DNA of 64,000 bases from Capsulimonas corticalis (GTDB taxonomy: Bacteria; Armatimonadota; Armatimonadia; Armatimonadales; Capsulimonadaceae). This document shows, piece after piece, positions 1 to 64,000 of this stretch. The notes under the pieces are model-generated. The model saw nothing but the letters and a program-made list of their open reading frames with translations, was not told the origin of the DNA and made no database searches. Positions within the stretch are counted from its first letter, which is position 1. Every line of letters starts with the position of its first letter. The DNA is taken from positions 4,526,001 to 4,590,000 of the forward strand of contig NZ_AP025739.1 of assembly GCF_003574315.2 (NCBI RefSeq), read 5' to 3'. A program made the position numbers and the translations under genes.

Positions 1-2
1 CC

Positions 3-1919
3 GATGCGCCGCAGCTTCCGCCGCCCAGTCCCGATCCGGAAAGCCCCGAGACGGCGGCGCGCAAAAAGCGGCATGGCGAGACGAATAAATCGGCGGGCAA
101 CCTGCGCAAGATCCTTCTCGCGATGGCGAAAGACCTGCGCGTCATGGTCATCAAGCTGGCCGACCGCCTGCACAACATGCGCACGCTTTCGGCGATGCCC
201 GAGCATCGCCAGGTGAAGGTCGCGCAGGAGACGCTGCAAATCTTCGGACCGCTGGCGCACCGCCTCGGGATCTGGCAGATCAAGTGGCAGCTGGAAGACC
301 TCGCCTTCAAGTATTCGAACCCCACGGCCTACAACGAAATCAAGCAGAAGCTGGACCGCACCCGCGCCCAGCGCGAGCAGGAGATTGGCGGCGCCACGGA
401 CATGCTCCGCAAGCGGCTCGCCGAGGAGAATATCCAGGCCGAGATCCAGGGCCGTCCCAAGCACCTTTACTCCATCTACAACAAGATGCAGAAGCAGGAT
501 ATCGATCTGGACGAAGTCTACGATCTGATCGCCCTGCGCGTGATCGTGAACAGCGTCTCCGAGTGCTACCACGCCCTCGGCGTCGTCCACGACCTCTGGA
601 TGCCGGTCCCGGGCCGCTTTGACGACTACATCGCCAAGGCGAAGTCCAACGGCTATCAGTCGCTGCACACGAAGGTCCTGGGACCCACGGGCGAACCGCT
701 GGAGATCCAGATCCGCACGGTTGAGATGCACCGCCTGGCCGACTTCGGCATCGCGGCGCACTGGCAGTACAAAGAGGGACGCGCCAAAACATCGGGCGAC
801 CGCGGCTTCGAGAAGAAGATGAGCCTGCTGCGCCAGCAGCTCTTCGACTGGCAGTCCGACGCCAAGGAGCCGGGCGAGTTCCTGCGCTCCGTCGTCAGCG
901 ACCTGTTCACCGATCAGGTCTTCGTGTTCACGCCCAAGGGCGACGTCCTCGATTTTCCGCGCGGCGCCACCCCCGTCGACGCCGCTTACCGAATTCACTC
1001 TGATCTTGGCCTGCACTGCGTCGGCGCCAAAGTGAACGGCAAGATCGTTCCGCTGACTTACCAGTTCAACAACGGCGATATCGTCGAGATCCTGGCGCGT
1101 CCGAATGCGAGTCCTTCGCTCGACTGGCTCGCCAGCGCCAAGACCAGCCATGCGCGCACCAAGATCAAGGCGTACTTCCGCAAGCTCCGCTTCACCGCCA
1201 ACGTCGCGCGCGGCCGGGAGCTGATGCAAAAAGAGCTGGATCGCCTGCACCTGGACAGCAAGCATCTGCTGTCCGCCGATATCCTGACCAAAGTCGCCAC
1301 CGCCATGGCGATGCACTCGCAGGAAGAGCTTCTCGCGGCGATCGGCTACGGCGATGTCGCCGTCGGCACCATGCTCACGCGCCTCCGAGCACTGACGCAG
1401 GAAACGACGCACACCGCGCCGACTTACGAGCGCAAGGGCGGAAATAACGGCAAGCTTCAGGTTGGGGGAGATTTAGAAGACGTCGCGATCACGCGCGCCA
1501 AGTGCTGTCAGCCGGTGCCCGGCGACGAAGTGACCGGCTACATGACGCGCGGCAAGGGCGTCGCCCTGCACCGCCATGGCTGTCCCAATGTCACCCACTA
1601 CCAGCAGACGGAGCCCGAACGGCTTCTGGAAGTCGATTGGAAGCCGTCGGACAACACCCAGCGCTATCTCACGGATATCAAGGTCGAACTCGCCGACCGC
1701 ATCGGCCTGCTGGAAGACGTTGGGAAACTGTTCAGCGAGGCAAAGACCAACATCCAGGCCATCCGCACCCGTTCGCTCCCAAACCACACCGCCGTCATGC
1801 AGATCAGCTTCGACGCCGCCGACACCGCCCACATCGCCGCCGTCATGGTGCGCCTGCAAAGATTAACGGATGTCATGGACATCCATCGCCTCGGCGTGAA
1901 TGAAGAACCAGTCGAATAG
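3..1919 (+). CDS. relA: RelA/SpoT-type (p)ppGpp synthetase/hydrolase, 5' end outside window
   Basis: The C-terminal 638 residues of a bifunctional stringent-response enzyme that makes and/or degrades (p)ppGpp. The reading frame is open to the left edge, so the start and most of the HD hydrolase domain lie upstream; its tail is seen in KLADRLHNMRTL. The RelA_SpoT synthetase domain follows (GRPKHLYSIYNK, YDLIALRVIV, NGYQSLHTK, EIQIRT), then a TGS domain (VFVFTPKGDVLDFPRGATPVD), a helical/zinc-finger-like part containing AKCCQPVPGDEV, and a C-terminal ACT domain ending near the TAG stop. The stretch just before the HD tail (bases 3-100) is a Pro/Glu/Arg/Lys-rich linker. Whether hydrolase activity is intact cannot be judged, because its HD and ED motifs are not in the window. 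Confidence 0.95.
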   Translation, partial: DAPQLPPPSPDPESPETAARKKRHGETNKSAGNLRKILLAMAKDLRVMVIKLADRLHNMRTLSAMPEHRQVKVAQETLQIFGPLAHRLGIWQIKWQLEDLAFKYSNPTAYNEIKQKLDRTRAQREQEIGGATDMLRKRLAEENIQAEIQGRPKHLYSIYNKMQKQDIDLDEVYDLIALRVIVNSVSECYHALGVVHDLWMPVPGRFDDYIAKAKSNGYQSLHTKVLGPTGEPLEIQIRTVEMHRLADFGIAAHWQYKEGRAKTSGDRGFEKKMSLLRQQLFDWQSDAKEPGEFLRSVVSDLFTDQVFVFTPKGDVLDFPRGATPVDAAYRIHSDLGLHCVGAKVNGKIVPLTYQFNNGDIVEILARPNASPSLDWLASAKTSHARTKIKAYFRKLRFTANVARGRELMQKELDRLHLDSKHLLSADILTKVATAMAMHSQEELLAAIGYGDVAVGTMLTRLRALTQETTHTAPTYERKGGNNGKLQVGGDLEDVAITRAKCCQPVPGDEVTGYMTRGKGVALHRHGCPNVTHYQQTEPERLLEVDWKPSDNTQRYLTDIKVELADRIGLLEDVGKLFSEAKTNIQAIRTRSLPNHTAVMQISFDAADTAHIAAVMVRLQRLTDVMDIHRLGVNEEPVE

Positions 1920-1929
1920 GATCGTTCCC

Positions 1930-3159
1930 TCAGTCCGCCAGGTGCCGATCTCGGATCCCCAGCAGGTACAAAAGCGCGTCTAATCCCATCAGCGAGATGG
2001 AATGCTCGGCTTTCTGCCGAACGAGCGGCTTGGCGTGGAAGGCGACGCCGATGCCGGCGACGCTGAGCATGGGGAGGTCGTTCGCGCCGTCGCCGATGGC
2101 GATGGTCTGTGCGAGGACGATCTGTTCCTTGTCGGCGATCTCCCGAAGGATCTCGGCTTTGCGCTGTCCGTCGATCACTTCGCCGAGAATTTCGCCCGTG
2201 AGGCGGTTGTCGACGACCTCCAGCTCGTGGGCGTAGACGTAATCGAATCCCAGATCTGCTTGCAGGCGCCGGGCGAAGTGCGTGAAGCCGCCGGAGATGA
2301 TGCCGGTCTTGTAACCGAGCATCTTGAGCGTGCGGAGAAGCCGATCGGCTCCTTGTGTCAGGGGAAGGTTGTTCGCGACATCGTCCAGCGCATCGCCACT
2401 GAGACCCTTGAGCAGGGCCATCCTGCGGCGGAAGCTTGTCGGGAAGTCGATTTCGCCCCGCATGGCCGATGCGGTGATGGCGCTGACTTCGTCATAGACG
2501 CCGGCGCGACGCGCCAGCTCGTCGATGACCTCCATCTGGATCAGCGTCGAATCCATGTCGAACACCACCAGACGCCGGTTGCGCCGGAAGATGGAATCTT
2601 CCTGCACGGCGATGTCAAAATCCTCATCGCGGGCGAGGGACAGCAGCGACTGCCGCAGCGCCGTGGCGTCGGCGTGGTTGCCCGTGAGCGCGAACTGAAT
2701 ACACATCCGCGGATTTTCCGCTCGGGACGCGGCGTCCCTTCCCGAAAGCCGGTCCATTACCGCGATGTTCAGGCCGTATTCGGTGAATTTGCGCGTCACC
2801 GACGCAAGCTGCGCCGCCGTGATCCGCGAGCCCAGCAGGGTGATGATAAACCGCTGCTGTTTCTGTTCGCCGATCCACTCCCGGTAATTATCCTCCGAGA
2901 CCGGTTTGATACGCACCTTGACGCCCGCGCTCCGCGCCTCTTCCTCCAGCGCGCCGATTAGCGAAGCGGTCATGTCGCTTTCGACCTGAACCATCAAACC
3001 GAACGTCAGCGAGTTGTGAATGACCGCCTGGCCGATATCCAGCAGCGTCGCGCCCGCTTCCGCCAGAATGCTCGCGAACGCATTGGTGAGGCCGGGGCGG
3101 TCCGATCCGGAAACCGTGATAAGAAAAGTTTCTTGCATGGGAATAAACGTCATTGTCAT
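1930..3159 (-). CDS. serB: Phosphoserine phosphatase with two N-terminal ACT domains
   Basis: Last step of L-serine biosynthesis: O-phosphoserine to serine plus phosphate, in the cytoplasm. 409 residues. An ACT domain covers about residues 10-85 (ITVSGSDRPGLTNAFASILA), a second about 103-185, and the HAD phosphatase domain starts near 197 with the catalytic DxD (D201, D203 in FDMDSTL). Later HAD motifs are visible (IISGGFTHFA, GDGANDLPML). The ACT domains suggest allosteric control by an amino acid, as in SerB2-type enzymes. The start used is the first ATG; ATGs at codons 3 and 8 are possible and no strong ribosome site separates them. A strong hairpin terminator lies just upstream, so it is transcribed independently of the ClpX-like gene. 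It converges on the RelA gene with an 11-base gap. Confidence 0.95.
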   Translation of the reverse strand: MTMTFIPMQETFLITVSGSDRPGLTNAFASILAEAGATLLDIGQAVIHNSLTFGLMVQVESDMTASLIGALEEEARSAGVKVRIKPVSEDNYREWIGEQKQQRFIITLLGSRITAAQLASVTRKFTEYGLNIAVMDRLSGRDAASRAENPRMCIQFALTGNHADATALRQSLLSLARDEDFDIAVQEDSIFRRNRRLVVFDMDSTLIQMEVIDELARRAGVYDEVSAITASAMRGEIDFPTSFRRRMALLKGLSGDALDDVANNLPLTQGADRLLRTLKMLGYKTGIISGGFTHFARRLQADLGFDYVYAHELEVVDNRLTGEILGEVIDGQRKAEILREIADKEQIVLAQTIAIGDGANDLPMLSVAGIGVAFHAKPLVRQKAEHSISLMGLDALLYLLGIRDRHLAD

Positions 3160-3168
3160 CCAAACAAA

Positions 3169-3197
3169 ACGGCCGGCGATTGAAAATCGCCGGCCGT
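3169..3197 (-). terminator. Intrinsic terminator of the ClpX-like gene
   Basis: A perfect 12-bp stem (3169-3180 with 3186-3197) with a 5-base loop. On the minus strand it is followed by TTTTGTTT. It separates the ClpX-like gene (ends 3203) from serB (starts 3159). Confidence 0.85.
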
Positions 3198-3202
3198 CTT
3201 TA

Positions 3203-4585
3203 TTATACCGCTCGCGCGAACCCTGCTTCCTGGCTCGTCTTCTTCTCCATCGTCTCCCCGACTTTTAACACTACATCGTACTTCGATGGGTCTTCCAGGG
3301 ACTCGGGGCCGACTTCCACGCTGATCACCTTCGGATCGCCGCTGACTTCGTAGCGGGCGCGGCTTGTCATTCCCTTGACCAGGGAGCGCAGGGCGCGGAC
3401 TCCGGTCTTCATGGAGGTTGCCTTTTCGACGATGCTGTCGAGCGCTTCCTCGGTCACGACGAGTTCAATACCGTCGCGTCGGAACAGTTCGACCTGCTGG
3501 CGGACGATCGCGTTCTTCGGCTCGGTGAGGGCGCGGCGCATCTGCTCCTTGGTGAGCGGCGCGAGCGGGACGATAATAGGGAGGCGTCCGGCGAGCTCCG
3601 GCACGAAGCCATAGTCGATCAGGCTTTCGATCAGCACTTCCATCGGCGCTTCGGAAAGGATCTGGAAGTCGCGCTGCGGATCGCCGGCGATGGCGGCGGG
3701 CGTGGCGCGCAGGCCGATGGTGCGCTCCGTCTGGCGCTTCATCTTCTTCGCGACAATTTCCGGCAAGCCCTCAAAGGCGCCGCCGCCGATAAACAGGATC
3801 TTGCTCGTGTCGATATACTCCGGCGGCGCGTCCGGGTGCTTGCGGCCCGATGCCCCTAAGGGCAATTGCGCCATGGTGCCTTCGATCAGCTTCAGCAGGG
3901 CGTGCTGGACGCTTTCGCCGCTGACGTCGCGGGTGATCGAGGGGTTCGCCTGGCTCTTGCGGGCGATCTTGTCGATCTCATCCAGGAAGACGACGCCGCG
4001 CGCGGCCCACTCCAGATCTTCGCCGGCGTCCAGATAGAGGGGCGTCAGCACGCTTTCGACGTCGTTGCCGGTGTATCCCGTGGGAGACAGGCTGGTGGCG
4101 TCCGCCGAGGCGAAGGGGACGCCGAGCGAGCGCGCCAGTGTCTTCGCGATCAGCGTCTTGCCGCTTCCCGAGGGGCCGACAAGCAGGATGTTCGCTTTCT
4201 CCAGCTCGACTTCGGGAGTCGTGCCCATTTCTTTGCTCTCCACGTCCGACTGGTGGATGCGGTGATGATCGTAGAGGCCGACCGCGACATCGCGCTTGGC
4301 GCGCTCCTGGCCGATCACGTATTCGTCCAATTTGGCGACGATGTCGCGCGGAGTCTGGTGGAAGTCCGCAAGCGCCTGACGGGCCTGTTCGCGGCGCTGC
4401 ATCAGCTCATCGTCGTCGGACAGGCGCTGAGTATCCTGCACGCGCTTTTGCAGATCCACGCCGGCGTTGAAGCCCGGCCAATCGCGGTGGCAGATGTAAT
4501 GTCCGACACTATCGATCTCGATGATCTGTCCCCGGTCGCGCTCCACTTCGAAATCCGCCCCGCAGACCATGCAACTTGCTTTCAA
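3203..4585 (-). CDS. ClpX-like AAA+ unfoldase with altered zinc finger and ClpP loop
   Basis: A AAA+ ATPase of the ClpX family, the unfoldase that feeds proteins to ClpP. About 460 residues. The start chosen is TTG at 4585, because GGAGG sits 6 bases upstream; an in-frame TTG at 4600 has no such site. Residues 5-8 are CxxC and C32 follows, but the fourth zinc ligand of ClpX (YICDEC) is replaced (YICHRD). Walker A GPSGSGKT lies near 137-144 and Walker B VVFLDE near 198. The pore and sensor segments match ClpX (SGESVQHALLKLIEGT). The ClpP-docking IGF tripeptide appears as IGL (290-292). Whether it still serves ClpP or acts alone is open; no clpP is nearby. A 9-bp hairpin (4606-4629) lies in its leader. 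Confidence 0.88.
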   Translation of the reverse strand: MKASCMVCGADFEVERDRGQIIEIDSVGHYICHRDWPGFNAGVDLQKRVQDTQRLSDDDELMQRREQARQALADFHQTPRDIVAKLDEYVIGQERAKRDVAVGLYDHHRIHQSDVESKEMGTTPEVELEKANILLVGPSGSGKTLIAKTLARSLGVPFASADATSLSPTGYTGNDVESVLTPLYLDAGEDLEWAARGVVFLDEIDKIARKSQANPSITRDVSGESVQHALLKLIEGTMAQLPLGASGRKHPDAPPEYIDTSKILFIGGGAFEGLPEIVAKKMKRQTERTIGLRATPAAIAGDPQRDFQILSEAPMEVLIESLIDYGFVPELAGRLPIIVPLAPLTKEQMRRALTEPKNAIVRQQVELFRRDGIELVVTEEALDSIVEKATSMKTGVRALRSLVKGMTSRARYEVSGDPKVISVEVGPESLEDPSKYDVVLKVGETMEKKTSQEAGFARAV

Positions 4586-4773
4586 GACATTCCTCCACAA
4601 CGCAAGCCCGGCGGTGATTTCCGCCGGGCGTCTGGGTGATATTTTAGCATGACGGCGATTTCGTTGTCAACGCGGACAGGCGCCCGCGCGGTCCGAAAAT
4701 CGAGCAATTGGGGCAGGAATCTCAGAAAATGAGAGTGAACTTATCTGCACCGCAATCTCAGGAGGACGAATCC

Positions 4774-5130
4774 ATGTTCGGTTATTCTCTCGCCTGTCTC
4801 AAGACGCCGGTTTTCGCTCTCGTACTGCTCGTTGTTTCTTTTCCCGCCGCATTCGCCCACCATCGGCGCCACACCCATTCCTCCAGCCGCCACGGCGGCG
4901 GCGCCACTTACTGCACTTTTTACCGCGATCGTCACGGCCGCACCGCGTCGAACCTCGCTCCGCGCGGCTCGTGGGTGCTGCTGTCGCGCGGCGGAACCTC
5001 CATGCGCGTGCGCATCACGGACACCGGCTGCAACCATTTCGACCTGACGCCCGCCCAGTTCCGCCGCTTCGCCCCGCTCAGCCACGGCGTCGTGCGCGGC
5101 GTCCAATGGCGCGTTCTGCCGCACAAGTAA
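4774..5130 (+). CDS. Small secreted RlpA-like double-psi beta-barrel protein
   Basis: About 118 residues. The ATG at 4774 is preceded by an excellent ribosome site (AGGAGGA, 4760-4766), so longer upstream readings are not used. The N-terminus has a hydrophobic segment (VFALVLLVVSFPAAFA) that looks like a signal peptide ending near residue 27, followed by a His/Ser-rich stretch. The rest resembles the RlpA/barwin double-psi beta-barrel: ATYCTFY, ASNLAPRGSWVLL and RVRITDTGCNHFDLTPAQF, the last matching the RlpA IND-RG...DLS block with its Asp kept. RlpA proteins bind or cleave peptidoglycan; whether this short version is catalytic is unknown. It stands alone and ends in a shared terminator. Confidence 0.75.
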   Translation: MFGYSLACLKTPVFALVLLVVSFPAAFAHHRRHTHSSSRHGGGATYCTFYRDRHGRTASNLAPRGSWVLLSRGGTSMRVRITDTGCNHFDLTPAQFRRFAPLSHGVVRGVQWRVLPHK

Positions 5131-5154
5131 GATATGTAGGATCCAAACAGCAAA

Positions 5155-5189
5155 ACGCCTCTGTGCGCCGCAATGGCGCACAGAGGCGT
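5155..5189. terminator. Bidirectional terminator between RlpA-like gene and tRNA-Pro
   Basis: A perfect 15-bp stem (5155-5169 with 5175-5189) with a 5-base loop. It is followed by TTGTTT on the plus strand and TTTTGCTGTTT on the minus strand, so it can end both the RlpA-like gene and the tRNA. Confidence 0.8.
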
Positions 5190-5194
5190 TTGTT

Positions 5195-5270
5195 TGGTCG
5201 GGGTGGAGAGACTCGAACTCTCGGCTTCTACTTCCCAAAAGTAGCGCGCTACCAACTGCGCCACACCCCG
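5195..5270 (-). tRNA. tRNA-Pro(UGG)
   Basis: Read on the minus strand the sequence folds as a complete cloverleaf: acceptor CGGGGTG/CACCCCG, D arm GCGC/GCGC, anticodon stem CTACT/AGTAG around loop TTTGGGA (anticodon TGG), T arm GAGAG/CTCTC with loop TTCGAGT, discriminator A and an encoded CCA. The C1-G72 first pair is typical of bacterial tRNA-Pro. The tRNA body is 73 nt, 76 with CCA. Confidence 0.97.
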
Positions 5271-5320
5271 CCGAACGTTTGCAGATTATACCGGGTGAAG
5301 GAGGGCGGCGTCAAGGGGCC

Positions 5321-6088
5321 TTACACCCGCCGCACCGGAATCCCACGCTCGGCCAGATAGTCTTTGATCTCGCCCACCGTGAAAGTCCCATAGTGGACGA
5401 TGCTGGAGACGAGCGCCGCCTGGGCGCCGCCTGCGGTGACGGCGTCGTGGATGTGTTCCAGGGTTCCGGCGCCGCCGCTGGCGATCACCGGAATGTTGAC
5501 GCGCTGGGTGACGGCCTGGGTCAGCGGGATGTCGTAGCCGGCCAGGGTGCCGTCGGCGTCCATGGAGGTCAGCATGATCTCGCCGGCGCCCCGGTCTTCC
5601 ATCTCCAGCGCCCAGTCTAAGGCGTCGATGCCGGTGGGGGTGCGTCCGCCGTGGATGTGGACCTCCCAACCGGAGGGAGTGTTGCCCGTCTTCTTCGGGT
5701 CGATCGCGACGACCACGCACTGCGCGCCGAAGGCGCGGGAGCACTCAGTGATCAGCTCGGGGTTGGTCACGGCGGCCGTGTTGATGCTGGCTTTGTCCGC
5801 GCCCGTCTTGAGGATACGCCGAAAGTCTTCCACGGTCTTGATGCCGCCGCCGACGCAGAAGGGGATGAAGACTTCCTCGGCCACGCGGCGGGCGTAATCG
5901 AACATCAGGTCGCGCTTTTCATGGGAGGCGGTGATGTCCAAAAACACCAGCTCGTCCGCGCCCTGGGCGTCGTAGAGCGCCGCGCGTTCAACCGGGTCGC
6001 CTGCGTCGCGGATATTCAAAAAGTTCGTCCCTTTGACCACGCGGCCGTTTTGGACGTCGAGGCAGGGAATGATTCGTGTCGCCAGCAT
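5321..6088 (-). CDS. hisF: Imidazole glycerol phosphate synthase cyclase subunit
   Basis: The synthase/cyclase half of IGP synthase in histidine biosynthesis. With the HisH glutaminase it converts PRFAR and ammonia to imidazole glycerol phosphate and AICAR. 255 residues, full length for the family. A (beta/alpha)8 barrel with the catalytic acid pair D11 (IIPCLDV) and D130 (VAIDPKK), phosphate-binding loops [10 protein letters not shown] and [10 protein letters not shown], and the C-terminal strand ending IPVRRV. It stands alone here, with no hisH, hisA or hisI next to it, so the his genes are scattered. A TATAAT hexamer at 6122-6127 (minus) is its likely -10 element, giving a leader of about 30 nt. 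Confidence 0.97.
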
Positions 6089-6121
6089 ATTCGTGTCTCA
6101 AATTCTCGGGTTAGTGTCTCT

Positions 6122-6127
6122 ATTATA
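6122..6127 (-). promoter_or_regulatory. Predicted -10 element of hisF
   Basis: TATAAT on the minus strand, 33 bases before the hisF ATG. I see no convincing -35 element. Confidence 0.5.
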
Positions 6128-6207
6128 CCTCCCGTGGTTGGCGGGCTCTCGCGGGGCGAGGTTCTGTGGTAGAATGTCTCATCACCCGGCCATCCCCTGA
6201 ACAAACC

Positions 6208-8649
6208 ATGAAGCAACTCCAGCGCCTCTTTTTCACCCTTTGCGTGCTCCTGTGCGTGACGTCCATCGCGACGGCGCAGACCGCCGCCAACTCGGATTCC
6301 TCACAGATCGTGCTGCGCGTCGGCGGCGCCGGCGGCTTCAAGCTTCCGGGTAAGAACGATATCGCGCCGCGCTACCGGGCGGACCGCGCGATTGTCGAGA
6401 CCTTCGAGCGGGAGAATCCAGGCATCCGTCTGGAGAGCGCGCAGGGCATCCAGATCGCGGGGCCGGCGGCGGAATCGGGGCTGATGCTCCAGTTCGCGGG
6501 AGGCACCGCGCCGGATGTCGTGTATGTCAACTTCCGGGAGTCGGCGACGTATATTCAGCAGGGATTTTTGGAGCCGCTCGACGGCTATCTCAAGCAGGAT
6601 CCCGATGTCTATGGGCGTCTGAGTCCGGTGATCAAGAAGGTCATCAAGGATGTCGGCGACGGCCACGTTTACTTTATCCCTTACGCGCAGTTTGTGCAGG
6701 CGCTTTACTATCGCCGGGACCTGTTTCAGGCGGCGGGGCTGGACCCGGACCGGCCGCCGCAGACCTGGGATGAGTTTTACGATTACGCGAAAAAACTGAC
6801 AAACCAACCCAAGGGCGTTTGGGGATTTGAGTACGGCACCGATCCCGATGCGACGGCGTACTGGTGGATCAATTTCTTGTGGCAGGCCGGCGGCGAAGTC
6901 GTGCGCCGTAACGCCAAGGGACAGTGGGAGGCGGCGTTCGACACGCCCGCCGGCGTGAGCGCTCTGGAGTTCCATAAGAAGCTGATGACCGGCCCGTGGG
7001 TCGGTCCCGACGGCAAGCGCTATGTCGGCGTGGCGCGTCACAGCAGCACGATGGCGGAGGATCGGGTCAAAGGCGCGGTCGCGATGTGGTTTCAGTACCA
7101 GAGCAATATCATCGCGAACACCGCCGATACGAACTCGCTCAACCCCAGTCTGATCGGCATCGCGCCGATGCCGAAGGGACCGACCGGGATCAGCGCCAAT
7201 GAGATCAACGCGGCGAGCTGGGGCATCTCCTCGCAGATCAAAGACCCGCGCGTGCGTGACGCCGCGTGGAAGTTCGTGAAGTTTATGGCGTCCGACGACG
7301 CCGATCGGATCCGCACGAAAGCGTATGTCGAGGCGGGATTGGCGAACACCGTCAATCCGCAGTCGCTGATCAAGTATGGCTACGCCGATGACGCCGCCGG
7401 CGTGTCCAAAGCCTGGCTTCAGGCCAGCAAGACACTGTTCGAAGACGGCCGGCCCGAGCCGTACGGCGCGAATATGAGCCAGGTGTACGTGTTGCTGGGA
7501 CAGCCGCTGCAAAAGATCGAACTGGATCCGGGAAAAGACGCGCACGCGCTGCTGACCGTCGCGGCCAGCGAGGTCAATACGAAGCTGACGGGGTATGTCG
7601 ATCCCAAAGAGATGCAGCGCCGCCGGACCGGCGCGGCGGTCGTCTTCTGGATCCTCATGCTCGCGTTCTTTGGCGTCCTGGTGTGGCAGGGCAAGCTGGC
7701 TTGGAAGGCGTATCTCGCCGCGCGTCCGACGGAAACCGAGGCCAGAACGCCGCGCCCGTTCAACCTGCGCCCGCACATCATCGCGCTGCTGTTCGTCGCG
7801 CCCGCCGCGCTCTCCGTGCTGCTCTGGAAGTACTATCCGCTGGTGCGCGGCCTGGTGATCGCCTTTCAGAATTACCAGCTGCTCGCCCCGCCGCGTTTCG
7901 TCGGTCTCGATAACTTCATCGACTGCTTCTATCAGCCGTCGTTCTGGGCCGGGATCCGTGTTTCGATCCTCTTCACGCTTTACAACCTGATCTTCGGTTT
8001 CTTCCTGCCGATCTTCATCGCCCTGGCGCTTTCGGAGATCCCGCGCGGGAAGATGCTGTTCCGGACGATCTACTATCTCCCAGCGGTCGTCAACGGCTTC
8101 GTCGTGCTGTATCTTTGGAAATGGTTCGAGGACAGCACCCCGCAGGGCTTGTTCAACACCATTATCTCCTTCGTGACCATGGGCGCCAAAGGCCCTTACG
8201 ACTGGCTCGGCACGCCCGCGCTCGCTCTCTTCGCGGCCACGCTCCCCGGGATCTGGACGACCGCCGGCCCCGGCAGCATCATCTACCTCGCCGCCCTCAA
8301 AGGCGTACCGGATGAGATGTACGAAGCCGCCGACCTCGACGGCGCGTCGGTCATGACCAAGGTCTGGAAGATCACTCTTCCCACACTGCGTCCGCTGATC
8401 ATGATCACATTTCTGGGCGCCGCCATCGCCTCGTTCCAAGCCTCGGAAACAATGCTCGTCATGACCGGCGGCGGCCCGCTCTACGCCACGCACTCGCTCG
8501 GTCTGGAGATCTGGTACAACGCGTTTATGTACCTGAAGTTCGGCTACGCGACAGCCGCCGCGTGGATTATGGGGATGATGCTGGTTGGGTTTACGGTTTT
8601 CCAGCTGAGGATTATCAAGAACCTGAAGTTTGCGACGACGAAGGCGTAG
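6208..8649 (+). CDS. ABC sugar transporter: solute-binding protein fused to MalF/UgpA-type permease
   Basis: 813 residues if it starts at ATG 6208, chosen because a signal peptide begins there (MKQLQRLFFTLCVLLCV, cleavage near IATAQ); an upstream GTG at 6166 would bury it. Residues about 25-460 form a family-1 extracellular solute-binding protein (APDVVYVNF, PQTWDEFYDYAKKL, PMPKGPTG). A transmembrane segment near 475-495 follows, then a permease of the MalF/UgpA class from about 525 on, with six predicted helices and the ATPase-coupling EAA loop (MYEAADLDGASVMTKVWKITLP, starting near residue 710). Import of a sugar or glycoside is likely. The second permease (MalG type) and the ATPase (MalK type) are not adjacent. 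Binding protein and permease are normally separate polypeptides, so the fusion is notable; the reading frame is continuous. Confidence 0.88.
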   Translation: MKQLQRLFFTLCVLLCVTSIATAQTAANSDSSQIVLRVGGAGGFKLPGKNDIAPRYRADRAIVETFERENPGIRLESAQGIQIAGPAAESGLMLQFAGGTAPDVVYVNFRESATYIQQGFLEPLDGYLKQDPDVYGRLSPVIKKVIKDVGDGHVYFIPYAQFVQALYYRRDLFQAAGLDPDRPPQTWDEFYDYAKKLTNQPKGVWGFEYGTDPDATAYWWINFLWQAGGEVVRRNAKGQWEAAFDTPAGVSALEFHKKLMTGPWVGPDGKRYVGVARHSSTMAEDRVKGAVAMWFQYQSNIIANTADTNSLNPSLIGIAPMPKGPTGISANEINAASWGISSQIKDPRVRDAAWKFVKFMASDDADRIRTKAYVEAGLANTVNPQSLIKYGYADDAAGVSKAWLQASKTLFEDGRPEPYGANMSQVYVLLGQPLQKIELDPGKDAHALLTVAASEVNTKLTGYVDPKEMQRRRTGAAVVFWILMLAFFGVLVWQGKLAWKAYLAARPTETEARTPRPFNLRPHIIALLFVAPAALSVLLWKYYPLVRGLVIAFQNYQLLAPPRFVGLDNFIDCFYQPSFWAGIRVSILFTLYNLIFGFFLPIFIALALSEIPRGKMLFRTIYYLPAVVNGFVVLYLWKWFEDSTPQGLFNTIISFVTMGAKGPYDWLGTPALALFAATLPGIWTTAGPGSIIYLAALKGVPDEMYEAADLDGASVMTKVWKITLPTLRPLIMITFLGAAIASFQASETMLVMTGGGPLYATHSLGLEIWYNAFMYLKFGYATAAAWIMGMMLVGFTVFQLRIIKNLKFATTKA

Positions 8650-8819
8650 GGGAGGCCTCACCCGGCCCTTCGGGCCACCCTCTCCCAAAGGTCTGGGCGA
8701 GGGTTAAGAGTTGGATCAAAGATCCAAAAGATCTTAACTTAAAACTCTGACTCCCCGGCTCTCCCAATTTTGGGAGAGCCGGGGACCCGCTTGCGGGTGG
8801 AGGGGGGTGAGGGCCATCC
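8650..8819. repeat. Palindromic intergenic element with strong hairpin
   Basis: 170 bp with no gene. The ends are imperfect inverted copies (GGCCTCACCC...CTCTCCCA against TGGGAGAG...GGGTGAGGGCC). At its centre-right is a 15-bp hairpin (8753-8784) that could also stop transcription of the transporter gene. The shape is that of dispersed REP/MITE-like repeats. No coding potential is seen. Confidence 0.55.
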
Positions 8820-9635
8820 CTACACTAGCGCCAAGATCTTCCGCGCCATATCGATGTCTTCCGGCCGGTCCACATCTGTCCCAATCTCCGGGTGCTCCGT
8901 CACGATCGCCGCCACGTTGGCGCCGCCGACGAGGCGGCTGACGCCGGCTTCGAGCATCGGGATCGTGAGCTGAGAGGGGGCGACGGTTTGCGCGAGGAGC
9001 ACGCGGATCAGGAGGTTGCCGCCGAGGAGGCGCGCGAGGCGCAGGACATCCTTGCGCGCGGCGTAAGCGCGCTCGATCGTTTCCTGCTGTTTTGCCACGA
9101 ATTCGGCGCGCAGGACCATCATATTGCCGCCGGTGAACTCCCCTTCGCGCACTTTCAGCGTGGTGCGTTTGATCTGCGGGAATCGCTTGCGATAGGAATC
9201 CATCGGGATGATTGGGTAGCAAAGGTCGGCGCGGCGCGCCGACGCCTGGGCGACGAAATCGTCGACGCCGGCGCTGGTGATGAACGGGATATCGGAGGTC
9301 GAGATCAGGATATACTCGCCGCTGCTGTCCGCCTGCGCCGCCGTCACGCCCGCCATCAAGTTCTCCACCAGGGATGTTCGCTCGGGAACCAGGGTGTAGG
9401 CCGAGTTCGCCGGGACGTTCCCTACGACATAAAGCCGGTCCACGGACTTCGCCGATGTGAGCGCCTGGACGACGAAGTCCAGCATCATGCGGCCGCCGAG
9501 CGCGACCATCGCGCGGTTTTCCACTCCCGTCGCCGCGCGCATTTCCTCGCTCGTCTTGCCGCCCGCCAGGACCACCGTATTCAATCGCTGCGTATTCAGA
9601 ACATTTCCTCCCGATCCAAAGTCTCCGTCAGCCAA
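8820..9635 (-). CDS. MobA-like nucleotidyltransferase family protein
   Basis: About 260-271 residues of the NTP_transf_3 fold: glycine loop VVLAGGKTSEEM at the N-terminus, ILISTSDIPFIT holding the metal-binding Asp, and FTGGNMMVLRAEF. Such enzymes transfer a nucleotide to a sugar phosphate, a cofactor or a related acceptor; the substrate cannot be told. It follows ispE on the same strand and overlaps it. The start is uncertain. The TTG at 9635 lies inside ispE. The best ribosome site (GGAGG, part of the ispE end) is 7 bases before a CTG at 9599 that overlaps the ispE TGA, which would be a rare start. A TTG at 9584 is a third option. The boundary given is the longest. Confidence 0.8.
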   Translation of the reverse strand: MADGDFGSGGNVLNTQRLNTVVLAGGKTSEEMRAATGVENRAMVALGGRMMLDFVVQALTSAKSVDRLYVVGNVPANSAYTLVPERTSLVENLMAGVTAAQADSSGEYILISTSDIPFITSAGVDDFVAQASARRADLCYPIIPMDSYRKRFPQIKRTTLKVREGEFTGGNMMVLRAEFVAKQQETIERAYAARKDVLRLARLLGGNLLIRVLLAQTVAPSQLTIPMLEAGVSRLVGGANVAAIVTEHPEIGTDVDRPEDIDMARKILALV

Positions 9636-10507
9636 AGGCGGCCGATATTTTGCGGCTCTAACTCCCGCACGATCTGCTCCGCCGTTTCTTGTTGTCGCGT
9701 TGCGACGAATAACGCGGAGCCGCTGCCGCAGAGCAGGGGGCCAAGTGTGTTATGCTCCTGAGCGCATTGCGTCAAAGCAATAAACGCAGTGAGAATTTCC
9801 GGCGTCGCCAATGCTGTTGGCGTGAAGTCATTATGCAGCGCGGCCGGCCGGCCGGCGGTGCGGTCAGCCAGCCATTGCTGGGTGCTGTCGGACGCCGGCT
9901 GATCGTCCTGAGCGTCTAATGCGGCGTACGCCGCCGCTGTGGAGACGCCGGCAGGCGGCTTCACGACGATGAGCCAGTGGCGCTCCCAGGGATCGATTTC
10001 CGAAATGCGTTCGCCCAGTCCCTGCGCCAGAGCCGTTCCGCCGGTCAGGAAAAATGCGACGTCGGCGCCCAGCGCCGCCGCGATCTCCGTCAGGCGTGAT
10101 TTCGAAAGATGCAGGCCGAAGAGGCGATCGATCGCGCGCAGCGCGGCGGCGGCGTCGCTGCTGCCGCCGCCCAGGCCGGCCTGCGAGGGAATGTTCTTTT
10201 CCAGGATGATGTGGAGGCCGCTCCGGTCGCCGGGGATAAGGCCGCGCGCGGCCGCCGTCTTTTGCAGACGAACGGCGGCCTTGTGGACGATATTGGACGG
10301 ATCGGCGGGAACGCCCTCGGCTTCCGGACCGTGGACTTCCAGCGCGACGCCGGGAACATCGGGGGTCGGAGTGATCGTCAAGAGATCGTGCAGCGCGATC
10401 GTCTGCATGATCGACTCGATCTCATGATAGCCGTCGGCGCGTCGCGGCCCGACATCCAGAGTGAGGTTGATCTTGGCGTGGGCTAGGGCAGTGATCGGTG
10501 TGGTCAT
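9596..10507 (-). CDS. ispE: 4-diphosphocytidyl-2-C-methyl-D-erythritol kinase
   Basis: Phosphorylates CDP-ME in the MEP pathway to isoprenoid precursors. 303 residues. A GHMP kinase: substrate strand AHAKINLTLDV near residue 8, histidine segment RADGYHEIESIMQ, and the phosphate-binding loop SQAGLGGGSSDAAAAL near 105. The C-terminal glycine motif is GPLLCGSGSALFV. Its ATG overlaps the TGA of the upstream metallopeptidase gene (ATGA at 10504-10507), so the two are translationally coupled, and the next gene overlaps its 3' end. The pairing with a secreted peptidase is not a known functional link. Confidence 0.95.
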   Translation of the reverse strand: MTTPITALAHAKINLTLDVGPRRADGYHEIESIMQTIALHDLLTITPTPDVPGVALEVHGPEAEGVPADPSNIVHKAAVRLQKTAAARGLIPGDRSGLHIILEKNIPSQAGLGGGSSDAAAALRAIDRLFGLHLSKSRLTEIAAALGADVAFFLTGGTALAQGLGERISEIDPWERHWLIVVKPPAGVSTAAAYAALDAQDDQPASDSTQQWLADRTAGRPAALHNDFTPTALATPEILTAFIALTQCAQEHNTLGPLLCGSGSALFVATRQQETAEQIVRELEPQNIGRLWLTETLDREEMF

Positions 10508-11673
10508 GGCGTGGACGCGCCCGAATCGCCGGCGGGTTTGTGCGCGGACCGCGTGGTCCGTACCGGGGGCTGCGCGGGGACGACCTCCGCCAGCGCATCC
10601 GCCATGTCGCTGGCCCGGGCTTCGCGGAAGCGCGGCAGGCGGCCGAAGGCGGCGGCCAGGGTGCGCGCGCCGTACTTATCGTCCACCGTGAGCATCTGGC
10701 CGATGAAGTAGCGCATGCCAAGCTCATCGCGCCGGTCGAGCCATGTCTTGCTGCGCCCGTTTTTCTTGTAAAGCGCGATGGCGGGATCGATCAGCAGCTT
10801 GTCGAAGTTCGCGGCGCCGCTGAAGTCGCCCCACGCGGACTCCACAAGCGCCGGCATGCCGGGCGTGCGCTGGATCCAGCGCACGATCAGACGCTCGCCC
10901 AGATATCCGTTGGCCCAGTACTCCGGGTCGGTGTAACCGCCGATGGCGGGAACGGCCAGGTGAGAATACTCGTGAATGATTTCGCGGATCCACTCGATGG
11001 AACTGCGCGGCGCGTCCAGGTCGTAGAGATAAAGGTTATCGCGCCACTGCTCGCCGCCGCTTTGCCCGCCACGACAGAGCCAGACGTTGAACGGCGCGTC
11101 GGCGTTCGCGGTGGGCGCGCCGGTCTTTTGCGCCCAGGCGTGGTGGGCGATCGCCAGAAGCGAGCCCATGCGCTCGGCGAGACGCGTATCGCCGGGAACG
11201 GTGTAATGGACCCGGCAGAACAGTTTGAGCTCGCCGTCTGAGCCGGTCGCCGGTTTCAGATAGATGTACGTTTCGTGGTCGAATGTCCAGTCGTGCTGCG
11301 GCTCCTGCGCTTTGCACGGTAGGTACGCGCTGACGCTGGCGACTGTCCCCAGTCCGCCGCCGATGGCGCTTGTGGCGACGGGGATCGCGGCGAGGGTTTC
11401 GGGGGAGACCGTGTCCGGCAGGCCGTCCTGGATCCGCTGCTCGACCGCCTGTGTCGCTTTGAGACCGTCGGGACGCATTTTATGCGCGGCCGCGGCGTAG
11501 TCCAGCGCGTCTTCGGGATTTCCTTGAAACTTTGCCTGGTCCGAGTGCTCTAAGAGTTCATCGTAGGTAAGCGCGGCCGGCGGCGATTTCGCCGCGACCG
11601 GCGCGAGCGTCAGAAATGTGAAGAGGGCGGCAGGCAACGCCCGCGTCATCAGGAACTGAAAACGGTATGCCAT
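10504..11673 (-). CDS. Secreted putative zinc metallopeptidase (HExxH)
   Basis: 389 residues from the ATG at 11673. The in-frame GTG at 11694 is rejected because the TATAAT promoter hexamer (11683-11688) falls inside that extension. The N-terminus has a signal peptide (LPAALFTFLTLAPVAA). Residues 30-85 look helical and TPR-like (DQAKFQGNPEDALDYAAAAHKM). The zinc motif HEYSH is at 234-238, with E251 or E260 (NGYLGERL) as candidate third ligand, a gluzincin-like spacing. I do not recognise a named family. The promoter is only 9 bases from the start, so the mRNA is probably leaderless. It diverges from the M48 peptidase gene and is coupled to ispE by an ATGA overlap. Confidence 0.75.
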   Translation of the reverse strand: MAYRFQFLMTRALPAALFTFLTLAPVAAKSPPAALTYDELLEHSDQAKFQGNPEDALDYAAAAHKMRPDGLKATQAVEQRIQDGLPDTVSPETLAAIPVATSAIGGGLGTVASVSAYLPCKAQEPQHDWTFDHETYIYLKPATGSDGELKLFCRVHYTVPGDTRLAERMGSLLAIAHHAWAQKTGAPTANADAPFNVWLCRGGQSGGEQWRDNLYLYDLDAPRSSIEWIREIIHEYSHLAVPAIGGYTDPEYWANGYLGERLIVRWIQRTPGMPALVESAWGDFSGAANFDKLLIDPAIALYKKNGRSKTWLDRRDELGMRYFIGQMLTVDDKYGARTLAAAFGRLPRFREARASDMADALAEVVPAQPPVRTTRSAHKPAGDSGASTP

Positions 11674-11682
11674 GTTGCAGAT

Positions 11683-11688
11683 ATTATA
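11683..11688 (-). promoter_or_regulatory. Extended -10 promoter of the metallopeptidase-ispE operon, leaderless
   Basis: TGTTATAAT on the minus strand: an extended -10 whose hexamer ends 9 bases before the ATG at 11673. The same AT-rich spot may hold a plus-strand promoter for the divergent M48 gene, whose start is 38 bases away. Confidence 0.6.
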
Positions 11689-11726
11689 ACACACCGGCGG
11701 ATGCTTTTCAGAAGGACGAATGAGAT

Positions 11727-12986
11727 ATGAAGAGATTTCGACGAACTTTCGCGGGCGCGCTTTGCGCTGTCATCGCCATTTCGGCGGGCGCGGCGCGGGC
11801 GGATACGATCGTTCTGAGTGACAAGGACAAGAAGCAGGCGGATATCGAATCCAAGCAGGGCGCGGATGTCGCGGCGGAAGTCGCCAAGCAGATGAAGCTG
11901 TCCACGGACAAGGCGCAGCTCGATCGCGTGAACACGATCGGCCAGAAGATCGCCGCCTTCGCGAACACGACCCGCATCTCGATCGACCCCAAATACGGGT
12001 TTGGCAACGATCGGGTTTTTCCCTTCACCTGGCATTTCAACGTCGTGGATTCCAAGGAAGTCAACGCCTTCAGTCTTCCGGGCGGATATGTCTACGTCAA
12101 CACGGGACTTCTCAACTTCGTGCGCAGCGACGATGAGCTCGCCGCCGTCCTGGGCCATGAGATCACACACGCCGCGCACCATCATAGCGTGGAGCTGGCG
12201 CACAAGCAGAGCCAGTTTAGCTCCGGAACGATGATCGCGATGGTCGCCGCCGCGCTGGCGCATATCGACATGGGCAGCGTCGCCACGGCTGCGAACGGCA
12301 TCGGGATGAGCCAGATGAATAACCACTACGGGGAAAACGCCGAGCGGGACGCCGACCACGGCGGCCTTATCCTGATGCAGAAGGCCGGCTATAACCCCGT
12401 GGCGGCGCTGACGTTTATGCAGCGTCTCGCCGAGCAGGAATCCCATGGCGTGGATATCGACTACGGCATCCTTCAGGATCACCCTTTCACCAAGGAGCGG
12501 GTCGGCACGATCGGAACGCAGCTTGCCCAGATGGACATTGCCGTGACGCCGAAAACGGTCGCGACGGTGACGAACGCCAAGCGCTTCTCCGTTCAGGACG
12601 ATCCCTTGCCGGGCGCCAAATCCATTGTTTTGGGGGATGTTGTTTGCGTAACTCTGAACGACCCGGATGGATCCCGAACGCAGGCGATTGTGAAGGCGCT
12701 GAACGCGCAGATGGACGTGGGGCTGGAGATTTACCACATCGGCCAGAATGAAAACAGCGTGCTGATCAAAGATCGCCCCCTGCTGACGATGACGGCGGCC
12801 GACGCCGCGCTCGCGCACGAACCGACGCCCATGGCCCTGGCGAGCGATGTGGCGAAGAATATCAAAACGGCGATTTATCGTTCGTCGTTTTCGCTCTACA
12901 ACCCCGATGGGAAGCCGCAGGTGACTTTGGGAGGGCCGGAAGCGCAGCACTTCGCGCCGGTAAACGATGCGATCGGGCTCAAATAG
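11727..12986 (+). CDS. M48-family periplasmic metalloprotease
   Basis: 419 residues, with a signal peptide (FAGALCAVIAISAGAARA). A peptidase M48 domain has the zinc motif HEITH at 144-148 and the downstream glutamate E206 in ENAERDAD. The preceding strand VNAFSLPGGYVYVNTGLL is typical of the BepA/LoiP branch. BepA-like enzymes degrade misassembled outer-membrane proteins in the periplasm. The C-terminal 150 residues (about 265-419) replace the usual TPR domain and are not recognised. AAGGA about 10 bases before the ATG serves as ribosome site. It is divergent from another secreted metallopeptidase and 110 bp ahead of the ExbB operon, which may have its own promoter. Confidence 0.9.
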   Translation: MKRFRRTFAGALCAVIAISAGAARADTIVLSDKDKKQADIESKQGADVAAEVAKQMKLSTDKAQLDRVNTIGQKIAAFANTTRISIDPKYGFGNDRVFPFTWHFNVVDSKEVNAFSLPGGYVYVNTGLLNFVRSDDELAAVLGHEITHAAHHHSVELAHKQSQFSSGTMIAMVAAALAHIDMGSVATAANGIGMSQMNNHYGENAERDADHGGLILMQKAGYNPVAALTFMQRLAEQESHGVDIDYGILQDHPFTKERVGTIGTQLAQMDIAVTPKTVATVTNAKRFSVQDDPLPGAKSIVLGDVVCVTLNDPDGSRTQAIVKALNAQMDVGLEIYHIGQNENSVLIKDRPLLTMTAADAALAHEPTPMALASDVAKNIKTAIYRSSFSLYNPDGKPQVTLGGPEAQHFAPVNDAIGLK

Positions 12987-13096
12987 CGGCGGCTTCATTT
13001 CGCTTTGAAGCAAGCGGACTCCAGTCCAGTCCAATACTCTCAAGACCGTGCGGAGCTTTCCGAATCGTTCGTCACTGGAATGGAGCAATACAAGTT

Positions 13097-13768
13097 ATGG
13101 ACCTCAACCCGGCTGGGTGGCTGCGCTTTCTGCTGAACGGCGGCCCGATGATGTGGCCGTTGTTCGCCTGCGCGCTCGTTTCTCTCGGCGTGATCATCGA
13201 ACGATGGTCCGTCATCGGCCGCGCGGCCACGGATACGGAAGACCTGCTGGAGCAAGTGCGCCGCCTGCTTTCCGAGGGACGCGTGCCGGACGCCCTGGCG
13301 CTTGCGGAGGGAACGCGCGGTCCGGTGGCGTCTCTGGTGGCGAGCGGCATCCGCAACCAGGATCTGGACGCGGACGCCATCGAGCGGGCGATGGAGGAGC
13401 TGGCGCTGCGGGAAACGCCGGTGCTGTATAAGCGCCTGGGCATCCTCGACACGGTCATCACGATCGCGCCGCTGCTGGGATTGCTGGGCACCGTGACGGG
13501 CATGATCAAGGCGTTTAACGTCGTGGGCAACGTCGGCCTGAACCAGCCGATGGGCATCACCGGCGGCGTCGCCGAGGCCCTGATCGCCACGGCGACCGGG
13601 CTCGCCATCGCCATCGTCACCCTGATCGCCTATAACTATCTGACGGAAAAGGTCAAAGAGATCATCTCCGAGATGGAGACACGAGCCACGCAGCTCCTGA
13701 ACATTCTGGCCGGTCTGCGCGCGAAGGCGAACCGTGGAGAAGTTTCGGCAGCCGGGGGCGCGGTCTAA
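13097..13768 (+). CDS. exbB: MotA/TolQ/ExbB proton channel family protein, first copy
   Basis: 223 residues. First helix GPMMWPLFACALVSLGVIIERW near residue 16, cytoplasmic loop about 40-105, then the two core helices TVITIAPLLGLLGTVTGMI (near 120) and ALIATATGLAIAIVTLIAYN. Known members form a proton-conducting pentamer around an ExbD dimer in the inner membrane and energise a TonB- or TolA-like partner. It is the first gene of a tight operon with a second ExbB, two ExbD and a giant tether protein. The next start is 3 bases after its stop. Confidence 0.93.
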   Translation: MDLNPAGWLRFLLNGGPMMWPLFACALVSLGVIIERWSVIGRAATDTEDLLEQVRRLLSEGRVPDALALAEGTRGPVASLVASGIRNQDLDADAIERAMEELALRETPVLYKRLGILDTVITIAPLLGLLGTVTGMIKAFNVVGNVGLNQPMGITGGVAEALIATATGLAIAIVTLIAYNYLTEKVKEIISEMETRATQLLNILAGLRAKANRGEVSAAGGAV

Positions 13769-13771
13769 ACC

Positions 13772-14389
13772 ATGACCCAGGACGTTCATTTTCTTCTCGG
13801 CGGCGGCGTCATGATGTGGCCGCTGTTTCTTTGCGGGATCATCTCGGTCGCTGTGATGATCGACCGGCTGCTCGCCATCGGCGCGACGGTGGGCGACAAC
13901 CGGCGCCTGGTCGCGGACGTGGAAAAGCTCGTCCATTCCGGCCGGTACGCGGAGGCGCTTGCGGAGTGCGAGGCGCATCCGGGTCGTGTCGCCGCAATGC
14001 TGGCGAGCGGCCTGCGCGCCGAGGGGCTGGACCGCCTCGCCATCGAGCGCCATATGGAAGAGTTTGCCCTGCGCCAGATGCCGGTGATGATGGAGCGCCT
14101 GAGCGTGCTCGATACGATTGTCACACTGGCGCCATTGCTGGGCCTGCTCGGCACCATCACCGGTATGATCAAGGCGTTCCATATCGTCGGCTCCGCCGCG
14201 ACGAGCTCGCCTGGCGTGATTACCGGCGGCATCGCCGAAGCGCTCATCGCCACATCGGCGGGGCTGGCGATTGCGATTGTGACGCTGCCGGCGTATAACT
14301 TCCTAACCGAACGGGTCAAGGAGAACATTTCCGAGATGGAATGGCGCGCCACCCAGCTGATGAACACGCTGGCCGGGAGGCGCGCATGA
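13772..14389 (+). CDS. exbB: MotA/TolQ/ExbB proton channel family protein, second copy
   Basis: 205 residues with the same three-helix plan as the gene before it (GVMMWPLFLCGIISVAVMIDR, IVTLAPLLGLLGTITGMIKAF, ALIATSAGLAIAIVTLPAYN). The two copies are clearly paralogous but diverged along their whole length, so this is not a recent duplication. Two different ExbB proteins plus two different ExbD proteins could build one hetero-oligomeric motor or two separate ones. The stop overlaps the next start as ATGA (14386-14389). Confidence 0.93.
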   Translation: MTQDVHFLLGGGVMMWPLFLCGIISVAVMIDRLLAIGATVGDNRRLVADVEKLVHSGRYAEALAECEAHPGRVAAMLASGLRAEGLDRLAIERHMEEFALRQMPVMMERLSVLDTIVTLAPLLGLLGTITGMIKAFHIVGSAATSSPGVITGGIAEALIATSAGLAIAIVTLPAYNFLTERVKENISEMEWRATQLMNTLAGRRA

Positions 14390-14811
14390 AACTGCCTCGC
14401 AAGGAGATGAAACGGGCGCGGATCGAGATCATTCCGATGATCGACACGATCTTTTTTTTGCTGGTCTTTTTCATGATCGCCAGCCTCGCCATGATCCCGA
14501 TGTCGGCGCACCATGTCGATCTGCCTTCCAGCGCCACGGCGTCGCTGAAGCCGCTGGAAAAGGCGGTGGTGACGATCTCGAAGGAAGGCGATTACTACAT
14601 CGACCAGAAAAAACTGGCCGGCGTGGGAGAGATCAAACCGGTGGTCGCGTCGCGGCTGGCGCAAAATCCCAGCCTCGTGGTGGTGATCAACTGCGATAAG
14701 TCGCAGCAGATCGCCAAATTTACCCAGGCCTTCGATCTGATCAAGCAGGCGAATGCGCAGAACGTGATGGTGGCGACCGATCCGCAGTCGCCTCTGGAGG
14801 CCGCTCATTGA
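14386..14811 (+). CDS. exbD: ExbD/TolR family protein, first copy
   Basis: 141 residues from ATG 14386, which overlaps the preceding TGA; an earlier in-frame ATG at 14341 would lie deep inside exbB. One N-terminal transmembrane helix (MIDTIFFLLVFFMIASLAM) carries the conserved proton-carrying Asp (D20). A periplasmic domain of about 95 residues follows (VVTISKEGDYYIDQKKL, VVINCDKSQQIAKFTQAFDLI). It works with ExbB as the stator/rotor core. The end overlaps the next gene by 4 bases. Confidence 0.93.
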   Translation: MKLPRKEMKRARIEIIPMIDTIFFLLVFFMIASLAMIPMSAHHVDLPSSATASLKPLEKAVVTISKEGDYYIDQKKLAGVGEIKPVVASRLAQNPSLVVVINCDKSQQIAKFTQAFDLIKQANAQNVMVATDPQSPLEAAH

Positions 14812-15308
14812 AAATTCCGCGCCCTCCGATGCGCAAGGCTCGGATTGAGATCATCCCGATGATCGACACGATCTTCTTTCTGCTGGTCTTCTTTATGATC
14901 GCCAGTCTTAACATGACGCGAATGCGCGCCATCGCCGTGGCGCTCCCCAAGAATAGCCCGCCCTCGGCGGCGGCTTCCGGCGGCGCGGGCGGGGCTGATT
15001 TGATCCTGACGCTGACTGAGCGCGGCGACTACTACCTGGGCAAGCAGCGCCTTGGTTCGGATCCACAGGCGCTCCAGGCGGCGTTGACGGATCATCTGCG
15101 AAACGCCGCGCCGCGCGATGTCGTTCTGAACCTCGGCAAGCAGCAGACGACCCAGTCGCTGGTCGGGGTGATGGACGTCCTGAACCGCGCCCGCACGGCG
15201 ACCGGCAAGGATGTTCCCGTGCTGATCGCGACGGAGCCGGTCGATCAGGAAGGACACGCGCTGCCGGGCGGCGCCCCGGCCTCCGACACTCAAGCAGGAG
15301 GCTTGTAA
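14808..15308 (+). CDS. exbD: ExbD/TolR family protein, second copy
   Basis: 166 residues. It starts at TTG 14808, 8 bases after GGAGG, and this TTG overlaps the preceding TGA. The N-terminus (ARIEIIPMIDTIFFLLVFFMI) is nearly identical to the first ExbD, with Asp also at residue 20, but the periplasmic domain is different and longer and contains a Ser/Ala/Gly linker (about 48-60) plus a 20-residue C-terminal tail. Conservation of the membrane part with divergence of the periplasmic part suggests that both contact the same ExbB type but different periplasmic partners. Confidence 0.92.
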   Translation: MKIPRPPMRKARIEIIPMIDTIFFLLVFFMIASLNMTRMRAIAVALPKNSPPSAAASGGAGGADLILTLTERGDYYLGKQRLGSDPQALQAALTDHLRNAAPRDVVLNLGKQQTTQSLVGVMDVLNRARTATGKDVPVLIATEPVDQEGHALPGGAPASDTQAGGL

Positions 15309-15321
15309 GGAAAGTACTCTC

Positions 15322-18300
15322 ATGTCCTCGCGCAAAAAACGCCTCGCGATCGCTTATTCCTCCTCGATCCTGCTGAACGGCGCGTTCTGGCTGTTCTACA
15401 GCCATGAGCTTCGTTCCAGCAACGCGCATCCGGCCGTCAGCAATGAGGCGATCGAGCGGATGAAACCGATGACTGTCGGCCTGTTCAAGCCGCTGCCGCC
15501 GCTGCCCGCGCCGCATCCGGCGGCGCCGAAACCAGGCGCCGGCCAGCGGCCTTCGGGCGCGGCGGGTGAAACGCAGGCGCTTCGTCAGGCGGAAGCGAAG
15601 CAGGACGCGGCGGCTCGTGTTCTCGCGCGGAAGCAGTCGGAAGCCGCCGCCGCTCAGTCGCGGGCCGCTGGTTCGGCGGGGCAGGCCAAGGCGAGCGAGC
15701 GCGCCGCCTTGGAGGCGGCCGCTAACGTCCAATCCGCGCATCAGTTTGTGCAGCAAGCGGAGGCGAAGCTCAGCGCATCGCGGGGCGCTCTGGCCGACGC
15801 CCGTGCGGCGCTGGACCAGGCGAAGCCCGACGAGCGGGCCGCACAGGCGGCGGCGGCGCAAGCGGCGGCCAAACAAGCGGCGCAGGACGCCGCACAGGCT
15901 CAGTCCGCGAATGAAGTGCTGGCGTACGCGCAGGCTTCCGCCGACGCCGCAGTCAAGATGGCGGCCTCCCGTGCGGCCGCCGCTCAGGCGGCTCAAACCA
16001 AAGCGGCGGCCCTGGAAGCGGCGGCGGTCGAGGCGCGGAGCCGTCTCAGCGCCCAGTCGGCCGCCGTACAGCAGCTTCGCCAGCAAAGCGCCGCCCTGTT
16101 AGCCACTCTTCCAGCTTCAGACTCCGACTCGGAGACCAACTCCGAGAATGACGAATCCGCAGCCCCGGACCGAGCCTCCACAGACCCTCAGAAAAAAGAA
16201 AAGCCGCAGTCCGATATCGTCCTCCAGCGCATCCAGATGTGGAGCCCCAAAGCGGGGCAGAAGTTCAACCTGGCGACGAACTTGAACATCACGTTCCCCA
16301 AGGATATGCAGGTCACGCCCGGGCCGCCGCTGACGGAAGACCAGCTGGCGCAGATCCAGGAGCTTATGCGCCATCAGCATTTGCATCAGGTCAAGATGGA
16401 CCGCAAACAAGTGCGGAAACTGGCCGACATGCGCCGCAAAACCACAAGCAAGCCCAAGCCGACGGGCAAGCCGGGAAGCGATGACGAGCGGCGCCGTATG
16501 GCGAAGCGCCCGGCGCCGCGTCCGCCGATCCATAAAACGGTCAAGCCGCAAGGCGAGCAAGCCTCTAATCTTCCACGTCCGCGCTCGCCATTTGTCGTCC
16601 GGACATGGGATACGGACATGTACAACCGCTGGGCGCCGCGTCCGGGTGAAGATAAGAATATCTCCGACACGCAAGCGCCTGCCTCGCAGACGCCAGCGCC
16701 GCAAACGCCCGGCAGTCCGCAGGACGGCGCCGGGACTTCGGCTGCCACAGCGCCCACTCAGATGGCGGCAAACGCGCCCGGCGCTCTCAGCGGCAACGCC
16801 GCAGGAGCGCAAGGGGCCGGAACCGGGCAAGACAACGGCTCCGACGCCGGTCAGGCTGGCGGTGCGTCGGGTGGTCAGGCTGGCGGTGCGTCGGGTGGTC
16901 AGGCTGGCGGTGCGTCGGGTGGTCAGGCTGGCGGTGCGTCGGGTGGTCAGGCTGGCGGTGCGTCGGGTGGTCAGGCTGGCGGTGCGTCGGGTGGTCAGGC
17001 TGGCGGTGCGTCGGGTGGTCAGGCTGGCGGTGCGTCGGGTGGTCAGGCTGGCGGTGCGTCGGGTGGTCAGGCTGGCGGTGCGTCGGGTGGTCAGGCTGGC
17101 GGTGCGTCGGGTGGTCAGGCTGGCGGTGCGTCGGGTGGTCAGGCTGGCGGTGCGTCGGGTGGTCAGGCTGGCGGTGCGTCGGGTGGTCAGGCTGGCGGTG
17201 CGTCGGGTGGTCAGGCTGGCGGTGCGTCGGGTGGTCAGGGGCAAGAAAATGGAGCCGGCAAGGGAACCGATGCCGGCCCTCAAGGCGCAGGCCAAGGCGC
17301 AGGCCAAGGCGCAGGCCAAGGCGCAGGCCAAGGCGCAGGCCAAGGCGCAGGCCAAGGCGCAGGCCAAGGCGCAGGCCAAGGCGCAGGCCAAGGCGCAGGC
17401 CAAGGCGCAGGCCAAGGCGCAGGCCAAGGCGCAGGCCAAGGCGCAGGCCAAGGCGCAGGCCAAGGCGCAGGCCAAGGCGCAGGCCAAGGCGCAGGCCAAG
17501 GCGCAGGCCAAGGCGCAGGCCAAGGCGCAGGCCAAGGCGCAGGCCAAGGCGCAGGCCAAGGCGCAGGCCAAGGCGCAGGCCAAGGCGCAGGCCAAGGCGC
17601 AGGCCAAGGCGCAGGCCAAGGCGCAGGCCAAGGCGCAGGCCAAGGCGCAGGCCAAGGCGCAGGCCAAGGCGCAGGCCAAGGCGCAGGCCAAGGCGCAGGC
17701 CAAGGCGCAGGCCAAGGCGCAGGCCAAGGCGCAGGCCAAGGCAGTGGCGGCGGTAACGGAGCGGGCGCGGCCAGCGGAACCGGGACGGGAGCTGGAGAGG
17801 GCGGCGCGGAGGGCAATGGCGGAGGAGGCGAGGGGAGCGGGCAGGGCGGCGGTCAGGGCGGCGCCTTTGAGGCGCTCCAGTCCGAAGGCGGCGATGGGAT
17901 TGGTGAAGGCGGGGGCAGCGGCGGCGGTGACAATGGGATGGGGGATCAAGGGCGAGACGACGGCGTGGAGCATGGCGACAGCCAGGTGGCGGAGCAGGCC
18001 GACTTGCCGCCGGACGCTCCGATCGTCGGTCATACCGTTCCCGGCGCGCTGGTGCTTCCTCCCGCGCCCCCCGTGGGAGTCAGCAAAGGCCAAGACCCCA
18101 CTCCGCGTAAAGTCAAAAGCACGGTCGTGAGCCCGCCGGGGGGCAAAACCGCGCGCGCGGTCCGCCGGCCGGAAGAGCGGACCGCGCCGCTCACGCCCGC
18201 CTCACAATCGCCGAAGCCGCAGAAGATGGTCAAGGAGCCCGTGGGCCAGCCCGACAAGACGGGTCTCAAGCCTATCCCTTTGGCGCTGACAATCGGCTCC

Positions 18301-19113
18301 GCCAGCTCGGCGGGGCAGATCCCCATGACCGTCATGGCGCGCCCGCATCTGCCGCAGGGAATACCGGGAGATGTGATCGATCCGCCGCAGCCGCCCGCGA
18401 AGGGCGTTCCCAAGTCGCCTTCGCTGCTGCCGGCGCACAAGGCGGTTCCGCCGGAAAAAACGGCGTCGGCGGCAAAGCCCATTCACCCCGAAAAGACGCA
18501 GCCCGTGAAGAGGGAGACTCCGCGTCCGGCGGTCGTGCATCTGGCCCGGAACAGTCAGGGAATTCGAAACGGCGCCCTTCAGCCTCTGCCGGCGACGCCC
18601 ATGCCCGACAGCAATACGCTTGTCGGCGACGGCTCCGGCCTGAAGGGCGAGTACTATGAGGGGCGCTCCTTTGACACGCTCGCATTCACTCGGGCCGATC
18701 CCAACGTGGCGTATCGCTGGGTGACGACGCCCACGCACTCGCCGGGACCAAAGATTCAGGCGTATACCGACTATACGATCCGCTGGACCGGACGCATCGT
18801 CGCGCGACAATCCGAGACGTATACGTTCTATGCGGCCGCGGACGATGGAGTGCGCATCTGGATCAATCACAAACTGGTGATCGACGAGTGGTCGGCCAAC
18901 AGTTTGACGCAGTTCTCCAATAAGTTTACATTCCGGGCCGGCGAGCAATATCTGTTCAAGTGCGAATATCTGGAAGTGGACGGCGGCGATGCGGCGGTGT
19001 TTCTATACTGGTCCAGCCCGCACACCCCAAAGCAATACGTGCCGGAAGATGCATTCTTCTATCCGCTGCCCGACGATGAGGAAGAGCTGAAACTGGACAA
19101 GGCGTCCTATTGA
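15322..19113 (+). CDS. Giant TonB-like anchored protein with Gly-rich tandem repeats and C-terminal PA14 domain
   Basis: 1263 residues. The parts in order are: a short basic N-terminus and one transmembrane segment (8-26) in which S15-ILL-N19-GA aligns with the TonB SxxxH-GA signature, His replaced by Asn; a Pro-rich stretch ([14 protein letters not shown]); an Ala/Gln/Lys-rich coiled coil of about 190 residues; a basic linker; 16 identical octapeptides GQAGGASG (510-637); 38 identical QGAG tetrapeptides (654-805); a Gly-rich then Pro-rich region; and a PA14 domain from about 1105 ([33 protein letters not shown]). There is no TonB C-terminal domain. PA14 domains often bind glycans. It follows two exbB and two exbD genes, so it is probably the tether moved by that motor; this is inference. 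Confidence 0.85.
16849..17232 (+). repeat. 16 perfect tandem copies of a 24-bp repeat
   Basis: Sixteen identical copies of a 24-base unit beginning GGTCAGGCTGGC and encoding GQAGGASG, followed by 6 bases of a seventeenth. No base differs between copies, so the array was expanded or homogenised recently and copy number probably varies between strains. Confidence 0.98.
17281..17736 (+). repeat. 38 perfect tandem copies of a 12-bp repeat
   Basis: Thirty-eight identical copies of CAAGGCGCAGGC, encoding QGAG, ending in one degenerate copy at 17737-17748. The unit is a multiple of three, so changes in copy number keep the frame. The assembled copy number may not be exact. Confidence 0.98.
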
Positions 19114-19161
19114 AAGGCGCGACGCGAACCGAAGCCCGGACATGGAGCGAGTAAGACGAAA

Positions 19162-20574
19162 ATGATCCTATACGCCAATCGCCTCTTTCTTTCAGCGGCT
19201 TTGATCCTCAGTTGTGCTATTGGAGCGCCCGCCGCGCCGGACGACACGACCGCCGCCGCGCCGGCGGCTTCCGGCGCAGGTCCGCAAACGCCAACGGAAG
19301 ATCCGCGATTTTTGCCCGCTTCCGACGCCATCAAGGCCGGCGATCTCGACAAACTCCGAGCGATCGTCGCCAAGTCCGGTCCGGCGATTACCGGAGCGGA
19401 TGGGACGACCTTGCTGATGCGCGCGGCGTCGGCGGGCGATGCGCGTATCGTCAAGTTTCTTCTGGACCAGGGCGTCGATGTGGACGCTCAGGCCGCCGAC
19501 GGCGACTGCGCTCTCCTGGAGGCCGCGCACAAGGGGCTGCTCCCAATCATGAAACTGCTCGTGGAGAAGGAAGCGGAGGTCAACGTTTCGGATAACGCCG
19601 GCGTCACCACACTGATGGAGGCGGCGCATTCGAACCATATGGACGCCGTTCAGTACTTGATCGATCAGAGCGCTATCGTCGACGCCGTGGACAATACTGG
19701 TAAAACGGCGCTGATGGTGGCCGCGTTCTCCGCCGGCGCGCCGGTTGTGCAGACGCTTCTGGACGCAAAGGCGGACGTCAGCCGGCGGGACATTCACTTT
19801 CGCAATGCGCTTATGCAGGCGGCTTACGGCGCTCGTCCGGCGAATGTGCGGCTGCTTCTCGACCACGGCGCCGAACTGTCCTCGAAGGACAAGGAGGGGT
19901 TCACCGCGCTGATGGTGGCTGCGGGAGTCGGAGATCCCGCCACGATCGTCACGCTGCTCGACAAAGGCGCCGATATCAACGCTCGCACGAAAAGCGGTTT
20001 CACGCCGCTGATGCAGTCCGCGGCCGCCAATCGAATCCCAGCTTTGAAGCTCCTTCTGGAGCGCGGGGCCGACGTCCAGGCGCGCACGGAGGGCGGATCG
20101 ACGGCAATCATCATCGCCGCTTACGGCGGACACGACGAGGTGGTGCGGGAGTTGGAAGCGCACGGCGCAAAGGTCAGCGACTCCGATACCGAAGGGCATA
20201 CGCCCCTCTTCGGCGCGGCGCTCTCCAAGAACCTGCCGATGGTCAAACGGTTTATCGCCAAGGGCGCCAAAGTCAACATCGCAACCGCAAAAGGGTTTAC
20301 GCCGCTCATGCAGGCCGCGTTCTCCGGCGATCCGGAAATCATCCGCGTGATGCTGGCCGCCGGCGCCAATGTCAACGACAAGACCGACGAAGGCTATACG
20401 CCGCTGATGCAGGCGGTCCCTGGCGGCAACCTCGACTGCCTGAAACTGCTGCTCAAGCACGGCGCCGACCTGCAGGCGAAGGATACCGAGGGGCGAACCG
20501 CTCTGACATGGGCGGAGCGGAAAAAGAAAACAGACGTCGCCGTGCTGCTCAAGTCGGCGGGCGCCCGCGCCTGA
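19162..20574 (+). CDS. Secreted ankyrin-repeat protein
   Basis: 470 residues. A signal peptide (LFLSAALILSCAIGAPAA) and a Thr/Ala/Pro-rich linker are followed by at least twelve ankyrin repeats of 33 residues from about residue 75 to the end, in the form DG-TLLMRAA-GD-IVKFLLDQGVDVDA. No other domain is visible, so it is a protein-binding scaffold in the periplasm or outside. It lies 48 bp after the giant PA14 protein on the same strand and no terminator is seen between them, so it is probably the last gene of the ExbB/ExbD operon. Its partner is unknown; the repeat or coiled-coil part of the preceding protein is a candidate. Confidence 0.9.
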   Translation: MILYANRLFLSAALILSCAIGAPAAPDDTTAAAPAASGAGPQTPTEDPRFLPASDAIKAGDLDKLRAIVAKSGPAITGADGTTLLMRAASAGDARIVKFLLDQGVDVDAQAADGDCALLEAAHKGLLPIMKLLVEKEAEVNVSDNAGVTTLMEAAHSNHMDAVQYLIDQSAIVDAVDNTGKTALMVAAFSAGAPVVQTLLDAKADVSRRDIHFRNALMQAAYGARPANVRLLLDHGAELSSKDKEGFTALMVAAGVGDPATIVTLLDKGADINARTKSGFTPLMQSAAANRIPALKLLLERGADVQARTEGGSTAIIIAAYGGHDEVVRELEAHGAKVSDSDTEGHTPLFGAALSKNLPMVKRFIAKGAKVNIATAKGFTPLMQAAFSGDPEIIRVMLAAGANVNDKTDEGYTPLMQAVPGGNLDCLKLLLKHGADLQAKDTEGRTALTWAERKKKTDVAVLLKSAGARA

Positions 20575-20611
20575 CGCAGTCGCCGCTTGGCGGCGTAAGA
20601 TACTCATGAAA

Positions 20612-20642
20612 ACGGCCCGGGCGACAAAGTCGCCCGGGCCGT
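20612..20642. terminator. Terminator between the ankyrin gene and pdxS
   Basis: A perfect 14-bp GC-rich stem (20612-20625 with 20629-20642) with loop AAA. On the minus strand it is followed by TTTTC right after pdxS. On the plus strand TATTTTC follows a few bases on, so it may serve both converging genes. Confidence 0.8.
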
Positions 20643-20653
20643 TCCGTATTTTC

Positions 20654-21544
20654 CTACCAGCCGCGTCCGGCCAGGAGCTGCTCTTTGGGCAGCGTATCGA
20701 GGTTGATGCCGACCATCGGCTCGCCAAGGTCCGCCGAAATCTCCGCGAGGATCTCGGGGTTGTCGAAGTGCGTGCAGGCGTCGACAATCGCTTTGGCGCG
20801 GCGCTTTGGGTCGCCGGACTTGAAGATTCCGGAGCCGACGAATACGGCTTCGGCGCCAAGCTGGCGCATCAAAGCGGCGTCGGCCGGGGTGGCGATGCCG
20901 CCGGCGCTGAAGTTCGGGACGGGCAGCTTGCCGGTGCGGTGGATCTCCACGACCAGGTCGTAGGGAGCGCCGAGGTTCTTGGCCTCGGTCATCAGCTCCT
21001 CGAACGGCATGGCGTGGATGCGGCGGACGCCGCCCAGGACCGTGCGCATGTGGCGGACGGCTTCCACGACGTTACCGGAGCCGGCCTCGCCCTTGGTGCG
21101 GATCATCGCCGCGCCTTCGCCGATGCGCCGCAGGGCTTCGCCCAGATCGCGGCAGCCGCAGACAAAGGGAACTTTGTAAGCATGTTTATCGATATGAAAG
21201 GCGTCGTCGGCCGGCGTCAGCACTTCCGACTCGTCGACGAAGTCCACGCCGAGCGCTTCCAGGATCTGCGCTTCGACGAAGTGTCCGATGCGCGCCTTCG
21301 CCATGACCGGGATTGTGACCGCCGCCATGATGCCTTTGATCATCTTCGGATCGGACATGCGGGAGACGCCGCCGTCGCGCCGGATGTCGGCGGGGACGCG
21401 CTCCAGCGCCATGACCGCCGCCGCGCCGGCTTCTTCGGCGATTGCCGCCTGTTCGGCGTTGACGACGTCCATGATGACGCCGCCCTTCAGATTTTCCGCG
21501 AGGCCAACCTTGGCCGCCCACGTCGACTTCAATTCTTGAGCCAT
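20654..21544 (-). CDS. pdxS: Pyridoxal 5'-phosphate synthase, lyase subunit
   Basis: Makes PLP from ribose 5-phosphate, glyceraldehyde 3-phosphate and ammonia, the ammonia coming from PdxT. 296 residues from the ATG at 21544 ([21 protein letters not shown]); the longer reading adds a non-conserved MYFRRGFGF. The barrel carries [13 protein letters not shown] with its substrate Asp, the Lys of [17 protein letters not shown], and the phosphate loop [14 protein letters not shown]. pdxT is not adjacent. A TAGAAT hexamer at 21581-21586 and an AGAGG ribosome site give a leader of about 30 nt. The start codon overlaps, on the other strand, the first ATG of the SanA-like gene in a shared CATG. Confidence 0.96.
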
Positions 21545-22259
21545 GAAACCAAATCCTCTTCTAAAGTACAACTTTCCTCTATTCTACCTGAAACGCCCCT
21601 CTCCCCGCAATGCGGCGCGGCTTCGGCGCTCGCTGATGGCCGGAGCAATCGCGCTCGCCTGCGCCGGGGCGACCGGCGCCGCAATCTGGAATCAAGTTCG
21701 CCGGGAAGGACAGCCGATCTACCGCGACGTCGCGAGTACGCCGCCCGCGCCAGTGGCGATCGTCTTTGGCGCCGGATACAGCGGCGATTCCTTGAGCCCG
21801 ATTTTGTCCGATCGGGTAGACGCCGGGGTCGATCTTTACCGCGCGGGCAAAGTCAAGAAATTACTGATGACGGGCGACAACGGCCGCAACGGATACAATG
21901 AGCCGGAGGCGATGAAAGCAGCGGCGGTTCGGCGCGGCGTCCCGTCCAAAGATATCGTGTGCGACTACGCCGGCTTCCGCACCTACGACAGCCTTTATCG
22001 CGCGCGGGACGTGTTCGGCGTCAAGAGCGCGATTTTGGTCACGCAAACCTACCACCTTTACCGAGCGCTCTACACCGGGAGAAAACTAGGACTGACGGTG
22101 ACCGGCCTCGCCGCCGATCGACAGCAATACTTAGGGCAACAATTCTTTGACGCCCGCGAAATCTTCTCCACCGAGCGCGCCTGGATCGATGTGAATGTGA
22201 CGCATGCGCGGCCAAAGTACCTTGGCGCCAAAGAGCATGGGCTGGATGGGGTGGGGTAA
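21543..22259 (+). CDS. SanA/YdcF-type (DUF218) membrane-anchored protein
   Basis: 238 residues from the first ATG. One transmembrane segment ([19 protein letters not shown], about 31-49) follows an Arg-rich stretch. The DUF218 core is clear: [57 protein letters not shown] and [15 protein letters not shown]. coli SanA contributes to envelope barrier function (vancomycin resistance at high temperature), and DUF218 proteins are often tied to cell-wall precursors. The start is uncertain: ATG 21543 overlaps the divergent pdxS start and has no visible ribosome site, and an ATG at 21636 at the beginning of the helix is an alternative. Confidence 0.85.
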
Positions 22260-22281
22260 TCGCCGTGGCTGTCGAATGAGG

Positions 22282-22316
22282 GAAGGGCCGAACTGCTGCG
22301 CGCAGTTCGGCCCTTC
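22282..22316 (+). terminator. Hairpin after the SanA-like gene
   Basis: A 15-bp perfect stem (22282-22296 with 22302-22316) with a 5-base loop. It is followed only by TCTCTT, so it is a weak intrinsic terminator or a 3' stability hairpin. A second smaller hairpin (22333-22358) lies before the end of the convergent protease gene. Confidence 0.6.
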
Positions 22317-22370
22317 TCTTGGTTGATCGATTATCGTCGATCTTCTTGCGAGATCGACGATGCAGATTTG

Positions 22371-25300
22371 TTAGCCCTTGGCGGCTGCGGCGGCCGTCAC
22401 ATTCAGTGTCGCCGTTTTGGAGACGCTGTTGAGGGTCGCGGAGATCGTCGCTAACGCCGGCGTCATGCCCGTCTTTGTCGTGATCGAGAAGTTTGCCGTC
22501 GTGTAGCCCGCCGGAACGGTCACACTGCTGAAGGCCTTAACGCCGGAGACGTTGCTGGTCAGCGTGATGAGCGTATCCGCCGTCGGCGCATAGGAGAGCT
22601 GCACGGTACCCGTCGCGGAGGCTCCCGCCACCACGGAGGTCGGCGCAATCGTCAGGCTGGTCAGCACCACGGGGAGCGTGACATTGAGCGTCGCCGTCTT
22701 GCTGGTGTCCCGCAGGGTCGCCGTGATTTTCGCGCCGATCGCTGCGTAGCCAGTGTGGCTCACCACGGGAATGGATGCGGTTGTCTCGCCTTCCAGAACC
22801 TTAATGGCGCTCAAGACCGTGACGGAGCTCGTATCGCTGGCAAGGTTGACGATTACGCCGCCCGGTGTTGCCGGAGCGGTGAGCGTCACGGTGGCCGTGG
22901 CGCGCGTTCCCGAGATGATCGACGTCTTATCGAGCGCGATGCTGAGCAGGGCCGGCGCCGGAGTAATCGTCAGATTAGCGCCAACGGTCACTCCATTCGA
23001 CGCCGCCGTAATCGTGACGACCTTGGTGCTCGCGACAAACTTCGTGGTGACCGGGAAGGTCGCCGAAGTTGCTCCCGCTGGAACGACAACACCATAGTAT
23101 ACGCCTGCCGAGTTCGTATCGCTGCTTAGCAGTGTGACTAGCGCGCCGCCCGCCGGAGCGACCGTGGAAAGCGTTACAGTCGCTGTAGGGCGTACGCCGG
23201 CGATCACCTGGTTCGGCGCAATCGTCAGGCTGGCGGGAACAGCGGCTACAAGCACAGTCGTGGGAGCGATCAGCACCGTAGAATCCAGGCTGGCGGCAAC
23301 GTTGACGTTTACCGGCGAGTTCACCATGAGTGTCCGAATGGCGAAGCTCGCTGAGGTTGCGCCCGCTGGAATATTTAATTGACCATCCACCAGCAGCACG
23401 CTCCGGTTGGTGCTGGAGAGATGAATCCCGGAGCCGCCGGCGGGCGCCGGAGCTGAGAGCGTGACTGTGCCGTAGGTTTGGACGCCGGCCGCAATTTTGA
23501 CCGGAATGACAAGGCTGACCAGGCTGCCGCCGGCCGAAGCGGGCACTGCGGAAACCTCCGCCGAATTCGGACTGGTGCCGCCTTCGTTGCTTGCGGTGAT
23601 AACGTAGTAATATCGTGTGCCGTTGACTACTCCCGGGCTGTAGTAATACGTCAACGTAGTGGCGCCGTATTGAACGTAAGGACCACCGCTGACATTGGCG
23701 CGCCAGACAGTGTAAGTCTTTGCAGTCGGAACAGCCGTCCACTTCAGAAGGACAACTGCGGATCCCGGTGTTGCGCTTACGCCGGTCGGAGCGTTGGGCG
23801 CGGGGATCAGGGGCGGGGCGAGCGCGGCGAACAGGGTATTGCCAATAAACGATCCAAGGCCGGTCGCGTTGTCGTATCCCGTGGTTGCGGGATAGAACAG
23901 GTTGGTCGAGCCGTCGTTGATGTCGTGGAAAATCGTCGAGTAGCTGTTCGTCAGCGCGATCGGGTAGAGCACCTTATTGGCGAAACCCAGTGTGGTTCGG
24001 CCATCGGCGACACGCTTCTGATTTACCAGGGCGGCGTAAGCCGACCAAAGCGGGGCCGCGCAGCTTGTGCCGCCAAAGACCGTCCATTGACCCTGGAAAT
24101 AGATCGAGTATCCAGTGTTAGGGTCGGAGTCCAGCGAGACATCCGGGACGTTACGCGCGGTGCTGGAGATTCCAAAGCCCGTTTGATAGGACTGCTTGGG
24201 CCAGAGTGCGCTGACGCCGCCGCCGCCGCCCGCGCCGAATTGGCTGCGGCGTTTGTCGCTGGGATCGCCCCACGCGGATTCGGCGCCATAGTCGGTTCCG
24301 TTCAGCGCGAGCGTCGTGCCGCCGACGCCAATAACCTCGGGCTGGGACGCCGGGTCGCTGACGCTGAGGTCAGCCCCATCGTTATATGCGCCGGAGTCTC
24401 CAGATGCGGCGAAGAACGACTGTCCCTGGGTCGCCATCTGCTGAAATATGGCGCGCTCCTGGTTGAAGAACGAGAACGCCGAAACGACCTCGCCGACGCC
24501 CCACGAGCAGCTGATTGAGGGGGCCAAGTTGTCGTCGGCGATTGCGGCGTACGTATTCGCCAAACTGACAACCGTGGGCTGACCGCGATAAACCAAAATC
24601 TTGGCGGCGCCGGGCGCCAGCGCGGCTTGCAGCTCGATATCGAGCGTCACTTCGCCCTGGCCGTCCGGGCTGTTGGGCGGACCGGACGCATTGTCCACGG
24701 AGACATCTTGCAGAGGGACATGAGTGAGGCCGTATGTCGTCTCGTAGGTTGTGACGTCCGCCGGATCGTAGCCGTCAAGCTCAACTAGGGCCAGCTTTTG
24801 CCCCGTACCGGTCTGCGTCACGCTATCCAGGCTGTATGCGTGCTTGATATCGGACGGCGATAGTCCGCCGCCAAGGCCGGTGCCGATTGACGGAGTGACC
24901 GTCATGCGGTCCACGGGGCTGAGAGCGCGATGAAAGGTCTGAATGACGGCGGCGTTGTCCAGTCCAATGACCGTCGCCACCGGAACGCCGCTTGGCGTCG
25001 GGACTTCCGGCTCACGGTCCGCGGAGTAAAAGACGCGGCCGCTGGGCTCTTGATAGTAGCCTAGCTTGACGCCGAATGTGGACGACACCACGGAAGCCGG
25101 GGCGGAGACATCCAGCAACAGGCGGTTCGCATGGCGTCCCGTTACCTGGAAGCCACGCGCCTGATAGTAGGCCGCCAGAGCGTCGTACTGCTCTTGTGTC
25201 GGAGAAAATCGCTGCGCAAATTCGGCCGGCTTGAGATATTTTCCGTAAAGCGGATCTTTGGGATCGTACAGCCGATTGATCAGGTCATCCAGACCCTGCT

Positions 25301-25538
25301 GATCGTGTACGGGCAATCCCAGAGCGAGATTGACGGTTTGCGTGCTGCTGACCGCGCCGACAGCGTGGGAGTACGCCAAAGATCTGGGCAGCACCGACGA
25401 CGGGAGCGGGGCCGCATTACTCATTTGCGCCGTCGCGAGCAAAGCGGGGAAAAGCAAGAGCGATAAGGGGCTCCGGCAGGAGCCGGCGCGGCGCCGGCCA
25501 GTACTGCGCGCACTTCGCGCAGAAAAGAGGGCGAACAT
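22371..25538 (-). CDS. S53-family (sedolisin/kumamolisin-like) protease with FN3 and four Ig-like repeats
   Basis: 1055 residues, secreted. A signal peptide (LSLLLFPALLATAQMSNA) is followed by the S53 activation pro-domain (about 50-205: LYDPKDPLYGKYLKPAEFAQRF) and the catalytic domain with E296 and D300 in GEVTLDIE, D381 in AASGDSG, the nucleophile S492 in GGTSCAAP, and a calcium site near D539 (HDINDG...GYDNATGLG). A fibronectin III domain (about 580-665) follows, then four beta-sandwich repeats of about 95 residues starting with patterns like SLTIAPxxVxAG and ATVTLS. Sedolisins are acid-active serine-carboxyl proteases that mature by removing their pro-domain. The C-terminal tail may hold it on the cell surface or a substrate. 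The gene has a long structured leader. Confidence 0.93.
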   Translation of the reverse strand: MFALFSARSARSTGRRRAGSCRSPLSLLLFPALLATAQMSNAAPLPSSVLPRSLAYSHAVGAVSSTQTVNLALGLPVHDQQGLDDLINRLYDPKDPLYGKYLKPAEFAQRFSPTQEQYDALAAYYQARGFQVTGRHANRLLLDVSAPASVVSSTFGVKLGYYQEPSGRVFYSADREPEVPTPSGVPVATVIGLDNAAVIQTFHRALSPVDRMTVTPSIGTGLGGGLSPSDIKHAYSLDSVTQTGTGQKLALVELDGYDPADVTTYETTYGLTHVPLQDVSVDNASGPPNSPDGQGEVTLDIELQAALAPGAAKILVYRGQPTVVSLANTYAAIADDNLAPSISCSWGVGEVVSAFSFFNQERAIFQQMATQGQSFFAASGDSGAYNDGADLSVSDPASQPEVIGVGGTTLALNGTDYGAESAWGDPSDKRRSQFGAGGGGGVSALWPKQSYQTGFGISSTARNVPDVSLDSDPNTGYSIYFQGQWTVFGGTSCAAPLWSAYAALVNQKRVADGRTTLGFANKVLYPIALTNSYSTIFHDINDGSTNLFYPATTGYDNATGLGSFIGNTLFAALAPPLIPAPNAPTGVSATPGSAVVLLKWTAVPTAKTYTVWRANVSGGPYVQYGATTLTYYYSPGVVNGTRYYYVITASNEGGTSPNSAEVSAVPASAGGSLVSLVIPVKIAAGVQTYGTVTLSAPAPAGGSGIHLSSTNRSVLLVDGQLNIPAGATSASFAIRTLMVNSPVNVNVAASLDSTVLIAPTTVLVAAVPASLTIAPNQVIAGVRPTATVTLSTVAPAGGALVTLLSSDTNSAGVYYGVVVPAGATSATFPVTTKFVASTKVVTITAASNGVTVGANLTITPAPALLSIALDKTSIISGTRATATVTLTAPATPGGVIVNLASDTSSVTVLSAIKVLEGETTASIPVVSHTGYAAIGAKITATLRDTSKTATLNVTLPVVLTSLTIAPTSVVAGASATGTVQLSYAPTADTLITLTSNVSGVKAFSSVTVPAGYTTANFSITTKTGMTPALATISATLNSVSKTATLNVTAAAAAKG

Positions 25539-25659
25539 AATGGCGGTGGCTTTCTACCTGATCAGGTATGGTCGCGGGAAGGTTGCATTTGGGATACCGT
25601 GCCCGGCCAAGCGGCGTTTCGGCACGGAGCGCCGTTTAGCTGGACACGGAAACTTTCCT
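25539..25659 (-). promoter_or_regulatory. Structured leader of the S53 protease with possible H-type pseudoknot
   Basis: On the minus strand the leader between the -10 hexamer and the ATG can form a 5-bp stem (25630-25634 with 25612-25616). Its loop contains CCGTGCC (25621-25627), and this is complementary to GGCACGG just downstream (25597-25603), the topology of an H-type pseudoknot. A 14-base palindrome, TACCTGATCAGGTA (25555-25568), lies near the start codon. I do not match it to a known riboswitch class. It could be a cis-regulatory RNA or, for the palindrome, an operator. Confidence 0.4.
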
Positions 25660-25665
25660 ATTATA
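25660..25665 (-). promoter_or_regulatory. Extended -10 promoter of the S53 protease gene
   Basis: TGTTATAAT on the minus strand, an extended -10. The predicted start of transcription is near 25653, giving a leader of about 115 nt. Confidence 0.6.
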
Positions 25666-25670
25666 ACATG

Positions 25671-26037
25671 AAAAATCAAGGAAAACGTCATTCATGGAAT
25701 TGTGGTTGTTTAGACTTACTGTCACCGTGCATACCAGCAATATCGCGGGTTTTTTGGGATAAGTTGGGACAACGCAATTCGGGATTTTTTCCCTGAATAA
25801 TTCGCGTCCCAAAGCCTGTGTTCGCGACTGGATAGATCATCATAAACAGGGACTCTCAAAACAAAATCAATCGCCAAACGCGCAAATTTCAGAGTTTTGG
25901 AGGAATTTGGATTTCCGCCGTGATTTCACGTCGGCGATGAGTGATGATGGTGTTGGGATCAGGCAGTCCCGGCGGAAAAGCGAATAAACGGGGTGATTGG
26001 CGGATGGCGCTATCCGAGAGCGGCGGAAAGTCTGGGG
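25671..26037. other. Non-coding spacer between the S53 gene and recR
   Basis: 367 bp, noticeably more AT-rich than its surroundings, with several T-runs. No reading frame with coding character, no tRNA and no clear hairpin terminator is seen. It ends at the recR stop codon and starts at the S53 promoter. Confidence 0.6.
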
Positions 26038-26640
26038 TCAGACTTCGCGCCGCCACTCCAGGGCTTGAATGAGGGTCGCCTGATCGGCGTAATCGAGGTC
26101 GCCGCCGACCGGCATGCCGTGGGCGATGCGGCTGACGCGCGGTCCGAGAGGCTTGAGGATGCTCGCCAGATACATGGCGGTCGTGTCGCCTTCGACCGTG
26201 GGATTCATCGCCAGGATGATCTCCTTGAAACCGCCGTCCGCGACCCGCGCTTGCAGCTCCTTGACCTTGAGGCGGTCGGGCGTGACGCCCTCCAAGGGCG
26301 AGATGACGCCCTGGAGAACATGGTACACGCCTTTGTATTCGTTTGTCTTTTCCATCGCGATCAGATCGCGAGGCTCGGCGACGACGCAGAGATGGGTCTG
26401 GTCGCGCCGAGGATTGGCGCAGATATCACAGACATCGCCTTCCGAATAATTGAAGCAGATGCTGCAAAAACGGATGCTGCCCTGGATCGCGAGCAGGGCT
26501 TCCGCCAGAGCGCGCGTCTCGTCTTCCGGAATCCTCATGATATGGAAGGCGAGGCGCTGCGCGCTCTTAGGACCGATGCCCGGAAGCTTTTCAAATTCGC
26601 CGACGAGCCGTGCGATCGGCTTGGGATAGTATGCCGCCAT
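26038..26640 (-). CDS. recR: Recombination mediator RecR
   Basis: 200 residues, the usual length. RecR clamps DNA and, with RecO/RecF, loads RecA at gaps. It shows the helix-hairpin-helix FEKLPGIGPKSAQRLAFHI near residue 16, the four-cysteine zinc finger (CSIC...CDIC, about 59-74), and the TOPRIM domain starting at LCVVAEPRDLIAMEKT with AMNPTVEGDTTAMYL. It is the last gene of the common dnaX-ybaB-recR operon; its start follows the ybaB stop by 5 bases. Confidence 0.97.
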   Translation of the reverse strand: MAAYYPKPIARLVGEFEKLPGIGPKSAQRLAFHIMRIPEDETRALAEALLAIQGSIRFCSICFNYSEGDVCDICANPRRDQTHLCVVAEPRDLIAMEKTNEYKGVYHVLQGVISPLEGVTPDRLKVKELQARVADGGFKEIILAMNPTVEGDTTAMYLASILKPLGPRVSRIAHGMPVGGDLDYADQATLIQALEWRREV

Positions 26641-26645
26641 AATGC

Positions 26646-26993
26646 CTAGAAAAAGCCGCCGGGCAGCGTGTTGCCCATGCCGGCGGGCATGACGCTCTTC
26701 AGTTTCTCTTCGCGCAGGGCGTTCGCCTTTTCGATGGCCTCGCGGGCAGCGACGGTGATCAAGTCTTCCAGCGTCTCCACATCATCGGGATCGACGGCTT
26801 CCTTGGCGATCTTCACTTCCACGACGTCACACTTGCCCGTCACCACGATCTTCACCAGACCGCCGCCGGCCTGACCTTCCACACGCGCCTGAGCCAGTTC
26901 GACTTCGATGACTTTCGCGTCTGACATTGCCTTCTGAGCCTGCTTCATCAAATCGCCCAGGCCGCCGGGCAGCTTTCCAAATGGGTTCGCCAT
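26646..26993 (-). CDS. ybaB: YbaB/EbfC family nucleoid-associated protein
   Basis: 115 residues from ATG 26993, one base after the dnaX stop. An in-frame upstream codon at 27020 inside dnaX is not used, because AAGGA lies 7 bases before 26993. The core is typical: GLGDLMKQAQKAMSDAK, GGLVKIVVTGKCDVVEVKI, and VETLEDLITVAAREAIEKANALREEKL. Members bind DNA as dimers with little sequence preference. Located between dnaX and recR as in most bacteria, so the three are co-expressed. Confidence 0.95.
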   Translation of the reverse strand: MANPFGKLPGGLGDLMKQAQKAMSDAKVIEVELAQARVEGQAGGGLVKIVVTGKCDVVEVKIAKEAVDPDDVETLEDLITVAAREAIEKANALREEKLKSVMPAGMGNTLPGGFF

Positions 26994-26994
26994 T

Positions 26995-29016
26995 TTAATA
27001 TCCTTTCGATCCTTCTTCATCTAACACGCGACCGCCGAATACGGCGATCACTTCATCCATCAGGGGGGACTCCGGCGCTTCCTCGATCACGCGCGGGGCC
27101 TGCTTGCTTGGCTCCGGCGGCGTGGCGCGAATTCCGGCGTTCTCTCCTTGCATTGTACACTTGATTTTGTACGTTCCGGGCTCTAAGGCGAGCGTTTTAT
27201 TGATGATATCTTCAAGAGCTTTGCGGCCCTTCTCACTGCTCTCCATTCGTTCGTAATGGAATCTTCCTGTGAATTGTAATAATATCGTCTTTTCTCTAAT
27301 CGCGATCGGCGAAGCGTCCCGCACATGGGCCGCTCCGGAAGGCGAGCGCGTTCCCATGCGGTTGATGACTTCCTGCCACGCTTTTTGCAGTCGCAGCAGA
27401 TCCGGATGCGCATCGGGCGGCAGAGCGGGACGCGTCGGGACGACGGGCGGCGGCGGCTCGGTGACGGCTACGGTTTGCACATGCAGCAGATCCTCAGGCT
27501 CCTCGTCTTCCTCGGGGATATCGATCGACGGTGTGAAAAGGCTGGGAAGGGCGCTGTCGCCGCCTTCGTCGGCCGCCTGCTCGTCGCCGGGGAGGATGTC
27601 CACGATATCGTCGCCGGGCAGAAGCGCATCCATCTCTTCGGGCTCGTCGTCTACAAGCTCGTCGGCCAGGAGATCGCTGTCCAAAGGGGACCCCGCGAGT
27701 ACGGGGGCGACGGCTTCGACAGTGAGCACAGGCTGCGGCGCGGGGGAGGGGGCTTCCGGGGCGGCGGCTCTGGGCGGCGTGGGCGCTGGAGCGATGGGCT
27801 GGGCAACGGGCGCCGTGGTCGCGATAGGCGCCGCCGCGATCGGCTTGACGGCTGGAGCGGCGACTGGGGCCGGCGCAATGCGCGCCACGGGCTCGGCGGC
27901 GACGGCGGCGGGGCTGGACGGAAGGCGAACCAGGCGCAGCAATGTCATCTCGAGCAGAAGACGGTGCTGGTTGTTAAAGCGCGATTCCCGTTCGGCGTCC
28001 GAGATGATCTCCAGCGCGCGCAGCAAGTCCGCCGGGGCGAACTGCGCGGCTTGCTTTCGCACGGTCGCGCTGTCATCCAGGCCGTCGGCCGTGGCGACGG
28101 GGGCGCCGACGCTCAAATAAAGCATATCGCGCAGGCGTCCCGACAGGCTTTTGAGAAACTGCCGAATGTCTTTGCCCGACGCGACGACGCTTCCCGCCAG
28201 TTCAAAGACGCCGGCGGCGTCGGACGCGGCCAGCAGGCCGACTGTGTGCGCCAGAACGTCTTCATCGACGGTGCCGAGCACGAGGCTGACATCGTGCGCC
28301 GTGACGTTTTCGCGCTTGTAGGCGAGGACCTGCTCCAGCAGTGAAAGCGAGTCGCGGTAGGAACCGTCGGCGGCGCGGGCCACGAGGGCGGTGGCCTGCG
28401 GCTCGGCGGCGACGCCTTCCTCCTGTAGCACCTGCGAAAGCCGCTGCGAGATCTGAGCGATCGTGCCGCGTTTGAATTCAAAGACCTGGCAGCGCGAAGC
28501 GATCGTGATAGGAAGCTTTTCGAGTTCCGTGGTCGCCAGGATAAAGACAACGCGGTCCGGCGGCTCTTCCAGTGTCTTCAAAAAAGCGTCCATCGCATCG
28601 CGGGAGAGCTGATGGGCTTCGTCGATGATATAGACCTTGTACCGGCCCTCCATCGGCGGGAATTTGATGCTGGCGACCAGATCGCGCACATCGTCGACTT
28701 TTCCGTGCGACGCCGCGTCCATCTCCAGTACGTCCACGAAGTTGGACGCCGCGATGGACCTGCACGGTCCGCACTGGCCGCACGGCTCCGGCGTCGGCAG
28801 GGTATTCGCTCCATCTGGGCCGATGCAGTTCAGGGCTTTGGCGAGAATGCGCGCGCAGGTCGTTTTCGCGGTTCCGCGCGTGCCGCAGAACAGGTATCCG
28901 CTGGCGACGCGTCCGGCCGAGACGGCGTTCTTGAGCGTCGTGGTGACGTGCGCCTGTCCCACGACGTCTTCGAAGTTTTGCGGGCGATATTTTCGGTAGA
29001 GGGAAACGTATGCCAT
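26995..29016 (-). CDS. dnaX: DNA polymerase III subunit gamma/tau
   Basis: 673 residues. The clamp-loader ATPase: RKYRPQNFEDVVGQ at the N-terminus, P-loop CGTRGTAKTT (Ala50 in place of the usual Gly before Lys51), the zinc site C...CGQCGPC, DEAHQLSRDAMDAFLKTLEEPP with Walker B, and LATTELEKLPITIASRCQ with the SRC sensor. Domain III extends to about 370. A 170-residue Ala/Pro- and then Asp/Glu-rich linker leads to a C-terminal domain (about 540-673) like the tau region that contacts the polymerase. I see no slippery A-run, so a short gamma form by frameshift is not predicted. A TATAAT hexamer ends 9 bases before the ATG, so the mRNA is probably leaderless. Confidence 0.96.
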   Translation of the reverse strand: MAYVSLYRKYRPQNFEDVVGQAHVTTTLKNAVSAGRVASGYLFCGTRGTAKTTCARILAKALNCIGPDGANTLPTPEPCGQCGPCRSIAASNFVDVLEMDAASHGKVDDVRDLVASIKFPPMEGRYKVYIIDEAHQLSRDAMDAFLKTLEEPPDRVVFILATTELEKLPITIASRCQVFEFKRGTIAQISQRLSQVLQEEGVAAEPQATALVARAADGSYRDSLSLLEQVLAYKRENVTAHDVSLVLGTVDEDVLAHTVGLLAASDAAGVFELAGSVVASGKDIRQFLKSLSGRLRDMLYLSVGAPVATADGLDDSATVRKQAAQFAPADLLRALEIISDAERESRFNNQHRLLLEMTLLRLVRLPSSPAAVAAEPVARIAPAPVAAPAVKPIAAAPIATTAPVAQPIAPAPTPPRAAAPEAPSPAPQPVLTVEAVAPVLAGSPLDSDLLADELVDDEPEEMDALLPGDDIVDILPGDEQAADEGGDSALPSLFTPSIDIPEEDEEPEDLLHVQTVAVTEPPPPVVPTRPALPPDAHPDLLRLQKAWQEVINRMGTRSPSGAAHVRDASPIAIREKTILLQFTGRFHYERMESSEKGRKALEDIINKTLALEPGTYKIKCTMQGENAGIRATPPEPSKQAPRVIEEAPESPLMDEVIAVFGGRVLDEEGSKGY

Positions 29017-29025
29017 GAGCCCTTA

Positions 29026-29031
29026 ATTATA
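29026..29031 (-). promoter_or_regulatory. -10 element of dnaX-ybaB-recR, leaderless
   Basis: A perfect TATAAT on the minus strand. 9 bases separate it from the dnaX ATG at 29016, leaving room for a leader of only about 2-4 nt. Confidence 0.65.
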
Positions 29032-29056
29032 CCCGATTTGGCGGGCCCCAAGAAAG

Positions 29057-29092
29057 CGATGGACCCTTCCGACATTTCGGAAGGGTCCATCG
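29057..29092 (-). terminator. Terminator of the SRP RNA gene
   Basis: A perfect 16-bp stem (29057-29072 with 29077-29092) with a 4-base loop, followed on the minus strand by CTTTCTT. It lies between the 3' end of the SRP RNA and the dnaX promoter. Confidence 0.8.
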
Positions 29093-29140
29093 TAACGGCT
29101 TTCGCCGCGCGTTTTTGATCAGCAGCGAGCGCTGAAGTAT

Positions 29141-29418
29141 TTTGGCCGTGCACCTGCCGTTGAAGTCGTTCCTCCACGTGTTACGTAACGCCGCAAGCTC
29201 CGGTCAGAGCACCAGCGGCACACGGGCAAGACTCCTTATCGCTGCTTCGTTCCCGACCTGACGAGGTTCGAAGCTTGTCCGTTGCGCTGGGTCCGTCCAT
29301 CAACACCGCGTACGTACGCCAGAACCGTAAAGGAGCGCCCCGAAGGCGGGAATTCAATCTCCCATAACCCGGGTTTGGAGAATAGGGCACCGGAACCGCC
29401 CCACCTAGCACGGCCAAA
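29141..29418 (-). ncRNA. ffs: Signal recognition particle RNA, large (Alu-containing) type
   Basis: About 275 nt on the minus strand. Domain IV, which binds Ffh, is unmistakable: GTCAGGTCGGGAACGAAGC followed by AGCGATAAG. The ends pair as GGCCGTGC (about 29408-29415) with GCACGGCC (29144-29151), and the 5' part has the Alu-domain pattern GTGCTAGGTGGGG...CGGTGCCC and GGTGTTGATGG seen in the Bacillus scRNA type, unlike the 4.5S RNA of enterobacteria. Exact ends are estimated. No promoter is obvious between it and the preceding gene on the same strand; a 7-bp inverted repeat (about 29429-29444) lies just upstream. Confidence 0.95.
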
Positions 29419-29456
29419 TCGTTCTCCTCCCGGTAAATACCGGGAAGAGCAAGTGT

Positions 29457-30842
29457 TTATTCGAACACCTTCTGGCCCTGGCCGAGAACGTCGTCTCGGG
29501 TCAGAGTGAAGGTCTTCTTCAGCAGGCGCAGACCCGGCTGCGGCCCGCTGGTGTCACCAGGAACTATACCCGATGTATCCAAATAACGCGAGTCCGTCAT
29601 ACCTTCGCCGCGCCATCCGATGCGGTCCTGAACGTTCGGCGGGGTGTCGGCATGGCTGGATGGATTGAACCACATGGTCACCGTGTATTTCGGCGCCGTG
29701 AAGGAGTACATCTCCGGATCCTTGCTCATGTCGATCTTGCGCTTGAACGCGCCGTTGCGCACGGACGCCGAATCCTGCATGATCGTCAGGTTCGGATCGA
29801 GCTGAAGCGAGTTGAGCGAGAAGTTGTTGATGACGGGCGTTTGATAGCCATCGTCCTGAAGCCGGATCTCGATACGGGTTCCGTCGATCGGACCCCATTC
29901 GTGCGCGCCGGTTTCCAGAACGAACGACTTCGCGCCGATCGCGTCCAGCTTGCCGCGCATCTCGAAGACCTTGGGAGCGACGCGAACCAGCTGCGCGTCG
30001 AAGTGCATGTCGACCGGCGGCTGGAGCATCGTGGCGCGCCATTTGCGGCGCAGGGTCAATTCCTTGATCTGCTTCGCCACATTCTGAGCGCTGGACGCCT
30101 CGCCGAACTGGCCGCCGAAGCCCGCCGCCATGTTGGCGTTATGGGCGTCGAGGCAGTACTGCCACTGCGCGAGCGCCTGATCCGTCATGCCGAGCGCTTC
30201 GTAAGTATGCGCAAGGCCATGCCCGAGGGTGGTGACATCCAGAGCGGCCGCTTGCGCGGCGGCCTTTTTGTCCGCGTTGCCCGGATCTTTTTTGTAGGCG
30301 TCCTGGATCTCCAGGATCTTCTTCTGGCCCGCTTCGTAATACTCGCGGGACTTGTTGAAGTCGGTGATCTTGCGATAGTAGTGCGTGAAGGCCAAATCTG
30401 AATAAAGCTCCGGAAGGTCCGGGTTGTTCTTGATGCCTTCGCGCATCAGCGCGAGCGCCAATGGAATATAGCGCCGATCCGACCGCTGGTCGGTGTCGGT
30501 GAAGTTATAGTCCATGTGCCAGGCGCCGGTCTCGTAGACGTCGATGAAGTGCGGGTCAAGCCATGTGATGATGCGAATCATCGGCGTGATCGCCTCATAA
30601 TCGCCGGTATGGAAGAACTCGTCGGTACGGACCCACAGAAGGCCGGCGACGGCCTCGCGGAAACCAGTGAAGGCTCCCAGCGCGAACTCGATCGGCAGTC
30701 CCTTAACGGCGTCGCCCGTCTGGACGTCCGATGGTTCGTATTTGTGTCGCATCGGGTCGATCTTGATTTGCAGGAACGCCACAATGAGAAACAGCGGCAA
30801 GATAAAGGCCAGCAGGGCGGACCGTTGTGTCTTGGACAGCAT
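29457..30842 (-). CDS. Membrane-anchored TPR-like protein linked to an ABC-2 exporter
   Basis: 461 residues. One N-terminal transmembrane helix (SALLAFILPLFLIVAFLQI), then helical repeats resembling TPRs (about 75-255: IPLALALMREGIKNNPDLPELYSDLAF, ALGMTDQALAQWQYCLDAHN). The C-terminal 190 residues look beta-rich (PVDMHFDAQLVRVAPKVFEMRGKL) and I do not recognise them. It is the third gene of a minus-strand unit ATPase-permease-TPR, 2 bases after the permease, so it most likely assists the exporter or handles its cargo outside the membrane. The substrate is unknown. Confidence 0.8.
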   Translation of the reverse strand: MLSKTQRSALLAFILPLFLIVAFLQIKIDPMRHKYEPSDVQTGDAVKGLPIEFALGAFTGFREAVAGLLWVRTDEFFHTGDYEAITPMIRIITWLDPHFIDVYETGAWHMDYNFTDTDQRSDRRYIPLALALMREGIKNNPDLPELYSDLAFTHYYRKITDFNKSREYYEAGQKKILEIQDAYKKDPGNADKKAAAQAAALDVTTLGHGLAHTYEALGMTDQALAQWQYCLDAHNANMAAGFGGQFGEASSAQNVAKQIKELTLRRKWRATMLQPPVDMHFDAQLVRVAPKVFEMRGKLDAIGAKSFVLETGAHEWGPIDGTRIEIRLQDDGYQTPVINNFSLNSLQLDPNLTIMQDSASVRNGAFKRKIDMSKDPEMYSFTAPKYTVTMWFNPSSHADTPPNVQDRIGWRGEGMTDSRYLDTSGIVPGDTSGPQPGLRLLKKTFTLTRDDVLGQGQKVFE

Positions 30843-30844
30843 AA

Positions 30845-31627
30845 TTACACCTCGCGGCGATCAAAGATCAAGACCGCGATCATCAAGAGGATGCCTGTGT
30901 AGACAACAGCATAAAGAATATTCTGCGTGATATACAGGGCCTCATTGGCGATATGGACGTCCGGATGGATGATCGGGTTCTGAATGTTGTAGTTTCCAAA
31001 GTTCGGAACCACCACATGGACCAGCTTGAAGAAGGCGACGACAAGCGGGTTCTTCTTATGATCCGGGTCGCTCGCCAGGGATTCCGTGACGGACGACAGA
31101 CTTCCCAGGAGATAGACTGCAAACGTCAGGAAGAAGTTCACGAAGGGCGAGAGGAAGACGGAGAAGAACAGCGCCAGCGCGCCGACGATCACAAGCTGGA
31201 AGAAAATCATCATAATGCCCTTGAGGACATCGACGTTGAAATGGTGCTCCTTGATCGTGATGAGCAGCAGAAACGCAATGCCCATCAATGCGATGTTGGA
31301 GAGAACCGTCATCAAACCGCCTAAAAATTTGCCGAGCAAAAATTCATAGCGCTGGACCGGCTTCGAGAGGATCGTATAGATCGTCCTGCGCTCGATCTCA
31401 TTGGGAATCAAGTTGATTCCCAGAATGACGCTGATGAAAACGCCGGCAAGGCCGATGACGCCCAGGCCGAGGCTCTTGATCAGGACGAGTTCCTGGCGGG
31501 GCAAAAACGACGTAAAGGCGAACGCCATGACAATCAGGGCGATCGCGACGAAAAGAAATACGTTCAGAATCTTCCGGCGCATTGCTTCGCCGAAAGTCCC
31601 GGTGGCTATTAACCAAATGGTGCTCAT
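30845..31627 (-). CDS. ABC-2 type transporter permease
   Basis: 260 residues with six predicted transmembrane helices (IALIVMAFAFTSFLP; GVIGLAGVFISVILGINLIP; the rest from about residue 100). The cytoplasmic segment PNEIERRTIYTILSKPVQRYEFLLGKF between helices 2 and 3 is the hallmark of NosY/CcmB-like ABC-2 permeases. It forms a complex with the ATPase encoded 39 bp upstream. The family exports lipids, polysaccharides, peptides or drugs; the cargo is not predictable here. Confidence 0.9.
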   Translation of the reverse strand: MSTIWLIATGTFGEAMRRKILNVFLFVAIALIVMAFAFTSFLPRQELVLIKSLGLGVIGLAGVFISVILGINLIPNEIERRTIYTILSKPVQRYEFLLGKFLGGLMTVLSNIALMGIAFLLLITIKEHHFNVDVLKGIMMIFFQLVIVGALALFFSVFLSPFVNFFLTFAVYLLGSLSSVTESLASDPDHKKNPLVVAFFKLVHVVVPNFGNYNIQNPIIHPDVHIANEALYITQNILYAVVYTGILLMIAVLIFDRREV

Positions 31628-31666
31628 AATCGCGTGAATTTCCTCAGGCAGCTTTGCGAGATAATT

Positions 31667-32617
31667 TTAAGAGCCGACGATCGCGCTGGCGTCGCCTTCG
31701 CGCACGGTCTCATAGAAAATGTCTTCCAGCGAACGGCGCGTCTCCGTGACGGAAATCACGTCGCCTTTATTGGCTCGAACCCAGTCCAGAACATTGTTCT
31801 TGCTGACGTTGGAGGCGCTGGTGGTGATGATCAGCTTATGGTTGACATCGGACACGTTCGATGTCAGCGCTTTAAGCTTCGCAAGCTGTGCGTCGTCCGC
31901 CACGACATTCTCCGCGATGATCTCGACGTTGCCGCCGGCGATCAGCTCGCCGACGCTGCCAAGTCGGCGGATCTTGCCGCGATTCAAAATGGAAACGCGG
32001 TCGCAGACCAACTCAACGTCGGACAACTGGTGCGAGGACAGGAAGATCGTGCGTCCCTCGTTCTTCAGGCGAACGATCAGGTCGCGGATATCGCGGTGGG
32101 CGACGGGGTCAAGACCGGACGTGGGCTCATCGAAGAAAAGGAGCTTGGGGTCATTGATCAGCGCCTGGGCGATGCCGACGCGCTGGAGCATACCCTTGGA
32201 GAAAGCGCGCAGCGGCTTGCTGCTGTCTTTCTGAAGGCCGACAAGATCCAGGAGATAGTCGACGCGCTTGTTTTTCGCCGCTCCCGTCAGGCCGAACAGG
32301 CTGCCATAGAAGCCAACGACTTCACGCGCGGACATGTGCTCGTAAAAATAAGGACTTTCGGGAAGATAAGAGACTTTGAGTTTGACGTCAATGTCGCCTG
32401 CGGGCTTACCCAGCACGCGCACATCGCCGGAACTCGGGAAGATCAAGCCCAGCAGGGTTTTGATCGTGGTGGTTTTGCCCGCGCCGTTCGGGCCAAGGAA
32501 TCCGAAGATCTCGCCTTCATAGACATCAAGACTGATGTCGTTGACGGCAACCACGCTTTTGTACTTCTTGACGAGATTTTTTATCTCGATCGCTTTGGCG
32601 TATCCGTCATTTGCCAT
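31667..32617 (-). CDS. ABC-2 exporter ATP-binding protein
   Basis: 316 residues from ATG 32617. Walker A GPNGAGKTTT near residue 43, Q-loop region YLPESPYFYEHM, signature FSKGMLQRVGIAQAL (a common ABC-2 variant of LSGGQ), Walker B LLFFDEPTSGLDP and switch His in LSSHQLSDVE. The C-terminal 90 residues (after about 225) form the extra domain typical of NatA/CcmA-like exporters. It energises the permease that follows. An AATAAT hexamer with TGC before it (32626-32631) ends 8 bases before the ATG, so the transcript is probably leaderless. Confidence 0.94.
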   Translation of the reverse strand: MANDGYAKAIEIKNLVKKYKSVVAVNDISLDVYEGEIFGFLGPNGAGKTTTIKTLLGLIFPSSGDVRVLGKPAGDIDVKLKVSYLPESPYFYEHMSAREVVGFYGSLFGLTGAAKNKRVDYLLDLVGLQKDSSKPLRAFSKGMLQRVGIAQALINDPKLLFFDEPTSGLDPVAHRDIRDLIVRLKNEGRTIFLSSHQLSDVELVCDRVSILNRGKIRRLGSVGELIAGGNVEIIAENVVADDAQLAKLKALTSNVSDVNHKLIITTSASNVSKNNVLDWVRANKGDVISVTETRRSLEDIFYETVREGDASAIVGS

Positions 32618-32625
32618 AGTCAACT

Positions 32626-32631
32626 ATTATT
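32626..32631 (-). promoter_or_regulatory. Extended -10 promoter of the ABC-2 operon, leaderless
   Basis: TGCAATAAT on the minus strand, one mismatch to TATAAT in an extended -10 setting. 8 bases separate it from ATG 32617. Confidence 0.45.
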
Positions 32632-32866
32632 GCACCCCTCTGTGTGAATGTCGGCTGCGACAAATCCTGCGACCGACGCATGCCCGCACGCTATAACTGT
32701 ACGGTAATTTCGCGCACTTTGTCGCCAATCCTTGAGGAAATTACCGAATTTCTCCAGAATACCGCAGATCTGCGAGGTATTCCGGGGTCTTCGGGCTACA
32801 AAGCCGCGTCATTATACACCGCGTCTGGTCTGGTGTCAACGAACAGGCGCCCGTTTTTCCGGTTCG

Positions 32867-34099
32867 TCAAAATCGCAGAAGCGCCTGAAGCGTCAGCTGC
32901 TGGCGCTGGATCTGCGCCTGATCGCGCGGCGTATCGTTCAGAACTTCATAGAGCGTACGGAAGGTCAGGTGGGCGCCGGCGTTATAGTTGATCCCGACGC
33001 CGGTGCGTATCGCGCTGCTTTTGCCTTCGGGATAAGCCCAAAAAGAACGCTCGACGACGCTGGACGCCCGCCCGCCGAATTTATAAACGCCTTCCAGGAA
33101 ATAGCCCAGCACGCGCTGGTCGTTATCCGCGCCGGACACGACCTCGCCGCGCGCCGTCACGTTTTTGTACAGCAAGGTTCCATCGCCGGCAATGCGGGTC
33201 TTATTGATATAACCCACGCCCCGGTCCGTAATGATGCGACCGGACGGCGGCAGATCCACCGCGAATGGATGGTCCTTGTCAATATCGGTGATCGGCAGCC
33301 GCCCGGTCAGCATGGAGCCGCCGACGTTGACGATTCCGTTGCGCGTGTAGAATGTGCGCCCCAGCCGAAACGTCACCACATTTTTGCCGCGCGTATCGAA
33401 GCTGGTGGAGCTGGAGCCGCTGGTGAGCGAGAGATCGTAGTTGAGGATGCCATAAAATCGGCCCGAAATCTGAACGCCCACATCATTGCGTATCCCAAGC
33501 GACTGTGAATACAACGGCTGCACGAGAAGCAGATGCGGATCGTAGGTGGCGAGCAGGGCGAATGGGATCTGAAAGCGCCCCGCCTTCACATACGCCGTCG
33601 CATCGCTGTCCTCGCCGAGCGGGATCTGATATACGACGTACGCTTCGCCCAGATTCACGCCGCGGGAAATGGAGCTGTCCGCCGGATTCTCCGCCATCCC
33701 CTGCACGACCACGGCGCCGTAGGAGCGGCCGTGCGAGATAAGGGGATAGTTGAGATCGACCTCGGCGTTATTCGCCCAGGCGGAGTGCGTGCGCCCGCGC
33801 GTCGATGTCCGGTATCGTAAGTCCAGGTCGCCGTCGATCAAAAGTCGGTCTCCGATCGGCACGGCCGACGGCTCGGGCGTTTCCGGCGGCGGCAGATCCG
33901 TCGCCGGAGCCAGAGGAATCACGGCTCCGGGCGCCGGGAGCGGCGCGGCGTCTGGAGCGGCGTTCGCCGGCGTTTGCGGACTCGCCGCCGCGCTGGGAGC
34001 CGTGTCCACGGCGTTCGCCGAAGCGGGAGCGATCAGAGCCAGAAGCGCGCAGCATCCTAGGAAGCCGAAACTGCGTGACGAGGAGCCGCACAAAGTCAT
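32867..34099 (-). CDS. Predicted outer-membrane beta-barrel (porin-like) protein
   Basis: 410 residues. A signal peptide (FLGCCALLALIAPASANA) is followed by a Pro/Ala-rich linker to about 80. From about 85 on there is a long run of alternating polar/hydrophobic strands (DLDLRYRTSTRG, YGAVVVQGMAE, ATAYVKAGRFQIPFALLATYD) and the chain ends in Phe (LTLQALLRF), the classic outer-membrane assembly signal. The pattern GRFQIPFALL resembles phosphate-selective porin O/P-type barrels. It supports a diderm envelope. The substrate is unknown. An extended -10 (34236-34244) predicts a leader of about 130 nt. Confidence 0.8.
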   Translation of the reverse strand: MTLCGSSSRSFGFLGCCALLALIAPASANAVDTAPSAAASPQTPANAAPDAAPLPAPGAVIPLAPATDLPPPETPEPSAVPIGDRLLIDGDLDLRYRTSTRGRTHSAWANNAEVDLNYPLISHGRSYGAVVVQGMAENPADSSISRGVNLGEAYVVYQIPLGEDSDATAYVKAGRFQIPFALLATYDPHLLLVQPLYSQSLGIRNDVGVQISGRFYGILNYDLSLTSGSSSTSFDTRGKNVVTFRLGRTFYTRNGIVNVGGSMLTGRLPITDIDKDHPFAVDLPPSGRIITDRGVGYINKTRIAGDGTLLYKNVTARGEVVSGADNDQRVLGYFLEGVYKFGGRASSVVERSFWAYPEGKSSAIRTGVGINYNAGAHLTFRTLYEVLNDTPRDQAQIQRQQLTLQALLRF

Positions 34100-34402
34100 A
34101 ATGGGAAACCTTGACAGAAGATCGGGAAATGGGGCGATCGTTTCAGTGGAAATAAGGACTTTCGCCCGCGCGTTTTGTATGCGCCGGCGCGAACGGCAGG
34201 TCTCGCGTCCCAGTGAAGTCCTTGCATATCGGTGTAGTATACCATTTCATCGAGCGCGTCTTGATGACGGGAATGGGACGAAAGTTCTACAAGCTTCACT
34301 TGTGGGGCGGGAATCGGACGTTTACCAATCATCACTCACACCCACGAAAGCAGGGATGGCTGGTATAATCAGTGTAACATACATTATCAGCAACGAGGCG
34401 TT
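34100..34402. promoter_or_regulatory. Divergent promoter region between porin-like and TolB-like genes
   Basis: 303 bp without a gene. On the minus strand TGGTATACT (34236-34244) is an extended -10 for the porin-like gene. On the plus strand TGGTATAAT (34361-34369) is an extended -10 for the TolB-like gene, giving a leader of about 27 nt. No further structure is obvious. Confidence 0.55.
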
Positions 34403-35737
34403 ATGACTGACTTTCCAGCGCCCGAGGACACATCGCCGTCCCCGGACAATCATGAGGCGCCGCAAGACGGCGCCGCTCCCTCGGACCAGCCGGGCGGCGC
34501 GGGACCGCGTAAGGTCTACGAATCGAACCTTCTGCCGGATCGCCGGCGCAACCGAGTGTCGCCGTGGCTTTTGATCCCCATACTGCTCGCAGGCTTCGGA
34601 GCGGCGTACTATTTCCTGCTGTTCAAGCCGCAGCAGCGCCGCCACATCGTGACGGCGGGGGAAATCGTGTTCGCTTCGGATCGCAATTCGCCGGGCGTTT
34701 CGCATTTGTGGGCGATGACGCCCGGAGGAACGCCGCGCGCTTTGACTTCGGGAGCCTCGCCCGACACCAGTCCGGCCTTTGCGCCCGACGGCAATCAGAT
34801 CGCGCTGCTGTCGCCGCGTCTGCGCGATCAGAGTCAGATCTTTTTGGTGGACGCCGATGGACAAAATCTGATCCCGGTGACGCATACCTCCGGAACGAAG
34901 GACCTTCCGATCTTTGCGCCAAGCGACAACCGTCTGCTGGGCTATACTTCCAGCGGCGTTCTTTACCGCATGGAATTAGGAACGAAATCCATCGACCAGA
35001 TCGTTCCCGCGGACACCGACGCGTCGCATCATCATAGCGGCTCAGCCGACGACAACCAGGAAGCGCCCGCGCCGGCGCAGCCCACCACGGTCCCCAGCTA
35101 CGCCTGGCGCCCCGGCGCGCCGCGCGATGAGCAGGGCCTCGCCGCCGTTCAGGATACGGACGGCTTGCAGACGCTCGCGATTCTGCCGAAGCCGGACGCC
35201 GATTTGATCACGACTTCGACCGGGCAGCCCGGCGGACCGCCATTGATCGCCGCCGACGCCATGTCCGTCGGCTGGAGCCCCACTGGCGGCCTGCTCGCCG
35301 TCGCCGTGCTCGGCGTCAAGGGACTGCCGCCAGGGAAGTCGCTTTCCGGCATCATTTTGTTCGATGGGCAGGGCAAGCCGGCGCAGAGCGCCCCGCCGGT
35401 CCAGATCGCCAGCGCGATCTTGGGGCCTGAGAATCCGGTGTTCACGCCGGACGGCGCCGCGATCTTGTTCGAGATTTGGCGTCAGCCCGACCTGGCGTCG
35501 CGCAAATGCGTCGGCCTCTTCATCGCCAATACGGATGCGTCCGGCCAGCCGCACGTCGTCGTCAAGGGGGACGCCGAGCACGCGCAGTTCTCGCGTGACG
35601 GCAAAACCATATACTATTTGACCACGCGCGCGGACGGCAAACACGACCTTTGTTCGGTCGGCCTGGACGGCGCCGGTTTTCAGCGGCTGAGCGACGGCGC
35701 GGAGGATGTGACGCACTTCGCGCTGTCGCCGCAATAA
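34403..35737 (+). CDS. Membrane-anchored TolB-like beta-propeller protein
   Basis: 444 residues. The cytoplasmic N-terminus is acidic and Pro-rich (1-50), followed by one transmembrane helix (PWLLIPILLAGFGAAYYFLLF, about 53-73) and an extracytoplasmic domain with repeated PD40/TolB-type blades: GEIVFASDRNSPGVSHLWAM, SPAFAPDGNQIALLS, PVFTPDGAAILFEI, AQFSRDGKTIYYLT. A His-rich, Pro-rich insert lies near 210-230. TolB propellers bind partner proteins in the envelope, but this gene is not in a tol cluster. The function is unassigned. Confidence 0.82.
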   Translation: MTDFPAPEDTSPSPDNHEAPQDGAAPSDQPGGAGPRKVYESNLLPDRRRNRVSPWLLIPILLAGFGAAYYFLLFKPQQRRHIVTAGEIVFASDRNSPGVSHLWAMTPGGTPRALTSGASPDTSPAFAPDGNQIALLSPRLRDQSQIFLVDADGQNLIPVTHTSGTKDLPIFAPSDNRLLGYTSSGVLYRMELGTKSIDQIVPADTDASHHHSGSADDNQEAPAPAQPTTVPSYAWRPGAPRDEQGLAAVQDTDGLQTLAILPKPDADLITTSTGQPGGPPLIAADAMSVGWSPTGGLLAVAVLGVKGLPPGKSLSGIILFDGQGKPAQSAPPVQIASAILGPENPVFTPDGAAILFEIWRQPDLASRKCVGLFIANTDASGQPHVVVKGDAEHAQFSRDGKTIYYLTTRADGKHDLCSVGLDGAGFQRLSDGAEDVTHFALSPQ

Positions 35738-35796
35738 CGCTCCAGAAAGGAATGAGCGGCGTCGTTCTCCGCGTCTCTGCCGGGCTATTTGTTTGC

Positions 35797-35825
35797 TTGC
35801 ATTGACGGCGGCGTTATGGTATACT
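35797..35825 (+). promoter_or_regulatory. Promoter of the small membrane protein-sigma factor operon
   Basis: TTGCAT (35797-35802), a 17-bp spacer and TATACT (35820-35825), the latter preceded by TGG as an extended -10. It lies about 55 bp before the first start codon. Confidence 0.6.
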
Positions 35826-35885
35826 TGGGCACATTTAACCTGACACTTACTCACCGCTACGCTGCCGGCTGGCCCTATTTTGCCG

Positions 35886-36203
35886 ATGAATCATTTTGTG
35901 GAACGCTTGCCTTGGCGTATAGCTGCGCTTGCAGGCCTATTGGTAGGAGCGGTCAGTTGGGCGAACAGCACTGATTTATGGATTTGTTTGATCCGTGCGG
36001 CCGCCGCATTTGTCGTCTTTGGCTTCCTGGGCGTGATTTTGCGTAATATTTTGACGCAGCATCCCGACCAGCACCAGGGAGACGAGCGGCGCGATCATCG
36101 TGGAGTACATCTCGACGCGATGACGCCGGAAATGAGTCTGGACGATCTGGAGCACAGAGAATCAGGTTTAGACGCACCTCTGGGGGATGACAGCGAGCGA
36201 TGA
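35886..36203 (+). CDS. Small two-helix membrane protein coupled to a sigma factor
   Basis: 105 residues from ATG 35886 (a TTG two codons earlier is possible). Two hydrophobic segments (IAALAGLLVGAVSWA and LIRAAAAFVVFGFLGVILRNIL) precede a charged, Asp/Glu/His-rich cytoplasmic tail of about 45 residues. Its TGA overlaps the ATG of the sigma-factor gene (36200-36203), so the two are translationally coupled. That context makes a role in controlling the sigma factor worth testing, but the sequence has no recognised anti-sigma domain. Confidence 0.7.
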   Translation: MNHFVERLPWRIAALAGLLVGAVSWANSTDLWICLIRAAAAFVVFGFLGVILRNILTQHPDQHQGDERRDHRGVHLDAMTPEMSLDDLEHRESGLDAPLGDDSER

Positions 36204-36982
36204 CGACCTCCCTTAATATTGCCGATCTCTGGCGCCGACTCAAAGACCGCAAGGATCAAAAGGCTCGCGATCAGATTATCAACCATTACGCGTATCTGGT
36301 GAAAATCACTGCGGGACGCGTGGTGACGAGCCTGCCGCCGAACCTCGAACGCGATGACCTTGTCAGCGCGGGAGTGATGGGCTTGATCAAGGCCGTCGAT
36401 CAATTCGACACCGGCCGTCAGGTCAAGTTCGAAACCTACGCAATCGCCTTGATTCGCGGCGCCATTCTGGAGATGCTGCGCGAAGAAGACTGGGTGCCGC
36501 GCTCCGTGCGCGACAACGTCAAGTCTCTGGAGCGCACGTACTACCAGCTGGAGCTGCGCATGGGGCGCCCGGCGACGGAAGAAGAAGTCGCGGAAGAGAT
36601 GGGCATGACCACCGACGATCTGCAGAAGATCCTGGTCAACACCAGCCGCGCGAATATCCTTTCCCTGGACGACATGCTGATCGGCGGAGGCGGGGACGGC
36701 GGCGAGCGCCTGCACCTGACCGATGTCCTTCAGGACGAAAACTCCAATGTCGTCTCCGAAGTCGAAGCGGCCGCGATCAAAAGCACGCTGACGGTCGGCA
36801 TCGATCGGCTTCCCGAGCGTGAACGTCTCGTCATCGCCCTGTACTACTACGAAGGTCTGACGTTCAAGGAAATCGGAAAAGTGCTGACGGTTTCAGAATC
36901 GCGCGTATACCAACTGCATACGCAGGCGGTTTTGAGGCTTCGCGGATATTTGCAGCGGGACTCGGTGCTCTTTACGGGATAA
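36200..36982 (+). CDS. FliA/WhiG-type (sigma-28 family) RNA polymerase sigma factor
   Basis: 260 residues. Region 2 (about 28-100: NHYAYLVKITAGRVV, ERDDLVSAGVMGLIKAVDQFD, FETYAIALIRGAILEMLREEDWVPRSVR), region 3 (VKSLERTYYQLELRMGRPATEEEVAEEMGM) and region 4 (LPERERLVIALYYYEGLTFKEIGKVL, ESRVYQLHTQAVLRLR). The ARGAI-like and WVPRSVR stretches are characteristic of FliA/WhiG. Such factors read flagellar or, in non-motile bacteria, developmental promoters; no flagellar gene is in the window. It is translationally coupled to the membrane protein before it and followed by a strong terminator. Confidence 0.93.
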   Translation: MTTSLNIADLWRRLKDRKDQKARDQIINHYAYLVKITAGRVVTSLPPNLERDDLVSAGVMGLIKAVDQFDTGRQVKFETYAIALIRGAILEMLREEDWVPRSVRDNVKSLERTYYQLELRMGRPATEEEVAEEMGMTTDDLQKILVNTSRANILSLDDMLIGGGGDGGERLHLTDVLQDENSNVVSEVEAAAIKSTLTVGIDRLPERERLVIALYYYEGLTFKEIGKVLTVSESRVYQLHTQAVLRLRGYLQRDSVLFTG

Positions 36983-37010
36983 AGCGCGACGCAATTATTA
37001 TCAGACATAC

Positions 37011-37040
37011 AAAAAGCCTGGCGGGTTTGCCAGGCTTTTT
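37011..37040 (+). terminator. Terminator after the sigma-factor gene
   Basis: A perfect 12-bp stem (37011-37022 with 37029-37040) with a 6-base loop, its 3' arm running into TTTTTTG. Confidence 0.9.
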
Positions 37041-37127
37041 TGTGCGGAAGCCGTTCCGCGCCAATTACCCACACAGCCGGCGTCCCTACGAATACTGGGA
37101 CGCAAGGCGCGATCTCAGGAGGAAACG

Positions 37128-37664
37128 ATGGTCGAAACGTATCTGAAACTGTTGGAGCAGGGATATTTCGAGGTGACGTTTGCGTTCGAGGGATTGGCGG
37201 ACGAGAATGTCTGGAAACGCCCGGCGGACGGGCTCCTTTCCATCGGGGAGCTGGCGGGGCACATTGCTTACTGGGAGGCCGTAAGGCTGGCGGGCGAGGG
37301 CGGACAGCCGAGTCCGGACGCCAGCGGCGTGTCGCTGGCGCCTGATCTGGCGAAGTGCCGGGTGAGCAGTCTGCTGATCGACGATCGGTTTCGGTACTAC
37401 CCGAAGACGATCCCGACGACGCCTTCAGAGCAGCAGCTCGCCATGACGGCGGATCAGGTCTGCAAGGAGCTTCTGCGGGTGCATCAGGAGTCGGTGGCGC
37501 ACTTTAAGGCGCTCAATCCCGATCTGGCGGGTCCTGTCCCCGGATGGCCGCCGGAGTGGACGTACGGCGGATTCCTGGAGTACTTGATATTTCACATCGG
37601 TTATCACACCGGACAGATGTACACCGTCCGCCATCTGTTGGGGGATCAGACGCCGGACAATTGA
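37128..37664 (+). CDS. DinB-superfamily protein
   Basis: 178 residues with a strong ribosome site (AGGAGGAA) before the ATG. A four-helix DinB fold with the three metal ligands in their expected places: H45 (IGELAGHIAYWE), H156 and H160 (IFHIGYHTGQMY). Members include DinB of Bacillus and thiol-transferases such as BstA or mycothiol-dependent enzymes; the specific reaction cannot be assigned. A single gene between two terminators. Confidence 0.88.
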   Translation: MVETYLKLLEQGYFEVTFAFEGLADENVWKRPADGLLSIGELAGHIAYWEAVRLAGEGGQPSPDASGVSLAPDLAKCRVSSLLIDDRFRYYPKTIPTTPSEQQLAMTADQVCKELLRVHQESVAHFKALNPDLAGPVPGWPPEWTYGGFLEYLIFHIGYHTGQMYTVRHLLGDQTPDN

Positions 37665-37717
37665 CGCCTTCCCTCTGTCCTTCCCGTCAAATCTGTCGCG
37701 GCCCTAGGCTGTTAAAC

Positions 37718-37758
37718 CAAGAACCCCATCGTCAACACTATTGACGATGGGGTTCTTG
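37718..37758. terminator. Bidirectional terminator between dinB-like gene and cysK
   Basis: A perfect 18-bp stem (37718-37735 with 37741-37758) with a 5-base loop between two converging genes. The plus side continues GCTTTT and the minus side GTTTAA. Confidence 0.75.
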
Positions 37759-37816
37759 GCTTTTAACTTCCCTCCCGTCGCAGGAGGGGCGGCGCGAAGC
37801 GCCGGGGTTGGTAGGA

Positions 37817-38773
37817 TTACTGCTCGTCCCGCAGGTCCGCGAACAGAACGGTGGACAGGTAGCGCTCGCCGTTCGACGGGATCACCACGACGATGGTCTT
37901 GCCGGCGTTCTCGGGGCGCTTCGCGACCTGGACAGCCGCATAGAGCGCGGCGCCGGAGGAGATGCCGACGAGGATGCCTTCTTCGCGGCCGGCGCGGCGC
38001 GCCCATTCGACGGCGTCTTCGTTGGTGACTTGAATCACTTCGTCGACGACGTTGATATGCAGGTTGCCCGGAATGAAGCCCGCGCCGATGCCTTGCAGCT
38101 TATGCGGCGCCGGGGTCAGAGGCTGGCCGGCCAGCGTCTGCGTGATGATGGGCGAAGCGGTCGGCTCGACGGCGATCGCCTTGAACGACGGCTTGCGCTC
38201 CTTGATCACTTCGGCGACGCCGGTGATCGTGCCGCCGGTGCCGACGCCCGCGACCAGGATATCGATCGCGCCATCGGTGTCTTTCCAGATCTCTTCGGCG
38301 GTGGTCTTGCGGTGGATCGCGGGGTTCGCGGGGTTATTGAACTGCTGGGGGATAAATGAGTGTGGTGTTTCCGCGGCGAGCCGCTCGGCTTCGGCGATCG
38401 CGCCCTTCATGCCGCTCGGCCCCGGGGTCAGGACGAGCTCGGCGCCGTAGCCGCGCAGCAGAAGGCGGCGCTCCATGCTCATCGTTTCCGGCATCGTCAG
38501 GATCAGTTTGTAACCCTTGGCGGCGCAGGCGAACGCCAGGCCGATGCCTGTGTTGCCGGAGGTCGGTTCGATAATGACGGAATCCGAGTTGATGAGCCCT
38601 TTTTCCTCAGCGTCCTCAAGCATCGCCACGGCGATACGGTCCTTGACGGAAGACGCCGGATTGAAGAACTCCAGCTTCGCCAGAACGGTGGCGCCGGCGC
38701 CCTCGGTGAGACGATGCAGCTTCACGAGCGGTGTGCCGCCGACGAGGTCTGTGATATGTTCATAGATTGGCAT
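37817..38773 (-). CDS. cysK: Cysteine synthase A (O-acetylserine sulfhydrylase)
   Basis: Makes L-cysteine from O-acetylserine and sulfide with PLP. 318 residues from ATG 38773 ([19 protein letters not shown]), which is where the family normally starts; the upstream frame crosses the promoter. The PLP lysine is in [11 protein letters not shown] (near 43), the substrate loop is [10 protein letters not shown], and the phosphate-binding loop is [11 protein letters not shown] good sigma-70 promoter lies upstream and diverges from that of the ribokinase gene. Confidence 0.97.
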
Positions 38774-38797
38774 TGTCGAAAATCTCCTCTGCGGAAT

Positions 38798-38827
38798 ATG
38801 ATATCCCAATGAATCCGCCTTTGTCAA
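38798..38827 (-). promoter_or_regulatory. Sigma-70 promoter of cysK
   Basis: On the minus strand, a consensus TTGACA (38822-38827), an 18-bp spacer and TATCAT (38798-38803). The leader is about 20 nt. Confidence 0.7.
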
Positions 38828-38896
38828 CTCAATCACTTGCATTTGTAAATTCGCCGCCGAGCGTACGTTTTCTTGCTCGCGCCATCGGTAAGCGGC

Positions 38897-38926
38897 TTGA
38901 CATCGCCTTCAGAAAAATGATAACCT
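38897..38926 (+). promoter_or_regulatory. Sigma-70 promoter of the ribokinase gene, leaderless
   Basis: A consensus TTGACA (38897-38902), an 18-bp spacer and TAACCT (38921-38926) preceded by TGA as an extended -10. 8 bases separate the -10 from the ATG at 38935. Confidence 0.65.
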
Positions 38927-38934
38927 ATGCCCGT

Positions 38935-39879
38935 ATGAATACGAGTAACCGCGCCGATGGGCGGACACGCCCGCACGTTGTGGTCGTGGGCAGCAGCAAT
39001 ACCGACATGACGGCGCGCGTCGCCCGCCTTCCCGGGCCGGGTGAAACCGTACTCAGCGAGCGATTTGAGATGGTCGCCGGCGGCAAGGGCGCCAATCAAG
39101 CCGTCGCCGCCGCAAGGCTGGGCGCGCAGGTGACGTTCGTCGCGCGCGTCGGCGCCGACGCGCTGGGGGCGCAGGCGATCGCCGGGTTTCAGGCCGCCGG
39201 GATCGACACGGCCTATGTTGTCCAGGATTCGGGTGCGCCGACGGGAATCGCGCTGATCGGGGTGGACGCCGCGCGCGGAGAGAATTCGATCATTGTGGCG
39301 CCCGGCGCGAACGCGCATCTTTCGCCGTCGGATGTCGAAGCCGCCAGTGAGGTCATCCGAAACGCCGATATCGTCGTTTGCCAGCTCGAAACGCCGTTGG
39401 AGACGGTAAAGACCGCGCTGAGGATCGCGTGGGAGGCGGGCGTCCTGACGGTTTTGAACCCCGCGCCCGCTCAGCCGCTGCCGGCCGATCTGCTGGCGCT
39501 GGTCGATATTCTGACGCCCAATGAGACGGAAGCCGTGCTCTTGGTGGGCGACACGGACGCTTCTCCGGAAGCCGCCGCTCAGCAATTGCATGCGCTGGGC
39601 GTGAGCAGCGTCGTCGTGACGCTCGGAGCGGCCGGCGCGCTGGTCAGCAACGCGGACGGCGTGGTGGTTGTCGCGGGGCGGCGGGCGCCGACCGTTGTCG
39701 ACACCACGGGGGCAGGGGATTGTTTTACCGGCGCGCTCAGCGTTGCGCTCGCGGAAGGTAAAGATTTGCGGCGGGCGGCGGAGTTCGCGGGCGCCGCCGC
39801 CTCGCTCAGCGTCGCGAAGGCCGGCGCGCAGCCGTCGATGCCGACGCGCGCCGACGTGGACGCCATTTTGAAGAATTGA
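38935..39879 (+). CDS. rbsK: Ribokinase (PfkB family)
   Basis: Phosphorylates D-ribose to ribose 5-phosphate. 314 residues from ATG 38935. Longer readings are excluded because the promoter lies inside them. PfkB signature 1 is GGKGANQAVAAARLG, the substrate region VVVGSSNTDM, and signature 2 with the catalytic Asp is DTTGAGDCFTGAL. The lid and anion-hole features match ribokinase better than fructokinase, but substrate choice within PfkB is hard to call. The rbsB-rbsC-rbsA transporter is 12 kb away, not adjacent. gltX follows 28 bp downstream. Confidence 0.9.
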   Translation: MNTSNRADGRTRPHVVVVGSSNTDMTARVARLPGPGETVLSERFEMVAGGKGANQAVAAARLGAQVTFVARVGADALGAQAIAGFQAAGIDTAYVVQDSGAPTGIALIGVDAARGENSIIVAPGANAHLSPSDVEAASEVIRNADIVVCQLETPLETVKTALRIAWEAGVLTVLNPAPAQPLPADLLALVDILTPNETEAVLLVGDTDASPEAAAQQLHALGVSSVVVTLGAAGALVSNADGVVVVAGRRAPTVVDTTGAGDCFTGALSVALAEGKDLRRAAEFAGAAASLSVAKAGAQPSMPTRADVDAILKN

Positions 39880-39907
39880 AGACACGAAGAAGTAGGATTT
39901 GAGAGAA

Positions 39908-41377
39908 ATGACAAATGTACGCGTCCGTTACGCGCCGTCGCCGACCGGAATACCGCATATTGGAAATATCCGCACCGCCATGTTCGACTGGCTCTACGCC
40001 CGTCACACCGGCGGAACGTTCATCGTCCGCATTGAAGATACGGACAAGAACCGCGAGGTGGAAGGCGGGATCGATCTTCAGCTCGACGCTCTGCGCTGGT
40101 ACGGCCTGGACTGGGACGAAGGCCCGGGCGTCGGCGGCGCCTACGGCCCCTATATCCAGTCCGAGCGGCTGCACTTCTATCAGAAGTACGCCGACGAGCT
40201 GATCGCCGCCGGCAAGGCTTACCGGGCTTACGACTCGGAAGAGCGCTTGAAGTCCATGCGTGAGGAGCAGCAGAAGCGCGGGCTGCCCACGGGCTACGAC
40301 CGTCGCCATCGCTATCTGACGGATGAGGAGCGGGCTGAGTACGAGAAGTCCGGCGCCCCGTCCGTCGTGCGCTTCGCCGTGCCGACCGAAGGCAAAACGA
40401 CCTATGTGGACGCCGTATACGGCGAGATCGCCTTTGAGAATAGAGTTCTCGACGACGCCATTTTGCTGAAGTCCGACGGCTACCCGACATACCATCTGGC
40501 GAGCGTCGTCGACGACCATCTGATGGAGATTACCCATGTGCTGCGCGGCGAGGACTGGATCCCCAGCTCCCCTCTGCACGTCCAGCTTTACCGCGCGTTC
40601 GGGTGGGACGCGCCGACCTTCGTCCATCTGCCGAATATGATGGGACCGGACGGCAAGAAGTTCGGCAAGCGCAACGGCGCCAAGGACGCGATGGAGTACG
40701 GTCAGGAAGGCTATCTCGTCGAAGCCATGTTCAACTTCATGTCCTTGCAGGGATGGTCGCCCAAGGAAGAGCGCGATCTCTTTTCCCGCGAGGAGCTGGT
40801 GGAGCGCTTCTCGCTGGAGGGCATCCTGAACCGCTCGCCGATCACCGACCCGGTGAAGTTGGATTGGTTCAACGGCCAGTACATCCGGTCGATGTCCCTG
40901 CACGATCTGGCGGAGCGCTGCCTGCCGTTTTTGCAGAAGGCTGGCTTTGCTGAGGAGAACCCGAGCGCCGAGACGCTGGAGTATATCGGGCGCGTTCTGG
41001 CGCTGGAGCAGGAGCGGATCAAGACGCTCGCCGAGGCTCCCATTCTGGGCGGCTTTTTCCTGCAAGCCGACGACGCCTATGAGTTCGATGAGAAGGCCGT
41101 CGCCAAGTGGTTCAGCAATCCCGGCGTGGGCGATCGTCTGCGCGCAGTAAAAGAAGACTTCGCCGCGTTGAAGGATTTTGACGCCGCGTCGGTCGAAGCG
41201 GTCGTGCGCGATGTGATCGCGCGGTTTGAAGTGAAGGGCGGCGAAGTCATTCACCCCGTCCGCGTGTCCGTCTCCGGCCGCACCACCGGGCCGGGTCTCT
41301 TTGAAATGATCGAGGTGCTGGGCCGCGAGCGCGTTCTGCGACGGCTGGACCGCGCCCTGAGCCTTGTCACCGCATAA
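39908..41377 (+). CDS. gltX: Glutamyl-tRNA synthetase
   Basis: 489 residues, a full-length class I synthetase charging tRNA-Glu (and possibly tRNA-Gln if GatCAB is present). The HIGH motif is in SPTGIPHIGNIRTAMFDWL and the glutamate-binding part is FIVRIEDTDKNRE. The second ATP signature, usually KLSKR, reads K251-F-G-K-R255, with Gly in place of Ser. The anticodon-binding helical domain fills the C-terminal 170 residues. The ATG at 39908 is used; a TTG at 39899 precedes it. It lies between the ribokinase and the amidohydrolase pair with short gaps, so partial co-transcription is likely. Confidence 0.96.
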   Translation: MTNVRVRYAPSPTGIPHIGNIRTAMFDWLYARHTGGTFIVRIEDTDKNREVEGGIDLQLDALRWYGLDWDEGPGVGGAYGPYIQSERLHFYQKYADELIAAGKAYRAYDSEERLKSMREEQQKRGLPTGYDRRHRYLTDEERAEYEKSGAPSVVRFAVPTEGKTTYVDAVYGEIAFENRVLDDAILLKSDGYPTYHLASVVDDHLMEITHVLRGEDWIPSSPLHVQLYRAFGWDAPTFVHLPNMMGPDGKKFGKRNGAKDAMEYGQEGYLVEAMFNFMSLQGWSPKEERDLFSREELVERFSLEGILNRSPITDPVKLDWFNGQYIRSMSLHDLAERCLPFLQKAGFAEENPSAETLEYIGRVLALEQERIKTLAEAPILGGFFLQADDAYEFDEKAVAKWFSNPGVGDRLRAVKEDFAALKDFDAASVEAVVRDVIARFEVKGGEVIHPVRVSVSGRTTGPGLFEMIEVLGRERVLRRLDRALSLVTA

Positions 41378-41386
41378 GGACGTACT

Positions 41387-42121
41387 ATGGAAATTACCGA
41401 TGTGAACACGCTCTTTGGAGCGTATCCGTCCAAACACCCGGACAGCACCGCCGAGACTCTGGTCTCCACGATGCAGGGGAACCAGGTCAGCTGGTGCCTT
41501 ACGCTGTCGTCCTGGGGATTATTTTATAATGAATCCGAGGGCAACGCGGAGACGCTGCGCGCCTGCCGCACGAACGATCATTTGATCCCGGTGGCGACGA
41601 TGAACCCGCGCGAATATTGGGGGCAGGGCGCGGCGATCGAGCGCCTCCTGCAAGAGCCGTTCGAGATGTTTCGCTTCTTCCCGCACGCGCAGGGCTGGCC
41701 GATCGACTTCGCGCCGTTCGAGGATGTCCTGGCGATTCTGGCGAAGTCGGCGCGCATGTCCATTATGGTCAGCGTTTCCGAGCCGGGCGACGCCACGCAG
41801 CTTCTGCGTGTTTTGATCGACTACCCGCACCCCGTCATTCTAGAAGGCGTCTCCTCCAGCACGCTGTCGGAGGCTGTTTCCGTGATGCGCCGTAACGAGC
41901 ATATCTATTTGGAAACTCATGCGCTGACCGTGCCGGATGCGCTGCCGCTGCTGCGGGACACCGTCGGGATCCGCCGCGTTTTGTTCGGCTCCGATGCGCC
42001 GGGGCTCTCGCTGGGCGCCGCGCTGCGCTACGTGCGCGGATCGGGGCTGTCGGAAGCGGACCAAAACGCCGTGCTGGGCGGCAACGCGCAGGCGATCTGG
42101 CAGAGCGGGGAAGGGGCGTAA
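41387..42121 (+). CDS. Amidohydrolase-2 family protein, degenerate, first of a pair
   Basis: 244 residues with the TIM-barrel outline of amidohydrolase-2 proteins: FRFFPHAQGWPIDFAPFEDVL, HPVILEGV, HIYLETHAL and the terminal VLFGSDAPGLSLGAAL. The metal-binding DxHxH near the N-terminus reads DVNTL, so both His are gone, while the late Asp (GSDAP) is kept. It starts 9 bases after gltX and ends 4 bases before a second, similarly degenerate barrel. The missing ligands argue against a normal metal-dependent hydrolase. The substrate is unknown. Confidence 0.82.
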   Translation: MEITDVNTLFGAYPSKHPDSTAETLVSTMQGNQVSWCLTLSSWGLFYNESEGNAETLRACRTNDHLIPVATMNPREYWGQGAAIERLLQEPFEMFRFFPHAQGWPIDFAPFEDVLAILAKSARMSIMVSVSEPGDATQLLRVLIDYPHPVILEGVSSSTLSEAVSVMRRNEHIYLETHALTVPDALPLLRDTVGIRRVLFGSDAPGLSLGAALRYVRGSGLSEADQNAVLGGNAQAIWQSGEGA

Positions 42122-42124
42122 CCA

Positions 42125-42865
42125 ATGAACTACTTTGACGCACATGCATATCTCGCCGACACCGCTCTGTCGCACGCCATGGCGACGCCCGACGCGATTG
42201 CCGCGACTCTGGGCCGAGGCGGCATTACAGGAGCGGCGCTCATCTCCGGACTGGCCGCGCAATGCGACTTTATCACCGGAAACGCGCGCCTTCGGCAGGT
42301 CCTCAATCCCGCTGCGGGCATTTACGGCTATGTCACGCTGAACTCCGGCTATCCCGAGGAATCCCAGGAAGAGCAGCGCAAGCATCTGGGCCGCCGCGAG
42401 TTCGTCGCCGCCGTCATGTTCGGCCACGACGGGCGTCCCGTCACTCTGAACGATAGCCGCGAGATCCTCAACGCCCAGCGCCGGTACACCAAGCCGATGG
42501 CGATCCATACGCCCAACGCCGCCGCCGTCCACGCGGCGCGCGAGATCGCGGTCGAATTCCCATCCATGAAGTTCATCCTGCTCGGCATGGGCGGCGAATC
42601 CTGGCACGGCGCGGTCGCGGCCGCCAAGCAGCACCTGAACATCTATCTGGAGATTTCGGGAAGCCTGGACTCCGACAAGATCACGCAGGCCGCCGCGGCG
42701 CTGACGCCGCGCAAGCTGCTGTTCGGCAGCGGCCTGCCCTATAGCGATCCACAATTGACCATCGGTCTCGTCGAGGACGCCTCGGCGCTCACCGCCGCCG
42801 ACCGCGCCCGCATCTTCTCACAGAACGCAGTGTTGTTGTTCAATGCCCAAACTGACGATGAGTAA
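42125..42865 (+). CDS. Amidohydrolase-2 family protein, degenerate, second of a pair
   Basis: 246 residues, also a TIM-barrel amidohydrolase: FDAHAYLADTAL keeps the Asp and first His of DxHxH but has Tyr for the second. The middle His is in KPMAIHTPNA. The late catalytic Asp is lost (LFGSGLPYSDP, Gly for Asp). The ligands lost here differ from those lost in the preceding gene, which is what would be expected if the two share a site in a heterodimer or both became non-catalytic. Its end overlaps the next gene. Confidence 0.82.
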   Translation: MNYFDAHAYLADTALSHAMATPDAIAATLGRGGITGAALISGLAAQCDFITGNARLRQVLNPAAGIYGYVTLNSGYPEESQEEQRKHLGRREFVAAVMFGHDGRPVTLNDSREILNAQRRYTKPMAIHTPNAAAVHAAREIAVEFPSMKFILLGMGGESWHGAVAAAKQHLNIYLEISGSLDSDKITQAAAALTPRKLLFGSGLPYSDPQLTIGLVEDASALTAADRARIFSQNAVLLFNAQTDDE

Positions 42866-44615
42866 CTCGGGGGATACCCCGGAAATCACCCCAGACGCCG
42901 CTTCGAACCGAACGGAGCGGCGTCTTGTCGGCGCGATGATCGCCGCCGCTTTGTTTCTTACCAGCTTTTCCGCGCTCCTCGGCTACGCGCTCGTTCCGCC
43001 GGGAATGCAGTTTGTCGGTTCGGCGTATAATATCGACGATTTCAATGTCTACCTCTCGTGGCTCCATCAAACGACCGACGGGCAGTTTTTCCAGCATAAT
43101 CTCTTCACCACCGATCCGCAGCCGAGTTTGCTCTTCAGCTTTCTCTTTTCGCTGATGGGCTTGATCGCGCGCGTGACCCATTTGCCGCTGGCGATCGTTC
43201 TTCACCTCACACGGATTGCGGGCGGATGGGGGCTTCTCTGGCTCGCGTACCGGTTTATCACGCTCTGCTTTCCGAAGGACCGCGTCGCCCGTCTCGCGTC
43301 GCTGGGCTTTCTGTGCTTCAGCAGCGGCCTGGGCTGGATGCACTGGTCGCAGTGGAGCGATAAAAACCCGCCCGGCGCGCCGATCGACGCCTTTCAGCCG
43401 GAGGCGTACACCTTTCTCAGCCTTTACCTCTCGCCGCTCTTCACCGTCAGCACGCTGCTGATCCTGGGGACGCTGTACGGCCTGCTGCTCTCGTTCCGGA
43501 CCGGCCGGATGCGCTACGCCAGCATCGCGGGCCTGTGCGGATTTGTGCTTGGCAATATCCACTCGTACGACGTCTTTCACATCGCCGCCGCCTGGGGATT
43601 GTTTTTGGTCGTCTGGACGATCTGGAAGCGGGGGCGCGCCGTCGCCCGTGTGTGGGCGCACGCCGTTTGGGCGCTCGCGCTGACGATGCCGACGACGCTC
43701 TATATCTACTACATCTACCGCACGAACGCCGTTTTCAACGAGCGCGCGCACTCGCTGACGCTGTCGCCGCCGCTCTGGCAGTATGTCCTTGGCTACGGTC
43801 TGGTCTTCTTCCTCGCTGTGTGCGCTCTTGTCCTGGCGTGGCGCTATTCGAGGGCGAAATCCCGGCTTGCCGATGCGATCGGCATGCCCGCCCCGCGCGG
43901 AGAAGCGGGAACGTTCTGGGGCTGGTCGAACGGTACGACGCTGATGTTTGTCGCGTGCTGGGCGGTCGCGGGGCTATGCGTGATCCATCTGCCGTTTAAC
44001 TTCCAGCGCAAGATGCTGATGGGGGAGCATATCCCGCTGTGCATCCTGGCGGGCTGGGCGGCGTCGACGCTGACTCAGCAATTGGCGCCGCGCGCGCGTT
44101 ACGCCGTGGTCTCGCTGCTGGTTCTGCTGACCTTCCCGTCGAACGCGCTGTTTCTCGTGCGGGACGCCAACCATCTTCAGGTCAATTCCTCGGAGACGTC
44201 CCAGTGGCCGTTTTTGAACGCGAACTATCTTGCCGTCGCCGACTGGCTCACGCGCAACACGCCGCAGGGCGCCGCCATCGCGATGTCGCCGATCGAGGCG
44301 CTTTATCTTCCTGGAATGACCGGCCGGACGGTCTGGGCGGGACACTGGTCCGAGACGCCGCATTATGGCGAGACGATCCAGGCGTTCACCCGGTTTTCAG
44401 GATCCGAGACCGCCGATTCCGACCGGCGTGATTTTCTGAAGAGCACGCGCGCGCAGTATCTGGTCTATCCGAAAGATGTTTCGAAGATGGCCTATACGAC
44501 GCACTCCGGGCAAACGCGGACCTTCACGGATTTCGCCGCCAGCCCGCCTCCTTACCTCATCCCGGTTTATTCGAACGACGGCTACGCCGTCTTCCAGATC
44601 GACCTCGCGAAATAA
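42843..44615 (+). CDS. Polytopic membrane protein, possibly a GT-C-like glycosyltransferase
   Basis: 590 residues, overlapping the previous gene by 23 bases (8 if ATG 42858 is the start). A hydrophobic helix near 29-50 (LVGAMIAAALFLTSFSALLGYAL) is followed by an acidic extracytoplasmic loop (YNIDDFNVYLSWLHQ) and then about ten more membrane helices. The C-terminal 170 residues are soluble (VADWLTRNTPQGAAIAMSPIEALYLPGMTGR). The layout, with acidic residues in the first loop and a C-terminal domain beginning like ADWL-NTP, resembles GT-C membrane glycosyltransferases and related PMT-like proteins. The family is not certain. Confidence 0.75.
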   Translation: MPKLTMSNSGDTPEITPDAASNRTERRLVGAMIAAALFLTSFSALLGYALVPPGMQFVGSAYNIDDFNVYLSWLHQTTDGQFFQHNLFTTDPQPSLLFSFLFSLMGLIARVTHLPLAIVLHLTRIAGGWGLLWLAYRFITLCFPKDRVARLASLGFLCFSSGLGWMHWSQWSDKNPPGAPIDAFQPEAYTFLSLYLSPLFTVSTLLILGTLYGLLLSFRTGRMRYASIAGLCGFVLGNIHSYDVFHIAAAWGLFLVVWTIWKRGRAVARVWAHAVWALALTMPTTLYIYYIYRTNAVFNERAHSLTLSPPLWQYVLGYGLVFFLAVCALVLAWRYSRAKSRLADAIGMPAPRGEAGTFWGWSNGTTLMFVACWAVAGLCVIHLPFNFQRKMLMGEHIPLCILAGWAASTLTQQLAPRARYAVVSLLVLLTFPSNALFLVRDANHLQVNSSETSQWPFLNANYLAVADWLTRNTPQGAAIAMSPIEALYLPGMTGRTVWAGHWSETPHYGETIQAFTRFSGSETADSDRRDFLKSTRAQYLVYPKDVSKMAYTTHSGQTRTFTDFAASPPPYLIPVYSNDGYAVFQIDLAK

Positions 44616-44659
44616 ACTACATATGTCGGCAAGGCTTGCGAACGGAGGTCATTCTGGGC

Positions 44660-44665
44660 TATAAT
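44660..44665 (+). promoter_or_regulatory. -10 element of miaB, leaderless
   Basis: A perfect TATAAT. 8 bases separate it from the ATG at 44674, and no ribosome site is present. Confidence 0.6.
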
Positions 44666-44673
44666 AATCCGTT

Positions 44674-46071
44674 ATGACCGATGAAAAAATCGCTGGCCGG
44701 GGCGGCTACACAGTTCTGACGTGGGGCTGCCAGATGAACGAGGATGACTCGGCTCAAATGGCGCTGATGCTGGAGGGGCAGGGGTATACTCGCGCGGAGC
44801 GCGTCGAGGATTCCGCCGTCATTCTGCTCAACACCTGTTCGGTGCGCGCCAAGCCCGAGCGCAAAGTCTACAGCAAGCTCGGCGAACTGCGCGAGCTGAA
44901 AGTGGCTAACCCGGATCTGGTGATTGGGGTGTGCGGCTGCATGGCGCAGAAAGAAGCGCCGGAGATCCGCCGCCGCGCCCCATATGTGGATCTTGTGGTT
45001 GGGACGGGACAGATCGACCGGATCCCGGCGCTGGTGGACCGCGTGCGCGACGAGCGGATGCCCGTGATCGCCACGGATCTGCCGGACCGCAAGGACCGCC
45101 ACGACAAGCCGACTCCGGTTCGTATGATGGGCGGAACCGAGCCCAAGCTCAAGACCTTCGTCTCGATCTCCTACGGCTGCGATAAGTTCTGCACCTTCTG
45201 CATCGTGCCGCTGACGCGCGGCAAGGAGCGCTCGCGTCCGGCCGACGAGATCGTGATGGAAGTCGAGCGGCTGGCGTCGCTGGGCACGCAGCAGATCACG
45301 CTGCTCGGACAGACGGTGAACTCCTACGGCAAGTTTCTGGACGAGCCCTGCTCCTTCGCGCACCTGCTGGAGCGCCTGAACGCCATTGAGGGCATTCAGA
45401 GAATCCGATATACTTCGCCTTACCCCAAGGACTTCAACGACGACGTCATTGAGGCGATCGCGACGCTGCCCAAAGTCTGCGAGCAGGTCCATATGCCCGT
45501 TCAAGTCGGAGACGACGAGCTGCTGAAGCGGATGCACCGGGGCTACACGCTCGACCAATACCGAACCATCGTGAACAAGCTGCGCGCCGCCGCGCCCGAT
45601 GTGGCGCTGACGACGGACCTCATGCTCGGATTCCCGGGCGAGACGCACGAACAGTTCGAAAACACGATGGATTTCGTACGCGAAACTCGCTTTGATTCGG
45701 CGTTCATGTTCGCCTACTCGCCGCGCGAAGGCACCAAAGCCGCCGTCTACGAGGATCAAATTCCCGAGGCGGTGAAGATGGAGCGCCTGAGCGCGCTGAT
45801 CGCGCTGCAAAACGAAATCACCGAAGAGATCAATCGCAGCCAGGTCGGCAACATCTACGAAGTGCTCGTCGAGCGCCGCAGCCCTAAGGATCCCAACAAG
45901 TGGACGGGACTGAACCGGCAGGGGAAGACGATCAACTTCCCGGCGGGACGCGACCTCGTGGGCCAGCTGGTGCAGGTGCGGGCCGTCAAGGCGCATCTCT
46001 GGGGCTTTACTGGCGAGCTGCTGCCGGCGCGCGAAGAGCGCGGAATTGCGCTGACGATGGCGGCCGCATAA
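44674..46071 (+). CDS. miaB: tRNA-2-methylthio-N6-dimethylallyladenosine synthase
   Basis: Adds the 2-methylthio group to i6A37 of tRNAs. 465 residues. An N-terminal UPF0004 domain with its three cluster cysteines (WGCQMNEDDS, NTCSVRAKPE, CGCMAQKE), the radical-SAM motif in SYGCDKFCTFCIVP with RGKERSRP, and a C-terminal TRAM domain (about 385-455). The N-terminal QMN-DDS form fits MiaB rather than RimO or MtaB. Its promoter sits 8 bases before the start, so the transcript is predicted to be leaderless. The LCP gene follows 29 bp downstream. Confidence 0.95.
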   Translation: MTDEKIAGRGGYTVLTWGCQMNEDDSAQMALMLEGQGYTRAERVEDSAVILLNTCSVRAKPERKVYSKLGELRELKVANPDLVIGVCGCMAQKEAPEIRRRAPYVDLVVGTGQIDRIPALVDRVRDERMPVIATDLPDRKDRHDKPTPVRMMGGTEPKLKTFVSISYGCDKFCTFCIVPLTRGKERSRPADEIVMEVERLASLGTQQITLLGQTVNSYGKFLDEPCSFAHLLERLNAIEGIQRIRYTSPYPKDFNDDVIEAIATLPKVCEQVHMPVQVGDDELLKRMHRGYTLDQYRTIVNKLRAAAPDVALTTDLMLGFPGETHEQFENTMDFVRETRFDSAFMFAYSPREGTKAAVYEDQIPEAVKMERLSALIALQNEITEEINRSQVGNIYEVLVERRSPKDPNKWTGLNRQGKTINFPAGRDLVGQLVQVRAVKAHLWGFTGELLPAREERGIALTMAAA

Positions 46072-46100
46072 TCGAGCGCGGCGGAAGTTAAGGATACACG

Positions 46101-47591
46101 TTGGACCAAGGTAAGAAGAAGTGGCTGCGCGGGCTGCTCATCGGGTTTGCGGTAATCGCTGTGGCGGCGATCGGCGGGGTTGCGGTTATCCACAATATCC
46201 TCTCCAAAAAAGCGGGAGAAAATACCGGCGGCTCCGGCAGTCTGAGCATTGCCGACACGCTCAAGCAGGCCACGGAGACCGCGTTCAATCCGGTCGCCGG
46301 TTTCCCCGGGCAGGATCGAATTACGATCCTCTGCATGGGGATCGACGATAACTGGACGGACAGCGATCAAGTGTACACGAAGGACGCGCGCACGGACACG
46401 CTCTTCCTTTTGACGCTCGATCTGGTCAACCACAAGATCTCCATGCTTTCGATCCCGCGCGACACCTACGCGCATATCGCCGGCACCAGCCACAGCTTCA
46501 AGATTAACTCCGCCTACCAGACCGGCGGCCCCGACCGGGCCATCGATACGGTGAGTGAGTTACTGGGCGTTCACGCCGATCACTACATGGTGCTCAACAT
46601 CGACGCCACGAAGAAAATGGTGGATGCGCTGGGCGGCGTGGATGTGGATGTCGAGCACGAGATGCACTACCACGATAAGTGGGGCCACCTCAATATCGAT
46701 CTTCTCCCAGGCGCGCAGCACTTGGATGGCGAGCAGGCCGTCGGATTCGCCCGCTACCGTCACGCCGACCTCGGTAAGAAGGGCTCTCCGGAAGACGGCG
46801 ATGAGCGCCGGATGTACCGCCAGCATGTGATGCTCCGCTCGATGATCGCCAAGGCCAAGACGCTGGCGAATGTCTCGCAGGCGCCGCACTTGATCGATGT
46901 CGGCATGTCCTCTATTCGCACGGATCTCACGCGCGGCCAGCTTTACGATCTGGCGGCGATCTTCAAGGGCGTTCAGCCCGATGATATCAAGACCGCCTCC
47001 ATCCCCGGCGAGGACTTCCGCGCCGCCGAAGACGGAGCCTGGTTCTTCAAACCGGACATGGCGAAGTCGCTTGCGTATGTTGATTGGCTGGTCAAGGGCG
47101 ATGCGACGGCGATCCGACGCCTGACGCCGATCGTCGTGAAGAACGGAACCACCATTAACGGTCTGGCGCAGCGCGCCGTCTCGCAGCTCCTCGCCTACGG
47201 CTACACCGATGTCCGCAACGGCGGCACGACGCGCAAGCCCGTCGAGCCGGCCCCCGCCTTGGGAACGACGGTCGGAACCGCCGCGCCCGAGCCGGCGAAG
47301 CCGGGAATTTACGAAGTGACGGAGCTGCTCGACACCGGGGTTCCCGATCCGGACGCCACGCGGGATATCGTCACCGGATTGCAGCTGACCGACGCCCACG
47401 TTCTGCGCCGTCCCAACCAGCCGAACAAACTCGGGTGGACGCCGCCCGTCAGCGTCACCATCACGCTTGGCAAAGATTACGCCGCCGCGAACCCGGCGTC
47501 CGCCTCCGACACCGATGCGCCTGCGGATACAAGCGCGCCGGCGACGATCGACCCGAATGCGCCGACGACCGGCGGGGCTTCGTCGGAATAA
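46101..47591 (+). CDS. LCP (LytR-CpsA-Psr) family protein with LytR_C domain
   Basis: 496 residues from TTG 46101, with AAGGA 7 bases upstream. One transmembrane helix (GLLIGFAVIAVAAIGGVAVIH) is followed by the LCP domain (about 70-260): TILCMGIDD, ARTDTLFLLTLDL, SMLSIPRDTYA, KINSAYQTGGP, FARYRH. The LytR_C domain comes next (VVKNGTTINGLAQRAVSQLLAYGY) and a Thr/Ala/Pro-rich tail. LCP enzymes transfer lipid-linked glycopolymers to peptidoglycan or other surface acceptors. The Arg residues of the phosphate site (ARTD, IPRD) are present. In a diderm this suggests a covalently attached envelope polysaccharide. Confidence 0.93.
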   Translation: MDQGKKKWLRGLLIGFAVIAVAAIGGVAVIHNILSKKAGENTGGSGSLSIADTLKQATETAFNPVAGFPGQDRITILCMGIDDNWTDSDQVYTKDARTDTLFLLTLDLVNHKISMLSIPRDTYAHIAGTSHSFKINSAYQTGGPDRAIDTVSELLGVHADHYMVLNIDATKKMVDALGGVDVDVEHEMHYHDKWGHLNIDLLPGAQHLDGEQAVGFARYRHADLGKKGSPEDGDERRMYRQHVMLRSMIAKAKTLANVSQAPHLIDVGMSSIRTDLTRGQLYDLAAIFKGVQPDDIKTASIPGEDFRAAEDGAWFFKPDMAKSLAYVDWLVKGDATAIRRLTPIVVKNGTTINGLAQRAVSQLLAYGYTDVRNGGTTRKPVEPAPALGTTVGTAAPEPAKPGIYEVTELLDTGVPDPDATRDIVTGLQLTDAHVLRRPNQPNKLGWTPPVSVTITLGKDYAAANPASASDTDAPADTSAPATIDPNAPTTGGASSE

Positions 47592-47616
47592 CGTCTTAGC
47601 TTCTGCGGGCATCCTC

Positions 47617-47761
47617 GCTCCCACGGCTGGAAGCCGTGGGCTAATCAGAGGTAAGCCAGCGAAAGCAGGCTGCGGAGGAAGAGAAACGCGTTCGCCACAT
47701 TCCGAGAGTCTGCTTCAGCAGACTTCCCTTTGATTAGCCCACTGCTTCCAGCTGTGGGAGC
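47617..47761. repeat. MITE-like palindromic element, 145 bp
   Basis: 30-bp terminal inverted repeats (47617-47646 and 47732-47761) match at 28 of 30 positions. An internal 8-bp hairpin of the form AGTCTGCT/AGCAGACT lies next to the right end. It has no coding potential. It sits between the LCP gene and mutS and matches the element at 59006-59152 in size, repeat length and internal layout, though not in sequence. Confidence 0.75.
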
Positions 47762-47815
47762 AAAACGCCTGCGAGATACACATCGCGGAACCCGATTTCG
47801 AGCACTTCATTTCCC

Positions 47816-50443
47816 ATGGCTATCGATCACTCCAAACTCAGTCCCATGCTTCGCCAGTACTTCGAATTCAAGGCGGAGCGGCCGGATGTCGTGCTGCTTA
47901 TGCGCGTGGGCGACTTCTTCGAAGCGTACGGCGAGGACGCCGAGACGATGTCGCGGGAGCTGGAAATCACGCTGACCGGGCGGGAGGACAAAAGCTCGAC
48001 GACGCGGATCCCCATGGCGGGCGTTCCGCATCATGCGCTGGAGCGGTATATGGTCCGCCTGATCGGCAAGGGCTTCAAAGTCGCTGTCTGCGATCAGGTG
48101 GAAGATCCCAAACTTGCGAAGGGACTGGTCAAGCGCCGTGTCACGCGCGTCATGACCCCCGGCACCGTGGTCGAAGACTCGATGCTGGACGCCAAGAGCA
48201 ATAACTACCTTGTCGCCGTGGTGATGGGCGAGAAGACTCCCAGCGGCGTCGGCGTCGTCGATGTCTCGACGGGCGAGTTCCTGGTCACCGAAGTTCCCTG
48301 CGACAGCGATGTTCAGAAGGTCGTGGAGGAAGTCATGCGCCTTCGGCCGGCCGAATGCCTGCTCCGGCCCGGCATGGACGATCTGGCCGACGCGATCCGC
48401 GCGGCGTCGCGCGCCCTGGTCACGTTTCAGGAGCCGTCCGATCCGCGCAAGTCCTCGCGTCAAAAGCTGCTCGATCACTTCGGCACGCCCTCCCTGCGCG
48501 GCTATGGCGTGGACGCCATGACGGTGGGCCTTGACGCCGCCGCGCTGCTCCTGGATTATCTCAAGCAGACGCACCAATCGTCCATCAGCCACATCCGCAC
48601 CCTGGCGACCTACAGCACCGACAACTATATGGTGCTCGACGCCGCCGCGCGCCGTAATCTGGAGCTGACCCACTCGCTCGCCGACGGCGTGCGCAGCAAG
48701 AGCCTCGTCTCGATCCTCGACCGCACGGTGACGCCGATGGGCGCGCGCCTTCTGCGCAAGTGGTTCGATCAGCCGCTGCTCGCGCTGGACAAGATCCATA
48801 ACCGCCAGAACGCCGTCGCGGAGATGGCCGCCGACTCGCTGCTGCGCGGCGATTTGCGCGACGCCCTCAAGCGCATCTCCGACCTGGAGCGCCTGATGGC
48901 GCGCATTTGCAGCGGCATGGCGAACGCGCGTGACCTGGTGGCGCTCAAACTCTCCCTGCAAGCCTTTCCCGAGATCGAAGCAGCGCTGGAGCGCGCTCCC
49001 GAAGCCGGCGCGCTCGCGCCGCTGCGCGCGGCCCTCGCGGCGTCGCCGATGGAGCTGCTGGAAATCCTGGAGAGTACCGTCGCGGAGGAGCCGCCGCTGC
49101 TGCTGCGCGAAGGCGGCCTGATCCGAGGCGGCTGCAATGCCGAACTGGACGCCCTGCGCGACCTGCGCTCCGGCGGCAAAGGCTTCATCGCCAAGATCGA
49201 AGAAGAAGAGCGCGAACGCACGGGCATCAAGAACCTGAAGATCGGCTTCAACAACGTCTTCGGCTACTTCATCGAGATCAGCAAGGCGAACGGCCATGTC
49301 GCCGTTCCCTCCGAATACCACCGCAAGCAGACGACGGCGAACGCCGAGCGTTATATCACGCCGACGCTCAAGGAGTACGAAGCGCAGGTGCTGGGCGCGG
49401 AGGAAAAGATCGTCGACCTGGAGTATCGTTTGTTCTGTGAGCTTCGCGATGAAATTGCCGAGCGCTTCTCGGGAACCGTCCTCAAGCTCGCGACAACCAT
49501 CGCCCGCCTTGATGTCTTTGGCGGCCTGGCCGAAGTCGCCCTCCAGCATCGCTTTGTCTGCCCCGATGTCCATGACGGCGACACGTTGGAGATCCACGCG
49601 GGGCGTCACCCGGTTGTCGAGAGCCTGCAAAGCGGCAATTTGTTCGTGCCGAACGACACCTATTTAGACACAGATCAGACGCGGCTGCACATCATCACCG
49701 GCCCGAACTCGGCGGGAAAGAGCACCTATCTGCGCCAGGTCGCGCTGATCGTCCTGCTCGCGCAGATCGGCTCCTTTGTCCCCGCCGAAAGCGCCTCCGT
49801 CGGCCTTGTGGACCGGATCTTCACCCGTGTCGGCGCGCACGACGATCTGGCGAGCGGCCAATCGACCTTCATGGTCGAGATGAATGAAACGGCGAATATC
49901 CTGAACAACGCCACCGCGCGCAGCCTGGTCATTCTCGACGAAGTGGGGCGGGGGACAAGCACCTTCGACGGCATGGCGATCGCCTGGTCCGTCGCCGAAT
50001 ACCTGCACGCCATCGGCGCCAAGACACTGTTTGCGACACATTACCACCATTTGAATGAGCTGGAAAAGCTGCATCCGGGCGTCAAGAACTTCCGGGTGGC
50101 GGTCAAAGAGCAAGGGGATCATATCGTCTGGCTGCGTAAGATCATGCCGGGCGGTACGGACAAGAGCTATGGGATCCAGGTCGCGCGTCTCGCCGGCGTG
50201 CCGGAAACGGTGCTCCAGCGCGCCAGCGATGTCTTAAAGACTCTGGAAGCGACCAATCGGGGCGAAAGCGCCAGGGGCGTCGGCCAGAAGATCGCCGACA
50301 ACACCAAAAAGCTGCAATTGACATTGTTTGAAGCCGAACGGCATCCGGTGATGGACGAACTGGCCGCCATCGACACCTCCACGCTGTCGCCGATCGAGGC
50401 GCTGACCAAGATTTACGAACTGCAGCGCAAGCTGCAATCATAG
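47816..50443 (+). CDS. mutS: DNA mismatch repair protein MutS
   Basis: 875 residues. Domain I has the mismatch-reading Phe-x-Glu in VGDFFEAYGEDA. The connector, core and clamp domains follow (ARRNLELTHSLADG, GTPMGARLLRKWFDQPL). The ATPase has Walker A in GPNSAGKSTYLRQVALIVLLAQIG and Walker B in SLVILDEVGRGTSTFDGMAI, then ATHYHHL. The C-terminal helix-turn-helix/dimerisation part is present. mutL is not in the window. The ManA-like gene follows 30 bp downstream on the same strand. Confidence 0.98.
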   Translation: MAIDHSKLSPMLRQYFEFKAERPDVVLLMRVGDFFEAYGEDAETMSRELEITLTGREDKSSTTRIPMAGVPHHALERYMVRLIGKGFKVAVCDQVEDPKLAKGLVKRRVTRVMTPGTVVEDSMLDAKSNNYLVAVVMGEKTPSGVGVVDVSTGEFLVTEVPCDSDVQKVVEEVMRLRPAECLLRPGMDDLADAIRAASRALVTFQEPSDPRKSSRQKLLDHFGTPSLRGYGVDAMTVGLDAAALLLDYLKQTHQSSISHIRTLATYSTDNYMVLDAAARRNLELTHSLADGVRSKSLVSILDRTVTPMGARLLRKWFDQPLLALDKIHNRQNAVAEMAADSLLRGDLRDALKRISDLERLMARICSGMANARDLVALKLSLQAFPEIEAALERAPEAGALAPLRAALAASPMELLEILESTVAEEPPLLLREGGLIRGGCNAELDALRDLRSGGKGFIAKIEEEERERTGIKNLKIGFNNVFGYFIEISKANGHVAVPSEYHRKQTTANAERYITPTLKEYEAQVLGAEEKIVDLEYRLFCELRDEIAERFSGTVLKLATTIARLDVFGGLAEVALQHRFVCPDVHDGDTLEIHAGRHPVVESLQSGNLFVPNDTYLDTDQTRLHIITGPNSAGKSTYLRQVALIVLLAQIGSFVPAESASVGLVDRIFTRVGAHDDLASGQSTFMVEMNETANILNNATARSLVILDEVGRGTSTFDGMAIAWSVAEYLHAIGAKTLFATHYHHLNELEKLHPGVKNFRVAVKEQGDHIVWLRKIMPGGTDKSYGIQVARLAGVPETVLQRASDVLKTLEATNRGESARGVGQKIADNTKKLQLTLFEAERHPVMDELAAIDTSTLSPIEALTKIYELQRKLQS

Positions 50444-50473
50444 GATTTACTACCGACGGGAGACGCGAACACC

Positions 50474-51592
50474 ATGAGTGAATGGACAACGACGCCGCTG
50501 CGCGTGCAGGACGAGCTGATCGAACAGCCGAGCTGGGGTGGTCGATATATCATCGATCTGAAGGGCCTGTCGGATGCGCCCGAGTGGGCGGGCAAAAAGG
50601 TCGGGCAATCGTACGAGCTGGCGCGCACTTCAACGCTGATCGATCCGAAGACCGATGCGGCGAAGCCGTTGCTGGAATTGATCGCCGAAGACGCCGCCGG
50701 ACTGCTGGGCCAAACCGTTGTCGATAAGTTCGGTACGGATCTTTCGCTGCTGATCAAGCTGACGCAGGCGAAGGGCAACTCCTTCCAGGTGCATCTCTCG
50801 GGAGACGGCTCGCTCAAGCACTGGAAGCCCAAGCCCGAAGCCTGGTTCTACCTGGGACCCGGCCTCTTCACATTCGGCCTGAAAAAAGGCACGGACTTTG
50901 AAGCGTTCTCCCGTGTGCTGAACACGATCGACGACGAGATGCAGCGGTTGAGCCAGGAAGTCAAATCCGGCCGCCGCACCGTCGAGGACGCCCGCGCGCA
51001 GGCCAAGCAGCGCATCCAGACGCTCGATCCCTACGCCTATATCAATGTGATCGAAGCGAAGACCGACGATATCGTGGACCTCACCGCCGGCGGCATCCAC
51101 CACTCCTGGGAAGAGGACAACGCCCGCTTCCCCGAGGGCAACCTCGTCTACGAAGTTCAGGTCGACGTGCAGGACGAATACTGCTCCATGCGCGGTTTCG
51201 ACAAAGGCAAGTTCCTGGACGACGGCGGCCTGCGCCCGACCCACGTTCACGACTACCTCGCCACCATCAATCCGGACGACTACCACAACGACCTCGCGCA
51301 CCACATCCGCCAGCCGCAGACTCTCTCCGAGACCGACGCGCTCAAGGCCGAGGCGCTCTTCCGCACGCCCTACTTCGATCTGGACCGCCTGACATTGGTC
51401 GCCGGCGCGTCGTCGGAGCAATCTCTGGCGCTCGGCTTCCATCACTTGTTCATCTTTCAGGGAGACGTGAAAATCGGGGATTTGACGCTGTCCCAGGGAC
51501 AATCGTACTTCATTCCGGCGGGGCTGGGGGAGTACATGATTGAGGCGTCGACCGACGCCGTGGTGCTGAAGACTTACTTGCCGGTGGAGTAG
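50474..51592 (+). CDS. manA: Mannose-6-phosphate isomerase-like (type I PMI) cupin protein
   Basis: 372 residues. The pattern follows class I phosphomannose isomerases: LIKLTQAKGNSFQVHLSGD (the QxH zinc pair), KPEAWFYLGPGLFTFGLKKG (zinc Glu), and the second-cupin strands TAGGIHHSWEEDNARFPEGN and LVYEVQVDVQDEYCSM, which match GTVHAI...LEVQQ-SDTTYR. Class I enzymes interconvert fructose 6-phosphate and mannose 6-phosphate with one zinc. The normal QVHP ends QVHL here and the insert at about 150-180 is helical, so activity on mannose 6-phosphate is likely but not certain. Confidence 0.82.
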   Translation: MSEWTTTPLRVQDELIEQPSWGGRYIIDLKGLSDAPEWAGKKVGQSYELARTSTLIDPKTDAAKPLLELIAEDAAGLLGQTVVDKFGTDLSLLIKLTQAKGNSFQVHLSGDGSLKHWKPKPEAWFYLGPGLFTFGLKKGTDFEAFSRVLNTIDDEMQRLSQEVKSGRRTVEDARAQAKQRIQTLDPYAYINVIEAKTDDIVDLTAGGIHHSWEEDNARFPEGNLVYEVQVDVQDEYCSMRGFDKGKFLDDGGLRPTHVHDYLATINPDDYHNDLAHHIRQPQTLSETDALKAEALFRTPYFDLDRLTLVAGASSEQSLALGFHHLFIFQGDVKIGDLTLSQGQSYFIPAGLGEYMIEASTDAVVLKTYLPVE

Positions 51593-51609
51593 GTCCTATT
51601 CCCGCGTTC

Positions 51610-51870
51610 GTCCCTATTCCCCCGGCGCTAAAGCGCTTTCCCCCTTTTTCCCAGCAAGGCCCTTCGGGCGGGAAAAGGGGAGCAAATAATTACAGCCCAT
51701 TCACTCTTGATTTAGGCAAGAGAGAATGGGCTGTTCGTTTATATGCTCTGTTTTGTCTTTAACGGCTACGAAACGAGTGAATGGAACTCAGTGAGTGGCT
51801 CCCCTTTTCCCCCGCGAAGCGGCTTGCTGGGAAAAAGGGGGAAGCGCTTTAGCGCCGGGGGAATAGGGAC
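51610..51870. repeat. Long palindromic element with 73-74-bp terminal inverted repeats
   Basis: Left arm 51610-51683 and right arm 51798-51870 are near-perfect inverted copies (GTCCCTATTCCCCCGGCGCT at each outer end). The right end coincides with the last base of the rbsA stop codon. Between the arms is a transcription terminator. It has no coding potential. The size, symmetry and position at gene ends suggest a non-autonomous mobile element or a REP-type repeat. Confidence 0.75.
51692..51734 (+). terminator. Terminator after the ManA-like gene, inside the palindromic element
   Basis: An 11-bp plus 6-bp stem interrupted by one A-A mismatch (51692-51709 with about 51717-51734), followed by TCGTTT. 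It may serve both converging genes. Confidence 0.6.
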
Positions 51871-53372
51871 TAAGCCCCCACCGCCAGCGCTCCAACCTTC
51901 TCCTGGGTCGCCTCATCTCGGTTAAGCTCTCCCGCAACACGTCCCTGGTTGATAACGATGATCCGATCCGCCATTCCCAGAACTTCCGGCAGCTCCGAAG
52001 AGATCATTAAGATGGCGATGCCTTGCGCGGCGAGTTCGTTGATGAGCTGGTAGATCTCGACCTTGGCGCCGACATCGATGCCGCGTGTCGGTTCGTCCAG
52101 AATCAGCAGCTTGGTGTTGCGGAACAGCCACTTCGCCAGGACGACCTTCTGCTGGTTGCCGCCGCTGAGGTTGCCGACGCGCTGCTCGACGCTGGGGGTG
52201 CGCGTGCGCAGGCTTGCGACGTACTTGGAGGCGGCGTCGCGTTCCTTCTTGAACGAGATCTTGCCGATGGAGGAGACAAGGTCCAGAGAGGCGAGGGTGG
52301 TGTTCTCGCGCACGCTCATCGGCAGGATCAAGCCCTGGCCTTTGCGGTCTTCGGTAACGAAGCCGATGCCGGCGTGTGTCGCTTTATAGGGCGACTTTGG
52401 GGTGTAGGGCTTGCCGTCCAGCGTGAACTCGCCGGAGTCGTAAGGATCGGCGCCGAAGATGCAGCGGGCGATCTCGGTGCGGCCCGCGCCGACGAGGCCG
52501 GCCAGGGCGACGACTTCACCGGCGTTCACGGTGAGATTGATATCGCGCAGGACGCCTTTGCGGTTGAGGCCCTTGATTGTCAGCACGGATTTTCCGACCG
52601 GCGCGACGACTTTCGGGAAGTTCGATTCCAGGCTGCGGCCGACCATCTCCCCGATCAGGTGCTCGGGGGTCGTCTCGGACATGTAATGCGTCTTGATCGT
52701 CTTGCCGTCGCGCAATACCGTCACGCGGTCCGCCAGCATGAAGACTTCGTCCATGCGGTGCGAGATGTAGATGATTCCGATGCCGGAATCGCGCAGCCGC
52801 TTGACCAGCCGCCAGAGGCTTTCCTGTTCGTGCTCGGTGAGCGTCGCCGACGGCTCGTCCATCGCGATCACGAGCGCCTTGCGGCTGGTCGCCTTGGCGA
52901 TCTCCACGAGCTGCTGCTGGGCGATGGAAAGCTGATTGACGGGCTTGGAGACATCGACGTCCAGGCCGAGGTCGGCGAGGATCTTCTGGGCCTGCTCGCG
53001 CATCTTCCGATGGCTGACCGAGCCGGGAAAGGCTCCGGGCGTCATTCGCCCCAGGAAGATGTTCTCGGCGACGCTCAGGTGCGGCACGAGGTTCAGTTCC
53101 TGGTAGATGATCTGGATGCCTAGCTCCATCGCCTGCTGCGGCGTGCGCGCTTCGATAGGGTGGCCGTTCATGAGGATCCGGCCGGTGTCGGCTTTATAAG
53201 CGCCGGCGAGGATCTTCATCAGCGTGGACTTACCCGCGCCGTTTTCGCCCATGATGGCGTGGACTTCGCCGGGGACGACGTCGAAACTGACATCCTGGAG
53301 TGCTTTGACGCCGGGGAAGCTCTTGCTGATCGCCTCCATTTGCAGAAGAGGCGCGTTCGTGCTTGTCGTCAT
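51870..53372 (-). CDS. rbsA: Sugar ABC transporter ATPase with two nucleotide-binding domains
   Basis: 500 residues, the RbsA/MglA/XylG type with tandem ATPase domains. The first domain has Walker A GENGAGKSTLMKILAG (near 40), signature LSIAQQQLVEIAKA and Walker B VIAMDEPSATLT. The second has the usual degenerate P-loop GLVGAGRTEIARC, signature NLSGGNQQKVVLAKWL and LLILDEPTRGIDVGAK. It powers import of a monosaccharide such as ribose or xylose. It is the last gene of rbsB-rbsC-rbsA, starting 13 bases after the permease. Confidence 0.95.
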   Translation of the reverse strand: MTTSTNAPLLQMEAISKSFPGVKALQDVSFDVVPGEVHAIMGENGAGKSTLMKILAGAYKADTGRILMNGHPIEARTPQQAMELGIQIIYQELNLVPHLSVAENIFLGRMTPGAFPGSVSHRKMREQAQKILADLGLDVDVSKPVNQLSIAQQQLVEIAKATSRKALVIAMDEPSATLTEHEQESLWRLVKRLRDSGIGIIYISHRMDEVFMLADRVTVLRDGKTIKTHYMSETTPEHLIGEMVGRSLESNFPKVVAPVGKSVLTIKGLNRKGVLRDINLTVNAGEVVALAGLVGAGRTEIARCIFGADPYDSGEFTLDGKPYTPKSPYKATHAGIGFVTEDRKGQGLILPMSVRENTTLASLDLVSSIGKISFKKERDAASKYVASLRTRTPSVEQRVGNLSGGNQQKVVLAKWLFRNTKLLILDEPTRGIDVGAKVEIYQLINELAAQGIAILMISSELPEVLGMADRIIVINQGRVAGELNRDEATQEKVGALAVGA

Positions 53373-53385
53373 AATCGTCGCTTTC

Positions 53386-54405
53386 TTACGCCTTGCCCGC
53401 CGAACGGTGGCGGATGCGGTCCAGCGCCACGGCGACGACGATAACGACTCCGATGATGATCTCCTGGATGTAGCTCGGCCAGCCCATAAGCTGCGAGCCG
53501 TTGCGCAGGAGCGCCATGATCAATGCGCCGATCAGCGATCCCAGAATCGATCCCTCGCCGCCGCTCAGGCTGCCTCCGCCGATGACGACGGCCGCGATGA
53601 CGTCCAGCTCCTCGCCCTGCGCGATGGTCGGATCGCCCATGCCGCTGAGGCGCGCGAACTGCATAATTCCCGACAGACCAAAGAAGAGACCCGCGAGGGC
53701 GTAGATGCTGATCTTGAGGGCGTCCACGCGCAGACCCGACAGGCGGGACGCGACTTCGTTGGAGCCGATCGCGAAGATCGAGCGTCCGAAGACCGTGAAC
53801 TTCAGCATCAAGTGGACGAGGATCGCCAGCGCGATCACGATCCATACGGCGGCGGAGACGCCGCCGGGGGCGGTGTTCTGCGTCAGCTGGTCGATCCAGC
53901 TATGGGGTGCGTAGACAGCGTTTTCGTTTCCGATCCACTTCGCCACGCCGCGCGCGACTTCCAGGGTGCCTAGGGTGACGATAAACGGGGTGACGCGCAG
54001 CGCCACGATCAGCCCGCCGTTGATCGCGCCCACAATGCCGCCCAGGATGACCGCCGCGAGCAGGCCGACAATCGCCGGCATGTGGTGGTCCTTCATCAGG
54101 ACCGCCGCCGCCACGCCCGTCAGCGCCACGACGGAGCCGACCGAAAGGTCGATGCCGCTGCTGATGATGATCATGGTCATCCCCAGCGCGCCGATCGCGA
54201 CGATGACGGTCTGGCTGAGCACGAGCTGGAAGTTATCGAAGCTCAGGAACGTCTTGCCGACGCCCGGCTGGATGGAGAACAGCACGACCACCAGGAAGAG
54301 GCCGATGAACGGTCCCAGCGATTTCATGATCTGCTGTACGCGCGCGCCGGGGCTGCTCGGCGCGGCCTTGGCTTGCATGGGGGGATCGGATTGAACGGTA
54401 GTCAT
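53386..54405 (-). CDS. rbsC: Sugar ABC transporter permease (RbsC family)
   Basis: 339 residues from ATG 54405 (MTTVQSDPPMQAKA); the longer reading adds an atypical extension. Eight to ten transmembrane helices, with the family markers MIIISSGIDLSVGSVVAL, RVTPFIVTLGTLEVARGVA, FAIGSNEVASRLSGLRVDALK (contact with the ATPase) and VVIGGGSLSGGEGSILGSLIGALIM. It forms a homodimeric channel for the sugar delivered by the binding protein encoded just upstream. Confidence 0.94.
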   Translation of the reverse strand: MTTVQSDPPMQAKAAPSSPGARVQQIMKSLGPFIGLFLVVVLFSIQPGVGKTFLSFDNFQLVLSQTVIVAIGALGMTMIIISSGIDLSVGSVVALTGVAAAVLMKDHHMPAIVGLLAAVILGGIVGAINGGLIVALRVTPFIVTLGTLEVARGVAKWIGNENAVYAPHSWIDQLTQNTAPGGVSAAVWIVIALAILVHLMLKFTVFGRSIFAIGSNEVASRLSGLRVDALKISIYALAGLFFGLSGIMQFARLSGMGDPTIAQGEELDVIAAVVIGGGSLSGGEGSILGSLIGALIMALLRNGSQLMGWPSYIQEIIIGVVIVVAVALDRIRHRSAGKA

Positions 54406-54522
54406 AGAAAAATACTCTGCCCTGAAATGTTCCGGCCCCAGTTGCAACGCGGACCCGGCAGGCGGCTGAATGCTCCCTGCCGGGCCGATAGCGTATTGTC
54501 TGAGGTCGAAAACGACGGATGG

Positions 54523-55614
54523 TTAGGAAGCGCCTAGATACTTGTCGATCGGCGGGTTGATAAGCTCGTTGACCTTCGGATCGCCGACGTTCTCCGGAGT
54601 GACGAGGGTGACGCCGGTGTCGATGGTTGCCGGGACCTGCTTCTTCGCGATGGCGTCCAGGGCGGTGTTGACGCCCATATAGCCCATCTGGAACGGGTTC
54701 TGGACCACGAGCGCCTGGATCTCATTCGCCTTCAGCGCGTCGATCAGCGGTCCGCTGCTGTCGAAGCCGACGAACTTCAGCTTGCCCAGCTCGTTGATGT
54801 CCTTGAGCGCCAGCCGCATGCCGAGGGTCGAGCTCTCGTTCGGAGTGAAGACGCCGTCGATCTGCTTGCCGTAGCGGCCGAGCACGTTCTGAGCCGACTT
54901 GTATGCCGTATCGACTGTGGGGCCGGCGTACTGATCGCTGGAGACGACGGTGATTCCCGGCGCGGTCTTGATGGTGTCCAGGAAGCCCTTTTCGCGCTGT
55001 TCGGTGCTGGCGGAGCCGATGCCGTAGCGCAGCACGAGAATGCGTCCCTTGCCGCCGAGCAGCTTGATCATTTGGGTTCCGGCAAGCGCGCCGCCCTTTT
55101 CGTTATCGGTGGCGACATAGGAGGCGATCTTCTTGGAGTTCAGCGAGGAGTCGATAATGACGACCGGAATGCCGGCGTCCTCAGCGGCCTCGACGGGGCG
55201 CGCCAGCGCTTCGGAGTCCAGGGGAGCCAGCACCATGGCGCTGACCTTCTGGGTGGTGAAGGTCTGCACGACGTCGGTCTGCGCGTTGCGGTCGTCCTCG
55301 CGGACGGGGCCTTTCCAGATAATGTGGACGTTCTTGCCCGCCGCCTTGGCCTCCTGCTCGGCCTTCGCGGCGCCGGCGTGCAGCGACTTCCAGTAATCGT
55401 GAGTGGTGCCCTTAGGAATAACGGCGATGTCGATTTCCGGGCCGGCGGGCGCCGCGGCGCCCGGGGTGGATCCGGTTCCGGTCGCGGCGTCCTTCTTGCC
55501 GCCGCATCCGGTCAGCAGCGACGCCGACACGCTGAATGCGCAGACGATCGCGGCGGTGCGGCTGCAGATCAGCGAGCGGCTTCGCCCGGTCATGAAATGA
55601 GAATTGTTCAACAT
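54523..55614 (-). CDS. rbsB: Sugar-binding lipoprotein of an RbsB-type ABC transporter
   Basis: 363 residues. The signal peptide ends in a lipobox (SASLLTGCGG, lipidated Cys at about 37), then a Gly/Thr/Ala-rich linker. The periplasmic-binding-protein type 1 domain carries IDIAVIPKGTTHDYWKSLHAGAAKAE, VVIIDSSLNSKKIASYVATDNEKGG, DGVFTPNESSTLGMRLAL and FVGFDSSGPLIDALKANEIQALVVQNPFQMG. It captures a monosaccharide and delivers it to RbsC/RbsA. GGAGG lies 4 bases before the ATG and 7 before the next codon, TTG. Lipid anchoring fits the envelope type seen here. The operon has a duplicated promoter upstream. Confidence 0.94.
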   Translation of the reverse strand: MLNNSHFMTGRSRSLICSRTAAIVCAFSVSASLLTGCGGKKDAATGTGSTPGAAAPAGPEIDIAVIPKGTTHDYWKSLHAGAAKAEQEAKAAGKNVHIIWKGPVREDDRNAQTDVVQTFTTQKVSAMVLAPLDSEALARPVEAAEDAGIPVVIIDSSLNSKKIASYVATDNEKGGALAGTQMIKLLGGKGRILVLRYGIGSASTEQREKGFLDTIKTAPGITVVSSDQYAGPTVDTAYKSAQNVLGRYGKQIDGVFTPNESSTLGMRLALKDINELGKLKFVGFDSSGPLIDALKANEIQALVVQNPFQMGYMGVNTALDAIAKKQVPATIDTGVTLVTPENVGDPKVNELINPPIDKYLGAS

Positions 55615-56009
55615 GGCGCCTCCAGAGCGGGTGTAAAGTGGTTGTCGATGGGTTGATGCAGCAATCGCCGCAAGCGCCTTGCCTCAACTGTCGCACATTG
55701 ATCGCGAATCCGCAGTGGGGTCAGAGCTTGCAGCGCTATCCAGCGCCATTATATCATAGCGGAGCCATTATATCATAGGTTCCATTAGGATTATATGTAT
55801 GATACCGTCGTATCCATATCGGATTCCGCGCGGCCGGCCGGCCGATGTGAAAGATGGAGTGGGGTCATACCATCAGCGAAGGGCGGCGTAAGTGGGTGGA
55901 CGCGCTTGACGGACAAACAATGCTATAAGAATACGTTATTCACGCGAAAATATCAAGTGCGTGAAATGTGACACAATGTATCCTTTTGTGACATGAATAC
56001 CTGCGGAAC
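55615..56009. other. Upstream region of the rbsB operon
   Basis: 395 bp without a gene, between the DUF3006 stop and the rbsB start, both on the minus strand. It holds the tandem promoter repeat at 55745-55778. The part from about 55900 to 56000 is AT-rich (TATAAGAATACGTTATT and ACATGAATACC stretches) with no recognised structure. Confidence 0.6.
55745..55778 (-). promoter_or_regulatory. Tandem duplicated extended -10 promoters of the rbsB operon
   Basis: A 15-base direct repeat (55745-55759 and 55764-55778, period 19) that on the minus strand reads TGATATAAT twice, each a consensus extended -10. The hexamers are 55748-55753 and 55767-55772. The leader would be about 125-150 nt. Confidence 0.6.
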
Positions 56010-56243
56010 CTAGCCTCCCGCCAGTTCATCTATCAAGCTCTGAACATCGTCTTTCGCTTTCTTTGTTTCGGTTTCATCGACGTGAAACGTTTTGCTGGCG
56101 CTGCGCCAAATCAGCCAGGCGCCTTCTGGAATGCCGGCCGGCAGGTCCGCGCGCGGAACATTTTGTTCCTCCTTGCCGCCTTCCGGTATGAGAACGGCGA
56201 AATCGCCCTCGATTCGGTCCAAAAAGAAACGCTTTTGCGTCAT
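56010..56243 (-). CDS. DUF3006 domain protein
   Basis: 77 residues, the size of DUF3006 proteins, with the usual start KRFFLDRIEGDFAVLIPEGG and NVPRADLPAGIPEGAWL. The function of the family is unknown. These small proteins are often encoded beside ComEC-like metallo-beta-lactamase proteins, as here. Its ATG overlaps the TGA of the upstream hydrolase gene (56240-56243), so the two are coupled and probably work together. Confidence 0.88.
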   Translation of the reverse strand: MTQKRFFLDRIEGDFAVLIPEGGKEEQNVPRADLPAGIPEGAWLIWRSASKTFHVDETETKKAKDDVQSLIDELAGG

Positions 56244-57427
56244 TGCGTGCTCCTCGCCGCGCGGTATCCAGCGGCCTCCGCTTCAGCGGCGCTTCCAAAG
56301 TAAATCCGGTTCTTTGCCGACGGCAGGTTTCCGCTGTCGCTGGAAAGATGGTAAATGTGGGACCGTTTATTTCCCACGATCTGGCCGCTTTCGGTTCCGT
56401 TTCCCGCCGCGGCCGCCGCCGGAGTCGGGGCCGCGCCGGCGCCGCTGGATGGGGCGGCGGCGCGTGGTCCGCGTGATTGTCCCTTGCCGGGCGCGGGGGC
56501 GTCGGCGGATTTGCCCAATGGCGTCACATGGTAGGTCTTGCCGTCCGTGGTGACCACGATCGTTCCCTGCTGGTCCGTGCGCCAGACCTTCGCGCCGGAC
56601 TTCGCCAGCGCCATGAGCGCTTCTTTATGGGGATGACCGTAACTATTGCCGACGCCGCAGGAGATAATGGCGTCCTTGGGCTGGACGCGCGCCATAAATG
56701 CGTCGTCCGTGCCGTTGTGCGATCCATGGTGCGCGGCTTTGTAGATCTCCGCGCGCAGATCGGGGTTGTCTTGATAAAGGCGGGCGCGCTCGGTCTCTTC
56801 CTGATCGCCGCAAAAGAGGAAACGCACTTTGCCGTCGGTCACCTTGCAGACGACGCTGTTGTTGTTCGGATCGCTGCTGGTTCCCGTGAGCAGGGGAGTC
56901 TTGGGCTCGAAGAACTGCATGGTGACGCCGTCGCCCAGATCCCGTTTGGTTCCGACCAGGCTGCGCGAAACGATGGTGAACTTCACGCCATGCGCCTTGA
57001 TCTCCTGAAGCATCCGTTTCTGGGTTTGGCTGGCCGTCGCGAGGCCGCTGTCCAGAAACTCATGGACTGTAAACTGCTGTAATACGGCCGGCATATTGCC
57101 GATATGGTCTTCATGCGGGTGAGACGCGATGATGAAGTCCAGGTCCGTCACGCCGCGCCGGCTGAGATAGCCCATCAGCGCCGCGCGGCTGCCGGGCGGG
57201 CCGCTGTCGATCAGGATATTCTTGCCGGAGGGCGTCTGCAAAAGCTCGCTGTCGCCCTGGCCGATATCGATATAAGACACAGTCATGATGCCCGCACCGG
57301 TCATCGGCGCGGCGCCGGCGGGCAGGCGAACCCCGCCAATTCGATTGGGCGACGCCGGGCCGGACGGAGACTTTGCGCATCCGGAGGCGACGACGAGTAA
57401 AAGTATGCTACAATGCACCAGTTTCAT
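56240..57427 (-). CDS. ComEC-like metallo-beta-lactamase-fold lipoprotein
   Basis: 395 residues from ATG 57427. A lipoprotein signal (LLLVVASGC) is followed by an MBL-fold domain (about 45-290): SYIDIGQGDSELLQTPSGKN, the zinc motif ASHPHEDHIGN, LFCGDQEE, YKAAHHGSHNGTDD, GNSYGHPHKEAL. This is the pattern of the ComEC/Rec2 hydrolase domain, which degrades DNA strands or phosphodiesters. A Pro/Ala/Gly linker leads to a C-terminal domain resembling the Ada-like SNKNSKIYH module (GNKRSHIYHL...AKNRIYFGSAAEAEAAGYR), but its cysteines are absent. DUF3006 follows with an ATGA overlap. The start overlaps that of the divergent DUF58 gene. Confidence 0.9.
   Translation of the reverse strand: MKLVHCSILLLVVASGCAKSPSGPASPNRIGGVRLPAGAAPMTGAGIMTVSYIDIGQGDSELLQTPSGKNILIDSGPPGSRAALMGYLSRRGVTDLDFIIASHPHEDHIGNMPAVLQQFTVHEFLDSGLATASQTQKRMLQEIKAHGVKFTIVSRSLVGTKRDLGDGVTMQFFEPKTPLLTGTSSDPNNNSVVCKVTDGKVRFLFCGDQEETERARLYQDNPDLRAEIYKAAHHGSHNGTDDAFMARVQPKDAIISCGVGNSYGHPHKEALMALAKSGAKVWRTDQQGTIVVTTDGKTYHVTPLGKSADAPAPGKGQSRGPRAAAPSSGAGAAPTPAAAAAGNGTESGQIVGNKRSHIYHLSSDSGNLPSAKNRIYFGSAAEAEAAGYRAARSTQ
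57406..57414 (+). promoter_or_regulatory. Extended -10 promoter of the DUF58 gene
   Basis: TGCTACAAT; the hexamer 57409-57414 ends 11 bases before the ATG at 57426, so the leader is about 5 nt. It lies within the first codons of the divergent lipoprotein gene. Confidence 0.5.
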
Positions 57428-58316
57428 GGCGACACCCCAACTGATTCTGGAACCGGAATTCTTGAAGAAGCTCGAAGCCTTAAGCCTCGTCAGCCGGCGC
57501 GCGTACGCGGGACTGACCAAGGGCGAACGGCGTTCCGTCAAACGGGGAGCTTCGATTGAGTTCGCCGATTACCGCGAGTATTCTTCTGGAGACGATCTCC
57601 GTTACGTCGATTGGAAGGCCTACGGCCGTCTCGACAAACTTTTCCTCAAGCTGTTCATCGAGGAAGAGGATCTCAATCTTCACCTCTTGATCGACACCAG
57701 CAAGAGCATGAGTTTCGGCTCTCCCTTGACCAAGGCCGATTACGCGCGGCGCACGGCGGCGGCGCTGGGATATATCGCCCTGTGCGAGTACGATCGCGTT
57801 TCGGTCGCCCCTTTCAGCGCGGGACTGCGCGAGCCAATGTCTCCCCTGCGCGGCAAACCAGGCATCGTTCCCTTCTTTCGCTTTCTCGAAACGAAAATGC
57901 CGTCCGAGGGGGAAACCCGGTTCGGAGACGCGCTCACCCAGTACGCCGCGCGCACCACGACCGGCGGCATCGCCGTCGTGATCTCCGACTTCTTCGACGA
58001 CACCTACCAGCGCGGCCTGAAAGCGTTGATGGCGCGCAACCTCCAGATCGTCCTGCTGCATGTGCTCGACGAAGACGAGATCAAGCCGCCGCTGACCGGC
58101 GATCTGCGTCTTGTGGATTCCGAGACGGGCGAGCAAGGGGAGGTCAGTATCTCCGCGCACCTGCTGGGGCGCTACGAAGAGCGTCTGCAAAAATTCTACG
58201 CGGAACTCAAGAGCGTGTCGTCCCGTTACGGAATGGATTATGTGCGGACTTCGACCGCCGTGCCGTTCGAGGATGTGATCTTGCAGTTCCTGCGGCGCGG
58301 CGGCCTGCTGCGCTAA
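57426..58316 (+). CDS. DUF58 domain protein (vWA-like, MoxR-associated type)
   Basis: 296 residues from ATG 57426. Typical DUF58: FLKKLEALSLVSRRAYAGLTKGERRS near the N-terminus, FADYREYSSGDDLRYVDWKAYGR at about 55-77, and a vWA metal site LLIDTSKSMSFG (DxSxS) near 95, then VAVVISDFFDD-like IAVVISDFFDD. DUF58 proteins usually act with a MoxR AAA ATPase and BatA-type vWA proteins in envelope maturation or stress. The BatA-like gene here is 0.9 kb downstream past upp. A MoxR gene is not in the window. Confidence 0.93.
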   Translation: MATPQLILEPEFLKKLEALSLVSRRAYAGLTKGERRSVKRGASIEFADYREYSSGDDLRYVDWKAYGRLDKLFLKLFIEEEDLNLHLLIDTSKSMSFGSPLTKADYARRTAAALGYIALCEYDRVSVAPFSAGLREPMSPLRGKPGIVPFFRFLETKMPSEGETRFGDALTQYAARTTTGGIAVVISDFFDDTYQRGLKALMARNLQIVLLHVLDEDEIKPPLTGDLRLVDSETGEQGEVSISAHLLGRYEERLQKFYAELKSVSSRYGMDYVRTSTAVPFEDVILQFLRRGGLLR

Positions 58317-58331
58317 CGTCGTTAATGAGAA

Positions 58332-58964
58332 TCAGTCGATCGGTTCGGTGCCGTACAATCGGTCGCCGAAATCGCCCAGGCCTGGCAGGATATACTTGCG
58401 GTCGTTGAGTTCGCGATCCAGGCCGGCGCTGAAGACCGCGACATCCGGATGGTCCTCATTGAGCCGCGCGACGCCTTCGGGCGCCGCGACAATGCTGAGC
58501 ATCAAGATCGGCCCGGCGCCGGCTTCCTTGATCCGCGCGATGGCGTTCGACGCCGAACCGCCGGTCGCGAGCATGGGGTCCAGCACCAGGGTCGTCCGCC
58601 CGCCGATTTTGGGCGGCAGCTTTGCATAATAGGAAGCCGCAACCGCCGTCGCGTGATCGCGCTCCAGGCCAATGTAGCCTACGGAGACGTCGGGGAACAG
58701 CTCCAGGAGCGGATCCAGCATTCCCAAGCCGGCGCGCAGAATGGGGACGGCGATCAGTCCGCCGCCGAGCTTCCGGCCGGAATAAGCTTCCATCGGTGTC
58801 TCCACGGTGGCTGGAACGGTCGTCAAGCCGCGAGTCGCTTCGACGATCAATAGTAACGTCAGCTTCTTGGTCAGCGTGCGAAACTTCGCCGGTTCGGTGC
58901 TTTTGTCGCGCAGCAGTGTGAGATAGTGCGCGGCGAGGGGATGATCTAGGACGGTGATGGGCAT
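58332..58964 (-). CDS. upp: Uracil phosphoribosyltransferase
   Basis: Pyrimidine salvage: uracil plus PRPP to UMP. 210 residues, the usual length. N-terminus MPITVLDHPLAAHYLTLLRD, LIAVPILRAGLGMLDPLLELFP, the PRPP loop LVLDPMLATGGSASNAI near 127-143, and the uracil-binding end KYILPGLGDFGDRLYGT. It converges on DUF58 with a 15-base gap. Confidence 0.97.
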   Translation of the reverse strand: MPITVLDHPLAAHYLTLLRDKSTEPAKFRTLTKKLTLLLIVEATRGLTTVPATVETPMEAYSGRKLGGGLIAVPILRAGLGMLDPLLELFPDVSVGYIGLERDHATAVAASYYAKLPPKIGGRTTLVLDPMLATGGSASNAIARIKEAGAGPILMLSIVAAPEGVARLNEDHPDVAVFSAGLDRELNDRKYILPGLGDFGDRLYGTEPID

Positions 58965-59005
58965 AGTTGAATTCGTTTTCGTTCGGTGGCGAGATGATCA
59001 AGATG

Positions 59006-59152
59006 GCCGGCGAATGAATTCGCGCCTATAAGTACGGTCACCCGCCTGCGCGGGTTCAGAATTTGCGCCGCAGGAATCTATCTTAATGCCGTAGGCTCCG
59101 AAGTCGGCGAAGGCCGACGGCTGTACTTTTAGGCGCGAATTCATTCGCCGGC
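59006..59152. repeat. MITE-like palindromic element, 147 bp
   Basis: 30-bp terminal inverted repeats (59006-59035 and 59123-59152) match at 29 of 30 positions, with outer end GCCGGCGAATGAATTCGCGC. An internal hairpin of the form GTCGGC...GCCGAC lies next to the right arm. No coding potential. It has the same size and layout as the element at 47617-47761. Confidence 0.78.
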
Positions 59153-59199
59153 TATCCTAAATTCTTCAGATTGCGCTCTATTTATCGAGATACTCCTCC

Positions 59200-61101
59200 A
59201 TGAACCTTCTCAGCGCTCTCAATCTTCTCTGGCTCATCCCGCTTTGCGGCGGCATCATCGCCCTCTGGATGCTGCGCCTCAAACGGCAGGACGTCACCGT
59301 CTCCTCGCTGTACCTCTGGCGTGATGTGCTGGCGCCGACGCAGTCGAATGCGCCCTTACAGAAGCTTCGCAGGCATTTGCTCCTCTTTCTACAGCTCCTG
59401 GCGGCTTTCCTGCTGATCTTCGCCCTGGCGCGGCCGTTCGTCTACGGTCAGGCGGGGGCGGGGGGCGCCATCGTGGTTATCGTGGACAGTTCGGCGTCGA
59501 TGAACGCCACGGATGTGCAGCCGTCGCGCCTGGCGGCGGCGAAGGAAGCGGCGAAGAATTATCTGGATCGCGAGATGCGCCTGGGCGATGTCGCCACGGT
59601 GATCGCCGCCACGGCGAAGCCATCGACGTCGCTCAGCTTTACGACCGACCGCGGGCGTGTGAAGCAGGCGATTGACGACATCGCGCCGACCGACACTATC
59701 GCGGATATGCCGGGCGCGCTCGCGCTGGCGCAGTCGTTGATTGGCAACGGGAACGGCGCGCGCGTAAAGATTTTCTCCGATGGAGCGTTCGGCCCCGACG
59801 CCCAGCAGCGGCTCAGCGCGATCACGCTCGGTGGCGCCGACGTTTCGATGCAGACGATCGGCGCCAAAAGCGCGGACAATGTCGCGATCACGGCGATGGA
59901 CGGCCGGCGCGATCCCGTATCCGGTGAGTACGAAGTGTTTGTCAATGTGGAGAACCTCGGCGGACGCCCGCATGAAGGAACGACGCTGACTCTGCTGCGC
60001 GACGGCCGCGTGATCGATTCCCGCTCGCTGACCTTCGCCGGCGGCTCGCAGTCGGAAACGTTCACCGGTCCAGATTTGACACAGGGCGGGCTCATCACCG
60101 CGCGTCTGGACGGTCTCAAGGACGATCTGGACCGCGACGACACCGCATCACTGGCGCTGGCGACGCCGCGGAAGCGCCGTGTTTTGCTCGTGAGCAGCGG
60201 CAATCTCTTCCTGGAGCGCGGTCTGAACATCGATCCGGATGTCGTGCTGGAGGAAGTGGCGCCCAGCGAGTTCACCGCGTCGGGAAAAGGCGGCGCCGGC
60301 TACGACCTCGTCGTCTTTGACGCGTTCCTGCCCAAAGGCGCGCTCAAACCCGGCAATTATCTTCTGTTCAACGCGCTTGGACCGCAATCGACATTCACGT
60401 CGGCGGGCGCGCCTTCGGAGGAAGCCACGCAGATCATCGATCAGGATCGCACGCATCCGTTGATGCGTTATGTCGATCTGAGCGGCCTTGCCCTGGCGAA
60501 GTCGCCGACCCTGCAACTGGCGCTGTGGGCGGAGAGCCTGGCTGAAACGCAGGCGGGGCCACTGGTGGCCGCCGGAGAGCATGACGGCGCGCGCGTGGTC
60601 GGCGTCGGTTTCGATCTCGGCGATTCCGATTGGCCCCTGCGCGTCTCCTTCCCGATCTTCCTGACCAACTGCGTCAACTGGCTCACCTCGACGGGCGGCC
60701 TTGGCCCCGCTTCGCCGGACTCCATCGCCGGGACCGTCGTCTCGCTGACCACGCCGCCCGGATTGTCCAGCGTCAAGATCACGCGGCCCGACGGCAAATC
60801 CGACTGGGTCAGCGCGCCGCCCGACGGCGGCGTCGCGCTGTTCGATCAGGCGGACGAGGTCGGCGTCTATCAGGCCGACGCGGGCGCCAGCTACCACCAT
60901 CCCTTCGCCGTGAACCTGCTGAACAAATACGTCAGCACGCTCACCCCCGAATCGCATCCCGAACTGACGCGCGCGCCCAGCGGCGCCCCCGTGAAACCCC
61001 TCCATCTCCAGCCCGTGCGCAGCGAATACTGGACCGCGATCGCCGCCGCCGCGCTGGTCTTCCTGTTACTGGAATGGCTGGTGTTTCATCGGAGGGTGTG
61101 A
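59200..61101 (+). CDS. BatA-like membrane protein with vWA domain
   Basis: 633 residues. The N-terminal BatA domain has two helices (LLWLIPLCGGIIALWML; LLLFLQLLAAFLLIFALARPF) around the segment PLQKLRRHLL. A vWA domain follows from about 88 with the metal site IVDSSASMNATD, IFSDGAFG and a CARDB-like middle part (YEVFVNVENLGGRPHEGTTL). A DUF4159/glutamine-amidotransferase-like section (VLLVSSGNLFLERGL, YDLVVFDAFLP) comes next, then a final helix (AIAAAALVFLLLEWLVF). Such proteins usually form an operon with MoxR and DUF58; here upp and a palindromic element intervene. Confidence 0.88.
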   Translation: MNLLSALNLLWLIPLCGGIIALWMLRLKRQDVTVSSLYLWRDVLAPTQSNAPLQKLRRHLLLFLQLLAAFLLIFALARPFVYGQAGAGGAIVVIVDSSASMNATDVQPSRLAAAKEAAKNYLDREMRLGDVATVIAATAKPSTSLSFTTDRGRVKQAIDDIAPTDTIADMPGALALAQSLIGNGNGARVKIFSDGAFGPDAQQRLSAITLGGADVSMQTIGAKSADNVAITAMDGRRDPVSGEYEVFVNVENLGGRPHEGTTLTLLRDGRVIDSRSLTFAGGSQSETFTGPDLTQGGLITARLDGLKDDLDRDDTASLALATPRKRRVLLVSSGNLFLERGLNIDPDVVLEEVAPSEFTASGKGGAGYDLVVFDAFLPKGALKPGNYLLFNALGPQSTFTSAGAPSEEATQIIDQDRTHPLMRYVDLSGLALAKSPTLQLALWAESLAETQAGPLVAAGEHDGARVVGVGFDLGDSDWPLRVSFPIFLTNCVNWLTSTGGLGPASPDSIAGTVVSLTTPPGLSSVKITRPDGKSDWVSAPPDGGVALFDQADEVGVYQADAGASYHHPFAVNLLNKYVSTLTPESHPELTRAPSGAPVKPLHLQPVRSEYWTAIAAAALVFLLLEWLVFHRRV

Positions 61102-61396
61102 GAGAAGGGCTGTTCGCTCTTCCCGCGGCAGACCCACTCCTCCGTGTGAGCTACCCCCGACTTTGGGTTTGCCACAGCCTGGTAAATAAACCTGGACGAA
61201 TGGAAACTCATCGGGTACAATCAGTACAAATACTGGCGGAATTGCGCTCGTCAGGTTTCGTGCGCCGGTTTGGTCGCGCGCCGGGCTTTTGAGAAGACTG
61301 CATCGTTGCTGTTTTTTATAGGCCTCGCGTGAAGCCGTGCATCGACGTCGTGTCTCGCGAGCGGACGAACCAATGAGGGGCAAGGTTGGTTGTGGC
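61102..61396 (+). promoter_or_regulatory. Upstream region and promoter of sucA
   Basis: 295 bp without a gene. TGGACG (61193-61198), a 17-bp spacer and TACAAT (61216-61221) form a plausible promoter, giving a leader of about 170 nt. The leader contains a T-run (about 61311-61316), but I cannot define a clear attenuator. Confidence 0.45.
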
Positions 61397-64000
61397 ATGA
61401 GTGAGCTCAGCAGGTTTTTCGGCCCAAATGCGGGCTACGTTCTTGATCTTTACGATCAATACCAGGAAAATCCGGAATCTGTGGATCCGGAGACCCGGGC
61501 GTTTTTTGCGGACTGGTCGCCTCCGGCCGGTCTGGGATCTCCGCCGGTCAGCGAGGGCGGCGTTGTCGCCGCCATCGATGTCAATAAGATCGTCGCCACG
61601 GCGCGCGTTGCGCGCTTGGTGCGAGAGCTAGGACATCTGACCGCGCACATCGATCCGCTTGGCAGTCCGCCTCCCGGCGACCCGGGATTGGAACTGGAGA
61701 CGCACGGTCTTCAAACCCGCGACCTGACCACCCTTCCCGCAAGCGTCGTCGGCGGACCGCTGGCGGTGGGCGCGCCGAATGCGCTGGAGGCGCTGGGGCG
61801 ACTGCGCCGCGTTTACTCCGGAACGATCGGTTACGAAGACGATCACATTCAAGTCGACGAAGAACGCAAGTGGATCGTCGACGCGATCGAGACCCGCCGC
61901 TTCTTCCAGGACTTCGACGCCACGCAAAAGATCGATGTCCTCAAGCGCCTCACCGAAGTCGAAACCTTCGAGCGCTTCCTCCACACCACCTTCATCGGCG
62001 CCAAGCGCTTCTCCATCGAAGGCACCGACATGGTCGTGCCGATCCTCGACGCCATTATCCACGCCGCCTCCGTCGCCGACACGCGCGAAATCGTCATGGG
62101 TATGGCGCACCGAGGCCGTCTGAACGTCCTCGCGCATATCCTCGGCAAACCCTACAGCGCGATCCTGGCGGAGTTCCAGGCGGCGAAGGACGAATCGTCG
62201 GCGGTCTCCGGAACGGGTTCGTCGGGCTGGACGGGCGATGTCAAGTACCATATGGGCGCGCGCCGCAACTATTCGGAGAATGGCGGGCATGAGATGCCCA
62301 TCACGCTGGCGCCGAACCCGAGCCACCTGGAGTTCGTCGATCCCGTCGCCGTGGGCCGCGCCCGCGCCGCGCAGGAAACACGCCAGGGACGCCGCAAGAC
62401 GCTGCACGACCCGAGCGCTTCGCTGGCGATCCTGATCCATGGCGACGCGGCGTTCCCCGGCCAGGGCGTCGTCGCGGAGACGCTCAACCTTTCGCAGCTC
62501 TTCGGTTATGATGTGGGCGGCACGATCCATATCATCACGAACAACCAGATCGGTTTCACCACCAGCCCGCGCGATTCGCGCTCGACGCTGTACGCCAGCG
62601 ACCTGGCGAAGGGGTTCGAGATCCCGATTGTCCATGTCAACGCCGACGATCCAGAGGCGTGTATCGCCGCCGCGCGGATGGCGCACGCGTACCGCGAGCG
62701 CTTCGGCAAGGATTTCTTGATCGACCTTGTGGGATACCGGCGCTGGGGACACAACGAGGGCGACGAACCGTCCTTCACGCAGCCCCGGATGTACGAGAAC
62801 ATCTCGACGCATCCAACAGTGCGCGAACTCTGGGGCCGCGAACTGGAGCGCGCCGGTCTGCTCACGCGGGACGAAGTCAACGCGATGATCAAGACGGTGC
62901 AGGATACGCTGCAAGAGGCGCGCACGACTCCGTCCGGCCGTGGTCTCTCCAAGGGACCGCTGCCGTACGGCAGCGGCGAAAACTCCCTGCCGCATGTGGA
63001 CACCGCCGTTCCGGCCGAGCGTTTGATCGAGCTCAACGAAGCGCTGCTGGCCCGCCCGGTGGGCTTCACCGCGAACGCCAAGCTGGACCGCACCTTGATC
63101 GTCCGCCGCCGCGCGGGCATTCAGGAAGAGAACGGCATTGAGTGGGCGCACGCGGAAGCGCTGGCGTTCGCGTCGATCCTGACCGAAGGCACGCCGATCC
63201 GTCTCAGCGGGCAGGACGCCGAGCGCGGCACCTTCTCCACGCGTCACTCCGTGCTGCACGACCCGACGACCGGCGAGCGCTACACGCCTTTGCAGGAACT
63301 GCCGCAGTCCACGGCGAGCTTCGCCGTGTACAACAGCCCGCTCTCCGAAACGGCGGCGCTGGGCTTTGAATACGGCTACAGTATGCACGCGGCCGGCGTC
63401 TTGGTGCTCTGGGAAGCGCAGTTCGGCGACTTCGTCAACGGCGCGCAGGTCATCGTCGACCAGTTCCTGGTTTCGGGCAACGCCAAGTGGCTGCAAACCC
63501 CGTCGCTTGTACTGCTGCTGCCCCATGGCTACGAAGGGCAGGGGCCGGAGCACTCCAGCGGACGCGTCGAGCGGTTCCTTCAGCTTGCGGCTTCGGACAA
63601 CATCCGTATCGTCAACTGCACGACGGCGGCGCAGTACTTCCACGTCCTGCGGCGTCAGGCGGCGCTGCTGCACACCGCGCCGCGCCCATTGATCATCATG
63701 ACGCCGAAGGGCCTGCTGCGCCATCCCAAGGCGGCGTCGTCATTGCAGGATCTGGCGACGGGCCACTTCCAGACGGTGATCGACGACGCGGCGGCGCGAA
63801 GCCACGCATCGGACATTTCCCGCATTGTGCTCAGCAGCGGCAAGGTCTATGTCGATCTGATCGGAAACGAAGCGTTCGCCGAAGCGTCCAGCCATCTCGC
63901 GGCGGTGCGCGTCGAGCAGCTCTACCCGTTCCCCGGCGATGTCCTGCGCGATACCCTGGCCTCCTATCCGAACGCTCAGGAGATCGTCTGGATGCAGGAG
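61397..64000 (+). CDS. sucA: 2-oxoglutarate dehydrogenase E1 component, 3' end outside window
   Basis: 868 codons are visible and the frame is open at the right edge. TCA-cycle enzyme that decarboxylates 2-oxoglutarate with thiamine diphosphate and hands succinyl to the E2 SucB. The N-terminus SRFFGPNAGYVLDLYDQYQENPESVDPETRAFF is the E2-binding type. Other markers are KRFSIEGTDMVVPILDAII, GMAHRGRLNVLAHILGKPY, HGDAAFPGQGVVAETLNLS, NNQIGFTTSPRDSRST and GYRRWGHNEGDEPSFTQP (ThDP/Mg part), then GTFSTRHSVLHD and EAQFGDFVNGAQVIVDQF of the transketolase-like half. Its presence indicates an oxidative TCA cycle. Confidence 0.96.
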   Translation, partial: MSELSRFFGPNAGYVLDLYDQYQENPESVDPETRAFFADWSPPAGLGSPPVSEGGVVAAIDVNKIVATARVARLVRELGHLTAHIDPLGSPPPGDPGLELETHGLQTRDLTTLPASVVGGPLAVGAPNALEALGRLRRVYSGTIGYEDDHIQVDEERKWIVDAIETRRFFQDFDATQKIDVLKRLTEVETFERFLHTTFIGAKRFSIEGTDMVVPILDAIIHAASVADTREIVMGMAHRGRLNVLAHILGKPYSAILAEFQAAKDESSAVSGTGSSGWTGDVKYHMGARRNYSENGGHEMPITLAPNPSHLEFVDPVAVGRARAAQETRQGRRKTLHDPSASLAILIHGDAAFPGQGVVAETLNLSQLFGYDVGGTIHIITNNQIGFTTSPRDSRSTLYASDLAKGFEIPIVHVNADDPEACIAAARMAHAYRERFGKDFLIDLVGYRRWGHNEGDEPSFTQPRMYENISTHPTVRELWGRELERAGLLTRDEVNAMIKTVQDTLQEARTTPSGRGLSKGPLPYGSGENSLPHVDTAVPAERLIELNEALLARPVGFTANAKLDRTLIVRRRAGIQEENGIEWAHAEALAFASILTEGTPIRLSGQDAERGTFSTRHSVLHDPTTGERYTPLQELPQSTASFAVYNSPLSETAALGFEYGYSMHAAGVLVLWEAQFGDFVNGAQVIVDQFLVSGNAKWLQTPSLVLLLPHGYEGQGPEHSSGRVERFLQLAASDNIRIVNCTTAAQYFHVLRRQAALLHTAPRPLIIMTPKGLLRHPKAASSLQDLATGHFQTVIDDAAARSHASDISRIVLSSGKVYVDLIGNEAFAEASSHLAAVRVEQLYPFPGDVLRDTLASYPNAQEIVWMQE

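Follow-up and report, generated by a model that had tools for sequence, protein, structure and literature searches.

Capsulimonas corticalis probably possesses a CUT1 importer with a tethered receptor, in which a binding domain fused to MalF works together with an unlinked, repeat-carrying MalG and a shared MalK/UgpC ATPase. The fused gene lies in the window (the whole 64,000-nucleotide stretch of DNA that was analysed), where it occupies 6208-8649 (+) as a single stop-free frame of 813 codons with an ATG start. The earlier note on this DNA had read in it a signal peptide, a family-1 binding domain, a membrane helix and a MalF/UgpA permease with its EAA loop, and the open reading frame, Pfam, the structural model and the homologue alignment all agree on that arrangement. 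The position proposed for the join, near 7620, is also correct: near base 7587 (residue ~460) the binding domain comes to an end, and from about 7603 the tether helix follows.

Components of the probable importer

The features of the fused gene are:

6208..8649, + strand: fused binding protein and MalF-type permease gene (open reading frame, Pfam, homologue alignment)
6208..6276, + strand: signal peptide, residues 1-23 (hydropathy scan; helix 2-23 in the AlphaFold2 model)
6307..7587, + strand: sugar-binding domain of SBP_bac_1 fold, residues 34-460 (Pfam, model, PDB matches)
7603..7719, + strand: tether helix, residues 466-504, with a hydrophobic core at 474-492 (hydropathy scan, model)
7720..7767, + strand: basic linker, residues 505-520 (pLDDT dip in the model)
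7768..8619, + strand: MalF/UgpA-type permease domain, residues 521-804 (Pfam, NCBIfam, PDB sequence comparison, hydropathy scan, model)
8320..8382, + strand: EAA loop, residues 705-725 (invariant alignment columns)

Pfam places SBP_bac_1 at residues 56-365 (E 1e-39) and BPD_transp_1 at 599-798 (E 1e-9) of one chain, and the NCBIfam matches are to a UgpA/GlcT-like permease and a UgpB-like binding protein, every score lying below the equivalog cut-off. The AlphaFold2 model, for which 28 homologues served as input (mean pLDDT 82, pTM 0.77), comprises a signal helix (2-23), the binding domain (~34-460), a long helix (466-504), a low-confidence linker (505-520) and the permease helices (521-804). 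Judged by eye, cleavage of the signal peptide would fall near ATA/QT. The top Foldseek matches of the model are CUT1 sugar-binding proteins, led by 5ci5, 6dtr/6dtq and 1eu8, and these neighbours of the binding domain bind various sugars. Sequence comparison with the PDB returns binding proteins, SugA, AlgM1 and MalF. Since the tether is a single helix, the binding domain would lie outside and the first permease helix would start inside, which is the usual UgpA/SugA topology; the linker is presumably cytoplasmic. Residues 705-725, the EAA loop, are expected to contact the ATPase. The opposite strand also holds an open frame, of 795 codons (6301-8688, -), which has no match in Pfam and is most likely a by-product of base composition.

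The window's genome stretch contains no BPD_transp_1 domain besides that of the fused gene, and no MalG adjoins it. This apparent lack of a partner was resolved by a genome-wide search, in which nine other CUT1 sites, among the matches found, each have both a MalF and a MalG; at two of the nine (L057, L058) the MalF is likewise fused to a binding protein. Only the window fusion (a MalF) and one MalG, 0.85 Mb from it, are left unpaired in the genome:

G000:C1:3684470-3686311 (= L056:4471-6312): unpaired MalG of 614 aa (genome-wide search)

In 11 fetched loci (L042, L043, L045, L049, L053, L071, L080, L081, L084, L085, and L086) the homologue of this unpaired MalG directly adjoins the fused gene. 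On these two grounds, orphan status and linkage in relatives, the unlinked repeat-MalG is a well-supported candidate for the partner of the window fusion. The fused gene has no adjoining MalG in loci L067-L070 and L073-L078, from the family and order to which the window belongs, and the MalG is located elsewhere in the same genomes; this unlinked arrangement counts against the pairing as far as co-expression is concerned.

A search of the genome with PF17912 (OB_MalK) yielded one protein, L066:5206-6360, which belongs to the UgpC subfamily of ATPases (469 bits against a curated cut-off of 432) and is not beside the fusion; the count of one assumes that PF17912 finds all CUT1 ATPases of the genome. 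This single MalK/UgpC-type ATPase probably powers the fusion/MalG pair. Both a MalG-type partner and an ATPase had been expected elsewhere in the genome by the earlier note, and both are found there. In some other bacteria, according to a passage in PMC11212667, a single ATPase drives several CUT1 systems.

The system has a sugar-binding SBP_bac_1 domain whose nearest solved folds are CUT1, two different EAA-loop permeases of the MalF and MalG types, and a MalK/UgpC-type ATPase that the window pair would use. In the textbook CUT1 system, an importer of sugars or glycerol phosphates, the binding protein is a separate gene product (PMC11212667), whereas here it is fused in one frame, making the system a variant of the class and not a textbook member.

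Neighbouring genes say little of the substrate. In relatives they range from alpha-L-rhamnosidase-like and alpha-L-fucosidase genes (L042:5014-7755 (-), L045:5076-7901 (-), and L086:4988-6394 (-)) to unrelated ones, and the former offer a weak hint of what is transported. The divergent gene beside the window fusion is, as read from its sequence, presumably hisF. Further along the window, a frame of 1263 aa (15322-19113, +) has a PA14 domain at its C-terminus and extended runs of GGQAGGAS and GQGA repeats; the genes ahead of it resemble ExbB/TolQ and ExbD.

The repeat-built insertion of the MalG

The MalG carries an insertion of ~350 residues, located after the first membrane helix and before the conserved core and second helix, and probably facing the periplasm. 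Across 24 aligned MalG rows its length varies from 293 to 523 residues and its mean identity is 33%, against 67% for the core; in family f14 (L122, L131) the insertion is shorter and diverged. The model of the protein (pLDDT 80.2 overall, mostly 80-93 in the insertion) displays a pattern of helix, short strand, helix, helix that recurs about every 65-70 residues, and the insertion consists of about five such tandem helical repeats. The five units were cut by the helices of the model and one profile was built per unit; each profile matches other units in the 24 rows, with best E-values down to 1.6e-12. When the whole MalG model was submitted to Foldseek and VIA-align, only permeases were among the matches listed.

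Pfam detects a Glyco_hydro_42 fragment in 20 of the 24 rows and a Glyco_hydro_14 fragment in four. The GH42 match spans profile positions ~149-213 of 376 in the four proteins with positions (153-211 in the row from the genome itself). A two-unit profile compared with the PDB matches GH42 beta-galactosidases at E 1.6e-6, over about 30-37 residues, and in 1kwg the match is at 155-183. In the numbering of A4 beta-galactosidase, the catalytic glutamates of 1kwg flank this stretch and neither lies inside it; the MalG array, built of helical repeats, does not contain a GH42 TIM barrel with both catalytic residues. Because the match is short and excludes the catalytic glutamates, the insertion is probably not an enzyme, but an array of a helical motif that GH42 enzymes also use.

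The resemblance of the units to a stretch of sugar-handling GH42 and, more weakly, GH14 enzymes could nevertheless mean that the array itself binds glycan, as a lectin-like arm or an aid to processivity, instead of holding the binding domain. We regard this as unlikely, though it is the most serious of the alternatives: the matched stretch includes neither catalytic residue (in the numbering of A4 beta-galactosidase), and the likeness, which covers only about 30-37 residues, may go no further than a helical motif present in both.

Conservation, spread and origins of the fusion

The chain runs colinear through the join in 28 aligned homologues from independent assemblies, including L047, whose permease end is truncated. 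Averaged over pairs of the 28, identity is 45% in the binding domain, 22% in the tether helix, 12% in the linker and 58% in the permease. Net positive charge follows the tether in all 28, and in 27 of these the tether itself is hydrophobic (19-residue mean >1.5). Since the helix stays hydrophobic in spite of its low identity, it appears to be under selection for its nature and not for its letters. The EAA-loop residues Y705, E706, A707, D711, G712, A713, and P725 are invariant.

A linker as variable as this is what a cleavable stretch might look like, and an in-frame ATG (7612) stands just before the tether helix. The chain could accordingly be cut in the periplasm, or the permease could also be made from the internal start, leaving a free binding protein as in ordinary CUT1 systems. 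This is improbable, because the internal methionine is absent from some rows of the alignment and release of the binding domain would leave the conserved tether helix without a function. It is more improbable still that the fusion/MalG pair serves as a sensor or regulator with little transport: the genes are unlinked in their own genome, where no substrate operon is apparent, but conservation in both proteins is highest in the EAA loop and the permease core (58% and 67% mean identity), which is what a pump coupled to an ATPase should show. An artefact, in which a missed stop codon, a frameshift or a mis-assembly fused two adjacent genes, is ruled out for practical purposes, for although rhizobial plasmids often have binding protein and permease as neighbours that tblastn reads as one place, so that a merged frame would arise easily, the join is open in the 28 homologues, full-length fused frames recur across a sample of 251 genomes, and of the 37 rows of the lineage in the tree described below, those that are not fused all stop at the end of a locus or contig.

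A MAG of Capsulimonas sp. (L052) and the same-genus genome G001 both match residues 646-813 at 95%, which places the host probably among the Capsulimonas relatives of the Armatimonadota; the host genome is a single contig of 7.65 Mb. Neither relatives with separate genes nor a frameshift near 7620 were found in the window lineage, and the gene is a true fusion, as had been claimed. The same architecture was sought in relatives and proved to be common in the phylum.

Among 251 Armatimonadota genomes, 123 have both the fusion and the repeat-MalG, 11 the fusion only, three the MalG only and 114 neither, at thresholds of 1e-90 and 1e-60 that also admit a second class of fusion; neither the counts nor Fisher's p computed from them takes account of kinship, so that this p is no true probability. 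In a set of 41 relatives, 24 have both the fusion family and the repeat-MalG and G014 has the MalG alone, and the fusion calls there agree with those of the 251-genome search. The discordant genomes are G199, G202, G229, G260, G272, G284, G294, G296, G305, G312, and G323 (fusion only) and G014, G280, and G282 (MalG only), and eight of these 14 were examined. In five (G199, G202, G260, G272, and G284) the permease scores of 173-202 bits are comparable to those of the second fusion class, and the stretches fetched from these genomes yielded no MalG insertion. The frame of G229 ends at a contig end, and in G282 the end of a fused gene lies at a contig end, beside its MalG. For G014 (87% complete) the contig around its MalG was fetched, and a search of the genome found no fused gene.

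The family extends beyond the phylum. One of the loci with adjoining genes (L049) comes from a Planctomycetota MAG according to its record, and in a Planctomycetota sample the fusion profile matches 23 of 119 genomes at 1e-50. Six of these (G041, G042, G050, G074, G101, and G158) read as the window lineage (>=370 bits), and the loci fetched for them (L107-L112) contain insertion-bearing MalG frames in every case. G023 (C9, C32), G041 (C53, C130), and G050 (C90, C24) each have the fusion twice, suggesting different substrates.

In a tree of 57 MalF domains, in which L058 and L010 are one gene entered twice, the 37 rows of the window lineage group together with good support. Fusion is seen in all but two of them, L112, which stops at the end of its contig, and L101, which stops at the end of the locus. 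The remaining fusions (L057/L002, L058/L010, L033, and L115) fall among unfused MalF. At least three changes of the fused/unfused label are required by well-supported branches, in a scoring that includes both cut rows, and this may be read from the tree as at least two separate fusion events. A plasmid search gave 2423 records, all below 60% identity, and for most of the 25 listed the match covers two separately named features. In such records the gene for the binding protein is commonly followed by that for MalF, an order from which fusions can readily arise.

The genome itself contains two further binding-protein/MalF fusions, L057:5965-8595 (-) and L058:4114-6672 (+), both of the second lineage. 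Their frames, of 877 and 853 aa, share the domain order of the window gene (binding domain, tether helix, MalF). Each has an ordinary MalG directly adjoining (325 and 427 aa, respectively), whereas the window fusion has none, and among the loci examined the repeat-MalG accompanies the window lineage only. Extra residues inside the permease were observed in several proteins. Two members of the fusion family (L084:441-3548 and L085:7280-10309) have ~80-160 of them near the position of window-protein residues 655-670, and an unfused MalF of 577 aa from the same genome, L065:5851-7581 (-), has ~165, possibly a P2-like loop.

Proposed working cycle and relation to known transporters

In the proposed cycle, the sugar-binding domain would be held to the MalF half by the one membrane helix, in the predicted topology, with one binding domain per MalF-MalG pair. 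It would catch an oligosaccharide or related solute, close, and then, with no diffusion step, dock on the transporter to which it is joined. Guiding or clamping of the tethered domain may fall to the MalG arch, as it does to the MalF P2 loop in E. coli, and ATP hydrolysis would then move the solute inwards. That tethering alters transport kinetics and stoichiometry, as the earlier note proposed, can reasonably be expected.

The same note had held the fusion to be exceptional for CUT1. This does not stand, given a published precedent, the two other CUT1 fusions in the genome itself and the frequency of the fusion in the phylum. A MalE-MalF fusion importer of maltose/maltodextrin with a single binding domain was reportedly described by Licht et al. 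in 2019 (Res Microbiol 170:1-12). The fold-match list includes 6ffl, the Bdellovibrio bacteriovorus binding domain, a PDB entry that we take to belong to that fusion. As far as the title tells, the fusion of Licht et al. has one family-1 domain N-terminal to MalF, and the window gene has the same; the title and a citing sentence, on which the comparison is based, mention no repeat-built MalG. By that citing sentence, MalE fused to MalF is transport-competent (PMC7756565; the title is also cited in PMC9045158). A fused receptor in CUT1 is a known kind, and the fusion alone is already in print.

GlnPQ and OpuA, importers of glutamine and glycine betaine respectively, also have a binding domain covalently tethered to the membrane part, but belong to another transporter class, not CUT1, and OpuA has two binding domains per complex where the window system would have one. 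In GlnPQ there are more than two. The MalFGK2-MalE system of E. coli shares with the window system the MalF, MalG and MalK parts and the CUT1 fold, but its MalE is separate and not fused. Its docking aid is the MalF P2 loop. The window MalF, unlike that of E. coli, has no P2 loop, and it is the MalG that carries a large array.

The repeat-built MalG loop appears to be undescribed. Literature on CUT1 fusions and Armatimonadota transporters, in a search that covered few subscription journals, contained nothing on the repeat-MalG or its pairing, and no CUT1 fusion is mentioned in the available parts of a thermophile review, a transporter review and the Fimbriimonas genome paper. Tentatively, and with rather more doubt than confidence, the two features can be combined into a distinct CUT1 class of Armatimonadota and some Planctomycetota, defined by a MalF-tethered receptor and a MalG with a tandem-repeat periplasmic arch built from a motif shared with GH42. 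The arch would cage or dock the receptor in place of the MalF P2 loop, and the two changes would have arisen jointly in evolution, as parts of one device for receptor delivery.

The textbook picture of a CUT1 importer has four separate proteins, with the binding protein free or lipid-anchored. A tethered version that is spread through a whole lineage and has one receptor per pump would make it possible to test cleanly what an excess of receptor and its diffusion contribute to uptake. The repeat-built MalG loop would be a second means of managing receptor docking, and one apparently not yet described. For annotation the system carries a warning, as one gene may hold both binding protein and permease while the partner gene lies far away in the genome. 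The tethered receptor is an established idea; here it extends across much of a phylum, in company with a variant MalG.

Follow-up and report, generated by a model that had tools for sequence, protein, structure and literature searches.

What would an ExbB/ExbD motor act on when the gene behind it encodes a TonB-like anchor and a PA14 domain in the place of the TonB C-terminal domain? The question is raised by six genes on the forward strand of Capsulimonas corticalis (13097-20574 of the 64,000-nucleotide stretch that was analysed, hereafter the window), coding for ExbB, ExbB, ExbD, ExbD, a 1263-residue transmembrane (TM)/PA14 protein (the partner) and an ankyrin protein. The gene order and the ATGA and TTGA overlaps described in a sequence-only reading were confirmed from the open reading frames and the sequence (Table 1); the sequence alone was the basis for calling the signal peptide and the coiled coil. 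We consider that the operon probably encodes a periplasmic force transducer driven by the proton motive force, and give the identity of the partner as such a probability of roughly 0.7.

Table 1. Features of the operon (window positions; residue numbers refer to the partner)
Feature	Position	Strand	Basis
ExbB1, motor ring subunit	13097-13768	+	Pfam MotA_ExbB E 4.7e-33; GT.TG and EALIAT motifs conserved
ExbB2, second motor ring subunit	13772-14389	+	Pfam MotA_ExbB E 2.7e-31; key residues as in ExbB1
ExbD1	14386-14811	+	Pfam ExbD E 3.5e-23; P-M-I-D motif with proton-carrying Asp; ATGA overlap with ExbB2
ExbD2, clade-defining	14808-15308	+	Pfam ExbD E 3.4e-17; TTG start; TTGA overlap with ExbD1
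Probable PA14-headed TonB-like force transducer, 1263 aa	15322-19113	+	TM anchor, D-box-like strand, linker, PA14
N-terminal TM helix, residues 8-27	15343-15402	+	Hydropathy; comparison of 26 partners
D-box-like strand MTVGLFK, residues 50-56	15469-15489	+	Fits PMC10907165 pattern; 3.5% of shuffles
Ala/Gln-rich linker part, probably helical, residues 81-262	15562-16107	+	Composition
Conserved mid-linker segment, residues 286-450	16177-16671	+	Aligned with G001, G060, G022
24-bp perfect tandem repeat, GGQAGGAS x16	16849-17239	+	16.3 copies, 100% matches
12-bp perfect tandem repeat, GAGQ x38	17281-17742	+	38.5 copies, 100% matches
Linker box IGSxSxxGxI, residues 991-1000	18292-18321	+	Kept in relatives; 0-1% of shuffles
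PA14 head, residues 1105-1242	18634-19047	+	Pfam E 1.3e-18; AlphaFold2; Z 23.4 to 6qe7
Ankyrin-repeat protein, signal-like N-terminus	19162-20574	+	Pfam Ank_2 E 2e-85
Terminator-like hairpin closing the operon	20611-20643	+	15-bp stem

It was considered whether the long gene of the partner could be a repeat artefact. Other frames over the repeats are also open, yet the coding frame holds the TM helix, the PA14 domain and conserved blocks. Because this frame has conserved domains and the operon genes are under purifying selection (dN/dS 0.05-0.16; ExbB2 0.05 versus the sister species), an artefact was rejected.

The MotA_ExbB and ExbD domains of all four motor genes scored above the curated Pfam cut-offs, and the residues of the proton path are present: both ExbD TM helices carry the Asp of the PMID motif, and each ExbB the Thr of TM2/TM3 within its GT.TG and EALIAT motifs. 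Asp20 of ExbD2 was invariant across 11 aligned sequences. The clade formed by ExbD2 (support 100/99) takes in both PA14 and TonB_C operons. In the best ExbB tree the PA14-linked rows did not form one clade (p-AU for one clade 0.16).

The partner has a single N-terminal TM helix, assigned an N-in orientation from hydropathy and the RKKR preceding the helix. Residues S15-x3-N19 sit where TonB and TolA have Ser-x3-His, the motif defined in PMC12215075; the helix departs from SHLS by Asn for His and by the absence of the Leu and the second Ser. When 26 partners were compared, Asn for His was also found in receptor-linked TonB_C proteins of the Capsulimonas genome and of relatives. Because these receptor-linked proteins carry Asn as well, the helix of the partner may work like that of TonB/TolA without strict membership. 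A check for covariation between an ExbB Trp and the Asn/His switch was uninformative, as no sequence of the set has the Trp. Downstream of the helix, the exact D-box pattern of PMC10907165 was found in the partners of the window, G001, G060 and G022, and was absent from the paralogues L038 and L039 and from the G015 partner. The pattern is short: shuffling the PA14 partners in which it occurs recreates it in 3-9% of cases. Judged by this pattern, the partner is predicted to carry the D-box, or motor box, of TonB/TolA-type transducers.

The linker is of low complexity and about 1080 residues long. A single-sequence model of its conserved middle segment was mainly a long helix, of low confidence (pLDDT 57.5), and no conclusion was drawn from it. 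The repeat tracts of 128 and 152 residues correspond, as first noted, to 16 x 8 and 38 x 4 residues. As a defining feature the giant perfect repeats found no support: they are recent, and degenerate in the sister species. The linker box was present in every PA14 transducer covering the region and in three TonB_C partners; an AlphaFold2 model of residues 971-1263 did not place it confidently.

The C-terminal head scored 67.7 bits for PA14 (PF07691; curated cut-off 24), and a Pfam search of the partner gave no match to the TonB C-terminal domain (PF03544), in agreement with the proposed replacement of one by the other. The AlphaFold2 model of the head was confident and had the PA14 fold by structure comparison; sequence and model thus give PA14, not a vWA fold. 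The closest structure was the RsgI3 PA14 dyad (E 1.7e-52; versus PDB 6qe7 Z 23.4, rmsd 1.2 over 142 residues, 37% identity), which binds pectin (PMC4711584). A DDG motif was invariant in seven heads, and a single clade of the heads was not rejected (p-AU 0.67). From their sequences, the transducer heads appear to behave as one lineage, apart from other PA14 domains. A glycan ligand is possible, at a little under even chance, given the likeness to RsgI3 and the DDG motif shared by the seven heads. PA14 domains can also bind proteins or serve structurally.

A motor with two ExbD genes was found in 9/291 Armatimonadota genomes. Ten of its operons, from six genomes, have a PA14-tipped partner (three of the ten lie in the Capsulimonas genome); two have a TonB_C-tipped one, and in one operon the partner was unreadable. 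The order exbB-(exbB)-exbD-exbD-PA14 recurred in the three paralogous Capsulimonas operons and in G001, G060, G022 and G015, as well as in G018, where it is split over two overlapping contigs. TonB_C proteins fill the PA14 slot in the sister motors of G017 and G002, and in G002 a TonB-dependent receptor comes next. With TonB_C in the same slot and the receptor downstream in G002, the PA14 protein stands where the force transducer stands. Outside the genus, exbB/exbD flanked 0/79 PA14 loci among the matches listed, within the flanks covered. Chance adjacency of PA14 and exbBD was rejected on this count and on the recurrence of the order in relatives. Separation of the PA14 gene from exbB/exbD in relatives had been set beforehand as refuting the machine; adjacency was found.

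It is highly improbable that the partner is a passive surface adhesin merely sharing an operon with exbBD. PA14 domains are known in adhesins, and most PA14 genes of the Capsulimonas genome are not neighbours of exbBD. However, the adjacency is conserved across several lineages, TonB_C takes the same slot in sister operons, the TonB-like anchor comes with no recognised export or outer-membrane domain, and the head lineage is distinct from other PA14 domains.

Comparison with relatives narrowed the description of the machine. Its core, a proton-driven ExbBD motor acting on a TonB-like anchored protein with a PA14 head, was strengthened by the conserved synteny, the motif of the TM helix, the D-box and the lineage of the heads; doubled ExbB, repeats and ankyrin 'scaffold' were dropped as defining features. 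Most sister operons have a single ExbB; what stays constant is the pair of ExbD genes. The ankyrin gene adjoins the PA14 gene in G001 and G022 and is separated from it by one gene in G060, being restricted to one PA14 sub-lineage, of which its product would be an accessory.

Could the partner still energise TonB-dependent receptors, as a TonB with an aberrant C-terminus in an ordinary Ton system? The motor family is common to TonB_C operons, and the Capsulimonas genome has seven plug-domain matches versus only two TonB_C proteins. But the partner lacks the TonB C-terminal domain, the part of TonB that pairs with the TonB box of a receptor, and no receptor was found among the scanned neighbours of the PA14 operons, whereas the two separate receptor-ExbBD-TonB_C operons of the genome each have their own. 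We regard this explanation as very unlikely.

Somewhat less improbable, though still unlikely, is a static anchor, in which the PA14 head clamps ExbBD to a wall or outer-membrane glycan and the motor acts elsewhere. MotB offers a precedent, as its wall-binding domain anchors its stator. No Pal was evident in the Capsulimonas genome (of two OmpA-family matches one adjoins MotA), and SLH proteins, whose known ligands are wall polysaccharides, are present. However, the anchoring domain of MotB is on the pore subunit, whereas here it is on a third protein with a TonB-like anchor and D-box.

The force-transducer reading can be put as follows. ExbB1 and ExbB2 would form the ring and ExbD1 and ExbD2 the plug dimer, probably a heterodimer. 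As in TonB, the N-terminal helix of the partner would dock on the ring and its D-box on the periplasmic domains of ExbD. The long low-complexity linker would cross the periplasm, and the PA14 head, replacing the TonB C-terminal domain, would take hold of something at the wall or the outer membrane. A polysaccharide or a protein carrying glycans is the likeliest target, which proton flow would then pull or twist. We infer motor coupling from motifs and synteny; docking, force, periplasmic location and glycan ligand are inferences too. The operon encodes no outer-membrane target, and there is no sign of the head passing through the outer membrane. Adhesion, gliding and polysaccharide uptake as roles are guesses. 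More speculatively, and with rather poor odds, this could be a third energised trans-envelope machine beside Ton and Tol, in which a motor with a heteromeric ExbD pair exerts its force directly on a polysaccharide. The PA14 head would serve it as a lectin on a tether of variable length, and it might replace Tol-Pal in Pal-less Armatimonadota. The polysaccharide of such a machine may be wall-bound, capsular or imported.

Classically, motors of the ExbBD family drive TonB and TolA. To these clients a 2025 survey (PMC12204202) added transducers with vWA heads, in Tichowtungia and other bacteria, on such motors with two TolR-like genes, and it predicted further ones. The claim that no such system had been described thus stands for the PA14 head, since a literature search for PA14 with ExbB/ExbD/TonB gave no description, but not for transducers with unrelated heads on such motors. 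Because the arrangement is kept in relatives, the operon probably represents an undescribed force-transmitting envelope machine. The operon family offers a clear-cut example of a head swapped on a retained motor and anchor, with TonB_C and PA14 states within one motor clade. Should the head bind glycan, a motor of the ExbBD type would act on polysaccharide, and this would bear on wall and outer-membrane handling in diderms without Pal.

With the Ton system the operon shares the motor genes, one N-terminal TM helix, a D-box-like strand after it, a low-complexity linker and the operon position of the partner; it differs in PA14 for the TonB C-terminal domain, two ExbD and two ExbB, the lack of an adjacent receptor, the linker length and a TM motif with Asn where TonB has His. 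The Tol system (TolQ-TolR-TolA/Pal) likewise joins a proton-driven motor to a protein that spans the periplasm and has a partly helical linker, but no TolA domain, TolB or Pal was recognised in the Capsulimonas locus. RsgI3 of Clostridium thermocellum, the closest solved head, also carries PA14 C-terminally on a membrane protein; unlike the Capsulimonas transducer it has two tandem PA14 domains, is an anti-sigma factor surface sensor and lacks ExbBD. In the vWA transducers (PMC12204202), too, an unrelated globular head is carried by a TonB-like anchor and a linker, and their genes lie next to a tolQ-like and two tolR-like genes. They retain the His of SHLS, where the Capsulimonas partner has Asn, and the repeat-protein gene nearby encodes TPR instead of ankyrin repeats; the Capsulimonas head is the all-beta, lectin-like PA14, in another phylum and on a much longer linker.

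Open reading frames and Pfam matches agreed on every assignment in the six-gene order proposed by the sequence-only reading (table below). All six genes are on one strand, and neighbours overlap or are separated by at most 48 bases. Beyond the terminator-like hairpin there is a convergent SOR/SNZ (pdxS-type) gene (Pfam). On the 5' side, the operon of the window has an M48 peptidase gene, as does that of the sister species (G001). Both ExbD proteins contain the P-M-I-D motif, and both ExbB proteins the proton-path threonine/glutamate motifs. The 1263-residue protein gave no Pfam match to TonB_C; this partner of the motor consists of an N-terminal TM helix, a long linker and a C-terminal PA14 head. 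A large protein, by eye resembling a pro-kumamolisin (S53) peptidase with Ig-like repeats, is encoded at 22371-25538 (minus strand), and a similar protein is encoded near a paralogous operon (L038, 14135-16150).

Features of the operon and of the linker of its PA14 transducer
Feature	Position	Strand	Remark
exbB1	13097-13768	+	Pfam
exbB2	13772-14389	+	Pfam
exbD1	14386-14811	+	Pfam
exbD2	14808-15308	+	Pfam
PA14 gene	15322-19113	+	Pfam
Ankyrin gene	19162-20574	+	Pfam
Ala/Gln-rich linker part	residues 81-262 of the partner		likely helical
24-bp in-frame tandem array	16849-17239		100% identity
12-bp in-frame tandem array	17281-17742		100% identity; beside the 24-bp array
Terminator-like hairpin	20611-20643		15-bp stem; 3' of the ankyrin gene

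The gene order exbB-(exbB)-exbD-exbD-PA14, which was to be sought in relatives, was found again in four genomes: in three operons spread over contigs of G001, in G015 (different family, same order), and in G060 and G022 (different family, same phylum). In a further genome (G018) a contig (L057) ends within the partner, and the sequence of the remaining fragment overlaps that of another contig (L090), which carries a PA14 head. When 291 genomes of the phylum were searched with an ExbD2 profile, nine had matches of the top class (at least 159 bits; next match 151). The partner was PA14 in six of these (ten operons) and TonB_C in two (G017 and G002); in the ninth (G011) the contig breaks off and the partner is lost. 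In the ExbD2 tree a single clade (support 100/99) holds both partner types, and in G002 the TonB_C gene is followed by a TonB-dependent receptor, indicating that one motor lineage drives either a TonB head or a PA14 head. A single clade of PA14-linked ExbB was not rejected (p-AU 0.16). Relative to G001, dN/dS was 0.05-0.09 across the four motor genes and 0.14 for the ankyrin protein; for the partner it was 0.16 over the N-terminal 450 residues and 0.09 over the C-terminal part. Another genome of the phylum (G124) had 11 strong matches to PA14, and some of the frames holding them exceeded 2,200 residues.

The host genome (7.6 Mb, single contig, phylum Armatimonadota) contains seven MotA_ExbB genes. 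One is MotA, adjoining an OmpA-domain gene that is presumably MotB; two belong to operons (L040 and L042) that also encode a TonB-dependent receptor and a TonB_C protein, showing that normal Ton systems coexist with the PA14 operons; and four are distributed over three PA14 operons, the one in the window and two paralogs (L038 and L039), each with a single ExbB, two ExbD and a partner whose linker is shorter. Three of the 14 PA14 genes of the genome adjoin exbBD. At L039 an additional PA14 gene lies close by (15589-18252).

The TM helix of TonB and TolA carries the motif Ser-x3-His-x6-Leu-x3-Ser and is followed in TonB by the D-box, a short strand pairing with the ExbD dimer (PMC12215075, PMC10907165). 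The helix of the window partner has S15-x3-N19 and is missing the Leu and second Ser. TonB_C proteins of the order, among them the receptor-linked TonB of L040, share Asn in place of His; in several TonB_C proteins of the phylum that are more distant, the residue is His. The published D-box pattern was matched exactly by MTVGLFK (residues 50-56) and in the partners of G001, G060 (VPLAVYK) and G022 (VRLGVYK), but not in those of L038, L039 and G015. Because the pattern arises in 3-9% of shuffles of the PA14 partners that have it, a single match is weak. A box [IA]GS.S..G.[ILV] was present upstream of the head in every PA14 transducer covering that region; no more than 1% of the shuffled versions of each linker contained it. 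The similar box in three TonB_C partners suggests that the two partner types are related and that heads have been exchanged. Judging from motifs and synteny, the partner is likely coupled to the motor.

Residues 28-1104 of the partner are largely of low complexity; besides the Ala/Gln-rich part, the linker comprises a conserved middle segment, two repeat tracts and a Pro-rich part. The Gly-rich tract of G001 has the same composition, with only about 70% similarity among its DNA copies; those of G060 are likewise degenerate. The perfect arrays of the window are therefore probably young, and they may vary in length. What is conserved is the tether character, not the repeat itself.

The ankyrin and PA14 genes are direct neighbours in the window, G001 and G022; in G060 the ankyrin gene is one gene further off. 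It is absent from the paralogous PA14 operons, and no further matches to its product were found at E <1e-60 in the nine genomes with the ExbD2 motor. In G060 and G022 the transducer operon adjoins a gene for an alpha-galactosidase-like NPCBM-domain protein (L048:5932-8397 and L049:13927-17034), a hint pointing to glycans.

Among solved structures, the head came closest to the PA14 tandem of RsgI3, an anti-sigma factor (E 1.7e-52); the RsgI3 PA14 binds pectin (PMC4711584). An AlphaFold2 model built from 30 aligned sequences was confident across the head and matched the RsgI3 structure 6qe7 with Z 23.4 (rmsd 1.2 over 142 residues); sugar-binding PA14 domains of an adhesin came next (Z 15). The DDG motif was invariant in all seven aligned heads. 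With 65 PA14 rows from the host genome, the phylum and outside, a single clade of transducer heads was not rejected (p-AU 0.67), and the tree holding them together was slightly better than the free tree; two "other" rows within the head group were copies of head rows.

In Ton and Tol systems protons passing through the ExbB ring turn the ExbD dimer. As this dimer holds the D-box, its rotation moves the transducer. If the transducer ends in a PA14 head, force would be exerted on whatever the head binds. No Pal was evident in the genome of this diderm, where just two OmpA-family matches were found (one beside MotA), and SLH proteins are present; we infer from this that wall polysaccharides are an obvious candidate for a periplasmic glycan. 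A role in uptake is just as possible. The system is a real, conserved variant of a known machine type and is apparently undescribed so far. The sequence-only reading knew of no described system of this make-up, and no description of a PA14-headed form was found among the papers searched. It would work like TonB and TolA, but its head belongs elsewhere, to PA14. A foreign head on a TonB-like anchor is also found in the vWA transducers, whose gene neighbours are one tolQ-like gene, two tolR-like genes and a gene for a repeat protein (PMC12204202); the window system would work as they do, but its PA14 head is not theirs.
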